This document shows, in pieces, positions 1-64,000 of a stretch of 64,000 nt of DNA. The notes beneath the pieces were generated by a model, which saw only the letters and a list, made by a program, of their open reading frames with translations, ran no database searches and had not been told where the DNA came from. Origin of the DNA: Azadirachta indica (lineage: Eukaryota > Streptophyta > Magnoliopsida > Sapindales > Meliaceae); the NCBI GenBank assembly GCA_022749755.1, contig CM040450.1:11616913-11680912 (forward strand). Reading direction: 5' to 3'. Every line of letters starts with the position of its first letter. Positions within the stretch are counted from its first letter, which is position 1. The position numbers were made by a program, and so were the translations under genes.

Positions 1-696
1 ATATTTATCTATCATTACTAACCTTTGAACTGTCCAATATTGAAGATAAGAAGCAGCCTTCTCTTCTTCTTCAAGGCAGACTTTGTTCTCTCTAAGCCAT
101 GCAAATCTATCTGCTAGCTTATACAAGAGTTGTTTCATTTCAAGGTAACCTTTTCCCATTGCCAATGTCATTCGGTATGGATTCCAAGTTTTTCCATAAT
201 TGGCGACTTTGATAAGTTACTTTGAAATTATTAGAAAATTCCATTGGTTCAAATGCTTGTTCTAATTTTTCTTTAGCAACATCAACTAATGTTTCAAAGG
301 AATTCTTTCATGATTCCTCCAAAAACTTGTAAAGAGAGAATCACGAAGGAATTTTTTAAAGGATATTTCTAACAAATCATGAAGGAATTTTTCAGAAACA
401 TCGATTGATTCGCTAAAGAAAAATTGGATCAGGCATTTGAACGAAAGGAATTTTCTAATAATTTCAAAGTAACTTAACAAAGTCGATAATTATGGGGAAG
501 ACTTGGAATCTTGGTACCCAATTGCATTGGCAAGGGGAGAAGGTTACCTCGAAATGAGAAAAATCTTATATAAGCTAGCGAATAGATTCGCATGGCTTAA
601 AGAGAACAAAGTCTATCTTGAAGAAAAAGAAGAAAAAAGGCTACTTCTTATCTTTAAAATTAGACGGTTTAAAGATTGGTAATGACGGATAAATAT
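1..696. repeat. Large imperfect inverted repeat (foldback), cut by window edge
   Basis: Positions 1-315 are matched in reverse complement by about 374-696, leaving a short centre near 316-373. For example the first 26 bases match the complement of 671-696, and the AT-rich block near 225-245 matches 440-465. The pairing reaches base 1, so the repeat probably continues to the left of the window. Short open frames in the arms are not convincing genes. It may be a foldback transposon or an inverted duplication of an unrecognised sequence; I cannot tell which. Confidence 0.75.
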
Positions 697-1911
697 TTTG
701 CAAAGTAAGTTGCCGAAAAAATTGTACGCTTTAAGACCTTGAACGACTTATTAAAAGATTATGAATTGGAGAAATCATCACTTGTTATTAAGACAATGAT
801 GATTTATTCAAATAATCTGATTGAGTTATTCATACTATAACAAATTTTTTCATCAGGTTTATGCTTTGAGCTGGTGAGAAAAGGTTGGGTTAATTTACTC
901 TTACTTGAGGTATAAGAGACATGAACATATCCTAAGTTACCAACTGTAGTTAAGCAAACTTTGTGCATATTGAACAGAAGGATTAATCGCTTCACATGCT
1001 ATAGCACTTCTATAATCTAAAAAAGTGATGATGTTTTGCCTTTACAGATTTGAAAATTTCTTGCAAGAGAATTATAGTACAATAGTGGATTTGTTGAATA
1101 AAGTTTCTTGATTGGTGAAGAATGTTTGCAGAAACTCAAATCATTCTACCTTAAGAATTGGACTAATCAACACATACTTAAATTTGTGATTGTTAGGAAA
1201 AAATTATAGCATTTACTTGAAAATGGTTATTTAACACACATTTACAGTGGTGTTATTGTAATCATTCTAAAGGATTATGTTCTAATAAACAATTAGTTTT
1301 TTAAGCAAAATAAGAAGCAATTGCAAGTTTTCCTTGATGGATTCAAACTAGAAACTTTAAATACTCAAGACTTGCAACAAGAGATAAAAAAACTGCTAAA
1401 ACTAGTTTTGCAATTGATCATAACAAAAAATGGAGATTTATTTCACTGTCAAAGAAATGACACCAACGCCAGGTGTACCAAAAGATAGAAAAAAATAATT
1501 GACACGCGAAATGTTCAAATTTTGCCAACAATTTTAATCAAGTTAGGTAAAATACACGTGTCTATTGTTGGACAAGGATAAAAACATATGGGAGACCTTA
1601 GACCCTAGTGTCATTATTTTTTTTTAATGTTTATCCTTTTTCTTTAATTACTTTTTGACTTAGGTTTAGCTTTTATTACTTTTAGGTAAAGTTTTTATTA
1701 AAGATAGTAAAGTGTTTGATACATATCAGTTCTTATCCATACAAATTTGAAAAGTTTTAAGTTTGTGGATTGTAAAAGCATTGCAATCCAATAATTTTAG
1801 CTATAAATATGTAATCAGATCACCTTACTTAGGGACCATCGAGGTTGTATGTTCATATACAATTAATAAAATTTTCTTTGTTTCTAAAAAATCTGTCTTA
1901 AGTAGTGTGAT
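697..1911. other. Intergenic DNA, no gene seen
   Basis: AT-rich sequence with only short, unsupported open frames on both strands. I see no conserved protein, RNA gene or clear repeat here. Confidence 0.6.
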
Positions 1912-2803
1912 TAGGGTTGGCAATGGGTCGGTGATAGATAGGGGATCCCCTTCTCTAATCTTGACCTCGATTGGGCATGACCATCCTTATCCTTGACCCA
2001 TCCCCAATTTTTTTAATTCGAGAATGCCAATTTTTTAAATTCGGGAATGGGTCGGGGATGTCTCGATTTGGGCCGGGGATCCCCACAGGCCCTTGACCCT
2101 AACTCTAACCCCAAAAATAAAGAAAATTGTTGCTATTATAAGGATTTAAATCAAGGACTTTAAGCAAAACTGGCATATTACTTACCATTAAACCACTCAT
2201 GCTTGGTTAATAAAATATGTAAATGAAAAATATTTAATATTAATGATTATGAAGACATTATTAAAGAGGTGATTTTTTTTTTTTTTTACCAATGCCTACA
2301 CAAAAAACTAATTGATTAGTTGTTTGTCTTCTAACTTTTTCCTAATTTTAAAAGATATTTTTATTTTAACATATATTTTAATCAAATAAAATGTGCAAAA
2401 TATATATTTATTTTTTTAATATATATAATTAAGAATTTGGAATTTTAAAAAAATATAATAATATTATGTAAAGGACCTAATTGATTAATTTAAAAAAGTA
2501 TGAACTTTTTCTAAGAACTTAATTGATAAAATTGAGGAATATGAAATGCATAGTTATTTATTAAATAAGATGGATATAACTATAATTTTACAAAATAATT
2601 TTGAACTTTATTTCGGGGAATCGAGGACAGGTCGCGGAAAAAGGAACATCCTCATCCCCAACCCACTTTCGATTCGGGGACAATATTGTCTCCAAACTCA
2701 ATCCCTAATCCCTGATTTTTCTGAAAAGCCTTACTCGATCCCTAATCTGAACGGATCGAACTCCCATGGGCCTTTACCCCTACAGAGATTTTTGCTATCC
2801 CTA
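1912..2803. mobile_element. Non-autonomous hAT-like element (MITE)
   Basis: The left end reads TAGGGTTGGCAA and the right end, read on the other strand, TAGGGATAGCAA, so the terminal inverted repeats match at 10 of 12 bases. Immediately outside are 8-base flanks AGTGTGAT (1904-1911) and TCTGTGAT (2804-2811), 6 of 8 identical, the duplication size expected for hAT transposons. GC-rich subterminal stretches with repeated GGGGAT(C/G)-type motifs (1935-2105 and 2610-2790) flank an AT-rich centre. There is no transposase; at 892 bp this is a decayed, non-autonomous copy. Confidence 0.65.
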
Positions 2804-3419
2804 TCTGTGATCTTTCATTTACATACATTTATTTGGGGATCATATCTAGTAATCAGAGTAATGGTGTACCTAAGTAAATTTTATGTTTAATTATTATTTG
2901 TGTTTATACTTGTAATAATATCTACTTGATAAATCGTGGATAATACTAACGTTTTGTTTATTTCATCTATTTGTGACATTTTTCTAGTTATTGATTTTTG
3001 AAATAAGACTAATAATAGGGTTATTCTATCATACCGGGATAAAAATTTCACTATTAATAATGGAGATTATTGGAACTGTTAGATTAAATCTACGGTTTAT
3101 AATAATTAATATAAATTAATTAAATTATTATAATTTACCGGGTGAATACAATTTTATCGGTTAAGTACAATAAAGGATAACAAATTCTATATTTTGTGTT
3201 TATCTAATCTTTTTTTGGTAATTAAGTAAACAAAAAAAGTTTTATTATGTGTTTATCTAAATCTCAGCCTGTAATTATTCTAATTTTATTTAGAATCTAA
3301 AACCCCTCTAAATAATTCGAATTTTATTCAAATTATAAACCGTTACCTATAATTAATGGAAAGCAATTATATTTTACTTGTTTAAATTTAATTAATTATA
3401 TTTTGTACAACAAATAAAA
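2804..3419. other. AT-rich intergenic DNA
   Basis: No gene, RNA or clear repeat recognised between the hAT-like element and the tandem array. Confidence 0.5.
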
Positions 3420-4880
3420 ATTAACATCAAAGGAATAAATAATAATATAATATTTGTGTGCAAACAAAAAAAATTATAAATATAACATAAAACGTGTAAA
3501 TCCATATTAAACTTATTATCTTAATATAAAAAATTAAATTTCAATATAAAACATATATCCAGAATATAACAATTGTAAAGGTTAAAATCAAAATAAATAC
3601 AATTGTAAAGGTTAAAATCAAAATTAAAAATAATAAATTAACACCAAAGAATAAAAATGAATATTGATTTAATAAATTTAACATAAAACATGTAAATATG
3701 ATGAAACAAATGTAAGTTAACATTAAAATAATAAATGACAATGTTAAATTTGTATATAAAATAAAAAATTATAAATATAACATAAAACATATAAATCAAT
3801 ATTAAACTTATTATCTTGATATAAAACTTGTAAGTAAACCATAACACTTATAAATGTTAAAATTAAAAAATAAAGCCAACATAAAAGCGTAAAAATAAAC
3901 ATTAATTTTATAAATTTAACATAAAAATGTAAATATAATGAAATACATGTAAATTAACATCAAATTGTCAAATGACAATAGAATAATTTAAACAAAACAA
4001 AAGAATTATAATTGTGATATAAAAATTATAGATTCACGTAAAATTTGTAATCTTCACTTAAAAGAGTAAGTTATAATGTATTATTTATATGTAAAATATA
4101 ATATTTGAAAAATTAAAAATAAAATATAAGCCTACATAAAAAAGTAAAAATAAATATTAATTTCATAAATTCAATATAAAAAAAATAAAGGTACAAAAAT
4201 ACATGTAAACTAATATCAAGTTAAATGACAACATGATTATTGTAAACAAAATAAAAAAAATATATTTGTCACATAAAAGTTATAGATACACATAAAATTT
4301 GTAATATTTGTATAAAAGATTAAATTATAACGTATAACTTGTATGTAAAATAAAACAGTAGTAAAAGTTAAAAATAAAATATAAATCAATATAAAAGAAT
4401 AAAAATAAACACTAGTTTTATAAATTAATATAAAAAATATAAGTGTATTGAAATAAATGTACATTAACATCAAATTGTCAAATGACAATAATATAATTGT
4501 AAACAAAACAAAAGAATTGTAAGTGTGGTGTAAAAGTTATAAATCTATACAAAATTTGTAATCTTTACATAATATGTAAAATTATAACATATAACATGTA
4601 TATAAAATAAAATACTTGTAAAAGTCAAAAATCAAAAACAAAAAATAATAAGCCAACATAAAAAAGTAAAAATGGACATCAATTTCATAAATACAATATA
4701 AAAAATATAATTATAATGAGTTAAATGTAAATGAACATAAATTAATAAATAACAATATTATAGTTATATATGGAATAAAAAGACTATAAATATAACATAA
4801 AGATTGTGAATGAACATTCTACTTGTAATCTTAATATAGAGAATTAAATTAGAATGAAAAAGTTGTATAAAAAATAAAAT
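3420..4880. repeat. Diverged ~250-bp AT-rich tandem array
   Basis: A recurring block (AT-rich ATTAATTTYATAAATT-like core followed by AACATAAAA, then an ATTAACATCAAATTG-like block and a TAAAATTTGTAATCTT-like block) starts near 3661, 3901, 4156, 4411 and 4678, giving spacings of 240, 255, 255 and 267 bp, with a partial unit before 3661. Units differ by many substitutions and small indels, so this is an old satellite-like array. Open frames on its minus strand are low-complexity by-products. Confidence 0.75.
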
Positions 4881-6239
4881 GATTGTAAAATTATAAAAAT
4901 TATTTCAAAATTTTATATAGTTTTAAATTATTATTATTATTATTATATAATATATAATAAAGTATACATAACACATAAATATATGTTTGTTTCTACATAT
5001 ATAGTTATGCTTTACCAAAGGTATAAAAAATGATTGTTGATATTTTTAATTTATTAAAATTATTTAATAATTTTATTTTACATGTATATTAATCAATTTT
5101 TTCTTGTTCTTTTCTTTTCTTTTTTAATTGCATGATTTTAGATAAAGTATCACTTTACAAACAGTAAATGTTAGTAATTTAATAATATCATTCTTGTTAT
5201 GTCATATTGAAATTTTATTATATATGATTAAGATTTCTTAAATTTTGTATTCGTCACAATTAACATCGATTTTATAAAATTAGATTAATTTATATTTTAT
5301 TTTTTTCTTAATTATGCTTTTTCAAATTTCTTGTTTATTTTTATACATCATATGTATGCTTTTTTCACTCATAATTTGTAGGTTTTAAGATATTGTAATT
5401 TTTTTTTTAATGTGATACTAGTTATACAGTTATTTTATTATACTATTTATTTTCGACTATTACAATAACATTTACATCTTCAAATTAACATATGTTTTTC
5501 ATTAATTCATATAAATACAATTATCTTAAGTAATAGATGAGATGTGTCTTATTTGTAATATTATTTTTTGATCTACAATAATTTATTCTATTATTAATAA
5601 TTTTTTAGAAAAATAAAGAAAGACTATGTATTTTGATAATATTTAAATTAATATTTTTAAATAAATTGTTCTTCCTATGCATAACACTTTGTTTAACATT
5701 GAATTTCAATTTAATATATAAATTTGTATTTCAAATATATTTCTAAAAAATAATTATAAAAAATAATTTTAATATATTACAAAAAGAAAATAATCTTTAT
5801 CTTAAATAATATATTAATTTTACATCTTATCTATTGAACAAGTTAATTACTATTATATAGATATAATGAATGATACATATTTTAATTTAAATTTAAAGGT
5901 CAATACGCGTGAAGTATTAGTATTGTAGAATTTTCACCAATCCTAATAACATTATTGTTAAATTCGTTTTAGTTGGCATGTTATATGCATTTTGCACTGC
6001 GTTTCAGTTTGTGTATAATTGAAAACGTTGAAGATCGATATTTGCTGTTCTTCCTGTCATTGAATATGAATGATACTACAGAGCGATGAACAGCAAGCCG
6101 GGAAGATAGCTGCACGTGTGAACCGGCACGTGCGGGGTGTATTAGTTTTACGGCAAAGGCCATGGGTGATAGCCTTCAAGGTTCTTCAAAAGAGAGAGGA
6201 ATTAAAAAAAGCGAAGTGTTTGTGAAATGGTCGCAATTA
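4881..6239. other. AT-rich intergenic DNA
   Basis: No gene recognised. A less AT-rich patch at about 5900-6200 has only a 60-codon minus-strand frame without recognisable motifs. Confidence 0.5.
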
Positions 6240-7690
6240 AAATACGAATAGGATAAGATAGATTGTCGTTTTATCTCTATAACCAAATGTGAGAAGGAAA
6301 GCGCTTGTTAGTGTGGTGCTTTTAAAATTAAAACAGAAACACAGTAATTATATGCATACCCAGAATCAAATAAAATTTTTTTTGTACTCCTTATCCAACA
6401 ATCTAATTCAAGAGAGATTGAATTTATATCATGATAGCGCTGTAAATAATGAAGACTTGAATAATTGATTCAACTTTTTCCAACAGCTAACACAGTAGAG
6501 GGTGATTGCAGCTTCCTTTTCCAGACTCACAAATTTTTGCAAAAGGTAAAACATGGAAATTAATAACAATCTGTACAGAACCAGGATAGCAGGGTTTAAC
6601 TCCTGATAGTTAAAGTCCAAGGTGTAACATATCAAATAAGAACCTTTGCTTAGCAGTTAGGTTTTGTTTATTAAGAGGAACAAGCTCCAAGCTTGGGAAG
6701 GAGACTTCGCCAGGCGTCAGCAATTCTATTTGCTAGACGTGCTTGTCATTTTGCAAATTTGTGAAAAGCTATCCGAAGATGTCCTGTGTTTTTAGTTCCT
6801 AAAAATGCAGAATCTCTTCCTTCATTAAGATCACAATTGTCTTAAATTTCTGTGTTGCCTCATCACTCTCTGCCTTCAACTCCATCAGAAAACCCATTTT
6901 AGTTGAAGAACATGGGGCCAAGGCTGTGCAACAGAAATGCTACTCTAAGCTAAATTTTCTTTTGAGTGAGAGACCATAGCCTCCAAAGAATTATACAGAT
7001 TTATCTCCTTCAACTTAATAGTTTCAGCCAGTTAACACTGGTGCTCATTGTCCCTCTCTGCTATAGTTGCTTGCTTTGAAACACAGTAAGAAAATTCTGC
7101 TATTAATAAATACACAGATTGTGAGGAGGAAGGGGAAATAGGAAGCTACTAATGATGACTTATCATTATTATCAACTTTTTCACATTTCAATCGTTTCAG
7201 CCTGACCTCAAAAGAAAGAATAATAACTTTAAGATGTAATTATGTGTTCTCTATAAATCAGTAAAGTCAGTCTCTGTGCATTAACCAAGGTTAAAACCTA
7301 ATTCAGCTTTACTGTTTGCACAGCTGGAACATAATCCTTCAAGGGTTCTTCAAAAATCAAAATTCATTAGAAGTTGATACGCCTGCAAACTAATACAAAG
7401 ATGTCTGAGGTATATATCTTATATATCGTTTAGTGCCAGTCTGTCCGAAAAAACTAAGAGCCATTTTTGCTTCATGTCAGGCTTGTGTCATGTGTGATTC
7501 AAAGAAAATAATATACACCAACAATGAGCTTCGATACATACTTCAGACACCTCCAACTCTAAATGACTGAGCTTTTAATGGTAGCCTGACTCTTCTAGCT
7601 GCTTCACAGATAATGTCTCAAGTTTCATCCCAAGCTTTTGATTATGATGCTTTAAGGTATACCTTTCCACAAGAACATTTGATAAACTGA
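6240..7690 (-). pseudogene. SNX1 fragment, exons 6-8 and 10 plus 3' flank (inverted relic)
   Basis: Reading the minus strand, this tracks the SNX1 gene at 36595-39200 of this window. The 3' half of exon 6 lies near 7560-7680, part of the exon-7 acceptor and exon 7 near 7300-7400, intron 7 at about 7125-7300, exon 8 at about 6996-7071, part of intron 8 near 6955-6990, then exon 10 at 6671-6880 and the 3' flank down to about 6240. Exon 9 and most of intron 8 are missing. Exon 10 carries an in-frame TAG in the stretch matching the parent's ...VRFQEQK. Introns are retained, so this is a DNA-level inverted duplication, not a processed copy. It also contains the end of the MITE-like insert found in the parent's intron 6, so that insertion came first. 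Confidence 0.85.
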
Positions 7691-8120
7691 AATATAACCA
7701 TCCACAGATTGAGGATATTTATATAGCTACAATTAGAGAAGTTAAAGAAGAGATAGGAGTAAGTGAGAAATGCACAATCTCTTGAACAAAACTGAACATA
7801 CAAACTATTATAATTCTAATACAATTTTCTTTATATTTGTTGTAGTTCAACTTGCTCATTTCCATTGATTTCCCTCTGCACTCGAAATTTATAACCCTTG
7901 ATAATATGTATCCTGTTTTCTCACAGCCAAAGCCACCAATCATTTTTCAGAAAATCAGATTCGTTTTCTGTTTTGTATATCGCATTTTGCTGGCGTCTAG
8001 AATCAAGATTCATAAATTGAAGCTACCTAGGTACTTTTTCGTGGACAGTGATAAACCTTTTGATTGCTGCCTATCTGTAATTGCAGCCTGTCTACTTCAG
8101 CAGATTCTCTAATAATTCAT
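7691..8120. other. Intergenic DNA, no gene seen
   Basis: Two overlapping open frames of 74 and 86 codons on opposite strands show no recognisable motif or domain. Nothing else stands out. Confidence 0.4.
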
Positions 8121-10200
8121 ACGTGACACGTTAGACAAATCTCATATCAGTAATATACGAGAGAGATGTTGGGTATATAAATCAACATGCTTCAACCTTT
8201 AGTAAATGTATTTTGGGTTGAAAGTCCGAAAATAAAACCGTGATGGACTATTTGTCCAAAGCGAACAATATCTCTAGTAAGTTGGACTACTACAGTTGGT
8301 ATCAAAGCTACTTTGTATATCCTCTTAAGAGATGTTGGGTATATAGATTAACATGCTCCAACCCTCAGTAGATAGGTTTTGGGTTGAAAAGTTTAAGAAC
8401 AAAATTGTAAGAGACTGTATACGTAAAACTGATAATATCTCTAATGGGCTAGGTTGTTACATCATATCACATCAAAGAATCATTATTTCGTTAAATTTTC
8501 TGCATACTTTAATTATGCTTTATTAGATGTGACATGTTATCCTTTTATTTATCTTCTTAAACTACTAAAATTCTATAATTATATAAGGATCCCAACTGTT
8601 GACTATGTTCATCAGTTTTTAACTCAAGAGTCTAATTTAAGAACACATGGTCCAAGAATCACTCATATTCTTGATGAACCTTTTTGGCCTGAACTTTAAA
8701 ATGTAAGGAGTGATGAAGCCACCACTTATACAAATGAAAGTTGGCAGACATAGGCTAACTAGGAAATGGGAGATTGGTGAATCTACTGTGGTTAACATGA
8801 AGAGTGTGGTTATTTGGTGTGGTTTCTATAGACAGTTGGGACATAATTGAAGAACTTGGCCAGCAACACCAAGGAAAATTTCTGCCAAGTGAAACAAAAA
8901 AGTGAGGCAGAGGAAACAGGTATAGGATAATGCTGTTTATATCATTTTGATGTATATTGAGAAAGATTTTTGGTAAAATATAATTAATCAATCACTCAGT
9001 CATCATTATGCATGTTCAAGGAAGGAATGAAGATCATACATGTAGTTCTCAGCTTGGTTTAAGTAATATATGAAATGCATGCTTAGATGAATTGGCATGA
9101 CCTTATTGTGTGAATTCTAATATTGATTACTTGTATTACCAAGAGAACTCACCTAGCAAACCCAGCAAAAGTAGACACTGAATATGGATCTCCTAGTGGA
9201 AGTGCATGTTTTTGTTTGAATTTTTGGGAAATGTATGGCAATTACATAGTGAAGAAAGGATAAATACATGTGAAGGTCATAGATGTGCGGGTCATAAGAA
9301 TGCATGGTAGTTATTTGCTTGTACTGAAAAGGTTCAACTAATTGTAAAAATTACAAAAAGTTTATCAAGAACATAGGTGTGACACCTTAGATAAATCCAC
9401 GTCGACAAAGCATATGAGAGATATTAGATATATAAGTTAGCATGTTTTAACCCTCAGTAGATGAGTTTTGGCTTGAAAAGCCCAAAAATAAAACTGTGAC
9501 CGGTTGTGTGCCTGAAACGGATAATATCTCTAATCAGTTAGGCGGCAAACCTTAACAAGGATACTGAGTCCCTAAATATGGGTGTGTGACACCTGAATTG
9601 AATTTTACATCGACAAATGCGTTTTGCCTTAAAAAGCCCAAAAACTAAATTATGACGGGTTATGTGCCCAAAACAGACAATATCTCTAGTAATTAGGCGG
9701 TGAATCTTAGCAAACACTAAGTTTCTAAAGAGAGTGTATGTGCCACCCTAGTCAAATTTCACATAGGCAAACCTCAGCAAGGACACTAAGTCCCTAAGGA
9801 GGTGGTGTATAAGCGGACAATATTTCTAATGGTTGAGCAGCAAACCTTAGTAAGGATGCTGAGCCCCTAAGGGGAGTGTATGTGACACCCTAGTTAAATC
9901 TCGCATTAGCGAACCTCAACATGGATGCTAAGTTCCTAAAGAGGGGTGTATATGACACCCTAATTGAATCCTATATTGGCAAACACACTTTGGCTTAAAA
10001 AGCCCCGAAAACAAAATTGTGATAGGCTTTACACACTTTAGGCGAATCCTACATCGATAAAATACAGGAAAAATGTTGGGTACATAAATTAGTATGCTCC
10101 AACTCTTAGTGGATGTGTTTTGGGTTAAAAAGTCCGAAAATAAAATCGTGACGAGCTGTATGCCTAAAGTTTACAATACCTCTGGTGTCTTGATCGATTT
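8121..10200. repeat. Cluster of decayed small LTR-element (TRIM-like) fragments
   Basis: A related sequence recurs at least six times in the same orientation, starting near 8121, 8331, 9379, 9587, 9883-9951 and 10035. Shared landmarks are TGACACC(C/T)TA, a GAGAGATGTTGGGTATATAAAT-like block, a GGGTTGAAAAGTCCGAAAAT-like block and GACAATATCTCTA. At 8285-8300 the first copy is followed by TTGGTATCAAAGC, close to the initiator tRNA-Met primer-binding site TGGTATCAGAGC, so the repeated unit looks like an LTR. Copies are truncated, and between 9540 and 9950 a short AACCT(T/C)A(G/A)CAAGGA-type piece is reiterated. No coding capacity remains. Confidence 0.65.
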
Positions 10201-10379
10201 TCTGCAATTTATTATTTTGGTGATTAAGTACATTATAGGATTACTCTATTTTTATAGACAAACTAAGTTACACTGTATATGAAGTTCAATACATGTTCAG
10301 TCTATTCCTTACACTTGAGTTTGGAAAATTTTCATATGCTTTTAAGCTCATGTTACTGTATTAGTGCTGATGATGCTGT

Positions 10380-10600
10380 TGTGTTTGAAGTGTTGGAATG
10401 GAAAATCTTAAATGAACTGAGAAGTGTTGTATTTGAGGTGTCTGAATTAAGAAGTATTTTTGAAGTGTGAGGAATGAGTTGAGAAGTTTTGTATACATTT
10501 AAAGTATTTGAATTCAGAAGTGTGTTTGAGTGTTAGAATGAATTAAAAAGTGTTATTATTTCTTTGTTTGAACTGATAAGTGTGTTCCAAGTGTTGGAGT
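10380..10600. repeat. Degenerate short tandem repeat
   Basis: Variants of TTTGAAGTGTTGGAATG followed by AA(C/T)TGAGAAGTG recur every ~35-55 bases, giving runs of VFEV-like residues in translation. It is diverged and has no gene context. Confidence 0.5.
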
Positions 10601-11226
10601 GTTTGTCTCTATGTCAGATTTCACGTGCACTAGGGATGTAAAGTTAGAACTCAATTGTGTTTCAAGTGCTGGAATATTAATGAATTTGCATTGTTTCTAT
10701 GATTAAATCAGTTGTCATGGGCATTATAAGCATTGCAAGTATTATAGTCATTCCATTTTCTGCATTACAAGCATTCCATGATTAAGTACATTGCATGTTT
10801 AGCGGCACATTAAACATTTTAGTTCTACATAAACATTTATTTTCTAACTAATGTAGCTGTTATTAGATTACATAATAATTTGAAAAGAAATTAACACATT
10901 CATTGACATAAGCATCTTCATTCCAATCTGCATATTGCTTAAACTCAGCATTATCTCCTGGGAAATTTGCTTAAGATTCTCCACCGTCTCTTCCAAGTTA
11001 TCACCATAGTAGCTTTGTCTTTTTCCTGGAATGTACTTATCTTTATTTGGTCTCCACCAATCAAAGAAAGAATATTTTCTAGTTTGGCAAACAAATTACA
11101 TTTTGTTGGGATGACATTATTGTTCTTTGTTTTTTCTTCCAAGCATTTGAGTTTGAGCGGTGATATAAGAGATAAGAGATTGTTATGTGTTCAAGTTTAT
11201 TATGAAGGGATTTTATAAGGAAAATT
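10601..11226. other. 3' flank of the oxidoreductase gene, no separate gene
   Basis: Only short overlapping open frames on both strands near 10950-11220, without motifs. It probably includes the 3' UTR of the minus-strand gene that ends at 11227. Confidence 0.4.
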
Positions 11227-14200
11227 TTATACCTTTTTTAACCATTGGCGGTAAATGAACTCCTCCAACGGTCTAATACAATACTTGAACAAGGAAATCA
11301 ACATAACAAGCCACAAGGACATCACCAAAATAATAATTATGCCAGGCGAAAACCAGTTTCCAAATCCTCTGTATCTACCATAAGGATCATCTTCCCAAGC
11401 CATTGCCTCTTTAATGTATTTCTTTCCTGCACTCATCACAACATTTTCTCCATCTTCAGCCAATCTTATATGAGATAAAATGTGAGGGAAAACTTTCTTA
11501 TGAGACTCTTCCCCTATCAATAAGTCCGAATGCCCAAAACCCTCCACGACCACCCGATCATGTCTGAAGCCTGGCTGGTGCAATCTCATGTACTTGTGAG
11601 CCAGAAAAGAAGTTTCCGGTGTCACGAGAAGACTCCGTCCACCAGAAATGTATAGCGTTGAGAGTGTCATTCTCTCTGGATGGATCAAATATGAGTTTTT
11701 TCCATTGCTGTCAACGATATATCCTGAGTTGCAGATTTTTCTGAGATGAGGAAACCCTGCCATGGGAAGTTCTGTGGTGCTTTGCCTGTTTAACCAATTG
11801 TGCACGGTAGCGCTTACATTTTGATGCCAGAATACATTACCAAATATGCCTGAAAAGACCTCGCATTCCTTGCACATGCATCTCTCATATCGTGGAATGA
11901 GACGGGCTATGCATTTCAAGAGCTGATGTCGCAAACTGGTTTTTGACGTTTCTAAAAGAGGCAAAATTTTGTGCTTGCCTAGTATAGCCATTGATACCTG
12001 CAGATTTAGTTATATGCCATGAAAAATCCAAATGTAAACTTGTTTTTATTATGCCAAGAAATTGATAATAGCACTTTTTGGGCGGTCATACTGAATATTT
12101 TTGAAGAAAAGGTTTTACATCCTAGGAAATTTTCATCTTATATCTCTCTTTTATTCACATATTGACCACATCAGTTGCTTGAAATAATAAGCTGAAACAT
12201 AAATTCACTTATTTATTTCCAACTTAAATCTCAATGTAAGTGGGTAAGCATGAAGATGTCTGGTGGCATGCATGCCTATAAGATTGGAGCCATGAAAGGA
12301 GATGTCTTCTGCTATAAAACAATTGTTACAGTATCAAACATGAAATGCATTTCCACCAGTCGAGCCAACTATTAATTTTCGCTGTCTCTTGTCAGAAGAA
12401 ATTTTCCCCCAGTCCTGACCACTGTGGGGGTAAAAAAGTCTAACATATATGAATTTCGAGATTGACTAGAAAGAAGGAAACTTACAGGGACCAAAGGAAG
12501 CCACATTTTGAATGCAGGCAATGCATTAAGCTTGAAGAACATTGAAGAGTTTGTGCAAGAAAGAGAAGCTATGTGGGTTGCAGAGACGTGCCCTCCCATG
12601 ATAGCAATGTGAATAGCTAAGCCTCCAACACAGTGTGCAACTACATGAACTTTTATGCTCTGCCCGTGAAATTCAAGGATCTTATCAATCGCTGTAAAAA
12701 TAATATAAAAGAAATTACTCATTCAGACGATGATGGGATCATTAAGTGTCAAATATGAATTTTTTTTTTTTTTTTTGCATTTTTCTTTTACCAGCAGGAA
12801 TATCAAATCTTCCAATATCTTCGATTGTGAAGTTGTTTGCAGAAGGTAAATGGTGCAATCGTGATTGCAGTAGCCATGTCTCGTGCCCTTCTTCCAACAA
12901 AGTTCTCACTAGATCATTTGGTTCTGTCAGGAGCCAGTAACTCTCCGTGGAATATCCATTAAGAAGGAGAACTGGATTTAGTTGCCTCTCTCCTTCAGGC
13001 CTTTGATTTTGACTGCATTTCCATTGTCTGCAACTGATGATATATCTATCTTCTGCAAGATCCAGAGTCACCAGACAAAGATCAAAACATGCATCTCATC
13101 TCAGTGACATTGAAGAAAATGAAAGTAATAATTAAGTGAACCCTTGTTCCATATTTTCCTTTGGCATAAATAATTGAATCACTAATTTGAGTGTGTTAGT
13201 TTGGGTATGTTTTACAGTTAATTCCTCCTAGCATCTGTGGAAGGTTTGAATGCTTTCTTGTCTGTTTGAGCATATATTTAATAGAATTTAAATACCTGTT
13301 TTGATTTCATGAAGACTGCTGTTTGGATAAGATTTATGGTAGGAATCTGGCAGGTTATGATCCTTGTGATTCCCTCGTGGTATTTGTAAAATATACGTTC
13401 TCAGGAGAGTCTTTGAGAGAAGAAATAAGAAGCTTCTCTTCCCATTTCCTTCAAGGCTCATAAAACTCTTCAGTAGCTCTTTTAAGGATATTATAAGTTC
13501 TCCTGTTAAATTTATGACTTCACACTCTGAACTGTCCCCAGAAATTTTTTTGAATGTTACATGCAATGTAGTTGTCTCCCTCCAAGCATACACCGCAAAT
13601 AGAAAAGGATTCATTATCTTCTTTCCCTCGAGAATATATCTGCATAAATTTAGATTTTAATAGTTATGTAGAGCAAAAGGAAAGTGGAAGTGACTTGAAA
13701 TTTTGGACTTCGTTGCACCTTAAACCAGAAGAAGCTGCAAGAAGAAGACGATAGTGCATGTATTGTGTGTAAGGAGTTCTGTAATCCACTTGGCAAAGAT
13801 CCACTTCCCCATCTATAATATGTAGTTTATCCTTCGCAATCACAGAAAATAGAACATAGCCTCCAACTTTTCCTCTTAGTAGTTGATGAGATTCTCTAAT
13901 AACTGAATTTCCTTCGTCAAAATCTTTATGATTCAGAGAATTCATTTTCATTTTGAGATAAGCAGTGCATGGCATGCCCCCAATATAGCCTTGCATAGTC
14001 TCTTTAATCACAATAATTGATCTGGGACTGCTCCTTAAATTGTTATTACTAGTCGCTCGAGAATACTGCTCAACAGATTTAGTAAGCTCAATGGCTTTTT
14101 CGGTCTTGTACTTGAGAACGTCCTTCACGAGGTGTCTACTTACATGCTCGGCTGCTGCTGCAATAGTAAGTGACGGGTTTATGCCAACAGAACATGGGAT

Positions 14201-16904
14201 TAAAGAAGCATCACAGACATATAGGCCTGGATGCACGCCTGCGGGAGCCTTTGGATCAAAAACCTGACCGTTAGGGTTGCAAACACCATGTGAAGGGTCT
14301 GAAGATGCATTGCAACCTCCTAAAAGATGAACTGAAGTGCTCCGGTACCTTGACATGAAAAGGATTCCACCTAATTTCTTGGTGAGCTTTTGAAAAGCCT
14401 CAATTTTACGTGGAAGTAAAGGATCCTGGGGCGGAGAAAAACAGATTTTGTTTGTGCCCTTCTCAAGTGTGATTCTCCCATCACTCTCATCATATCCCAT
14501 GGCATTAAGCACCATTGCTTGGCTTGATTTAAAACCTATGAAATGCTTCAGCTTATCTATAATCCCATCAACGAACCAGTAACCAGTCGGCCATCCATAA
14601 GTTGTAATCCCTTTAAACAGCAGGTAGGGATAAGCAGTTGGAAGGACTGCAGTCTACAGCAAAAGAAAACAGGACAAGTGTGCCTATGAGCCATATGCCC
14701 TTACCAGCACAGAGAAAATTTACACTCGTGTAAGAATATGATAAAGTTCTATTCTTTAGTCATTCAATTCCTTTTATACCATAAAATCATCCTGAACCAT
14801 TGGCAATAATCAATGAACAATAATGAACGACATTTATGAGTTGACATGCTTGTTATTCACATTATAAGTTGCCTGCAAGGATGGCACAGTGGCACTATAT
14901 TAAATTTGGTCAGAAATCCAACCACTAAAGCAAGCTTTAAGGAGATACCCAATTGAAAGTGTCTGGAAAGTAAACTTATTCGCAGATAAGAAAAATGTTT
15001 GAGATATTGTTGTTCTTAGAAGCAAGTGAGACTTTTATTACCACCAAATAGCAAAAGAAAAAATGGGCCCAGTATTTTGATGAGCATATCATCTTCTCCC
15101 ACGAAAATAGGACTCCATGAGAAGTAAAGTGAATTGAATTTTGAGCGTGGTGAAATCTTATACCTGGATTGTGAAACCCAATGAAGAAGTGTGAGACGAT
15201 GAGATGGCTGGTCCAGGCCGCACTTGAAATGGTTTCTCTGGGATTTTCTTTCTGTCTAACCCATAAGAACTCAGGGGAGCAGGGCTTCCAGAAAGATAAG
15301 CGACAGTGTTCCCATTGCAGCTGAATCCAGATCCCAGGGCTTCTGAAAGTTTTAATCCTCTCATCTGTGACTGAAAAAGTATCTCAGTTGTGCCAAGAAC
15401 TCCAGCTGAGAATGATAATTTCTGAACTCGTTACAGGTTTTGAAATCAATTCCAAATAATATATCTAGCATCTGTCATAACAGCTTCCTACCTGATAAGA
15501 TTACAAAATCCGAGGTTATGTAGTCAACTTCATTCAAATAAACAAACCATCTTCTTCTTTTTCTGCTGTTTTTGTCTTCTTGCGAACTTTCATATGGGTT
15601 TTTAACGACATATTGAACTTGACATTCTGTTTTAACTACACATCCAGCCTGTATCAAACAAAAAGAGATTCAGATTTGAAGAGAGAGAGATACATTACAA
15701 ATGAGCGTATGCTTGGACATCTCATAGGGTATTATTTACTCCATATTGTTTTTGATCGAGAATGCTATTCGGACCTTACCAACATTCGTGTTGTTTCCTT
15801 CTCTAACATTTACTGATCTAAGAGCATTCCATGCAAACAGAGAGAGAAATCAATATGCAACTTATCAAACAATATATGAAGTTATGGGAAATATGCCTGA
15901 ATAGCTGAAAGGATGTAATTTTTGTCAGTAGAATTTTTGGCATTATAAGAGCATCCAGCAAGGCAATTTCCACAGGCTAAGCAGCTACCCATTTGTTGAG
16001 GCTTCATTAGATTGGATGGACGCTCTTCAAGATCAAAATTTATGCTCAGCTTCATCAATTCTTCAGAACTGTCTTTGATCACTCCATTGGCTACTTCTCC
16101 CATGACTTTGGCAACAGGAAACCTGACAGGGACACTCTGTATTCTCAACATGGCAGAAGCAGAAGCTTCGCAGCTGTCCCAGTCTCTTTCCCATTCCTTT
16201 GGCCATTTTGGATTCCTTTTAGCACGAACTGGAGTTCGCAGCATCACTCCACCGTTGACTAGTGACCCTCCACCAAGCCCACAAGCCACTACCGCTACAG
16301 AGTCACCTTGCTCATAGACCTGTTACATGATTAAACAGTCATCTTTGCACTATGCTTAAAAAAGTAGATGAATACTCTGTTTTGCTCGTCAGTAAAAGCA
16401 CAAAAATTTATCTTCATGCATCATGTTGAAGAGATATGACATATTCATGCATACGGCAGTTCAGATGTTTATTTGGTGTCTTCACTCCTGGTTTCAGTAT
16501 ATTTGTCCTGATTAAACTTTATTCATGCAGAGACGTAATTTTCAATTGCTAAAACACAAGCATATTTACCTTGTCTTCCTGTTAAACTATAGGTTTTGCG
16601 GAAGCAACCATATAGCAGGCATAGAGAAAGAGAGAATAACCTGAAACAAAGCATCTTTCGGGCCAAAGCTGAAACCTACATTCCTGTTCTCCATCCTCAC
16701 AGCGGACATAAACTTCAAACTATCAGCTGGAAAATCATGAGCTTCCCACTGTCGACCTTTCTCTAGTAGACATACCTTTATCCCTGCCATTGACATCCGG
16801 AAAGATGCAACAGAACCTCCATACCCAGATCCCACAACAACAGCATCAAAACCATCTTGTTCTTCATCACTCAACCTTTGTTCTAAATAAGCTTGGTTCT
16901 CCAT
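11227..16904 (-). CDS. GMC (cholesterol-oxidase-like) oxidoreductase fused to alpha/beta-hydrolase
   Basis: Nine exons on the minus strand can be joined without a stop: 16641-16904, 15897-16319, 15492-15648, 15164-15405, 13719-14653, 13296-13639, 12792-13052, 12486-12691 and 11227-11997. Together they make 3603 nt, 1200 residues. The N-terminal part is a GMC-type FAD oxidoreductase: dinucleotide motif GSGYGG at residues 25-30, a cysteine cluster C201/C204/C207/C211 (CxxCxxCxxxC) and the GMC C-terminal block with SVHLLGG (H471) and NPS (N521), the likely His/Asn pair. The C-terminal part resembles an alpha/beta-hydrolase or lipase: elbow AHCVGG with Cys896 where Ser is usual, GFGHSD with likely catalytic His1100, and one hydrophobic span at about 1163-1183 that may anchor it in a membrane. 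Intron 2 starts with GC, not GT. The substrate is unknown; a sterol or other hydroxylated lipid is only an inference. A dead tandem copy lies upstream at 20.3-26.5 kb. Confidence 0.8.
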
Positions 16905-17044
16905 ACTTTTCTTTTCTTTTTTTCTTTTTTTCTTGAATTGTAAGATCTAGGATCAAGATGTTATGTGGCGGTCCATTATCTTACAAGAGTAAAAATGGAA
17001 GAAGGGAAAAAGTGAAGGGGAATTCCAGTTTCAGATTTAAGTAG

Positions 17045-17052
17045 ATTTATAG
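17045..17052 (-). promoter_or_regulatory. Candidate TATA box of the oxidoreductase-hydrolase gene
   Basis: On the minus strand the motif is CTATAAAT, about 140 bases before the ATG at 16904. The surrounding leader is conserved in the dead copy, where the matching TATTTATAGA lies near 26538-26547. This supports it as part of the ancestral promoter. Confidence 0.45.
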
Positions 17053-17550
17053 ATGCATGCACTGCCAACACTGAAGATACTGAATATACTATTTGTTTTC
17101 TACAGTGTGTTAAAAAGCTGAAAGAGTGGCTATAATTCTCTAATAAGAAATCAACCGCATAGATGAGACAAATCACTTCACAATAATGAGTTAGTTTTAT
17201 TCTCCTTGACAACATAACTTAGTTTTATGTTCCTTGACAACGTAACTTAGTTTAATGCTCCTTGGCCATACTGTGAATTTTTTAATAAGCTATTCATAGA
17301 AAAACCAAAGAAGTAAAGGGATCATTAAATCATATAACAGAAAAACATTGCATCTCTAGCTCTTAAGTCTAGGTTTCAACAAACAGCATCGCTCGCTGCG
17401 GAGGCCAAAAGGAAATATGTAATCGAGTATGCTATTAGAAATCATTGTGCACAAAGTTATCTGAAGGTATTTCGGAAACGACCCCTGAAACACGGACACA
17501 GAGATGGAGAAAACTAAATAGATAACCTTGCATCTATTTAAATTATAAAC

Positions 17551-17870
17551 TGTTAGAATTAAAATTAGACTTATTTAGTTTCTTAGTCTTCAGATTTTTA
17601 ATTTATGTTTTTAACCCATATAAAGACACTTCTATGTACTTAGTTTAATACTTTTTTCCCTTATTCTGTCCCCCTATTATATCTATAATCTGTAATTTAC
17701 TAGCTGTACAATTGCTAGTCTTTAGGCCGTCTTAATTATTTATCCTTTTATAGTTGTATATGGCTGTATATATCTACTGCAATTTTATGAATATATAATA
17801 CACAAGCTTACAATACCAAAATCTCAAGTCCTCTAATCCTCTTTATTTCTTGAGTTCAAAATCCATGTAG
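17551..17870. repeat. Possible solo LTR-like remnant
   Basis: The stretch begins TGTTAGAATT, contains a TATAAAGACAC-like segment and T-rich blocks, and ends near a TTTCTTGAGTTC-like block, as many copia LTRs do. I could not find a clear terminal CA or flanking duplication, so this is tentative. Confidence 0.2.
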
Positions 17871-18156
17871 ATCTTCAGGGAATAAATATGCAAACACAAC
17901 ACACATACGACATGTACATAGAAATCTAGATGGCTGGCTATACAGCTGTATGGGTAGCGCCATATATAAACTGCCAGTTAGATAGATTGATAGATAGATG
18001 GACAAATATATAAGAGATAAAAACTAACATTATTTTTTTAGATTTTTAGATGTTATAATCCTAGAAATAAAACAATATTAAGAAAAGAAAATCCCCACTC
18101 ATATATTATTACATCTGATTTCTTGAGGTCTTCCAATGACCAAACTCTAGACTTGC
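17871..18156. other. Intergenic DNA
   Basis: No gene recognised; contains a short GATA-rich run near 17980. Confidence 0.4.
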
Positions 18157-19117
18157 TCAAGCTCTAGCAATGTCAACTGATTCCTTGAGGGCTTCCAGAA
18201 GACTTCTGATGATCCTCGGCTCACCAGGAGTTGACTTCTCTTTTAGTGGTCCATTTCTTATAGCTCAGGAAATTGGACCTCAACCATTGGTTGTTGGGAG
18301 AACTGAGTAGTCAATGTAAACAAGGACCTCATTATTTTCCATCTCCAACTGTAACAAAGCCCAATCTCACCCACCAGGTATCTTATCTACCTGTTTCAAT
18401 GAAAATGTGAACACCAGTAAGCTATTTTTTTTTTTTTTTTTTTTTTCCAATTTTTTTGGTGATAAGATAGAAACATTGAGGTCAGTAGGAGAGACAATTG
18501 ATTAACTTATTAATTATTATACTCCTCTATTCGAGACCAAATAAACTCCTTGATTTGCAAAAATATCCAATGTTGAATCAACGAGAATGTGATTAAGGCT
18601 TTGAAAATTTGAAATCAATAAGTAACAATCATAGCAATTAATCAGGTTGACTCAAAACACTTGAACAAAAGCATAACTTGGAAAGCACTCATGAAACTTC
18701 CCAGCCAAGCAACTAGGTCTCTGTCAAATAAACCAACGGACAGGAACTTGAGATAATGCTGATCACATATGAATGGTCAACCAGGTGACAATTTTACAAA
18801 TAAATTTGGCCAAGGTCAATAGCATAGGTCTATTGCTTATTGAGTTCATTTAGCACAATGTATTAAATATACATATTCTGGAAAAGACCTTCCAGTGAAT
18901 ATATGTGTCATGCAAATCAGTATTTCTGACTCCACCAGTACTCCTAATATAAGCTATATCTACACTAATGTCCATGGCTTCTATAAAATATAAAGGAACA
19001 TGTGTTATATAGCAGACTATAAACTTAAAATGTCATGAACAAGAGACAAATGCAATGATTCACCTTGAGAGGAACAGAGTGAGGCTGATTAAGACCTTGA
19101 TACAGACTATTCGCCCA
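18157..19117 (-). pseudogene. Two-exon relic of an unidentified gene
   Basis: On the minus strand an 18-codon exon (19064-19117; WANSLYQGLNQPHSVPLK) is bounded by AG and GT. It joins in phase to a second exon (18157-18348) that begins LEMENNEVLVYIDYSVLP and ends EALKESVDIARA followed by TGA. The second exon has two in-frame stops in the middle, so the copy is broken or the true structure differs. The amino-acid texture is clearly protein-like, but I do not recognise the family and no upstream exons were found. Confidence 0.45.
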
Positions 19118-19733
19118 CTGTTATAAAGACAAGAAAATAAAGAAACACATCAACTTAAAATATGGATTGAAAACAACGCCTTGATAACGTCCAAATGCAA
19201 ACTTGCCATACTTGTAAATTTTTTTTCTCCATTTTTGTTTCTTTCATTACTATTTTCAAGACTTTGGCTCTAAATTAGTACGTAAGAGTTTGAGCTGTCT
19301 TTTGTCTGTTATCGATATTAGTGTGGGTGGAAAACAACATATAATTTTTAGTTTGCACGGGATATTGCTTTCATCCTAGTCTATACAATTAAGACACGTA
19401 CGAGTTTACAAGATGACATGTAGACAAACAAGCATGCGACAAAACAAACCATCCCCAGAAGAAGTTGGTTTGCTTCATAATTAACTTTTCACAGAGATTA
19501 TAAGAATTCAAGAAAACCAAAAATAGGACAAATCCAGTTGAAGATTGGTTGATCTAAATATGCATAATGCAGTTTTCGTAGACGGCACTTAAGCAGGAAT
19601 GGGACAAACCCACAAGACTTTTGTTTGATGTAAGATGCGTAATGCACTTCTCACAGACATTGTTAGAGTTGCAATACAAAACCAAAAGCAAACAAACAGG
19701 GCAAAAACCCAGAACGAATTAGAGTTGCAATAT

Positions 19734-19938
19734 ACCAGATTGTGAAGAGGAAGGGGAAACAGCAAGCTACTAATGATGACTTGCCATTATTATCAAATTT
19801 TCCACATTTCAATCGCTTCAGCTCAAAAGGCAAAATAATAACTTCTAGAACTAAATCTGTGCTCTATAAATCAGTGGAAGACCGTCTCTGTGCATTAACC
19901 AAGTAAAAACCTAAATTCACCTTTATTGATAGCATGTG
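19734..19938 (-). pseudogene. Second SNX1 fragment (end of exon 7 plus intron 7)
   Basis: In reverse complement this matches 37345-37585 of the SNX1 gene: the last bases of exon 7 with its GT donor, and most of intron 7. The same segment is also in the larger relic at 7125-7330. No coding capacity. Confidence 0.7.
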
Positions 19939-20288
19939 AGCGTGGCAAATTCGGGTTATTTTATCATGTTCGTGTGATATTAAACAAAAATATAATATAT
20001 TTTAAACTAACTTAACCTTCATCTATTTAATAATCTAAGTTAAAAATAAAACTTTTATTTATTAAACAAATAACCCCTTTAATAATAGTATGATTCAACT
20101 AACATATATTTTTTTTTATATATTTTAATATGTATTTTAAAATATTTATGAATAGAAGGAAGATTAAAGTATTATCGAAATACTTTGGGGGCCAGGAAGA
20201 GAAATTGTCCCATTCAACTACATCATAGAATTATATAACAAATAAATATTGTTGATTTGACTACATATTCCTCTCAGAAGTTTATCAA
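19939..20288. other. AT-rich spacer downstream of the dead oxidoreductase copy
   Basis: No gene or repeat recognised. Confidence 0.4.
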
Positions 20289-23200
20289 TTACTTGAAAAA
20301 TGAAATCAACGTAACAAGGCACAACAACATCACCAAAATAATAATGCCAGGAGAAAACCAGCTTTCAAATCTTCTGTATCTACCATAAGCATCTTCTTCC
20401 CAAGTCATGGCCTCTTTGCTGTATTTCTTTCCTGCACTTATCACAACATTTTCTCCATTTTCAGCCAATCTTATATGAGATAAAATGTGGGGGAAAACTT
20501 TCTTATGAGACTCTTCCCCTATCAATTAGTCTGAAAGCCCAAAACTCTCCACGACCACCCGACCATGTCTGAAGCCTGGCTGGTGCAATCTCATGTTCTT
20601 GTGAGCTAGAAAAGAAGTCGCCGGTGTCACGAGAAGACTCGCTTTCCCTGTTTAGCCACTTCTGCATGGTAGGGCTTATATTCTGATGCCAGAATGCATT
20701 GCCAAATATACCTGAGAAGACTTCACATTCATTGCACGTCCATCTCTCATACCGTGGAATTGGACGGGCTATGCATTTCAAGAACTGGTGTCACAAAATT
20801 TTTCTTTTTTTTTCTTTAAATACTGTTTAATCATAAACTAAAAGGAAATATATTAAAAAAAATAGAAGAGAACAATAATACAAGCATTGGAAATGCCAAA
20901 ATGGCTTACAAGATTGCTATCAAAACCAAAAAATGGCCCCATCTTAATAGAAAGTGGAACAAAACTCAGCATGCAAGCAAAGAGGCAGCAACAATCCATC
21001 AAAACTTATCTATCCAGCAATCATAACTGCAGAATTAAGCAAAACATTGGTAACCAGTAGAAGTACCAGTCAGCAGCAGAAGAAATCTAGCAGCAAGCAT
21101 AAAATTAGCTCAAACAGGCCAGAGCAGTCTTTGAAATGCAGCAAGTAGCAATTGTCTATAGCAAAGTCAATATAAAAGCAGCACCCGAAAGCTTTGCTAT
21201 CACAATAATCTAGTCTGACAGCAAGCGAAAAAACCGGTAACAGTAGCCAACAACTCGAGCAACGCATTTAGAAGATTCAAAATCCATAAAAACCAGTTTC
21301 ATGAAAATCTATAGTTAGGGAAGCCCCAACAATTTTTAAGAAGAGCATCTTTGATTTGAATAGGCGGGGTATCAAACCAAATGGAACCTAAAGAACAGAG
21401 TCCCAAATTCGCCATAATATCCGCAACCTTGTTACCTTCTCGGTACGTATGCGTGCAATAGAAAGAGATCTTGGACACAGAATCTTTACATTTAGCCAAT
21501 CATTTCTAATACGCCAAGGCAGATTGAAGTTAGAGTTAAGCTAGCAAGAGACAGCTGCGCTTGAGTCAATCTCTAGCCAAATAAAATTCCGACCTCTTTT
21601 AGCAGCATAAGAAATAGCTGAATAATATCCATAATTTCTGCAAAGACAGAAGATTGACACCCCAGGTTCATGGAAAATGCACCCAAAAAATCACCTTGAA
21701 ATTCTCTAAAAACACCGCCACAAGCTGAAGCACCAGATTGGTCTGTGATGCACCATCCGTATTTATTTTTACCAAAGGTCTAGTTGGAGGAGGCCAAAAC
21801 ACTGGGATTATACTGAGAGCTCTACCTTTTCTAACATCCACTCCAAGCAACCAAAGAGCGTTCAAATGAAGAACCGACGAAACAAATCCTGGACAAGAAG
21901 GAGGTCAAGACTTAAGAAAAAACTTACATGAAGCAATAACAAGAGAGTTATGCTGGTGTCGCAAACTGGTTTCTGACGTTTCTAAAAGAGGCAAAAAAAA
22001 TTTCTTGCCTAGTTTAGCCATTGATACCAGTAGATTTAGTTGTGTTACAAGAAAAATCCAAGCCTTAACTTTGTGGAGGTTAAAAGTCTCAGCAGATACG
22101 AATATCGAAATTAAAGAACAAGAAGGAAAAACTTACAGGAACTAGAGGAAACCACATTTTGATTGCAGGCAATGCATTAAGCTTTAAAAACATTGAAGAG
22201 TTTGTGCAAGAAAGAGAAGCTATATGGATTGCGGAGACATGCCCTCCCATGATAGCAACGTGAACAGCTAAGCCTCCAGCAGAGTGTGCAACTACATGAA
22301 CCTTTATGCTGTGCCCGTGAAATACAAGGATCTTATCAATTGCTATAACAAATAACACAGAAGTGAGAAAATAATCATTCAGACAATCAGGGAATCATTT
22401 AAGTGTCAAATACGAATTCAATTGGGTATGATACATTCTTTATTTACCAGCAGGAATATCAAATTTTCCAATATCTTCAATTGTGAAATTGTTTGCAGGA
22501 GCTAAATGGTGCGATCGTGATTGCAGTTGCCATGTCTCATGCCCTTCTTCTAGCAAAGTTCTCACTAGATCATTTGGTTCTGTTAGGAGCCATTAACTTT
22601 CTGTAGAATATCCATCAAGAAGGACTGCATTTAGTTGTTTCTCTCCTTTAAGCCTCCTTCGATTTTGACTGCTCTTCCATCGTCTGCAACTGATGAAATA
22701 TCCATCTTCTGCAAGATCCGCAGTCACTAAAAAAAGATCGAAAAATGCATCACAGTGAAGACTGAATGAACGTAATAATTGAGGAGATAAATAATAATTG
22801 ATATCACTAACTTGAATTAGTTTGGGTTTGCTTTATAGTTACTCCTACTAGCATCTTTGCAAGGTTTTGAATGCTTTCTTGCTTGTTTGAGCAGATATTT
22901 AATAGAATTTAGATAAAGATCTAGCTGATCCCTTTTAACTCCTTATAACAAGCATCTCTACTAAGACAGTTTGAATTTGATCAGGACAATATTAGCAAAT
23001 TTCAAGCTCCCGGATCTCAAACAGTAGATCCGGATTTTTGAATACCTGTTTTAATTTCATGAAGAGAGCCGTTTGGACAAGGTTTATGGTAGGAATCTGC
23101 TGGTTTATGGCCCTTTTAATTCCCTCTCGGTATTTGTAAGATATAGGTTCTGAGGAGAGTCTGTGAGAGAAGGAATAAGAAGCTTACCTTCCCATTTCCT

Positions 23201-26200
23201 TCAAGGCTCATAATACTATTCAATGGCCTTTTCAAGGGAATTCCAAGTTCTCCTGTTAAATTATAACTTCACCCGTGAAGTGTCGCTAGAAAGTTTTTTG
23301 AATGTTACATAAAATTTAGTTGTCTCCCGCCAAGCATATATCGCAAATAGAAAATGATTCATTATCTTCTTTCCCTCGAGAATATATCTGCACAAATTCA
23401 AATTTCAGTATTTATGTAGAGGGGAAGGAAAATGGAAGTGACTTCAAATTTAGACTTCAATCGCACCTTGAATCAGAAGAAGCTGCAAGAAGGAAACGAT
23501 AGTGCATTTATTGTGTGTAAGGAGTTCTGGAATCCAGTTGGCAAATATCCACTTCCCCATCTCTAATATGTAATTTATCCTTCTCAATCGCTGAAAATAC
23601 AACATACCCTCCAACTGTTCCTCTTGGTGGGGATGTGATTCTCCAAAAACCGAATCCCCTTCACCAAAATCCTTATGATTCAGAGAATTCTTTTTCATTT
23701 TGAGATAAGCTGCACATGGCATACACCCAATGTAACCTTTCAGTCTCTTTAACCACAACAATTGAACTGGGACTGCTCCTGAAACTCATACCAGTCGTTG
23801 CACGAGGATACCAATCAACAGGTTTAATAAGTTCTACGGCCTTCTTGTTTTCGTACTCGAAAACATCCTTCACAAGGTGCCTAGTTAGGTGCTCGGCTGC
23901 TGCTGCAATAGAAAGTTATGGGCTTATGCCAACAGAGCATGGGATTAAGGAAGCATCACAGACGTATAGCCCTGGATGCGCTTCTATGGGAGCCTTTGGA
24001 TCAAAAACCTGACCGTTGGGGTTACAAACACCATGTGAAGAATCTGAAGATGCATTGTAACCTCCTAAAAGATGAACCGAAGTTCTCCGGTACCTTGGCA
24101 TGAGGAGGATTCCACCTAATTTCTTGGTAAGCTTTTGAAAGGCCTTAATTTTATGTGGACGTAACGGATCCTGGGGTGGAGAAAAACAGATCTTGTTTGT
24201 GCACTTCTCAAACGTGATTTTCCCATCACTCTCATCATATCCCGTGGCATTAAGCACCATTGCTTGGCTTGATTTAAAACATATGAAATGCCTCAGCTTA
24301 TCCATAATCCCATCAAAAAGCCAGTAACCAGTCGGCCATCCATAAGTTGTAATCCCTTTAAACAGCAGGTAGGGATTAGCAGTTGGAAGTACCCCAGTCG
24401 ACAGTGAAAGAACAGAAGAGTAGTGTTGGAAGTGTACATATGGAAACAATTGTGCCTATTACCCATATGCTCATACCAGCACAGAGACAAAAACATGCAC
24501 TTGTGTAAGAATGCTATAAAGTTCTTCCCTTGCATAGTCATTTAAATCCATTTACACCATAAAATCAACCTGAATGTTTGCCAATAATAAATGAATAATA
24601 ATGAACAACAATTATGAGTTGACATGCTGCATATTCACGTTAGAAGTTGCCAGCAAGGATAGGCCAGTCTCATTATATTAAATGAAATCCGAAATCCAAC
24701 CATTAAAGTAAGATTTAAGAAGATGAGAAAATTGGTGGCACCTGGAAAGTAAACTCTTTCACAGATAAGAAAAATGTTTGTCGTATTGTAGTTTGCGCAC
24801 CAATTGATTAAATTTACATTTTTATTACTACCACATAGCAAAAGAAAAACTGGCCCCCAGTCTGATGATCATATCAGTATTCTCTTGTGAAAATAAAACT
24901 CCATGAGAACTAAATTGGATTTTGAGTGTGGAGAAATCTTATACCTGGATTGCGAAACCCAGTGAAGAAGTGTAAGATCAAGAGATGGCTGTCCCAGGCC
25001 GCACTTGAAATGTTTTCTCTGGAATTTCCTTCTGTCTAACCCATATGACTTCAGAGGAGAAGGGCTTCCGGCAAGATAAGCGACAGTATTCCCAGTGCTT
25101 CTGAAAGTTTTAATCCTCTCATCTGTGACTGAAAAAGTATCTCAGTTGTGCCAAAAACTCCAGCTGAGAACAAGTTTTGAGCTTGTTACAGGTTTTGAAA
25201 TCAATTTCGGATAATATATTTAGCATCTGTCGTTACAGCTTACTACCTGATAGGATTACAAAATCTGAGGTTTTGTAGTCAACTTCATTTAAATAAACAA
25301 ACCATTTTCTTCTTTTTCTGCTGTTTTCTCCTTGCAAACTTCCATATGGGTTTTCGACGACATACTGAACTTGACATTCTGTTTTAACCACACATCCAGC
25401 CTGCACAAAAACCAATGAAAAAAATTTGAACAGAGATGAATATATTACAAATGAGGACATGCTTGGACATCTCATAGAGCATTATTTACTCCATGTTGTT
25501 TAGATGGAGAATCAACGAAGGGTTGCCATTCGGACCTTGCCAACATTGATGTTGTTTGTATTATTTCTAACATTTATTGATCTAGAAGCAATATATGGAA
25601 ATAGAGATATAAACTTATAAGCAAATTATCAAACAATGTATGAACTTATAAGAAGTATGCCTCGATAGCTGAAAGAGGATAATTTTTGTCAGTAGAATTT
25701 TCGGCATTATATGAGCATCCAGCAAGACAATTTCCACAGGCTAAGCAGCTAACCATTTGTTGAGGCTTCATTAGATTGGATGGAGCTTCTTCAAGATCAA
25801 AATTTATGCTCAACTTCATCAATTCTTCAGAAATTTCTTCAATCACTCCATTGGCTAATTCTGCCATGACTTTTGCAACAGGAAACCTAACAGGGACACT
25901 CTGTATTCTCAACATAGCAGCAGCAGAAGCTTCACAGCTGTCCCAATCTCTTTCCCATTCCTTTGGCCATTTTGGATTCCTTTTTGCACGAACTGGAGTT
26001 GGCAGCATCAATCCAGCGTTGATTGGTGACCCATCACCAAGCCCACAACCCACTACTGCTACAGAATCACCTTGTTGGAACACCTGTTATTCATGCAGAG
26101 AAGTAATTTTCAACTGCTAAAACACTAAATCATTTTTACCTTTCTTTTAACATACAGGCTTTGCAGAAGCAACCATATAACCAGCATAGAGGAAGGGAGA

Positions 26201-26480
26201 ATAACCTGAAACAAAGCATCTTTTTGGCCAGAGCTGAAACCTACATTCCGGTTCTCCATCCTCACAGCAGACATGAACTTCAAACTGTTAGCTGGAAAAT
26301 CACGAGCCCCCCATTACCGACCTTTCTCTAGTAGACATACCTTTATCCCTGCCATTGCCGTCCGGAAAGCTGCAACAGAACCTCCGTATCCAGATCCCAC
26401 AACAAGAGCATCAAAACCATCTTGTTCTTTATCACTCAAACTTTCTTCCAAATATGCTTGTTTCTCCAACCCTTTTCTTA
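20289..26480 (-). pseudogene. Dead tandem copy of the GMC oxidoreductase-hydrolase gene
   Basis: All exons of the 11227-16904 gene have a counterpart here in the same order and orientation. The initiator ATG is replaced by TTG near 26472. A TAA follows the ...LLEKGR block in exon 1, and the exon-4 counterpart (about 24950-25180) has an internal deletion. Exon 5 has a TAA after GISP (near 23918) and a frameshift near 23750. The exon-9 counterpart lost ~130 bp near 20640, has an in-frame TAA before LIGEESH, and is split by a LINE. The C terminus stops early after LISFFK. The exon-2 counterpart (25646-26083) is still open and keeps the CxxCxxCxxxC cluster. The hydrolase elbow reads AHSAGG, with Ser (codon 22281-22283) where the intact gene has Cys. 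Confidence 0.9.
20798..21952 (-). mobile_element. 5'-truncated LINE insertion with RNase H-like remnant
   Basis: A 1155-bp block absent from the intact sister gene interrupts the exon-9 counterpart. It is flanked by CTGGTGTCACAAA (20785-20797) and CTGGTGTCGCAAA (21953-21965), a 13-bp duplication with one mismatch; the sister gene has this site once. Read on the minus strand it ends in an A-rich tract (T-rich on the plus strand at 20799-20818). It encodes broken pieces of a plant LINE RNase H domain: PLVKINTDGAS near 21760-21790, then THTYREGNKVADIMANLGL near 21400-21460. The short length and 3' A-tract fit a truncated target-primed insertion. Confidence 0.85.
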
Positions 26481-26609
26481 CAAACAATAAAATAAAAGAA
26501 GGGAAAAAGTGTAGGAGAATTCCAGTTTCAGAATTAAACATATTTATAGACGCGTATACTTCCAATACTGAAGATCCTGATACGATTTTGTTCTGTATTG
26601 TGTATTAAA

Positions 26610-27530
26610 ACATTGAAAGAGTGGCTATAATTCAGAAAAACCAAAAATGGGACAAAGATGGCATTGGCAGGTAACCAAGAATGGGACAAATCCAAAGGAC
26701 ATTAATTTGTTTGATTTAACATGTATATTGCACTTTTCACACACATTATTATTAGAGTTAAAAAATAGAATTATAAGCAAAAAAACAGGGCACAAACCCA
26801 CAAGGAATTCCCCGTATTAAATATGAAAAATGTACTTTTCATAATCGTCGTCGAACTGAATATGGTGATTAACGTCTTGTTTATGCAAACTCTTCAATTT
26901 TTATTTTCTTTTTTACTTTCTTTTTAATTTTTATTTTAAGCAGAGTCTCAGACGCTTGCTCTAAATTGCAAGAGACAGGATAAAAATTGGAAAATGCCCT
27001 TTTGTAGCTTATATTCGTCCACGTAAATATTCATCTTCACAAAATTTTTTATAGCTAATTGGTGCGCTGTTATTTGCGTTTTGCCCATTTTTTTCATCAA
27101 AACCTTACCAATCCAAACCCCACCAACTACCAAATCCACGAAACTCAACTCATATTGCATTTTCTTCAACAATCCAAACATAAAGTCTCACAGCCAACAC
27201 CAACGACATTCAATCCAACTTAAAAATTCTAAGATCACAATATAATTCAATATAAACTACTAATCTTGTCTCTTTCACGTATTTGTTGCCACAACCGTGG
27301 GTTTTAGATATATGGGTGGTTTCCTCGATTTCACAGTTGTACAATAGGTATTATTTGGGGGAAAATTTTCGGGATAAAAGTTAAAAAGATTTGGGATATT
27401 TTGATAAGGGGTAAAATTATTTATTTTCTAAAATTTGGGATGGTTTTGAAATTAAAAGTTACTATTGAATATTTGTAAAATTTCGCTTTTAGTTTTGGAT
27501 GTGTTGATAAATTTTCCTCCTTTCTAACAC
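26610..27530. other. Intergenic DNA, no gene seen
   Basis: A minus-strand 77-codon frame (26948-27181) lacks recognisable motifs. Otherwise AT-rich sequence. Confidence 0.4.
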
Positions 27531-28325
27531 CTCAAAGTTTTTTCTTACTAGAACAAGAACCCACACTTTCATCTAGGAGGAACCTCACTTTTTGATAAGA
27601 TCTCGAGTAAAAATAAATTTTTGCTTATCTAGCACTAGAAAGTTTTCACTTGTCTATTTTCTAAAAACAATTTATAATTTTGGGTTCATACTTTCTAATT
27701 AGAAGAAACTTTTTTTCTTTTGTCTACTTTATGAACACAATGCCATACTTTCTATTTAGAAGAAACATTTTTTCTTTTACCCACTTTCTGAAAACAATAT
27801 ATAATTTTAGTGTCTATTTTCTGAAAACAATTTATAACCTATATTTTGAAAACAATCTATAATTTTGGGCTTACACTTTCCAATTATAAGAAACTTTTGT
27901 ACTAGAAAATTTCTTTTACGAATAAACTTTTGCGCTTACTTGCTAAAAAATAATGTCACACTTTCAGTTTCTTTTACCTACTTTCTAAAAACGATCTACA
28001 ACTTTGGTACCTAGTTTTTAAAACAATTTATAAGCTATATTCTAAAAACAATCTTTTAGTTAGAAGAATTTTTTCTTTTTCTTTTTTTACCTATTTCTGA
28101 AAATAATCCATAATTTGCCCCTAGTTTTTAAAACAATCTAACTTATATTCTGAAAACAATCTTCTAGTTAGAAAATTTTTTTTTTCTTTTGCTTACTTAT
28201 CAATCTATAATTTTGTACTTAATTTTTTAAAATATCTATAATCTACTCTTTCAAAAAAAATCTAACTTTAGGGATTTTTTTTTTTCTTTTGCTTACTTCT
28301 AAAAACAATATATAATTTTATACTT
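27530..28325. repeat. Degenerate tandem repeat upstream of the TFIIIA relic
   Basis: A block made of TTTTTCTTTTGCTTACTT, CTAAAAACAAT and TATAATTTTG variants recurs near 27714, 27771, 27970, 28075, 28183 and 28278, at irregular 57-200 bp spacing. Diverged, non-coding. Confidence 0.6.
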
Positions 28326-28329
28326 AAAT

Positions 28330-29529
28330 TTTGCTCGTCCAGTTCAGAATTGCAATCGTGAATTTGCCTTTCAAGGCAATATGAAAAGGCATGTGAAGGT
28401 ATTTCATTATGAGGACTCCACATCAACTGATGTTAAAGATCAGAAGCAGTATGTCTGTCCTGTAATTGGTTGTGGAAAAACGTTCAAATTTCAATTAAAG
28501 CTGTAAGAGCATGAGGATTCTCACAGCAAGTTGTTTTAATTACCTATTCATTCTGTAGAAGTTTTAACCTATCATCTTGTTTAATTTATTTTACATTGAA
28601 TAACTCCTGTATTCTTCAAATGAACCGGACATATTAATTTCTCCATTACAAACTCTAATGTATATCTTTTGGAATACAGTTAAGTTGGATTCTGTGGAGG
28701 CATTTTGTTCCGAGCCTCGACGTATGAAATACTTTTCAAGCAAGCAATGTCTTGAATGGTCCTGTCACCAACACATTACATGGGAGATATGTGGGACAAG
28801 GCAGTTGAGAAAGAACATTAAGCGGCATCTTCGCACACATGAGGCAAGAGGTTCTTCTGAAAGAATTAAATATATAAATGTATGTTCAATGGTTGTCTTC
28901 ACTCGTTTGCAACTGCAAGTTATCATTTTAACTTTAAGTGAAATAAGATTTCCTTTTTCGAAATTTTATGTTTGTCGTCCCCATTTTTCGATTGAAAACT
29001 GACTGACATTTTTTGGTCCATGTTGGAAGCTTGGAATGTAGAATTCTACCCTGTTTTATTACACAGTATTAGTTAGATAATGTCTTATTATTTATTAATT
29101 TATCTTTCCCCGGAGTTTATTTGTACAGAAATCAAATCTCCGGCACCATGTGAAGGCTGTCCATTATGAAATCCGACCTTTTGCTTGTGGTTTTCCAGGT
29201 TGTGGTATGACATTCGCCTATGAGCACGTGAGAGACAACCATGAGAGGTCAGGGTGCCATACTTATGTCCCTGTAAGTTTTTGCAGAATTGTCACCATAA
29301 ATTTCTCCTAACTGTCATAGAAACGAAAAACTCATACTCGGTGTTTTAATTGCTTTGGAATCAGGGGGATTTTACGGAGGCTGATGAGCAATTCAGGTCA
29401 AGGCCTACGGGTGGGCGAAAAAAAAAGTACCCAACTGTGGAAATATTGACGCGGAAGAGGGTTAGTGCACCAACTTTAACTGAATCCTGTAATGTGGATA
29501 GTGATTGCACCAGTCAATCTCCCGGATGA
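28330..29529 (+). pseudogene. TFIIIA-type zinc-finger gene relic (3' two thirds)
   Basis: Exon-like blocks with plant TFIIIA wording appear in order: 28330-28520 (PVQNCNREFAFQGNMKRH and CPVIGCGKTFKFQLKL), 28680-28870 (KLDSVEAFCSEP, CEICGTRQLRKNIKRHLRTH), 29129-29272 (KSNLRHHVKAVHYE, FACGFPGCGMTFAYEHVRDN) and 29365-29529 (GDFTEADEQFRSRPTGGRKK). In the family this protein binds the 5S rRNA gene and 5S RNA through C2H2 fingers. Here the N-terminal fingers are absent, a TAA (28504-28506) interrupts the first block, the second block loses finger cysteines and runs out of the family sequence after SSERIK, and part of one finger is missing before 29129. It is a relic, possibly still transcribed since splice sites around the last two blocks look sound. 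Confidence 0.8.
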
Positions 29530-29833
29530 TAGAGATGGTATGTATGCATTCAGTCATTCTGTCTATGCCTCAAGATGGAAAGCATCAGAAAACTCTATAA
29601 ATTTTTGGAGACTATTTTAAACGTCAATGGGAGTTTAAAACATGAGAACTTAATCACATTAAAATAGCCGCATACTTGAATATCAATTGATTTTACTCTC
29701 AATCAATTTCTGAGAGATCAAATTTGTCTTCATGCAATCAGTTTCCATTTTGATTGCTTGTTTACTAAATTTGCATTTTTGTTTCGTTATTGTTATTATT
29801 AATTTCTTTTGAGTTCGTTAACTTCAAAGAGGC
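29530..29833. other. Spacer between TFIIIA relic and retrozyme
   Basis: AT-rich, no feature recognised. Confidence 0.5.
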
Positions 29834-29837
29834 AAGG

Positions 29838-30117
29838 TGTCACGCGCCCAGCGGAAAGGCACGTGCGGCACCCTTGTAGACCCCCATGTCGAGGGTAAGC
29901 CTTGTTAGTCCGTCGCATATTTAACTGGTTTCGGCCTACCTTGGCCTCATCAGGAGGACGGCTTCAGTCCCCGACCAGTTCGGGCAGAGGTGGTCTAAGT
30001 CTCCTCTACATAATAGCCCTTGAGACTGAAGCCGACTTTGCACCATGAAACATCAATGTGCTTGAGTTGTCACACCCCAACACACCCAGCCAACATGCGA
30101 TCTTTCGTGCTATGACA
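29838..30117 (-). repeat. Retrozyme LTR copy 1
   Basis: 280 bp, with TGTCACG/CGTGACA-type termini. It differs from copies 2 and 3 at a few single bases (for example TTGTAGA versus TCATAGA and TCGTAGA near its plus-strand start, and a GTCCGTCG/GCCCGTCG difference). Just outside at 29834-29837 is the AAGG target duplication. Confidence 0.92.
29923..29980 (-). ncRNA. Type III hammerhead ribozyme, copy 1
   Basis: Minus-strand order: AACUGG (stem III, 29975-29980), UC with cleavage after the C at 29973, GGGGAC (29967-29972), loop UGAAGCC, GUCCUC (29954-29959; stem I with one G-U pair), CUGAUGA (29947-29953), GGCC, loop AAGGUA, GGCC (stem II), GAAA (29929-29932) and CCAGUU (29923-29928; stem III). 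Every conserved core base is present and stem III pairs six of six. Stem III is the open one, so this is a type III hammerhead, the class found in retrozymes and viroid-like RNAs. Self-cleavage is predicted, not shown. Confidence 0.95.
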
Positions 30118-30593
30118 TTTTTCACCACCGAAAATCGTGCACGTCCTCGTGCACTTGGCCATCTTCAAATTTTTCGCCAGCTCAATTGGTAGACCATCGA
30201 GGTCCTACCCTGCATACCGCTCCACTCCCTAACGCCCATCTCCCCCGGGCTAAGGAGACTCCCATAAAGAGAACACGATAACACCTCGTCGTGCGGGCAC
30301 GCCATCTTCGACGTACGGTGGTAGCAGTGCTTGGCGTAGATGAGGCGCTATGCGGTTGCCTTTCAAACCACTATGCTCATCTTCCCCCAGGAAGATCCCC
30401 ATACCGCAGGACACAACATAGTGCGAGCACGCCCACATTCGGGGCTGCGTGGCGAAGGGTCACACAATAGACACCCCGTTTTCCCTCGCCCAATCTTACG
30501 GGCTAATATCCTCGGCCGTCTCGGTGGATTCCCACAGGAGTCAGGAACGTAGCGAGATTTTGCGGAAATTCTCGTTCCTGATCTGATACCATC
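30118..30593 (-). other. Retrozyme internal region 1 with PBS and purine tract
   Basis: Non-coding 476-bp internal domain. The minus-strand TGGTATCAGA primer-binding site lies at 30582-30591, two bases from LTR copy 2, and the purine-rich tract lies at 30118-30129 against LTR copy 1. No open frame has recognisable protein character. Confidence 0.85.
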
Positions 30594-30873
30594 TGTCACG
30601 CGCCCAGCGGAAAGGCACGTGCGGCACCCTCATAGACCCCCATGTCGAGGGTAAGCCTTGTTAGCCCGTCGCATATTTAACTGGTTTCGGCCTACCTTGG
30701 CCTCATCAGGAGGACGGCTTCAGTCCCCGACCAGTTCGGGCAGAGGTGGTCTAAGTCTCCTCTACATAATAGCCCTTGAGACTGAAGCCGACTTTGCACC
30801 ATGAAACATCAATGTGCTTGAGTTGTCACACCCCAACACACCCAGCCAACATGCGATCTTTCGTGCTGTGACA
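30594..30873 (-). repeat. Retrozyme LTR copy 2 (central, shared)
   Basis: 280 bp, 756 bp from copy 1. It serves both tandem units, which is how an integrated dimer or an LTR-LTR recombination product looks. Confidence 0.92.
30679..30736 (-). ncRNA. Type III hammerhead ribozyme, copy 2
   Basis: Identical over all 58 positions to copy 1: CUGAUGA at 30703-30709, GAAA at 30685-30688, cleavage expected after the C complementary to 30729. Cleavage here and at copy 1 would release a 756-nt RNA. Confidence 0.95.
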
Positions 30874-31348
30874 TTTTTCACCACCGAAAATCGTGCACGT
30901 CCTCGTGCACTTGGCCATCTTCAAATTTTTCGCCAGCTCAATTGGTAGACCATCGAGGTCCTACCTGCATACCGCTCCACTCCCTAACGCCCATCTCCCC
31001 CGGGCTAAGGAGACTCCCATAAAGAGAACACGATAACACCTCGTCGTGCGGGCACGCCATCTTCGACGTACGGTGGTAGCAGTGCTTGGCGTAGATGAGG
31101 CGCTATGCGGTTGCCTTTCAAACCACTATGCTCATCTTCCCCCAGGAAGATCCCCATACCGCAGGACACAACATAGTGCGAGCACGCCCACATTCGGGGC
31201 TGCGTGGCGAAGGGTCACACAATAGACACCCCGTTTTCCCTCGCCCAATCTTACGGGCTAATATCCTCGGCCGTCTCGGTGGATTCCCACAGGAGTCAGG
31301 AACGTAGCGAGATTTTGCGGAAATTCTCGTTCCTGATCTGATACCATC
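30874..31348 (-). other. Retrozyme internal region 2 with PBS and purine tract
   Basis: Essentially a copy of internal region 1 with a one-base deletion (CTACCTGCAT versus CTACCCTGCAT), hence 475 bp. The primer-binding site TGGTATCAGA lies at 31337-31346 on the minus strand, next to LTR copy 3, which is the 5' LTR in transcription sense. Confidence 0.85.
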
Positions 31349-31628
31349 TGTCACGCGCCCAGCGGAAAGGCACGTGCGGCACCCTCGTAGACCCCCATGT
31401 CGAGGGTAAGCCTTGTTAGCCCGTCGCATATTTAACTGGTTTCGGCCTACCTTGGCCTCATCAGGAGGACGGCTTCAGTCCCCGACCAGTTCGGGCAGGG
31501 GTGGTCTAAGTTCCCTCTACATAATAGCCCTTGAGACTGAAGCCGACTTTGCACCATGAAACATCAATGTGCTTGAGTTGTCACACCCCAGCACACCCAG
31601 CCAACATGCGATCTTTCGTGCCGTGACA
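31349..31628 (-). repeat. Retrozyme LTR copy 3 (5' LTR in transcription sense)
   Basis: 280 bp, starting 755 bp after copy 2. It has two or three private substitutions (for example GGCAGGGG for GGCAGAGG and AGTTCCCTC for AGTCTCCTC). The plus-strand end GTGACA is followed by the AAGG target duplication (31629-31632). Confidence 0.92.
31434..31491 (-). ncRNA. Type III hammerhead ribozyme, copy 3
   Basis: Same 58 bases as copies 1 and 2: CUGAUGA at 31458-31464, GAAA at 31440-31443, expected cleavage after the C complementary to 31484. The substitutions private to this LTR lie outside the ribozyme. Confidence 0.95.
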
Positions 31629-31632
31629 AAGG

Positions 31633-32428
31633 GCTTTTATCGATTTTGAATTTTGACGATTTTTTCATAGGGTTTTTTCTGGCCATCGTTTTCCTTTTGT
31701 TTTATAGCTACCATAGTGATTGCCGATTGATTAAAATAGTTTTATCGTCAAATTGCATGCTTTTACTTTGTGATGATAAACAAACATTTAATTGTTACTA
31801 ACATAGAAATTATTATCGTAGTATATTTATTCCCATTTCTTTTCACATAACTGTTTACAGCTTCTTTTATGATGAATATATACAAATTATTTGTTCATGG
31901 TGAATTACTTAGCAAAGAGATGTGGCATGGTTAAAAACAATATTACACCTTTGCTGTAATACACACAACAGTTTTGAATTAGACAGATTTCGGAGCATAC
32001 ACAATACAACTTTCAGTAGAATTCTGCCCTATCTTACATATTAATTTCGTTGACACTACAACCAGATCGGTAACATCAAAAGCCAATACTTCAATGTAGC
32101 ATTTTTCAGAATAGTGTTTTACGGTGATGAAGTTATATGATATATAGATATATACTTCGGCAATAGATTACAGACTACATTACTGAGATCAATTCATGCT
32201 ATTCCCTTGAATTGAAACACAAGTTTAAAGGTCTAGCACAAATCTTGTTTGTTCTGTTTGTTCAGTATTTTAATTATGATTTTCTAGCAAGCAATAAGCA
32301 GCAATTATGCTGAAATTTACCTTGAAAAAAAAGTTATAGATGTACTAAACCTCCATGATACTGTTCTCACAAGCTAATGGAGAAAGTTCATATCAACGGC
32401 AGAGGAGTAGAATGCAATAGTTGTTCGT
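31633..32428. other. Intergenic DNA, no gene seen
   Basis: AT-rich, no recognisable gene or repeat. Confidence 0.4.
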
Positions 32429-32518
32429 TCATGCCTTTGTTTGATCGGGAGGAAAGTGTTCATCTTGACTTCCGTTGGACTTTTCAGGAACCGCTAGCTG
32501 CTTACTCGTCTCACGAAA
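32429..32518 (-). pseudogene. Possible last-exon fragment of an unknown gene
   Basis: On the minus strand a short open stretch reads FRETSKQLAVPEKSNGSQDE and continues with a proline-containing tail ending QTKA and a TGA (32429-32431). It looks like a hydrophilic protein C terminus, but there is no upstream exon before the MITE and the SNX1 promoter, and no clear acceptor. A truncated relic is the likeliest reading. Confidence 0.3.
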
Positions 32519-32702
32519 TTCAATGCAAATAACATTATAATTAGATAATTACTCTCATATATTTTAAAAAAACATCCACTCTCATTTTGATTAGTAATTT
32601 TTTAACTTTATACAATTTTTTATATATTATGTTACATGTTTTAAATATTATGGGTTAATTTTAAACTATTTTACATGTTTAAATATTATTGCTTAATTTT
32701 AA

Positions 32703-33257
32703 GGGAAATAATAAAAAATACTCTATATTGTAATCCAAAATTCAAAAATGCTCCTATTAATAAAAGTCATCAAAAACTGTACTATTTTGACTTATTTGGA
32801 CAAAAATATTCCTATACCCACTTTGAAATAAAGTTTTACTTTTTTATTTTGTTATTATTGGAAATAAGTTTTAAGTAAAATAAAAATTTGACTTAATCAA
32901 AATTTACTTTTTAAAATTTTTGCCATATTCAAAAGTAAAAATGGGGTAAAATTAAATTTTATTTTACTTGAAACTAGGTTTCTGAGTTATGTTATATTTT
33001 CACTTCATTTAAAAACTACTTTTAAATAAAGTAAAAATTTAATTTTATTTAAAAATAAGTTTCGAATAAAGTTAAATTTTATTTTACTCAAAACCTATTT
33101 TTGAGTAATAATGAAATGAAAAAATAAGACTTTAGTTTAAAGTTGATATAAGAGTATTTTTGTTAAAAAAATTAAAATAAAATATTTTTAAATATTTGTT
33201 AAAGGTGAGCATTTTTTAATTTGAAGTTATAAAAGGAGATATTTTTAGTTATTTCCC
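32703..33257. mobile_element. Mutator-like MITE upstream of SNX1
   Basis: Inverted ends GGGAAATAATAAAAAATACTC (left) and GGGAAATAACTAAAAATATC (right, other strand). It is flanked by 9-base repeats TAATTTTAA (32694-32702) and TAATTCTAA (33258-33266), 8 of 9 identical, the duplication length of Mutator-type elements. 555 bp, AT-rich, non-coding, with further internal inverted symmetry. Confidence 0.75.
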
Positions 33258-33589
33258 TAATTCTAAACCATCTTGACAGTTGAATGTAGTAGTACAACAT
33301 TAATTGTGTTTCGAAAAATAATTAAATAAAAATATTAAACCCTCTTGACGGGTAAGGCCCCTCGGTCGCTGTGGTGTCGCTATTATGCACGCTTTCTCGC
33401 GCGCCTGAGATGGCAAGTTACATGATCAGAGCGCACAGCGCACCGCAGCACATTTTAGAGAACACCTCAGTTTCCAATTCTCCCCACCAGACACGCTCGC
33501 TTGTTTCTGCTTGAGTATCCAAACGGAAAGTTATTAATTAGTGTTTCCTTCGATCTTTCTCATTCAACTCTCCAGTTCCCAAATACACC

Positions 33590-36500
33590 ATGATTAACAC
33601 GGTAATTACGAATCTATCCCTACTTACGATACTGTCAAAGAGCTCTGATTTTCTCATATTCTTTTTCTTTTTTCTTTAAATTTATTGTTAATTTCTGGTT
33701 TTATTTATTTTATTTTTTTGGAAAATGGAGCAGCAGAGAAGTGCTTCAGGATCGTCGCAGAGCCCTAGATCTTCGTCGTCGCAACCGTATCTATCGGTCT
33801 CAGTCACCGATCCCGTGAAATTAGGCAATGGCGTACAAGCTTTCATTTCCTATCGAGTCATCACTAAGGTATTAAATAAAATTAAAATTAAAATTACAAT
33901 GTAGAATTATTCCATATATTTACTAGTTGCGCCATTTAAACTTTGGTTCTTTACAGTAGATGATGTGATTGACTTATTCTATGATAGACGGACTTTTTGT
34001 GTTGGTTTTAGTCAGCTTAATTATTGGTTATACATTTTATTGCCAAAAAATGGAGCAATTTTATTTCTATTTTTAAATCAACGGAGCAATTTGGTACTTA
34101 GAGGGATTCATTCTTGTTGTGGTGATAAGTGTTGGATATTTTGACATTTTTTAAGGACTGGACGTAATATGCTGAGTTTCTTACTTTCTTAAAATGGTTT
34201 TACAGAATGCTGGACTCATTTTGTTTTATTTTTCTGTTATTCTTTAAGAGGTTTTATGCATGAGCTTGTACTAAGTTGCTCATTTTTGGGTCAATCTTGG
34301 TAAAGATATGACTGACAGCTAATTAAGCGGGTCATTATTGATTAGTATAATGGTGATGAAGCAATATATGTTATAGTTTTTGACCAAATGCCAATTATTG
34401 TTGCTATTTGATTGGTACTCTGTGCATTTTGTAGTTTTGATTTTAGTTGTGGAGCATAGCAAAGGTATAAATTAAACAAGAATTACTAAGATGAATGTAT
34501 GGGAACTTACTGTTTTGGCAGACAAATTTGCCTGAATACCAAGGGCCTGAGAAGATTGTCATTCGCCGTTACAGTGATTTTGTCTGGTTACGTGATCGGC
34601 TTTTTGAGAACTACAAAGGTGTTTTCATTCCCCCTATTCCGGAGAAGAGTGCTGTAGGTAAATAGTGACTTTTATTGTTGAACTTATAGATTTCTATGTC
34701 AATGAGGCCATGATGATAGTTCTCTATAATTTTTTGTTACTGCTGATGTTGATAGAGGCATCCGGACACTGAGTGGTTGTTTAGGCCATCCCATGACAAC
34801 ATCCATTTTCCAAACTTACCCTGTTGCTCATTGGGAAAAAGCCCCCTAATATGCATCCTATTGTGCTCTTTCCTGAACAAGAAATTTAGATTGTATATCC
34901 TAAATGTGGTCTATAAGCCCCACAGGGTATATTATTTTATGTCATCTGCTATGACCTGTGACTTATGGAGTGCTATAAGATATCTTTGTCCATTTATGAG
35001 TTTCAAATGGGAGTGCTTGCCTTGCACTAGCTTAAACCATTTATGAGGTGTTTTTTGGATGATTCATACTTACCAATTAAGCCTGCCAATACTCATTCAC
35101 TTTATTTTCGGAGTTGATGCTTCCATGACATTGGTTTCTAGTCAGGTTACACATGAGCATTTTTCAGGAATGTTGGTGCTTCATGTGATTATTGAAGTTT
35201 TTGGTGATATCCGTTTTGCTTCAGTCATCTTAGCAAAGTCAGTATGTCTAAGAACCTTTGGAAGTACATATTTCAATCATTTTCTCACCAGAAGTTAGTT
35301 CATGTTATTTTCAACTGGACCTGATTTGTACAGCCATCTTTGTGAAAAGCCTTGATTTTTATTTGTTGAATTGCTGCTTTGCTTGTAGAATGTAATGGCT
35401 CTGTAATGAGTAGCTGATATCTATGTCAATTGCGCATTCAGCATTAATAATGCAACTCTCTGGGCTGATAAACCATCCTGTTTTTTACTTTTTCCATTTG
35501 CATACATTTTTAAGTACTTGTGAAGATTTGAAATTAGATGTTCCTCTTAGTTTGAAGAATTCCAAGATTAAAGTGGTGTCTAACTTCAGTCTCTCTAATG
35601 CAGAGAAATTTCGTTTCAGTGCTGAATTTATTGAGATGAGACGCCAAGCCTTGGATGTGTTTGTCAATAGGATAGCTTCACATCATGAGCTGCGGCAAAG
35701 TGAGGATGTAAGAACCTTTTTGCAGGCAGATGAAGAGGTAACATATACAAGAACCATACCTTGAGTGCTGCGGTTTAGTTTCTGCTTTGCTGCCCATAGA
35801 TTTTGTTAAAAATTTATTAGAACATCCTGTGTTTGGACTCTTGTTGATTATTGAAAAAATTGTGCCATACATGGACCATGAACACTTGTTTATACTGATG
35901 TATTTTATGTGTTTCAGACAATGGAGAGATTAAGATTTCACGAGACTGGCATTTTCAAAAAGAAACCAGCTGATTTGATGCAAATCTTCAAGGTAAGATT
36001 AAAATTCTTTATCCTATGCTGGTTAGTTCTTTACTGGGCAAGGAATCACCAGATTGCACCATCCAATTTGTTATAGATTTGCACCTTAATGCCGAAAAAA
36101 AAAAAAAAAAGCAATTACGGAATTGCTATCAATGAGTTTATAAGGCACAAGATACAGTTCTCATTTTTCTGACTAAGCATTGACTTTTTATTCAACTTAT
36201 TTTTATATAGGAAATTCTTGATGCCCATGGGGTTTAGTGATAATTCCAGGAATTATGCTTCTGCATGGGGTAAATATAGATCTTGCTATAACTCTTCTGA
36301 ATGTTTGGCAGGATGTACAATCCAAAGTAAGTGATGTTGTTCTCGGAAAGGAGAAGCCAGTGGAAGAATCAAATCCTGAGTATGAAAAGATGAAACACTA
36401 CATTTTTGAGCTCGAAAACCACTTGGCTGAAGCACAGAAACATGCATATCGTCTTGTAAAAAGACACAGAGGTAATGACGGTTTTGAAGGCTCAACTTGA

Positions 36501-38682
36501 TTTTTATGTGTCTTGTACCTTCTTGTTTTAGGATTAACTTCTGTTTTGAACTAAAATAGCGGTTAATTGTGTAGTATTTTATGCCCATTTTCAGAGTTGG
36601 GGCAATCTCTGTCAGATTTTGGGAAGGCAGCTAAGCTTCTTGGTGCTTGTGAAGGAGACACTCTTGGAAAGGCATTCTCTGAGCTTGGGGTGAAATCCGA
36701 GGCATTATCCGTGAAGCTGCAGAAGGAGGTAGGCTACAATAAAAGCTTAGTCACTTAAGAGTTAGTGATGCCTGCAGCATGTATCTAAGCACGTTGGATG
36801 CATATGTCATTTTCGTTTTACCTGGAACAGAGACAAGTTCTGTTTTCATGGTATTGTCCATAATGACAATATTACTTGTTGACGCCTAGAGGTGTAATGA
36901 GCCCAGCATAAAAAATTGCAGTCAGTAGCATGGATGGGCTTGTCCAAACTCACATTTAGGCATGACAGTCCAATGGGTCATATTGTGGGATTGCATCAAA
37001 GCACAAATAGTTTATTAAAATATTTAAAAATAGAAAAAGTAAACAATACACAGTAATTTTAGTATAAAAAACCAAAACCTATATTTTAGTAATTTTAATT
37101 AATTAAAAAGAAAAGAAAAGAGAGAGCACCGAGCCCAGCAGACTCAAACGTAATGAGCTCACAGCCAACCTTTGAATTAGGCATGGCACAAGCCTGACAC
37201 AAAGCATGAATGGCTGCAAATTTTTTGGACCAAGCTGGCACAAAATGATATGATTGATACCTCTAGCGTCTTTGTATTACCTTGCAGGCCCATCAACTTC
37301 TGATGAACTTTGAAGAACCCTTGAAGGATTATGTTCGAGCTGTGCAATCAATAAAGGTGAACTAGGTTTTTTTACCTTGGTTAATGCATGGAGACTCTGC
37401 TGACTTACAGAACACAGATTTACTTCCAAAAGTTATTATTGTTTCTTTTGAGGTCTGGCTGGGCTGTACCTGTCTAGTTCAGCTAGTTATTGTGATATTA
37501 AAACAATTGAATGTTGATAAAGTTGATAATAATGATAGGTCATCATTAGTAGCTTCCTGTTTCCCCTTAATCTTCACAATCTGGTGTATTTATTAATAGG
37601 AGAATCTGCTTGTCTACGTGTTTCAAAGCAGGCAACGATAGCAGAGAGAGCCAATGCCTTCAGACACCATTGTGAACTTGCTGAAACTATTAAGTTGAAG
37701 GAGATAAATCTGTATGATTCTTCCAGTCACTTCTATAACTTTTTTTTCACTTATATGAGCTTGTTTATAGTATGACCTTTGATATTGCAAGGTTGAAGCT
37801 TGCTTTTACCCTCACTGCTTCATAAAGTATATTACTTGTTAGTGTTGTCCCTAGATTAGATAATCTTTAATTTTCTTGAATTTTGTGTGATCTTTAAGTC
37901 TTGGAGGTTGTGCTTAGAAAATTGTGACATTCAAATTTTCGTACTCCCTGTTTCTCTCACTCAAAAGAAAATTTAGGAGGCTCACCGGAAGGCCTTTTTT
38001 TATCGTCAAAAACCATTTGAAGTTGTAATCAGCAGTATCATCTTGTCATGGTGCAAATTTTACTTAAATGGTGAATACTTTCTGTTAAGTTTGACGATTG
38101 AGAAAGCTAATGTTTTTGTTCTCAAGGAATATTTTACCAACCACACATTACACCAGGACAGTGATAAAGTTTCAATAGAAGAAATAAATCCTAATGGTCC
38201 ATTGAGTCACTATATTAGGTTATTACATCACCTTTGTTTTCCTCTGTTTGCCTCATTTGCGTCTTTGATCACAAGCCAAAGGCTTGGGTTTTCTAGTTTA
38301 TGACTAATGATTTATTTTTATGCATGGAACTACAGTGACAAACTCATGCTAACACGATCTGATAAGGTTGGTGAGGCTGAGATTGAATACAAGGAGGTAA
38401 GTTGGCTTAGAGGACCATGTCTGTTGCATGCCTTTGGCCCCATGTTCTTCAACTAAAATGGGTTTTTTGATGCAGTTGAAGGCAGAGAGTGAGGAGGCAA
38501 CACGGAAATTTGAGACGATTGTGAACTTAATGAATGAGGAGATTGTGCGTTTTCAGGAACAAAAAACACTGGACATGGGGCTAGCTTTTCATAAATTTGC
38601 AAAAGGACAAGCACGTCTAGCAAATAGTATTGCTGATGCCTGGCGAAGTCTCCTTCCCAAGCTTGAAGCTTGTTCCTCCTAA
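33590..38682 (+). CDS. SNX1: Sorting nexin 1 (PX-BAR retromer-associated protein)
   Basis: Exons: 33590-33601 (MINT), 33731-33868, 34522-34657, 35604-35737, 35918-35992, 36312-36471, 36595-36728, 37288-37356, 37632-37711, 38336-38396 and 38476-38682. They give 1206 nt and 401 residues, close to the ~402 of plant SNX1. All introns are GT-AG. The PX domain (about residues 25-140) has the phosphoinositide motif RRYSDF (65-70) and FIPPIPEK; the C-terminal half is the coiled-coil BAR-like region (HYIFELENHLAEAQKHAYRL, RSDKVGEAEIEYKE, FAKGQARLANSIADAWRSLL). In plants SNX1 binds PI3P on endosomes and works with retromer and SNX2 in recycling, for example of auxin carriers. An ATG at 33725 (MEQQRSASGS) would give a 399-residue form without the first intron; I could not decide between them. 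A MITE-like insert sits in the intron after exon KLQKE. Confidence 0.93.
36881..37270. mobile_element. MITE-like insert in an SNX1 intron
   Basis: The left end GACGCCTAGAGGTGTAAT and the right end on the other strand GACGCTAGAGGTATC form imperfect inverted repeats. The ~390-bp interior has GAGCCCAGCA and GGCATGGCACAAGCCTGACA-like motifs and no coding capacity. I see no clear target duplication. Part of the same insert is also in the SNX1 relic near 7410-7500, so it predates that duplication. Confidence 0.5.
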
Positions 38683-40600
38683 ACAAATGCTAACTGCTGA
38701 GCAAAGGTTCCTTGTTTGATATGTTGGATATTGGATTGGCAGGTTCCACTCCACCTCTGTAGAAACTTGACTATCAGGAGTTAAACCCTGCTATCCTGGT
38801 GCTATATGGATTCTTGTTAATTTCATGTTTTTCCTTGTACAAAAATTTGAGTCTGGAAAAGGTAGCTGCAATCACTCTTTACTGGTCAAAAGTTGAAAAG
38901 GTTGTTCTTGTGAATCACAGAATTTTATCTTCATCTTCCTAGTTAGGTGTTGCAAAAAGTTGAATCATATCTAAATCTTCAATTTTTACAGTGCCGTCGG
39001 GATATATAAATTCAATTTCTGCTGAATTAGATTGTTGGACAGCAAGTACAAAATGTACACTTTTTGTATTATTTGATTCTGGGTATGTTTGAAATTATTG
39101 TATTTCTGTTGTAATTTTGAAAGCACCAGTCACAACAATGAAAAGTGCTTTACATCTCACATTTGGTTGTAGAGATTAAAACAACAACCTAAATTCCATA
39201 ATACTCAGTAGAATTAGATTTTAACTCGACAGAAAAGGATTACGTTCGACAATGTGGCTATACGGCGCGACATGGCATTGGTTAAACAAATGCACGCTTC
39301 GGAATCTCTCTTGACTCGTCTCTCTTCTTCCCGCTTCATCGCTGCTTCTCTTCTCTTCTCTTCCCTCTGTTCTGTGATTTCGGCCTTCTTCATATTCTAT
39401 TATGGTTTTTAATTTCTAATTCTTACGCTGATGCCATAACAATATTAAAGACATTTATATGATTTTCTGCATCCTGATTGATATTATTTTGTTACTTAAG
39501 ATGGGTTCAAGAACCCATTTGGCTGAGTTTGTCAAACAATAGACATACTTTCCGGAAATTAATAAAAATGCAAAAGTCCAATTGATTAGTGATATGTACA
39601 TTCTGATATTTATTTTGTTGATCGGGAAAAAAAAAAAAAACACCTGTAAATTATGGCATGCCTTTTTACAATCATGCAGTCAACAATAAATACAATGATG
39701 CCTAATAAATTTGCACTATTTGTGTTCTTGAAAGCCACAAGTAAAAAGCAACTACAATCTTGAATTTTTTGTGCTCTGGTAATCCACCAAAGCTTTTCAA
39801 GATCCAAATCACTCAAGTTATCGGCGCAACTTGAATCCACACACCCAAAAAGGGCGTGACTTGGATTCTTGTTGTTGCCTCTCTTCTGCGACGAATATGA
39901 AGAGGAAGTGAGTTTTGGGGAAGGAATATGGAGAGGGGAGAAAAAAAGCGGCGATGAAGAGGGAATAAGACTGACGAGGGTTAGATTTGGAAATAATTAA
40001 AAAATAGGTTTAACATAGATTTGTTTTGAAAGCTTCTTAATACAATAACATTTAGAGTTAATTAGTTAAATTTTGGTAATGCAATCTTAGCCATTAATTT
40101 TTATTTTTACCATGTGTCAACAGATTTGTAAAAGCTCAAGACAAACAAGATCAGGAGAGGATCCTTGTCCTCTAATAATAGTTTCCTTTATATTTTCCTT
40201 TTAACTGATACTGAACAGTGTGGGACCAAAATTTTAAATTGTTTTTGGAGAGTAGTTTATGAAATTATAGTGATCTTTTCTTCTATAGCTAGCATGGCAA
40301 TCACCTACTGAACAAACAAATGGCCTCCGTAGCAAAATCAAATCCATAAGTGACAACTTCAAAGTTAAAGAACCTGAATATAAACATGAAGATTCAAACC
40401 TCAGTTTTAAGACACAGCGTGATTGAGGCTCACTTGATGGAGCTTCTCAGACTGTCTCTCCACCTGATACTGGTCCTATCAAGTTAAAAATCCACAGCCT
40501 GGCACATTTTTGGAGTTCTTTAAGTGGGATCCCATGCTTCACGCTATACATCGATGGTTAAATACTCGCAAATTAATAACTTCTGCAAAATCATTGATCA
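38683..40600. other. SNX1 3' flank and intergenic DNA
   Basis: The first ~500 bases are conserved in the inverted SNX1 relic. A C/T-rich stretch near 39300-39400 and a G/A-rich one near 39850-39970 resemble untranslated leaders on opposite strands, but no coding exon follows either. Confidence 0.4.
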
Positions 40601-40669
40601 TCTATTACTATGAAACTAGCTAATTATCGGTCACCATCATGTAGAGTATCTATTTTTGAAATTCCGCAA

Positions 40670-40925
40670 GATTCTGAAGCCAAAGTTTATTCTCTTAGAC
40701 TCCTTCGTAAATCTCTTGATTTTCTTAGACTCATTTATGAGTCTTCTGGTTTTCTTAAGCTCTTTTGTAAGTCTTTTGATTCTCTTAAGCTCCTTTTATG
40801 AGTTTTCTGATTCTCTTAGACTCTTTCGTGAGTCTCCTGGCTTTCTCCTACTCTTTTGATAGTCTTCTAGTTCATTTTAGACTCCTTTGAGAAAATTTTG
40901 ACTTTTGCTTATACTTTTGCTTAGG
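40670..40925 (+). repeat. ~36-bp tandem repeat in a copia remnant
   Basis: Variants of CTTAGACTCCTTCGTAAATC followed by TCTTGATTTT recur about seven times, giving overlapping LLxFLxSFxSL frames. The reverse complement of this repeat lies at about 42250-42400 beside the inverted LTR, so it belongs to the element's 3' internal region. Confidence 0.65.
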
Positions 40926-41064
40926 CTCTTTATGAGTCTTTTGATTATTTGTTTTCTATTCCTTGTTCATCTGTTAAAGGAGTCTCACATATTTGTTTAA
41001 TTGCTTTAGACTTATTTTATTTACAAAATCAAGTTTACTCTGTCAACTTGAGTTTGAGGAGGAG

Positions 41065-41221
41065 TGTTAGATATTATATATTATCATTAGAAAATATCAT
41101 TATTATTTATCTTTTGTATTATCTATATTATCTTTTTCTTTGTAAGACTATAAATAGGCAACCTTATGTATAATTCAAATCAAAAAATAAGAAATACATA
41201 ATATTTCTTCATAAATTAACA
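41065..41221 (+). repeat. Ty1/copia-type LTR, short copy
   Basis: Starts TGTTAGATATTA right after a polypurine-like TTGAGTTTGAGGAGGAG tract and ends AAATTAACA. 157 bp; it shares the TAGGCAACCTTATGTA and AATACATAATATTTCTTC blocks with the next copy. A deletion in the middle explains the shorter length. Confidence 0.7.
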
Positions 41222-41409
41222 TGTTAGATATTACATATTATCATTGAAAAGCATCATCATTATATGTTTTGCATTATTACTTATCTTTTATATTATTTAT
41301 TTCATCTTACAATTATTATCTTTTCCTTTATAAACCTATATATAGGTAAGTTTATGTACAATTCAAATCAAGAAACAAGAAATACATAATATTTCTTCAT
41401 AAATTAACA
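41222..41409 (+). repeat. Ty1/copia-type LTR, adjoining copy
   Basis: 188 bp, TGTTAGATATTA...AAATTAACA, directly abutting the previous LTR. It is followed by TGCTCTCAGAGTTGG, a decayed primer-binding-site-like motif, and by typical copia leader DNA; a better match CTATCAGAGTTGGGCCC occurs at about 41493. The head-to-tail LTRs suggest an LTR-LTR recombination product. Confidence 0.7.
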
Positions 41410-41880
41410 TGCTCTCAGAGTTGGACCCTCCGATGTTGGTGGACACTCTTGTTCTTTATCCTCTCTTGTCCATATTGTCAATTGCCCTACGCTGCTATCA
41501 GAGTTGGGCCCTTTAACAATGATGGATCTTCATGTCTCACATCACTATCACTCCAAGCTGTTATCCACCTTATAAATGTTCTTTACTTTTGTCTCTTTAT
41601 TTCAAAGGTCTCACAAGTACTTCATTTATTTTGGACTTATTTTTTATATGTAAACTCAAGTTTGCTTCACCAATTTGAGTTTGAGGGAGAGTGTTACAGT
41701 ATTGATTTCACTAAACAATAATAGATTACAATATGAAGACATTCTATGGATTAAAGTAGGTGTGTTGATTTAGTAGATTATAGAAGATGAGTGTTTTGTT
41801 TATTATTTTTACAATTTTAAAAATAGTGTTGTAATTTGCACAATATGATCCAAGAAATACAAGTTATTTTCTCTAATTTC

Positions 41881-42070
41881 TATTAATTTATGAAGAAATA
41901 TTATGTATTTCTTATTATTTTTTGATTTGAATTGTACATAAGATTGCCTATGTATAGGCTTACAAAGGAAAAAATAATAATTACAAAATAATATAAAAAT
42001 ACAAAAAATAAGTAATAATGTAAAAGATATAATGATTATGTTTTTTGATGATAATATATAATATCTAACA
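41881..42070 (-). repeat. Ty1/copia-type LTR, inverted copy
   Basis: Reverse complement of the LTRs at 41065-41409, with its polypurine tract (CTCCCCCTC on the plus strand, 42071-42079) and the ~36-bp repeat region (42250-42400) following. Together the two arms form a ~1.7-kb interrupted inverted repeat. Confidence 0.7.
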
Positions 42071-42419
42071 CTCCCCCTCTAACTCAAATTGATAAAACAA
42101 ACTCGAGTTTGTAATTAAAATAAATTTAAAACAATTAAACAAGTATGTTAGACCCTTTTAAAAAAAAAAAAAGAAACAGATAACAAATAATCAAAAGACT
42201 CATAAAAAGACTAAATAAAAGTTAAAATACTCTTAGATGAGTTTAAAAAAAGTTAAAAAATTTTTAAAAGAGTCAAAAAAAACCAAGATACTCACGAAGA
42301 AGCTTAAGAGAACTAAGAGACTCATATAGGAGTTTAAGGATCAAGAGACTCGCGAAAGAGCCTAAGAAAATCAAAATCAAGAGACTCGAAAATGAGCCTA
42401 ACAAATCAAAAAGGTCAGT

Positions 42420-43595
42420 TTGTGCAAAGAGTAATGTATTGAGGACACAATTACAATTCATTAAAAGACTAAAATGACAATAATCTAAAATGCATGTTAA
42501 CCGACTTAAATGATAAAGAAACAAAATATATAAGTTTAATTGATAAAATGTAAAAGATGGTAATCGACAAAATACAAAGACTCAATGGTAAATGAATTGT
42601 AATAGAATGAAATTAACCAAACAATTAAAAAAGAAAAATGCATGGTTTAGTGAGTGCGATCTACACATGAGGCAGAAAGCTGCATCCACAGAGAATAAAG
42701 CTAGAAGACATTCCTTCACAGGAGAGAGCCACACGATCGAAACAAGAATCATATTGAGAAACAGAGAGCACTATTGGGACGAGTAACAAGAGTTGATTGA
42801 GATGATGTTGGCAGTGTAACAAACAGACACCAAAAATTGGCCAGATCCAAACGAAAATCTGCCATATCTGTACAACAAGAACCAAATGCTGGAAACAGAA
42901 AAGGCCTGATGTTGGAGCTGTAAGAGGCCGCAAATGGTAGAATGAAGCTATCAGAAATGATCAAGGAGCTGTAAGAAGCAACGCTTTGTATCTCTAGATC
43001 TCAGGCTTTCTTTTTCTCCTTTTTCTTCTTCTGTGTATCTTTGCAGAGAACAAACGCAAAGCTGAGAGATTGCTGAGGCAATATTATCTCAGCCACTGCA
43101 CAATCAAGCTAACTCTTTCACCATCCTGTTCAGGACACCAAGAATATAAATTAATATATCACCAAAACTGGAAGGCGAATCTAAGTTTATATTTTTCACA
43201 TACTAAATTTAAATTTACAATCGTTTGAATTTACAGCAACTGTAAGCATTTCTGCCCGAGAAAAATCTCGGCAACTAAAAGGATCGATTGTGCTTCTTGA
43301 AATGAAAGCACATCAATGATGCAATGCCTTTTCTTCAATTATTTTAACCTAACAAAAACAAAGCAGAAGAAAAGAATACATCTGAAAGATCAAGCTATTG
43401 TTGGAAGAAGAAATGTATGATATACTTTGGAGCAAGAAAGCAAATTTTTGCGACGGCCGACGAGGACTATCTGCCGGCCACGAGTGCTTGAAGGTGAAGC
43501 GGCAGCTCTGCGAGAATCGAAAGGGTTAGAGTGAGGCAATGACAGGAATCAAAATCGGGATTTTGTTTTTTAAATCAGGAATAAGGATTTTAAAA
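42420..43595. other. Intergenic DNA with a GC-richer patch
   Basis: No coding exon recognised. At 43440-43550 a GC-rich stretch (CGACGGCCGACGAGG, GCCGGCCACGAG) on either strand resembles an untranslated leader cut off by the foldback element, but I cannot support a gene. Confidence 0.35.
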
Positions 43596-45282
43596 GGGAA
43601 AATAACATACACTCCCCTGTTATTTAGCTTAATAAGTATATTTCTCTTTACGTTTGAGAAAAGATAGATACTTCCTTCACTTTTGTTACAGTTGACCGGT
43701 TAATTTATTTCATTTATATCTCTACACTTTTATAGAATAATAATATGATATATATTTATTTACTTATAATACTTTAATCCTCATTTTAATATTTTTTATA
43801 ATATAATTTTTTTAAATACAATAATTTAGTCCTATACTTAATTTTTTTTATAATATACTCAAGAATAAATACATTTTTTGTTATTTCAATAGAAAAATTA
43901 AAAAAAAAATATTATGAAAAAAATTTAAATAATAAATTAAATTAAACTCATGTTAAAATATTTATAACTGTTTTTTGTAATAAATTTTATATTTAATTGT
44001 TAAAAAAATTTTGAAACATATTTTAATATTTTATTCTTATGTTAATATTTTTATTTAAAAGGTTATATTAAATTTATTATATTTTCTTGAGAAAAATTAT
44101 GAAAATATAAATATAAAAAATATAAAATTTAGTATAATTTGTTAATAAAATTAGTAATTAACTATATTTTAATTCTTATTAATCAATGTAGTTTAATTTT
44201 AATTAAAAAATAGAAAAGGAAAAAAATTTAATTATTTTTTTATTTGTAATATATATAAAACGTTAAAAAATATTTTAATTAAATTTTTTAATAATTAAAT
44301 ATTTATTATTATAAAAGTGAGAGAAAAGGGTTATAAATATTTTAGTATATGAGTATAACTTATCTCATTATTTGAATTTTTTTAATAATTATATTTTTTA
44401 AAATTTTTTATTAAAATAAAAAGTTAATAAATGATAATTTTTGATTATTTTTATTTGTAATATATATATATATAACATGTATTTATTATTTATATTTTCA
44501 TTTTTTTTAAATCTAATAAATTTAATATAATTTTTTAAATAAATATATTACATGTAAAAATAAAACGTTAAAAAATATTACAAATAAAAATAATCAAAAT
44601 TTTTTTCTTTTCTATTTTTAATTAAAATTAAATTATATTTGTTAATAAAAATATAAAATATATCTAATTACTAATTTTATTAACAAATGATACTAAATTT
44701 TTTCTATTTTTTTATTTTTTTATTTATATTTTCATAATTTTTCTCAAGATAATATAATAAATTTAATATAATCTTTTAAATAAAAATATTAATATGAAAA
44801 TAAAACGTTAAAATATGTTTTAAAATTTTTTTAATAATTAAATATCAAATTTATTACAAAAAAAAGTCATAAATATTTTAATATGAATTTAATTTAACTC
44901 ATTGTTTAAATATTTTTAATGATATTTTCTTTTTTAAATTTTCTATTAAAATAACAAATTAAAAATATATTTAATCTTGAATATATTATAAAAAAAAAAA
45001 ATATTAATTATTGAACTAAATTGTTATATTTAAAATAAATTATATTATGAAAAATATTAAAATAAGGATTAAAGTATCATAAGTAACTAAAATATGTATC
45101 ATATTGTTATTATATAAAAAATTAGTGACACAAATAATAATAAATTAACTGATAATTAACGGTAATAAAAGCCAAGGGAATATTTGCCTAATTATCCAAA
45201 TATTAGAGGTATCCGTCTTTTCTCGAACATTAGAGAGAGTTTGCTTATTAGGCCAAAGATTAAGAGGGTATATGTTATTTTC
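43596..45282. repeat. 1.69-kb near-perfect foldback (long inverted repeat)
   Basis: The two halves are reverse complements over about 840 bp each. Left end GGGAAAATAACATA pairs with TATGTTATTTTC at the right end. GTTTGAGAAAAGATAGATAC (43650s) pairs with the complement of GTATCCGTCTTTTCTCGAAC (45210s). The blocks flanking the centre pair at 44100-44200 versus 44640-44760. The centre is a TA-repeat palindrome near 44440-44475. It is extremely AT-rich with no coding capacity. ATTTTAAA is found beside both ends but does not give a clean duplication, so the superfamily is open. Confidence 0.8.
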
Positions 45283-46294
45283 TTATCTTAAAATTTTAAA
45301 TTAAAAAAGAAAAATATATCCACCCAGGGTGTTGATTTTATTATGTCATATTTCTCACAAATGAAATAATATGTATTTGTTCACCTAAATCTATTTATGT
45401 GTTCTAATTACATTTTTTTCGTGTATTTTTTATCCAAAATTAATTTTTTGCAATGTTATTGCAACAGATGTTCTAATTATTTAAATTTCGTTAAAATGAT
45501 AATAAATATTATACACTTTATCATGTTACTTAATAGCAATAGATTATTTTATTTTATTTTTATCAACTTTTTTTTTATAAAAGAACCCAAAAATTCAAAA
45601 ACTATTACATCAGCAGCTGTGTGCAACAAAGCCCTTTTATGTTAACTTGAACACCAAATCTTCTGAAATACCATAAAAATGTGTTTGCAAATTTGCAATA
45701 ATTTTATTCTCACATCCGCGCTTTCTTTCAATTTCAAATTTCAAATTCAATTGAGAAACAGAAACTCTCCCGAATTCTTCAATTCATTACTCTTATAATT
45801 GTTTTTGTTTACACTGCTTTTAATTTTGTGTATTTTGTTTACTTTTTTTATAGATTTTAGTTTGTTCGCAGGATTTAGTTTGCTATTTCTGTTGTAAGAA
45901 AGTTATGGATGAAGGATATATGGATTCGTCTAATAAGATAAAATTCAGAAAATTTTTTTTAAAACAATTTATTTAGAGAAAATTTAATAAAAAAAATATA
46001 AGCGAATTCACATAATTACTTAATTTTAATTTATTATTTAATTTATTTTACTTCTCTAATATTCATAGAAGTGGACAAATAACCTTGACATTTCGTGAAT
46101 TAAACTAAGACTAGAACCGATAGATTTGACTCAATTTTAACTTTCGTTTAATTCGATTTAATTTTAATTCGATCCAATTTAATTTTGACAAAATTCAGAC
46201 CGAATCATTTATATCCTCCCCTATACATCCCTACTAGATTATTGAACTATGATGAACTATTGAACTAATTTTTTTTTAGTATTTCATTTTTCTT
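45283..46294. other. AT-rich DNA before the CDC20 relic
   Basis: No gene recognised. A stretch near 45700-45900 resembles a 5' leader, but no ATG with a coding exon follows before 46859. Confidence 0.35.
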
Positions 46295-46755
46295 GAAATT
46301 AGGGTTTGATTTTTAATATATCTTTAACTAATTCTTACGTTTATTATCTGTTTAATTAATTGTCGAAAATACTTAGCTCAACATTTCAAATGATGACTAT
46401 TTATTAGGGATATTTCCTAGGGACTGATATTCTCGCAATATTCTTTATTTCTACTAAATTCTTGATTTAGATTTGGTGGGTATTTAATTTTTCTTTGAAA
46501 TTAGGTTTTTTTTTGTTTTCAATATATATTTGGCATATTCTTACATCGACATCTGTTGGATAATTGTCTATAAGAAGTCGTAGCTCAAGATCTTTATACT
46601 TCTTAGAAATTGAATATCTGTGCAATATTCTTGAATTTCTGATGAAAGCTTAATTTAATTTTGGTGGATGTTTAATCTTTCTTCAAATTAGGTTACTGTT
46701 TCCAGTATCTGTTCGAGATGTTCTTATATCTACATATGTTTGATTAATTGTATAA
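46295..46755 (+). repeat. Three diverged ~190-bp tandem repeats
   Basis: Blocks beginning GAAATTAGGGTTTGAT (46295), GAAATTAGGTTTTTTTTTG (46497) and CAAATTAGGTTACTG (46684) share later landmarks: TTCTTA(C/T)(A/G)T, ATTGT, GCAATATTCTT and TTTGGTGG. They lie just before the first CDC20-like block, in the position of a leader intron. Confidence 0.5.
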
Positions 46756-46858
46756 AAGTGAACATATTTCATGGTCCATAATAAAGGCTATTCATGCAGT
46801 ACTAAATCATTATTATTGGAGTTTTTTACTCAACTATTGATTTTTTGTTATCTAACAG

Positions 46859-47818
46859 TTGGATAGATTCATACCAAATAGGTCAGCGATAGGCTTCGAC
46901 TATGCCCACTACATGCTGACAGAAGGGAGGACGCACAAAGAGAATCCAGCTGTGGCATCTTCCTCGTCAAGAAAGGCGTACCGGCAGCAATCAGCAGAGG
47001 CCTTGGACATGAACCGGAACCGAATCTCGGCTATTTTTGTTGATCCAATCACGAGCGGTTGGTTTGGCTGCTATCTATTTCCTTCTTTCTGCTTGTGCTC
47101 TTAATTTTATGTCAACTTCTTCTCTATTAATTCTGCAATTACTTGCGCAGTTTTCGGGGAGAAAACATTTGCTGTCCCTGAGTTCATAGATGATTAACTC
47201 ATGACCTTTGATGATGAAGATGACCCAGTTACAAATGTTAGTTGGGGTGATGGGCAGCACATAGCCATTGGCTTGCTCAATTTCCATGTCCACGTATGGG
47301 ATTCTACTGCAAATCGACAGGTTTCTGATTGGGTATTAGTTTTTCTTCCACTAGTTTTTTATTCCGAAATAATTATTGCTAATTTTCTGGAAACTGTGTT
47401 TTTGATTTTTGTCTTGTTTTCCTTTTTTACTTTTGGAGATAAGAACATTGAAAGGTGGTCATCGATCAGAAATAAATGCACTGGCTTGGACCAGGAACAT
47501 ACTTACGACTGGAGGTGCAGATGCTAAAATCATCAACCATGATGTGAGGGTGAGACAACACTTGGTTGAAACATTTCAGGGCCACCAGCAAGTTATTTGT
47601 GGGCTTAAATGCTCAGCCACCAGTCAGCAATTAGCCAGTGGGGGAAATGATAATCTCCTTTTCGCATCGGATAGATCCATGGCATCTTCAAATTTACCCA
47701 CACAATGGCTTCACAGACTAGAAGACCATACGGCTGCTTTGAAAGCCCTGGCTTGGTGTGCATTCCAGGGCAATTTCCTTGCTACTGCTGGAGATACGGG
47801 TGACCCAGGATGCAGGTA
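46859..47818 (+). pseudogene. CDC20 (WD40 anaphase-promoting activator) relic
   Basis: Segments match plant CDC20 in order: LDRFIPNRSAIGFDYAHYML with YRQQSAEALDMNRNRI (46859-47050), DPVTNVSWGDGQHIAIGLL and VHVWDSTANRQ (47205-47320), then [15 protein letters not shown] to [11 protein letters not shown] and [18 protein letters not shown] (47445-47800). CDC20 recognises substrates for the APC/C ubiquitin ligase through its WD40 propeller. The relic lacks the region between the N-terminal block and the second WD repeat, has a TAA inside the third segment (near 47196), reads [10 protein letters not shown] where DNxVxIWDRS is usual, and stops after blade 4. It cannot make a working protein. Confidence 0.8.
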
Positions 47819-47999
47819 AATTCATCTTTGTTTTTCAATCTGTAATTCAGTGTCTATTTGGCATATAGTTATGTTTTCCATCCGGTTGATTACTTGAATG
47901 AAAAGTGGATGTAGCTCAAGATCCAAAATGATCATTGTTGAAGCTCAAGTTTATTATTATTTTTTTTTTCTTTATTCTAAAATCTGACCAGAGTCCGAA

Positions 48000-48470
48000 T
48001 CATTATTATTTTGAGTTCTTATTCAGCAATTGATTTTTTGTATCCAATTTGCTATTGGTCTTTCTTCTGTGGATTCCAACTTTTTTTCAGCTAAGAAACA
48101 TTTGAGAGGTTGTCCTCGATCACAAGTAGATGCAATAGCTTGGAGGTGGAGGAAAAAAGTGGTAAAAAAAATTGTCCACAATGATGTTCACATCACTGCT
48201 GATGCTTTTATCTTCCATACTTCCAGAACACATTGTTAAACCACTCAGGGAAATGGGCAAGAGTTTTGTGGTCGAAAATGGTCAGCCTGTCAATCAAGCC
48301 AGCAATTAGCCAGCATGGAAAACTATAATCTCCTTTTCATATGGTGAGATAGATGGATCCATTTATGGTGGCCTCTTCAAATTCACCAACACAGTGGCTT
48401 CTCAGATTAGAAGACCAGAATACAGATGCAGTGACTGACCTTGTTCAGCGTCCATTCTAGGGCAATTTAT
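48000..48470 (+). pseudogene. Second, more decayed CDC20 fragment
   Basis: 48000-48060 repeats the sequence just before the first relic (compare 46800-46860). 48085-48150 repeats the [12 protein letters not shown] block as RGCPRSQVDAIAWRW, and 48270-48470 repeats the [12 protein letters not shown] to [15 protein letters not shown] region with stops and frame changes. It looks like a tandem duplicate that lost about half its length. Confidence 0.7.
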
Positions 48471-48630
48471 GTACATAGCAGAATTCATTTTGTAGGATAG
48501 TTTTTATTGTTTGTTTTCTCTCTTCCTTACTCGTTCATTCTTGCTTGTGTGTTAGAAACAGGTTTTCCATCAAATGAATGAGTAATGTGGATCTAATTTC
48601 TAAAACCAAATGATTTCTCATGAAATTTTA

Positions 48631-48644
48631 AATATATATATATG

Positions 48645-48675
<31 letters not shown>

Positions 48676-48676
48676 G

Positions 48677-48711
<35 letters not shown>
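48631..48711. repeat. (TA)n(GA)n compound microsatellite
   Basis: An interrupted TA run is followed directly by about 18 GA units. Confidence 0.95.
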
Positions 48712-48714
<3 letters not shown>

Positions 48715-51700
48715 ACATGTTTTAAATCATGCAAAATAACAAAAATGATATTTTGAATTTTTAAGAATAAAATATGTGCTTTCTAGTTTTTTTAATATGG
48801 TAGAAAACAATAAAAACATTTTTTTTACATTTTTTAGTTAAAATTTAAAAATAATTTTTTTATTTTTGAAAAAAAAAATTTAACAAAACATGCAACTAAA
48901 TATATTTTATTTTTAAAATTTTTTCACAAAAAAATGCTTTTTAAAGATGTAAATTTTAAATCAAAGAACATCTAAATCATTTTACTTTCTTAATTAATTG
49001 AAAGCATTAAATTTCATTTCTCTCTTCTCTTCCATGATTTGGAGTTTTAATTTAAAACGTAAAATCCTATTTTTTATTATTGTTCTATTTTGTCTTGTTT
49101 TGGTGAATATATTACTTGAAATAATAACACATATCTGTTATATTCTATTAATTTTGTTTACAATATGCAAAGGAAAATTACCATCCTAAATTGTCAATTA
49201 TGTGAATAGTACATTGAATTGATATTTCATTTTTAACAATAAATAACTGATTTAATTTTTTTTTAAAAAAAAAAATAGCATAGCTATTCAAATACAATAT
49301 AGTAAATTTATTGAAACTTAAATTAATAATTTTTCATGATTGATATGTACATTTATCTAAATTTATTAGAAATCATCACGAAATAAATGAAATTTTGGTG
49401 TATTCATATCATCATACGTTATGAATTTCACATGGTGAAGCACAAAATTGATGAAATATTTTATCCCTCAAAATATCACATATCAGTGTCAATTCGGTTT
49501 AATTCATTTTAAATTTTTGCAAAGTTTTCATTTTTTTTCTTCACTTTATTTGAAAGAAATTAATAAATAAAAGAACCTTCATTGTTTTTGAATATTTGTG
49601 TTCATAATTTTACATCATCTCTTTCTTCTTTTCTTTTAAACTTAAAAAAGTGAAATATATGCTCCATATATATTTGATTTTAATGATATTGGACAAAAGT
49701 TATACATAAATAACATTAAAATGTTAGAGAAAATTAAGTGTTAAATTTTATAAAACATCAAAATTATAAGTTCTTGAAATATTAATGAGAATTCCTCTTA
49801 CTGCTGCTTTTTATGTCATTATTTTCATGTCATTTCTTTCAATCATCTTATTAACTTACAAAAATTTCTGTTGTTAATTTTTTGTAAAATTCATAAAACT
49901 TTTACTGTAATCTTTCATATTTTCCTTACAATTAAAAAATATATATATAAATTATATTGATGTCGAAAATTTTTCTCTCTTTGACCTCGAACAACAAATC
50001 TCTATCTTTAAGTTTTTTGGGAAATCTTCTTCCCTTGCAAAACAAAAAAAAATTAGAGAATAACCGACTTCCTTAACATATAATCTCCAATGCTTAAGTA
50101 AGTTGAATTGCTTGAGAGGAGAAAGTTTTATTGTAGAAGCTAATTTGACAGAGTTTTGCCTTCATTCAAAAATACCTACCTTATTTTTCACAACGTCAGT
50201 ATTTTATAAGTTCATGGATTAATCATTTTACCAGATTTTTCAACCACAAACACCCATGATGAGAAATGGCATGATGGGTGATTACTAGATGAAACTTGCA
50301 GTTGATGGCAATTAACCACGTCGCGCCTGAGGTCGGGTGACATTTTATTACGTGACCTAAGCTATAGTTTCTATTCAGTTAAGTTCCTTTGGATGTTGGG
50401 ATCTTGTTTGATCAGTGATATACCACCTCGGGTCAATATGATGCCAGACCATGAGGGAAAATGATCCCCCACCATGCGGCTTATCTTCATCTGGTGTCGA
50501 GTGTGTTGTGCTTGGATATTTTCCCAAACAAATTAAAATGTTTATTGAATTATTATGATATATTGGGAGTTTGTATTAATTATTATCTTTATCTTTGTGA
50601 TTTTATTAAATTATTATAATGTATTAGAAGTCTAAATTTATAAGATTTTTATTTTAATCTTTTTGTAATTTTTTACTATTGAAAAGTATATGAATTAAAA
50701 TGTTTATTGAATTACTAGGAGTTTAAATTTATAAGAATTTTATTCTAAATCTTTCATATTCATTTTATATAATGAACTCTTATAAAGAATTAACCACCAA
50801 ACTAAAGGCTATTGACACATTAAATTATTTGCTCTAATAACTAATCATGAAAAAAAAAACTATATGCAAGAAAATTTTTAAAAGCAATATAAATATTTTA
50901 AGAAAATATAATATTTTGAATATCTTTAAAATGAAAAAACTTGCGAATTATGTTATTTTTATTAATTATATGTACCTATTTTACACCAGCTTTTAACATT
51001 AAAAATAAAAATGTGCAATATTTAATAAAACTCAAAATAATAAGAATATTTCAATTAGTATTTTACAACATTTTTTTGAGTTTGATATTGTTTCATTCAG
51101 TCAACCTTGGATTTCAATTAATAGATACAATATCATTAAAGATAATTATTAAAATATTCTTGCTATTCTATTTTTAGTTAAAAAATATTTTAATTAATAA
51201 ATAATTTATAAAATTATATTATTTGCTTTTTGCATGTAATTCTTAAGTTGTATGAGTATTAGTTGATTTAATTAGTAAAATCACTAATATGGTACAACCG
51301 TATAAGAGATATGAATTCAAACTCTCTTCATACAAGATTATAGAGAGATTTGATTTATGCTTTTGTAATATAATTTTTTTTAAAATAAAAATTTTTTAAT
51401 AAAAGTGAGAAACCTCTGTTTAAGAATCACTTAAAAGTATATATATATATATATATATTAAAAGTAAAATTAAAAAATATTTTATAATATTAATTTTTAA
51501 CAAGACTTATACATTCTTTATTAATATTTAACATATAATATTTCATGACGCATCAATGCTAAACGAAGTCTACTATCATTGAACTTTCTCATTGCAAGTC
51601 CAAATTATAACATATGTCTTATAACTAAATTAATTAATCTAATATTTTTAGTTAGTTGTGGTAACGTGTAATCAATTTATATTTAAAACTTTATAATAAT

Positions 51701-51749
51701 ATTATAATTATCAAAAAAAATTATATTTCTTAAACTTTTTTTAAAAGAT
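48712..51749. other. AT-rich intergenic DNA, no gene seen
   Basis: Long AT-rich stretch. A less AT-rich island at about 50250-50530 has no recognisable open frame or RNA gene. A short (AT)n run lies at 51438-51459. Confidence 0.5.
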
Positions 51750-52112
51750 TTAACCGGAATTGTTAGATTTTTACTGTCGAGATTCAAAAATTTCACCCTA
51801 ACTAAATTTTAATCAAAATTGTCATATATCACTGCTTTTAAACAAAAGTACTCTTATATTATGCCATAAAACTTAACTCGAAAATATGTTTTTACTTAAC
51901 TCAAAATCACATTTTATAGACAATTGAAAGTACAATGATGAAAATAATACTTTCGAGTTGAATTACACTCAAAATAACTTTTAAGTTAAACGACATGACA
52001 TAATATAAGGTTGTTTTTGTTTAAAAGTAGTAAAATGTGACATTTTTTATTAAAATTGTTTTACGACGGCATTTTTGAATTTTGATACTAAAAATATGAC
52101 ATTTTCGGTTGA
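51750..52112. mobile_element. ~360-bp inverted-repeat MITE
   Basis: Left TTAACCGGAATTGTTAGATT is matched on the other strand at the right end by TTCAACCGAAAATGTCATAT. Pairing continues inward through AAATTTCACCCTAACTAAAT-like and ATCAAAATTGTCATAT-like blocks to a centre near 51930. Non-coding. Confidence 0.6.
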
Positions 52113-52429
52113 AACTCTTTTTCTAATTTATATGTTGTATTTTAAAAAAAAGTTTATAAAAATTATAACAAATAATTGGCGGAGTTGACGAACAATTTGG
52201 GAAGTCATCTTGCGTTGGTCTCAAAACTTGGGCTCGCGAAATACCACAAGAAGCACACGACGTCGTTTTTAAATCTGGCACTATTACCACTCACGCCACG
52301 AGGCACAAAATGATTAGCACACCGAAAGTGGAGCACGCGAGCAGCGAGTACCAAACAACGGGTAACTCAGAGGATCCCTTCAGATGCAGATAAGGCTGAT
52401 CTTAAAGCCCAAAGGCTTTGATGTCGACC

Positions 52430-52519
52430 CACGTGAGGTCCCACTTAACCAAAAAACCAAGGTTATTGTAAAAAAATTATAAAAAAACATCGGCCACGTC
52501 ATCCACGAGAACGACGTGT
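52430..52519 (+). promoter_or_regulatory. G-box and ABRE-like motifs upstream of the S40-type gene
   Basis: CACGTG at 52430-52435, ACGTCA at 52496-52501 and ACGTGT at 52514-52519 lie 100-200 bases before the TATA box. ACGT-core motifs of this kind are bound by bZIP/bHLH factors in abscisic-acid, light and stress responses, which would suit a senescence-type gene; their function here is inferred. Confidence 0.5.
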
Positions 52520-52620
52520 GGGTCCCACTGATTTATCATTTTTTCAGCCATTTTTCTCCACCTGCTTATATTCTCGCCACTACCCGCGAGTCTCCGCCAC
52601 ATCAGTCCATTATTTCTCAA

Positions 52621-52628
52621 TATATAAA
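52621..52628 (+). promoter_or_regulatory. TATA box of the S40-type gene
   Basis: TATATAAA starts 67 bases before the ATG at 52688. With transcription starting about 30 bases downstream, the earlier ATG at 52655 would sit almost at the cap, so 52688 is the better start. Confidence 0.6.
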
Positions 52629-52687
52629 TGTTATTAACGCGGACGCACAATTAAATGAATCGGTGCTTCACAGTCCACTTAATTGGG

Positions 52688-53368
52688 ATGGACCCGGCAT
52701 TCCGTCACCGCCGATCTCCCTCCTCCGACCGATTCCTTGGCATCTCATCGTCTTCATCAACCTCAGCCGCATCAGACGGGGGAGACGAGTTGAACGAAGA
52801 CGATATTTTATGGACAAACGATCCAACGGAGCCAAACAACATCAACGACAACCACAACATCAATTACAATAACCACAACCACGCGTTCACCTCCTCTTCT
52901 TCGAATCACAGCCGTTCATCTTCATTCACGCATCAACAGAATTCCGGAATCCTTGCTGCATTACCCGAACACGATAACCGCCCAATCCTTAACCGCAAGA
53001 ATTCGATATCTTCGTCTGCATCGTCCTCCGCGTCGTCATCCAAGATGATTCCGACGATTCCGAAGCCTCCGCAGGTGGAGAGATCGCAATCGATGCCTAA
53101 TAATAGGAAGTACCAACACTCGGCGCCGATGAACGTGCCGCTTTTGTCGATCGCGATGGCGAAGCAGAGGAATAGCAGGTTTTTTGAACTCGACGAGGAG
53201 GAAGCAGACGATGAGATGCTGCCGCCTCACGAGATTGTGGCTAGAGGATCGGGCGTGTCGCCGAAGACGACGTTCTCTGTTTTGGAAGGCGTCGGACGTA
53301 CTCTTAAAGGGAGGGATCTTCGTCAGGTCAGGAACGCTGTTTTTCGCCAAACTGGTTTTCTTGATTGA
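52688..53368 (+). CDS. Senescence-regulator S40 family protein (DUF584)
   Basis: Single-exon gene of 226 residues starting MDPAFRHRRSPSSDRFLGI; an upstream in-frame ATG at 52655 would add 11 residues but lies at the likely transcript start. The N-terminal SDRFLG motif, the Ser/Asn-rich low-complexity middle and the C-terminal block (LPPHEIVAR near 182-190, then SVLEGVGRTLKGRDLRQVRN and RQTGFLD at the very end) are the signature of the plant S40/DUF584 family. Family members respond to senescence, abscisic acid, salicylic acid and pathogens, and several are nuclear; the molecular activity is not known. The gene is GC-richer than its surroundings and looks intact. Confidence 0.9.
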   Translation: MDPAFRHRRSPSSDRFLGISSSSSTSAASDGGDELNEDDILWTNDPTEPNNINDNHNINYNNHNHAFTSSSSNHSRSSSFTHQQNSGILAALPEHDNRPILNRKNSISSSASSSASSSKMIPTIPKPPQVERSQSMPNNRKYQHSAPMNVPLLSIAMAKQRNSRFFELDEEEADDEMLPPHEIVARGSGVSPKTTFSVLEGVGRTLKGRDLRQVRNAVFRQTGFLD

Positions 53369-53780
53369 CAATTTTTATTTCGTTTACTTCAAATTTTATT
53401 GAATTAGATGATTTTTGTGTATGGTTCCTATCAATTTTGGCAGTTGATTAGAAGCTCGTCATTATGTTTTTGTTGTTTATATGTAATTGATACGGTGCCG
53501 GATGCTAAGCATTGAACGAAATTATCTGGTTCTGGTGGCTTTAGATAGTAGAAATCCACTATATTTTGAGTTTAGAACTTGTGGATGAGATGTTATTTTG
53601 ATTGATAGGAAATATTAAACATTACCGTCAAGGGTTTTGTTGAATTCAATTTGGTATGAAGATGAATTTCTTTGTAATCATGGTAGTGGTTTGATTGTGA
53701 CAGCTAGTTGTGCCTGCTTACGGTTTATCAGAGGTTGCCTGTTGCTAAGGGATGAACGTGTTCATTCGCAGAGAGTCTTA

Positions 53781-53875
53781 TGGGATGTCCCCATGAGACT
53801 GTCCAATGGAATTAAGTTATGGGGGCACGATTCTATCGGACAGTCTCATCATCAATGTGGTGGGGGCATCCGCTT
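53781..53875. repeat. Imperfect hairpin downstream of the S40-type gene
   Basis: GAGACTGTCC (53795-53804) pairs with GGACAGTCTC (53838-53847). Pairing resumes further out between GGGATGTCCCC and GGGGGCATCC after a ~13-base bulge. It does not match a miRNA I know. Confidence 0.5.
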
Positions 53876-55298
53876 AGAAGGTTTTCTCGTTTTTTCGTGT
53901 CGGTTGTGTTGGGACCTTTAAGAGATTGGATTTTACTTTCCAAATATATGCCATCATAAAGATCACTAACTAAATCCATTGTCTACTAGTATTGCTAGAA
54001 CTTATCTATCCTTTTCTTTTGTCTTGGTAAGCATTCCTTTCAAATTGAATTTTATGGACTCCTAGCTTATTGGGTTTGTATTTCTTTGTTGAAGCATCTG
54101 CACATGACAGATACTTAGATGTCTCGTCCTTGTTGAAGCATGGTACTAGTGTATTTGTCATGAAATATGAAGAAATGAGTAGGATGTTTGAATTAGTACC
54201 TAACTTTATAGAATTTCAATTGAGGACATAAAGGATCAGATAGGTACATGTTCAAATAGATGTTTGGCCAGTCATTATCCTTTGCCTATGCTAGGCTGCT
54301 CAATTGTCTTGTCTGTTTTAGATTCTTGGATCAACAGGACAATGTTAAAGTATATTGAAAGTTGACATTAGTTCAAACTTCTTTACAGCAGCTGTTTTTC
54401 TTTATGAGCTATAAAGTATAAGAAATTTGAAATTGATGGTGGAATAAAACAGTAACAACAAAACTATTTGCTTGTGTGTTGAGCTTATGATTTTATTTGC
54501 AAGAGCTACTTAATGAAGGGATACAATTTTAGATTTTCAGTAGTCAAATGTTGCAGTTGGTGAAAATTTGTGGAAGTTTGCATTGGAAAGTGATATTTAT
54601 GATTGCTTTCTGATTACCTTGTTTCGTGATATGTTAAGTATAAAGATATTTATACTGATTATGGAAAAAGATGAAAAACATTTCAACTATTTGCTCATGT
54701 GGTGACATATCACTATATAAATTCCTATTACCTCCCATTTTTAAGTTTTTGTAAGAGCTTCCTGATGCAGCAATGTAATTTTAGGTCATCTGCCACCTAA
54801 TCTTGCACCTATTAAGAATTTGTGGGGGGAAAGCAAATTAAATTGCCATTGTTTAACTGTAGTCATTTGATGATCATGTTCTCCAAGCTTCCAATTCGTA
54901 TTGGTATAGACTTATTATTGACTCATACATGTTTATGGCATGAAATGATGATCTATTAACCGACTATTGCTGATTTTGCTTTTCTATTTGATTTCTCTTT
55001 CTTTTGTTATTTGAACCTGAAATTATTGGAGTTAAGGATGAACCAACAATGTTTGCCAACCACCATCCAGCTAAGTGGTGTGCACTTCTTATTGCCAGTA
55101 GAGTTTTGAGTCATGAGAAGAGTTACAATCTTTTTACAATTACCCTTACCCTTGTTGCCCTTACCACCCTTGTTGGGGAATAGAAATTACTCAGTAGAGT
55201 AATGCTATATAACAGTATGCTTATCAGGCAAGTCTCTTACTAACATGCCAATATAAAAAAGAAGGAAAAGATGAACCAAGGTTAGGCTAATAGAGATG

Positions 55299-55336
<38 letters not shown>
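55299..55336. repeat. (ATC)n microsatellite
   Basis: About twelve uninterrupted CAT/ATC units. Confidence 0.95.
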
Positions 55337-56340
55337 TTATCATGATGATGAGTGTTGTCGTAATAGGGGTGAGATTGAGTGTTGTCGTATTCATTCGCCA
55401 AATTAATTAGATTATCGAAGAGACGTATTTCATGTATTAAAATATGGTCGGTTGAAAACCTTTCTTTACTTTTTTTATAAATGCGGCGGCAAAATCAAAC
55501 CAATTTTTAATCTCAGGAAAATGTCGCAGTTTGTTTCTTTATTTCAAATTCAATGAAGGTAGACATTCTAACTTCTAAGGAGGTTTCTTGACATCCTTAT
55601 CTTGAACATCAAGGAATAGCAAAATTATCAAAATTACTAACCAAAAAGAAAAGATCCACTAATTTTAATTTTAATTAACAAATACCATCACCTTTTATCC
55701 CTTTTTCAGGTGAAGAATTTCATCTTTTATCCTTTTTTCTCATATGAAGAACGATGATTTTAAGCAATGGCTAGGCCAATCATGAATGGATTTAATTATG
55801 AAATTAGTAGACAGTTAAACAAATAGTTCGCAGGTAAACTTACCCAAGTTAATTTTTTTTGTTTAATTGTTACAAACCTATTATCAGAGTTATTTGATTT
55901 CGGTATTCCTATCTTATCAAGAGTTCAATTTTTAGTCCCGAGTCCAAATTTTCTTTTAAGTTAAGAAAACATTTAAATCTACCAAATAATTAGTTGAAAG
56001 CTACTTCGGTAGCATAATTTTAGCTAAGCTAAGACCAACGCCAATAATTGGAGGGGTTCCAAATCTACCCAATTATCTCGAGTATCATTGGTCTAATCTT
56101 TAAATGAAAAAATTCACCGTAGTCCGAAAAGCTGAAAATAAGAAACCGAAATGCAAAATAAATTACTCTCAGAGACAAATCAACATCAACATTAAATGCT
56201 ATATATTAGTAGTCCCGAAAATATCTTGGATAAATTCGAGCGTTAAACAAAACAGATGATATAATATAAAATTTGGTCTCAGACATCCAAGGAAGGATAA
56301 AAGCAGCACAAGCTCTCAAGCCCGGCGAAGGCGAAAGCTC

Positions 56341-57159
56341 TTAGGCGGCCACTGCGAATGTTTTGAGAAACAAGCCTTTCAATTTATCCTCATTGACCAA
56401 ATTTACACTTTCAACTTCTCAATTTGTTACCAAATTGAAGCCAAAATTCTTAGAATAAACAAAATTAAAGGCAAGTCAGACAAATCTATATGCCTCAAAA
56501 AGTTTGAGCTCAGAAGAGAAATCCATATGTACATATGTATTAACCCTTCACACATCTAATTGATTCATCTTTCTTGCCAAAACCATAAAATAACCGAATC
56601 TAATTTCATCTTTTAAAACCAATTTAGCCAAAAATAAAAGCACCCACATTTTAAAATAGCAATAATGTGAGATGAAGGTGTTTCCCTACCTTCAAAACAG
56701 AAGCATTTCATAATGTACCCCCGACCTGAATCACCCATTGATTGAAGCAACCAAAGAGAAAATAAATAGCCTGGAAACTACTTAAATCCTTTGGAGCTCA
56801 AGAAATGGGAAAAATTACAGGTCCAGAGATACAGATGAGCTTCGTATAAGAAGAAAACAGGTGAGGGATGAGAAGGGGAAACTCAATAGGAAAACCCTAA
56901 AGAGAAAAACCCCTAAAGGACGAGTTCAATATTGCGCAGCTATGACTCAAAACGCTTCCATATTGCTTTTTGGAAGGCGATCTTAAGGGCTGCGCTTTCA
57001 CGTACTAGAATATATGAGTGAAAACCTAAACACCCACATTGACAAACGTTTTGGCTTATTTGGCTTGACGAAATTTGAGAGACAAGAAGCGGCAGAGATT
57101 ACAGACGCAGAAACCCTACGGACGTGGGAAGTTGAAGAAAGAAAGTGAGGTATTTATAG
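56341..57159 (-). other. Candidate minus-strand transcription unit with tiny spliced frame
   Basis: On the minus strand CTATAAATA (57151-57159) precedes a GC-richer, leader-like stretch (GTAGGGTTTCTGCG, TTTAGGGGTTTTTCTC) standing out from AT-rich DNA. An ATG at 56736-56738 opens MGDSGRGYIMKCFCFE, followed by a plausible GTAGGG donor (exon end 56700). An acceptor at 56352-56353 leads to VAA and a stop at 56341. Only a 19-residue product would result, so a non-coding RNA is at least as likely. I do not recognise the peptide. Confidence 0.25.
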
Positions 57160-58514
57160 AGCTTGTTATATTATTTTTATAGCCCTTGTATTCTTTTGAA
57201 TAACGTTTTCACCCTTGGTTTTCCTGATTAGATAATAACATTTTGGTCCCTACATTTGTGGCGTTTTACATAAAATGATGTTGTTTGGCCAGTGATGTTG
57301 TATAGGTCCTTGCAATACCATTGTCCCATGCCGAAATGACAGAAATACCATCGAGTGCTAAGATACGTCATCACAATTGTTCCAAATGATGATGGTTTTT
57401 TAGTCATTTCAATATATCATCGCTCATCATTATCAAAACATTAAATTCTAAGATTTCATATATTTTCTATGATTTTTTTATCAATTCTAATAAAAATTTA
57501 ATCATAATTTACTATCACATATATTTTATTTTTCTACTTATATAAGTTAATAATATTAAATGTATCAATCAAATTTGATATTTTATTCTAATAAATTGTT
57601 ATAAATTGTAATATTTTATATCAATTGTCTCAAATAAATTAATAATTGTCATCGATTACTTTATTTTTATTAATTATTTTTTAAAAAATTAAATATTTTT
57701 ATTTTTATTTTATTATTTTGATGATATGTAAAATGATAATTTTACACATAAATATTAATTTATTATTATTAAAAAATATAAAAAATTTATTTTTATATTA
57801 TAAGAGTTGATGAAAATTTAAAAAATTAATGATTTTTTTAATAATAAATTCAAAATGATAATTGTAGGAGTTAATTTTTGTTAAACAACTTAAATATATA
57901 ATTAAATCAGTAAATTTAATATTCTTAAAGATTTTTTTAAGTTCAATACTATTAAAACTTTTTAAAATTAAATTATTATATATTTTTGTAAATCCTAATA
58001 CTTATATCTATATAATAATTTTGAAAGTAATTTAAAATATTTATATTTAATAATTATAATTACCCAATATAATTTAAATTATTGACTTATTGTCAAATAA
58101 TAATAATTATATGTAAAAATAAAATAAAATTTTTAAATATTTTAAATTACTTTCAAAAAATATTTTTTAATCAAATTTATTTTACTAGAATTTAAAAATT
58201 ATAATATTAAAGTAGTCTTTAAATAATTATAAAGAAAAATAATAGTAATAAATTTTTTAAAAATAATATTTTACAAGAAAATTATTATCAAAAATATTGT
58301 TAATAATAATAGTTTATAATTATTAAATTTGATCTATTTTATATCAATAGTAATAATAATTTAAAAATAATATTTTTAATAATATAAATTAAATATTTAT
58401 TCTTAGTTAAATATTATTATTTCCATAATTTAATGAATAAACATGACTGGTTCATTAGTTTAAATTCTCACACTTACATAATTTTTATTTATATTTAAAA
58501 GTTAAAAAAGGTCA

Positions 58515-58579
58515 ATATCAGGTCGGGGATTGCAAGGGTCTCCGATCTAAATCGGAGACATCCCAGCCCATCCTGATAT
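58515..58579. repeat. Short GC-richer palindrome
   Basis: ATATCAGG pairs with CCTGATAT at the two ends, and GTCTCCGAT pairs with ATCGGAGAC around a four-base loop in the middle. GGTCGGGGAT-type motifs resemble the subterminal DNA of the hAT-like element at 1912-2803, so it may be a remnant of such an element. Confidence 0.55.
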
Positions 58580-61500
58580 GTTGTGAGATCTCTAATCATT
58601 ATTAATTAGGGATTTATTTAATACAATTAAATAAATCTGTCTTTATTTGCAAACCTTAAAAACCTCGGGGGCTTACATGTTATTATATTTTTTTTCGTAA
58701 AGACGCTTGTGTTTACTAATTTTGGGCTTAGAGCAATTTTAAAGGCTAGCTGTTTTGGGTGACGCACGATAGTTAAATTTCGTAGTAAACTAAATGGACC
58801 ACTAATTTTTTCCAAATACACTAAAATTAGAAAATGGGGTGTGATCAGTAATTTGGAGAAGAAACGATTTGTTAAGAAACGTTACTCGTACAACTATCGA
58901 ATAGTTTTGTTTTCCTTCAAACTGAGGGTGCTTAACAAATATGAAAAAACAAACTATAAACACCCATAAAGAAAAAGTTTGGGGTGTATTTAGCAGCCAT
59001 GATAGGAGTCCATTAAGTTACTAAGTTTGGCCATGGTCAAATTGAAGTTTGCCAAAATATGAAGTCATCCCCAAGAACAAATATGAATGTAACCATCAAA
59101 ATTTTTGTTACATATTTTTATTTTTTAATTGAAATTATTAAATGCATTACTGTTAATTGTTTGAGAATGTTGAAATAGAAAACCCAATTTTCTTTTTCAT
59201 AAAAAGAATATGATAAATGCAATGTAGAATTAGTGAGTGTTGTGTCACAAAAATGTTATATTATGGATTTATTCCCTCGAGACAAAGGAAGGGAAAAAAA
59301 AAAAGATTTGTTACTACCAATTTTTAGTAAGATACATTAATTTTTCTGTTAATATTTAGTATTTTTATTGCACATTAATTGAGGCTTTCAAAATTACTAT
59401 ATTTCAATGTCAAAAATAGTTTTAAGAGAAGTGATGGAATGAAATGCATCAAAGATGGAAAATAAAGAGTGTCTGTTTGATATATATATATATATATTTG
59501 AATAATAAAAAAAATTGTATGACTTAGTAACTCTTTTATATCCAAAATTATGAAATAATTTACTTTTGTCAAAATTTACAAAATTGAAAAAAATTTAGAT
59601 TTGTCAAAATTGACAAAATTAAAGCTTTCTTACATAATAAAATTTAAAAAGCCTAGAACAAATATGTATTTTTTAAAACAAATAATAAAATACAATCTAT
59701 AGCACTCAACTATAAATTTTGATTAAAAAAAAAGTGGATTATGTGTCTAATAAAAAAACTCAGAAAAAAATTTAGCTGCATTTTATTTATTTAATTCTAA
59801 CATGACACTTTTAAATACCGTACGATGCCACACTCACATATATATACATATATTATATCTAAAAGAAGAACAAAAATAAAAACAAAAAACTAGGAAGAAA
59901 ATGAAGAAAACATAACAAAAATATTTGAAATTATAATTAATATTATAAAATTGTTTTTGTTAAATTTACTTATTTTTTTATTATTATTTTACATATCATG
60001 ATATTAGCAAAATAAAAAAATCACATAACAAATGTGAAAAGGGATAAAAAATTTCGAATAGTATTATATAACATCACATCACATGGAAATACCCACGAAA
60101 TTCCTAGCCCTAATTAATTAAAGAGACCAAAGACCTATCGCCATCATAATGTTAAGTCCATTTTCTTCTAAATTGTCAAATATAAATGTTGGAATTAAAC
60201 AATTGCATCACTACAATTTATTTAGTTTAATATTGAGGTGTTTTTCTTTAAATATTACATGTTATTTATATAACATATAAATATTATATTAAAAATCTAT
60301 CGAAAATCAAAAGTTTTAATTAAATTTATTTTCACGTTATCTAAAAATTTGTATTCGATTCAGGCAAAATCTACTTCCACCATTCTTTTGAAGGAAAATG
60401 ATCTCCACCATTTTTTGGAGAAAAATATTGAGGTGTTAAAAACTTTAAAAATACAATTGTTATAAGACGAAAGTTTTAAATGATAAAATTAACGAAAAAA
60501 ATAAGATGGTCCTATTAAAATTAAGTTTGATATTAAATATTTATTTCACGTTATTTTAAAAGTAGAGTAGAAAAATCATAATTTTAAATGACACTTAATT
60601 TTAATTTATATACATTTATTAATTTTTTAAGAGTCATATTATAATATGACGTCAGTATTACGAAAGTCATAATTATTGGTAATAGAGATTAATTTTTAGG
60701 ATAAAAAGACTTATTTTTATAGGACTATTGAAGTATGTGGAATTGCAATTTAATATTTACATTTTAGTATACGAAGTATTGTAATCTTACCTATATTAAA
60801 ATTTTTTTAAAAAAATTTGAGATATGTAACAAAATTTTCATTAATTATATGAATTTAATGATTGTATTGTACATAAACTCATTTGTTATATAAAATAATT
60901 GACAAATATGAAATATACAACATTTAATATTATATCTCTCAATATTCAATATTGAATTGTTCAATTGTTATCATTAAACCAACATTAAATATTATTTAGT
61001 ATTACATTCATATGTTATAAACATAATTTTACACAATTTTAACAAAAATAAAGAAACTTGAAATTTAATATGTGTGAACTTGGAAAATGATGATCTTCAA
61101 CCGTCTTGTTGCAAGTTCTCATCCAAAAGTTAAAATTTTAATTATTTAAAAATTTCTATTATTTCGTGATTCTAATAGTTTTAAAAATAATTTAAAAAAT
61201 TTCAATTTGTTTGTTACTATTATTCGATTAAATAAAAAAGAAATACTATAGCGTATTTGTATTCACTAACAATCACTTCCATAATAACAAAAGAATTTAA
61301 TAATAATTATATAAATTTTCATATAAATAGATGTTATTAATTAACCAATCAAAATATTTATAAGTATTTTAAAATTATTAATTTTTTAAGAAAATCAACC
61401 ATAAAATTATTAGAATTAATTAATCTAATAAACCAAACGTTAGTTTTAATTTTTCTTTTTAATCTTTTACGTTTTTGATACGTCAAATAAAAATAAAAAT

Positions 61501-62224
61501 TGAAATTGAAATTGAAATCTTGAAAATATTGTTGAAGATCTTGACTTGAAGTCAGAGTCAACGAAGAAGAGCAGCTAGCGTGATGCATATATCACACACA
61601 GATTCCTCGTTAATTTTATTTTTAATTTAATTTAATTTAATTTTTTCTAAAAGCTAATATAAACGCGAGACTTTTCATTAATTTCCAAGAACTTACTGCA
61701 TGATTAACAAGTCAAGTATTTGTTGACTTTTTTGACTTTTATTATCTCTTCTTCTAACCTTTTCATACGATTTCCAATAAATAAAATTACCGACAAAAAT
61801 TTCTAGCACTCGTGTCGTTCTCATCATCAATATGAACTATCAATTCCACGTTTGTATAGTATCCTTATGAAATTAACATAGATATTTTTATTTAAAGGAA
61901 AAAATTAATAACCTTTTAATTTTATACTACATTTTATACTATTTAAAAATTATTAAATTTATATATTTTTAATAATTAAGATTAAATATAATTAAAATAT
62001 AATTAATGTACATATATGATACCTTTTCAACTGTTAAAAGTGAATAAACTTAATAAATGACAAATAATTAAAAAAACTGTATAAAATTAAAAAGAATAAT
62101 AATTCTTAAGCTTTATTCAATATTATTATCTAATTTTAAAATATTATTGATATTAACATTAAAAATCTATTGATAAATATATTAAAATTTTATTGAGAGT
62201 TTGGACATGATAGTTATGTTGTAT

Positions 62225-62285
62225 CCTATATATGTGTGTGTGTGTATATATATATATATATGTATATATACACGCACACACATAC
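62225..62285. repeat. (GT)n(TA)n(CA)n compound microsatellite
   Basis: Runs of GT, TA and then CA with interruptions; self-complementary ends. Confidence 0.9.
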
Positions 62286-62967
62286 ATATACTTATAAAGT
62301 ACGAAATTACTCTCAAATTGAAGAGATATTTATTTATATTATAATATAAAGAGAATTTAGCTCTCAATTATGCTAAAAATATGCAGAGTTTTAGTACATT
62401 AATTTTATTTTTTCCTTTTGAAAAAAGAATTGCAGATGTTAGGATAGAACCCAAGGAATTTTAATATGAAGTAGGTAGCAATCATCATTTTCTTAACTAG
62501 CTTTGAGTATATCATTCTTTTTACCTTTTTACCTTTATTTCAATACTAAGAAGGGTAGATTAGTCATTTAAAAAAATATAAATTTTATTACCTATTGATA
62601 AAAATTTTATTATTTAAAGACACAATTTGAAATAATTATAATTTGTTTGATATTGAGACATGGCAACTTCAAACACAATAAATATCAAATATTAATTAGA
62701 AATAAATAATTTTAAAAGTTTGTGTTGTCAAATTTTTTTTTAACTTTATTTACGAAGTATAACAAATGCCTCGCCCCCACGAAACCAAAAGTTATTCTTA
62801 TTACAAAATAAGCTCCTTAAACGGAGATGTATAATAACAAGAAATTAGAACCTTTATTTATTATTAAACAACATAATTGTTGGTTTTAAGAGAGAAGGTT
62901 CATAAGCTACCTAATTAATGTTGAGGCGATAAAAGAAGACGTAAATTAGAGTTCTATTTAAGTAGGA

Positions 62968-63065
62968 CTTGTTGCCATTAATATGTAGGTCTTGTTCTCA
63001 CTAATATGTAGGTCATATCTCTTAAAAGTCTCGTTCTCACTAATATGTAGGTCATATCTCGTAAA
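62968..63065 (+). repeat. Short 40-bp direct repeats in the NAC promoter region
   Basis: TTCTCACTAATATGTAGGTC with CATATCTC occurs at about 62994 and 63034, and a partial ATTAATATGTAGGTC at 62978. They lie 320-400 bases before the NAC start codon. Confidence 0.7.
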
Positions 63066-63285
63066 GAAAAAAAAAAAAAGAAAGTGTATAAATATATAGT
63101 ATTAAAAAGAGAGAGAGACAAGGTCCATATGTTTTTGCATAAAATCAAAATATATTATAATTACATGAAATGCCATTTTGACAAGTTCCAAAAAGTAATA
63201 TAGGGATTAATGAGGAAGGTAATTCTCTTGACAAGCTCGTGGAATTTTCCTAGTGTTCTCATTTGTCTCCAATTATCATTATGGC

Positions 63286-63328
63286 TTGACTGAATTTCGC
63301 CTAACTCTTTCTTCTGCATGTATATAAA
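63286..63328 (+). promoter_or_regulatory. NAC core promoter: W-box-like motif and TATA box
   Basis: TTGACT (about 63286-63291), a WRKY-binding W-box core, is followed by TATATAAA (63321-63328), 55-62 bases before the ATG at 63383. Confidence 0.5.
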
Positions 63329-63382
63329 TTATTATCCACCATTAACGCAAGAGATTATTATTATTGATTAGTAGTTGTAAAA

Positions 63383-64000
63383 ATGGTAGAAGAATATCCA
63401 CCTGGGTTTCGGTTTTATCCAACTGAAGAAGAATTGGTTTCGTTTTATCTTCATAACAAGCTTGAAGGAAGAAGACAAGATCTCAATCGTCTCATGGACC
63501 GGATTATACCAGTCGTCAATATCTACGACTACAATCCATGGGATCTCCCACGTAAATTTCTTTCTTATCTGTTAATTAATTAATTTATTTTTGTTCATTG
63601 ATCTCCTTAGCTGAACCGGGTATAACCTTGCATTTAATTCCAAGATCATGTATTACTTTTGGTTATTCCATTTTTTTTTTTAATAACTTATGAAATTATT
63701 ATTTGGGTTTCAGAATTTTCAGAATACCTGTGTCATAGAGATCCAGAACAATGGTTCTTCTTCATTCCAAGGCAAGAAAATGAGGCCAGGGGAGGCAGAC
63801 CTAATCGGCTGACCACTGCCGGATACTGGAAAGCTACCGGCTCTCCTGGTTTTGTTTACTCATTAAATCGTGCTGTAGGACAGAAAAGAACTATGGTTTT
63901 CTACAGAGGAAGAGCCCCAAATGGAGCAAAAACTGAGTGGAAGATGAATGAATACAAAGCCATTGAAGGAGAAGCTTCAACGCATAGTACTGCTGCAGTC
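63383..64000 (+). CDS. NAC transcription factor, NAC090-like (5' part, runs off window)
   Basis: Exon 1 is 63383-63551 and exon 2 starts at 63714 and continues past 64000; the intron is GT-AG and the joined codon is CAA. The product begins [20 protein letters not shown], the NAC subdomain A. Further blocks are [17 protein letters not shown] (B), [10 protein letters not shown] (C), [18 protein letters not shown] text reading [13 protein letters not shown] (C/D), and [20 protein letters not shown] then NEYKA (D), where most NAC proteins have WVMHEY. The [13 protein letters not shown] and WKMNEY spellings point to the NAC090/NAC061/NAC036 branch, linked in Arabidopsis to salicylic acid and senescence control. 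The C-terminal activation region lies outside the window. Confidence 0.93.

What the first reader, a model, noticed from the sequence alone, without database searches (positions are those of the whole stretch)
29838..31628. Dimeric retrozyme with three intact hammerhead ribozymes
The sequence shows three 280-bp LTRs and two ~476-bp internals in tandem. Each LTR carries, on the minus strand, a fully paired type III hammerhead (stem III AACUGG/CCAGUU, CUGAUGA, stem II GGCC/GGCC, GAAA, cleavage after GUC). Primer-binding site, purine tract and AAGG target duplication are in place. Retrozymes are known in plants as non-autonomous retroelements that spread via small circular RNAs. Here nearly identical units and perfect ribozymes suggest a recent, perhaps still active copy, and the head-to-tail dimer could be an integrated concatemer.
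Basis: partly seen in the sequence, partly recalled or inferred. Interest (0 to 1): 0.95.

Follow-up and report, generated by a model that had tools for sequence, protein, structure and literature searches.

The report
Plant retrozyme dimer, probable helper
A small plant jumping element whose RNA carries a self-cutting ribozyme sits here as a tandem pair; sister copies fused to a larger virus-like element in the same genome point to the machine that probably moves it, a partner so far only guessed at.

Summary
In detail: three 280-bp LTRs, two internals (475/476 bp), three identical minus-strand type III hammerheads, AAGG target duplication. It is one copy of a retrozyme family with 271 hammerhead-pattern sites in a 281-Mb plant genome (probably neem, not verified). 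The interpretation needs correcting. The locus is not fresh: its outer LTRs differ at 8/280 sites, and both internals share changes in PBS and PPT. It is probably not an integrated concatemer: the internals have no substitution between them yet share six rare changes, and the middle LTR shares four derived sites with the 3' LTR only. This fits duplication after insertion by unequal LTR-LTR exchange. A trimer elsewhere, with four identical LTRs, may be a true concatemer. Beyond the brief, I found a probable helper: a chromovirus with an unrelated 625-bp LTR lacking a hammerhead. (1) Both insert at the same palindromic target, AGC-N4-GCT, with 4-bp duplications. (2) Eight retrozyme-helper composites are each bounded by one target duplication (two read end to end), best explained by joining before integration. 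In the papers searched the helper was only inferred from short shared boxes. There were no RNA data and no control family for the target.

The parts
29834..29837 (.). target site duplication AAGG (left); the site reads AGC-CCTT-GCC in element sense
31629..31632 (.). target site duplication AAGG (right)
31349..31628 (-). LTR 1 (5' LTR in element sense); keeps the family-majority state at LTR positions 7, 38, 116, 130
30874..31348 (-). internal region 1, 475 bp
   Evidence: no substitution against internal 2, one G-run indel
30594..30873 (-). middle LTR; shares derived states 7A, 38T, 116A, 130T with LTR 3
30118..30593 (-). internal region 2, 476 bp
29838..30117 (-). LTR 3 (3' LTR in element sense); differs from both others at positions 6, 209, 243
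31434..31491 (-). type III hammerhead ribozyme; predicted cleavage between 31484 and 31483
   Evidence: RF00008 44.6 bits, E 5.5e-8; position
30679..30736 (-). type III hammerhead ribozyme; predicted cleavage between 30729 and 30728
29923..29980 (-). type III hammerhead ribozyme; predicted cleavage between 29973 and 29972
31335..31346 (-). primer-binding site TGGTATCAGATC (one change from the family majority TGGTATCAGAGC), unit 1
30580..30591 (-). primer-binding site, unit 2, same change
30874..30885 (-). polypurine tract GGTGGTGAAAAA (family majority GGTGGTGGAGAA), unit 1
30118..30129 (-). polypurine tract, unit 2, same changes
30594..30744 (-). stretch of the middle LTR in which the inferred crossover lies (3' of LTR position 130)
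   Evidence: inference

Best explanation
The locus is one aged copy of a plant LTR retrozyme. Step 1 (inferred, as in published retrozymes): LTR transcription, hammerhead cleavage and ligation give a ~755-nt circular RNA. Step 2 (supported here, indirectly): a resident chromovirus, called H below, supplies reverse transcriptase and integrase; retrozyme and H cDNAs occur in the same particle or integration complex, can be joined there, and are inserted at AGC-N4-GCT sites with a 4-bp duplication. Step 3 (supported here for this locus): a monomer inserted and collected mutations, and an unequal exchange between its 3' and 5' LTRs then duplicated one unit. This made the LTR-internal-LTR-internal-LTR dimer, rather than integration of a ready-made concatemer.
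For: Membership. Duplication after insertion: internals have 0 substitutions in 475 bp against 8/280 between the outer LTRs (Fisher p 3e-4). Six rare changes (seen in at most 3 other internals; four of them in none) are shared by both internals, including one in the PBS and two in the PPT, and none by all three LTRs. The set 7A-38T-116A-130T is in the middle and 3' LTR and in none of the other 129 LTRs aligned. Internals gather singletons about twice as fast as LTRs in the family sample. Helper: 26 of 42 non-duplicate retrozyme sites are GC-N4-GC, 7 of 11 non-duplicate H sites and 5 of 8 composites, against 81 in 62,209 positions of window host DNA. Eight composites have a single TSD. The C3 composite carries gag and a 1248-aa Pol ORF with protease, RT, RNase H, integrase and chromodomain matches.
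Against: Gene conversion between units, or a template switch in LTR 1, could mimic the LTR pattern; 16 of 45 two-LTR pairs differ at one or more of the 7 common polymorphic columns, so pre-existing variation or mutation hot spots can enter LTR pairs. The excess of shared rare changes in internals over LTRs is not significant alone (6/475 against 0/280, p 0.09). C10:1095900 and C19:887391 do not show the duplication signature, so concatemer insertion may happen in this family. The target palindrome has no control from another LTR family of this genome: the search needed did not complete. Only two of the eight single-TSD composites were read end to end. No RNA, particle or cDNA data were seen. 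H copies are genomic copies of unknown activity; in C3 a stop separates gag and pol.
Confidence: 0.77

Rival explanations
1. Integrated concatemer: reverse transcriptase ran more than once round a circular (or along an oligomeric) retrozyme RNA, and the three-LTR cDNA integrated in one step.
For: Published model for multimers (PMC4918200, Discussion read). The trimer C10:1095900-1098456 has four identical LTRs and one TSD TGCC; dimer C19:887391 has few and mostly private differences. At C6 one retrozyme lap sits inside H at the PBS.
Against: At this locus four derived LTR sites are shared by two of three LTRs, internals do not differ while LTRs do, and rare internal changes including PBS/PPT are shared.
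Confidence: 0.2
2. Template switch: LTR 1 was copied from a second RNA during reverse transcription of a multimer, so LTR 1 lacks the derived sites.
For: Switches between retrozyme and H are seen elsewhere, and 16 of 45 two-LTR pairs differ at one or more common polymorphic columns. Odds raised from 0.10 for that recount.
Against: The set 7A-38T-116A-130T is in no other LTR aligned, so the RNA carrying it would be unsampled; it does not explain internals without substitutions beside private LTR changes.
Confidence: 0.12
3. H is only a recombination partner; a different Ty3/gypsy element moves retrozymes.
For: LTR ends, PBS and PPT of this type are shared with Ty3/gypsy elements in general (PMC4918200, passages). 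No control family was tested for the target palindrome.
Against: Shared target palindrome in separate H and retrozyme insertions and composites with one TSD, two of them end to end with each partner's own 2-nt LTR-PBS spacer still present.
Confidence: 0.12
4. Assembly artefact: one unit was duplicated by mis-assembly.
For: Near-identical 755-bp units are hard to assemble; the one internal difference is a G-run indel.
Against: The three LTRs differ from one another at nine sites, so reads can tell them apart; five multimers with different signatures occur.
Confidence: 0.06

Closest known systems
Plant LTR retrozymes (Cervera et al. 2016, PMC4918200; Discussion and passages seen)
   Same: LTR with type III hammerhead, 4-bp TSD, PBS complementary to tRNA-Met, PPT, non-coding internal; [quoted passage not shown]
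   Different: LTR 280 bp instead of about 300-400; a strong AGC-N4-GCT target, not mentioned in the passages seen; signs of duplication after insertion at this locus; a probable helper in the same genome.
Nicotiana benthamiana retrozymes NbRZ3/NbRZ9 (PMC9695139, passages seen)
   Different: there taken as support for rolling-circle replication; here mutation patterns favour unequal exchange for the window dimer.
Chromoviruses (Ty3/gypsy with chromodomain)
   Same: H has gag, protease, RT, RNase H, integrase and chromodomain, a PBS of the same sequence and TG...CA LTRs
   Different: no hammerhead was found in its own LTR; composites bring hammerhead LTRs and gag-pol sequence into one insertion. 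Clade within chromoviruses not assigned.
Tos17 palindromic target ANGTT-TSD-AACNT (as cited in PMC6911290, passages seen)
   Same: palindromic bases flanking the TSD of a plant LTR element
   Different: different bases, 5-bp TSD and a different element.

Membership tests
plant LTR retrozyme | hammerhead type III inside each LTR | tested here: met
   three identical copies, E 5.5e-8, below gathering score 48.5
plant LTR retrozyme | two or more LTRs around a short non-coding internal | tested here: met
   no ORF of 150 aa or more (stop to stop) at the locus
plant LTR retrozyme | 4-bp TSD | tested here: met
   AAGG; 45 of 57 full elements have a perfect 4-bp TSD
plant LTR retrozyme | PBS complementary to tRNA-Met and PPT | tested here: met
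   both present, both changed from the family majority; the tRNA match is recalled and from the papers, not tested
plant LTR retrozyme | self-cleavage and circular RNA in the plant | not testable with these tools
   no RNA or bench data
integrated rolling-circle concatemer | units and LTRs equally diverged, private changes only | tested here: not met
   window dimer:
chromovirus (H) | Ty3/gypsy gag-pol with chromodomain | tested here: met
   on the C3 composite: RVT_1 1.5e-40, rve 1.9e-8, Chromo 1.1e-12, Retrotrans_gag 2.9e-16
helper of this retrozyme family | supplies RT and integrase in trans | tested here: inconclusive
   indirect: shared target palindrome and single-TSD composites

The most novel reading that the evidence does not exclude
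Retrozymes and one chromovirus family form a working pair that shares particles. Their nucleic acids recombine at the LTR-end/PBS box, and some composites have become units with hammerhead LTRs around helper sequence. One of these (C7:3713825-3718743, its helper part carrying a deletion) has its own TSD at an AGC-TGTA-GCT site, so hammerhead LTRs can carry helper DNA to new sites.
Probability: 0.55. Interest if true: 0.8.

Novelty: new variant of a known kind. Interest (0 to 1): 0.62.

Why it matters
In the papers I could see, the element that moves plant retrozymes is named only as some Ty3/gypsy element, on the strength of two ~25-nt boxes. Here one family in one genome can be tested: it leaves the same target-site fingerprint and is found covalently joined to retrozymes under single target duplications. 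Tandem retrozymes, cited as support for rolling-circle replication, may have at least two origins, told apart by how changes are shared between LTRs and internals.

Tried and rejected
Considered first and dropped: that the C3 element (L055) is an autonomous ancestor from which retrozymes arose by deletion. The stretch after pol proved to be a second, unrelated 625-bp LTR, and neither H against the retrozyme internal nor LTRh against the retrozyme LTR gave an alignment of note (best E 0.25), so it is a composite.

Considered: pre-existing LTR polymorphism as the cause of the dimer's LTR differences. The four-site set is absent from 129 other LTRs, but 16 of 45 two-LTR pairs do differ at one or more common polymorphic columns, so this is weakened, not excluded.

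Rows dropped: blast hits under 100 nt; three of 73 element chains not located for flanks; three segmental-duplicate sites before counting 42; 12 of 57 full elements without a perfect 4-bp TSD, three of them composites; 7 of 20 H elements or single H LTRs without one and two more duplicates; several old or odd elements from the singleton count. The 45 pairs leave out multimers and pairs aligned over 240 columns or fewer. Hammerhead constraint was therefore recomputed on the 54 LTRs found by whole-unit similarity.

Led nowhere: a negative control for the target palindrome from another Ty3 family (PF24626 unanswered); a bacterial-type promoter scan of the LTR. Homology search of the H protein and structure prediction were not run.

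Full report
What is there. Window 29838-31628 holds, on the minus strand, LTR-internal-LTR-internal-LTR with 280-bp LTRs and internals of 475 and 476 bp, flanked by AAGG. Each LTR has the same 58-nt type III hammerhead (RF00008, 44.6 bits, E 5.5e-8). All three score below Rfam's gathering threshold, as do the 66 genome matches reported (68 of 28,069 first-look candidates were scored; best 47.1 bits), so a default Rfam scan of the window lists none. The 58-nt RNA folds into the hammerhead secondary structure. In the whole LTR, the predicted fold pairs the stem I strand with an upstream stretch and masks the ribozyme; a blocked hammerhead is described for other retrozymes (PMC4918200, passages).

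Host. The window lies in C11 of a 280.8-Mb, 21-contig assembly. Contig 5 is 19,542,217 bp. The published chromosome-level assembly of Azadirachta indica has 281,629,231 bp, 14 chromosomes and scaffold N50 19,542,739 (PMC9069239, passages seen). Neem or a revision of that assembly is therefore likely, but not verified.

The family. A 29-nt hammerhead pattern has 271 places (control 0). I read 66 merged regions with 73 element chains. Of 70 located for flanks, 57 are full and 45 of these have a perfect 4-bp TSD. Five chains are multimers: the window dimer, a trimer at C10:1095900-1098456 (TSD TGCC), a dimer at C19:887391 (TSD TGGA), and two truncated ones at C13:5570062 and C19:811014. Of 45 two-LTR pairs, 6 are identical and the median divergence is 1.43%; without two duplicates and three composites, 4 of 40 are identical. 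Among the 54 LTRs found by whole-unit similarity the hammerhead is exact in 41; variable columns are 11 of 58 inside and 85 of 222 outside (p 0.005). The ribozyme is thus better conserved than the rest of the LTR.

How the dimer arose. The outer LTRs differ at 8/280 sites; the internals differ by one indel and no substitution (Fisher p 3e-4). Internals collect singletons at least as fast as LTRs in the family sample. Compared with the other copies (129 LTRs, up to 63 internals), no rare change is shared by all three LTRs, while six are shared by both internals, four of them unique: one in the PBS, two in the PPT. That contrast alone is not significant (p 0.09). The middle and 3' LTR share derived states at positions 7, 38, 116 and 130, while LTR 1 has the family state; no other LTR aligned has that set, though single members of it occur. 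The simplest history is insertion of a monomer, mutation, then unequal exchange between LTRs that copied the unit. The 3'-LTR privates at 209 and 243 do not by themselves place the other side of the crossover. C13:5570062 shows the same kind of sharing (184A and 262T in LTRs 2 and 3).

Two other multimers do not show it. The trimer has four identical LTRs; its internals differ by one substitution and by G-run indels, two of the three sharing an extra GG. The C19:887391 dimer has one or two private changes per part and one site (column 113) shared by LTRs 1 and 2. These may be true concatemers. In the published model, multimers come from reverse transcription of circles (PMC4918200 Discussion, read; PMC9695139 and PMC11722881, passages).

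Target site. In 42 non-duplicate insertions the TSD is flanked by GC on the left in 34, on the right in 33 and on both sides in 26, with A (30) and T (29) next out: AGC-N4-GCT. Window host DNA has GC-N4-GC at 81 of 62,209 positions. The window element itself reads AGC-CCTT-GCC. A survey of 12 plant genomes reports a weak preference for palindromes among LTR elements (PMC6911290, passages). Searches listed no title or abstract reporting this target for retrozymes, and the passages I saw do not mention it; the papers' supplements were not available.

The helper. At C3:3224717-3231113 (L055) two hammerhead LTRs enclose gag, a 1248-aa Pol ORF with a chromodomain, a PPT, an unrelated 625-bp LTR (LTRh), a second PBS and a retrozyme internal. 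LTRh belongs to a chromovirus family, H (40 candidates scored of 295). Its LTR resembles the retrozyme LTR only at the ends, and no hammerhead was found in it at E up to 1 in L055 and L073. Of 20 H elements or single LTRs whose ends were read, 13 have a 4-bp TSD; of 11 non-duplicates, 9 have GC on the left, 8 on the right and 7 on both. H and retrozymes therefore use the same target. No other LTR family could be examined as a control.

Composites. Eight retrozyme-H composites have one TSD around the whole. (a) Tail to tail: C10:963789-968223 (ATAA) and C10:4028126-4032553 (TTGA). Their junctions keep GT after the H LTR and GA after the retrozyme LTR, the 2-nt LTR-PBS spacers, with 4 and 1 extra bases. 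(b) Retrozyme first, H LTR last: C5:7918769-7923681 (TCAT) and C10:1733658-1737471 (ATAG). (c) H LTR first, retrozyme last: C8:16408583-16412464 (TTGT). (d) Retrozyme plus the last 193 bp of LTRh: C4:11548640-11549875 (TTTG). (e) A retrozyme lap inside H at the PBS: C6:5785070-5790306 (AGTA). (f) H, with a deletion, inside a retrozyme: C7:3713825-3718743 (TGTA, in AGC-TGTA-GCT). GC flanks the TSD on the left in 6, on the right in 7 and on both sides in 5 of the 8.

Only (d) and (f) were read end to end. Of C10:963789, C5 and C6 part was read; for C10:4028126, C10:1733658 and C8 only ends (and for the first the junction) were read, and the rest is inferred from places. C3 and C7:11620178-11625090 have no TSD. 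The second C6 copy, C11:3173352, C5:1962818, C5:9158012 and C19:811014 were not tested for one. A composite with different LTRs at its two ends and one TSD is hard to make after integration; joining beforehand, in a shared particle or complex, is the natural reading. At C19:811014 the retrozyme part begins at LTR position 147, next to the predicted cleavage at 145/146, as if a cleaved linear RNA had been copied to its end; this is one case only.

What is shown and what is inferred. Shown: anatomy, mutation sharing, target palindrome, composite ends and TSDs, all from one unnamed assembly. Inferred: cleavage and circles in the plant, H as the enzyme source, and the order of events at the window locus. 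After the recount I raised the template-switch rival slightly and lowered the main reading from 0.78 to 0.77.

Noticed in passing
window 56275-56398 and 56466-56582, minus strand: Two C/D-box snoRNAs in a row, SNORD14 (80.6 bits) and snoZ266 (61.2 bits).
   Followed up: no
window 11319-16874 and 20324-26439: A diverged tandem duplication, copies about 9-10 kb apart, with pieces of GMC oxidoreductase genes.
   Followed up: partly
window 52655-53368, plus strand: A 237-aa open frame with a Senescence_reg domain (E 3.2e-43).
   Followed up: no
window 3429-4889: AT-rich array of a ~255-bp unit.
   Followed up: no
G000:C1:4097, 23060, 41994: Hammerhead sites spaced about 18.95 kb near the contig start, suggesting a large tandem repeat; the one read (L031) is a lone LTR.
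   Followed up: partly
L055 (C3:3223100-3232900): The C3 composite is flanked by a 395-bp direct repeat that is 100% identical while its hammerhead LTRs differ at 4 of 280 sites; unexplained.
   Followed up: no
C13:5570062, first LTR: Six rare changes private to one LTR of a truncated multimer are all G to A; overall 601 of 787 minority states at conserved columns of the family are C>T or G>A, as expected of methylated DNA.
   Followed up: partly
G000 H family, e.g. C5:4967316-4971825 and C10:963789-967177: H occurs in three size classes by LTR-to-LTR spacing (5.2-5.4, 3.88 and 2.76 kb), so deletion derivatives of H seem to be moved themselves.
   Followed up: partly
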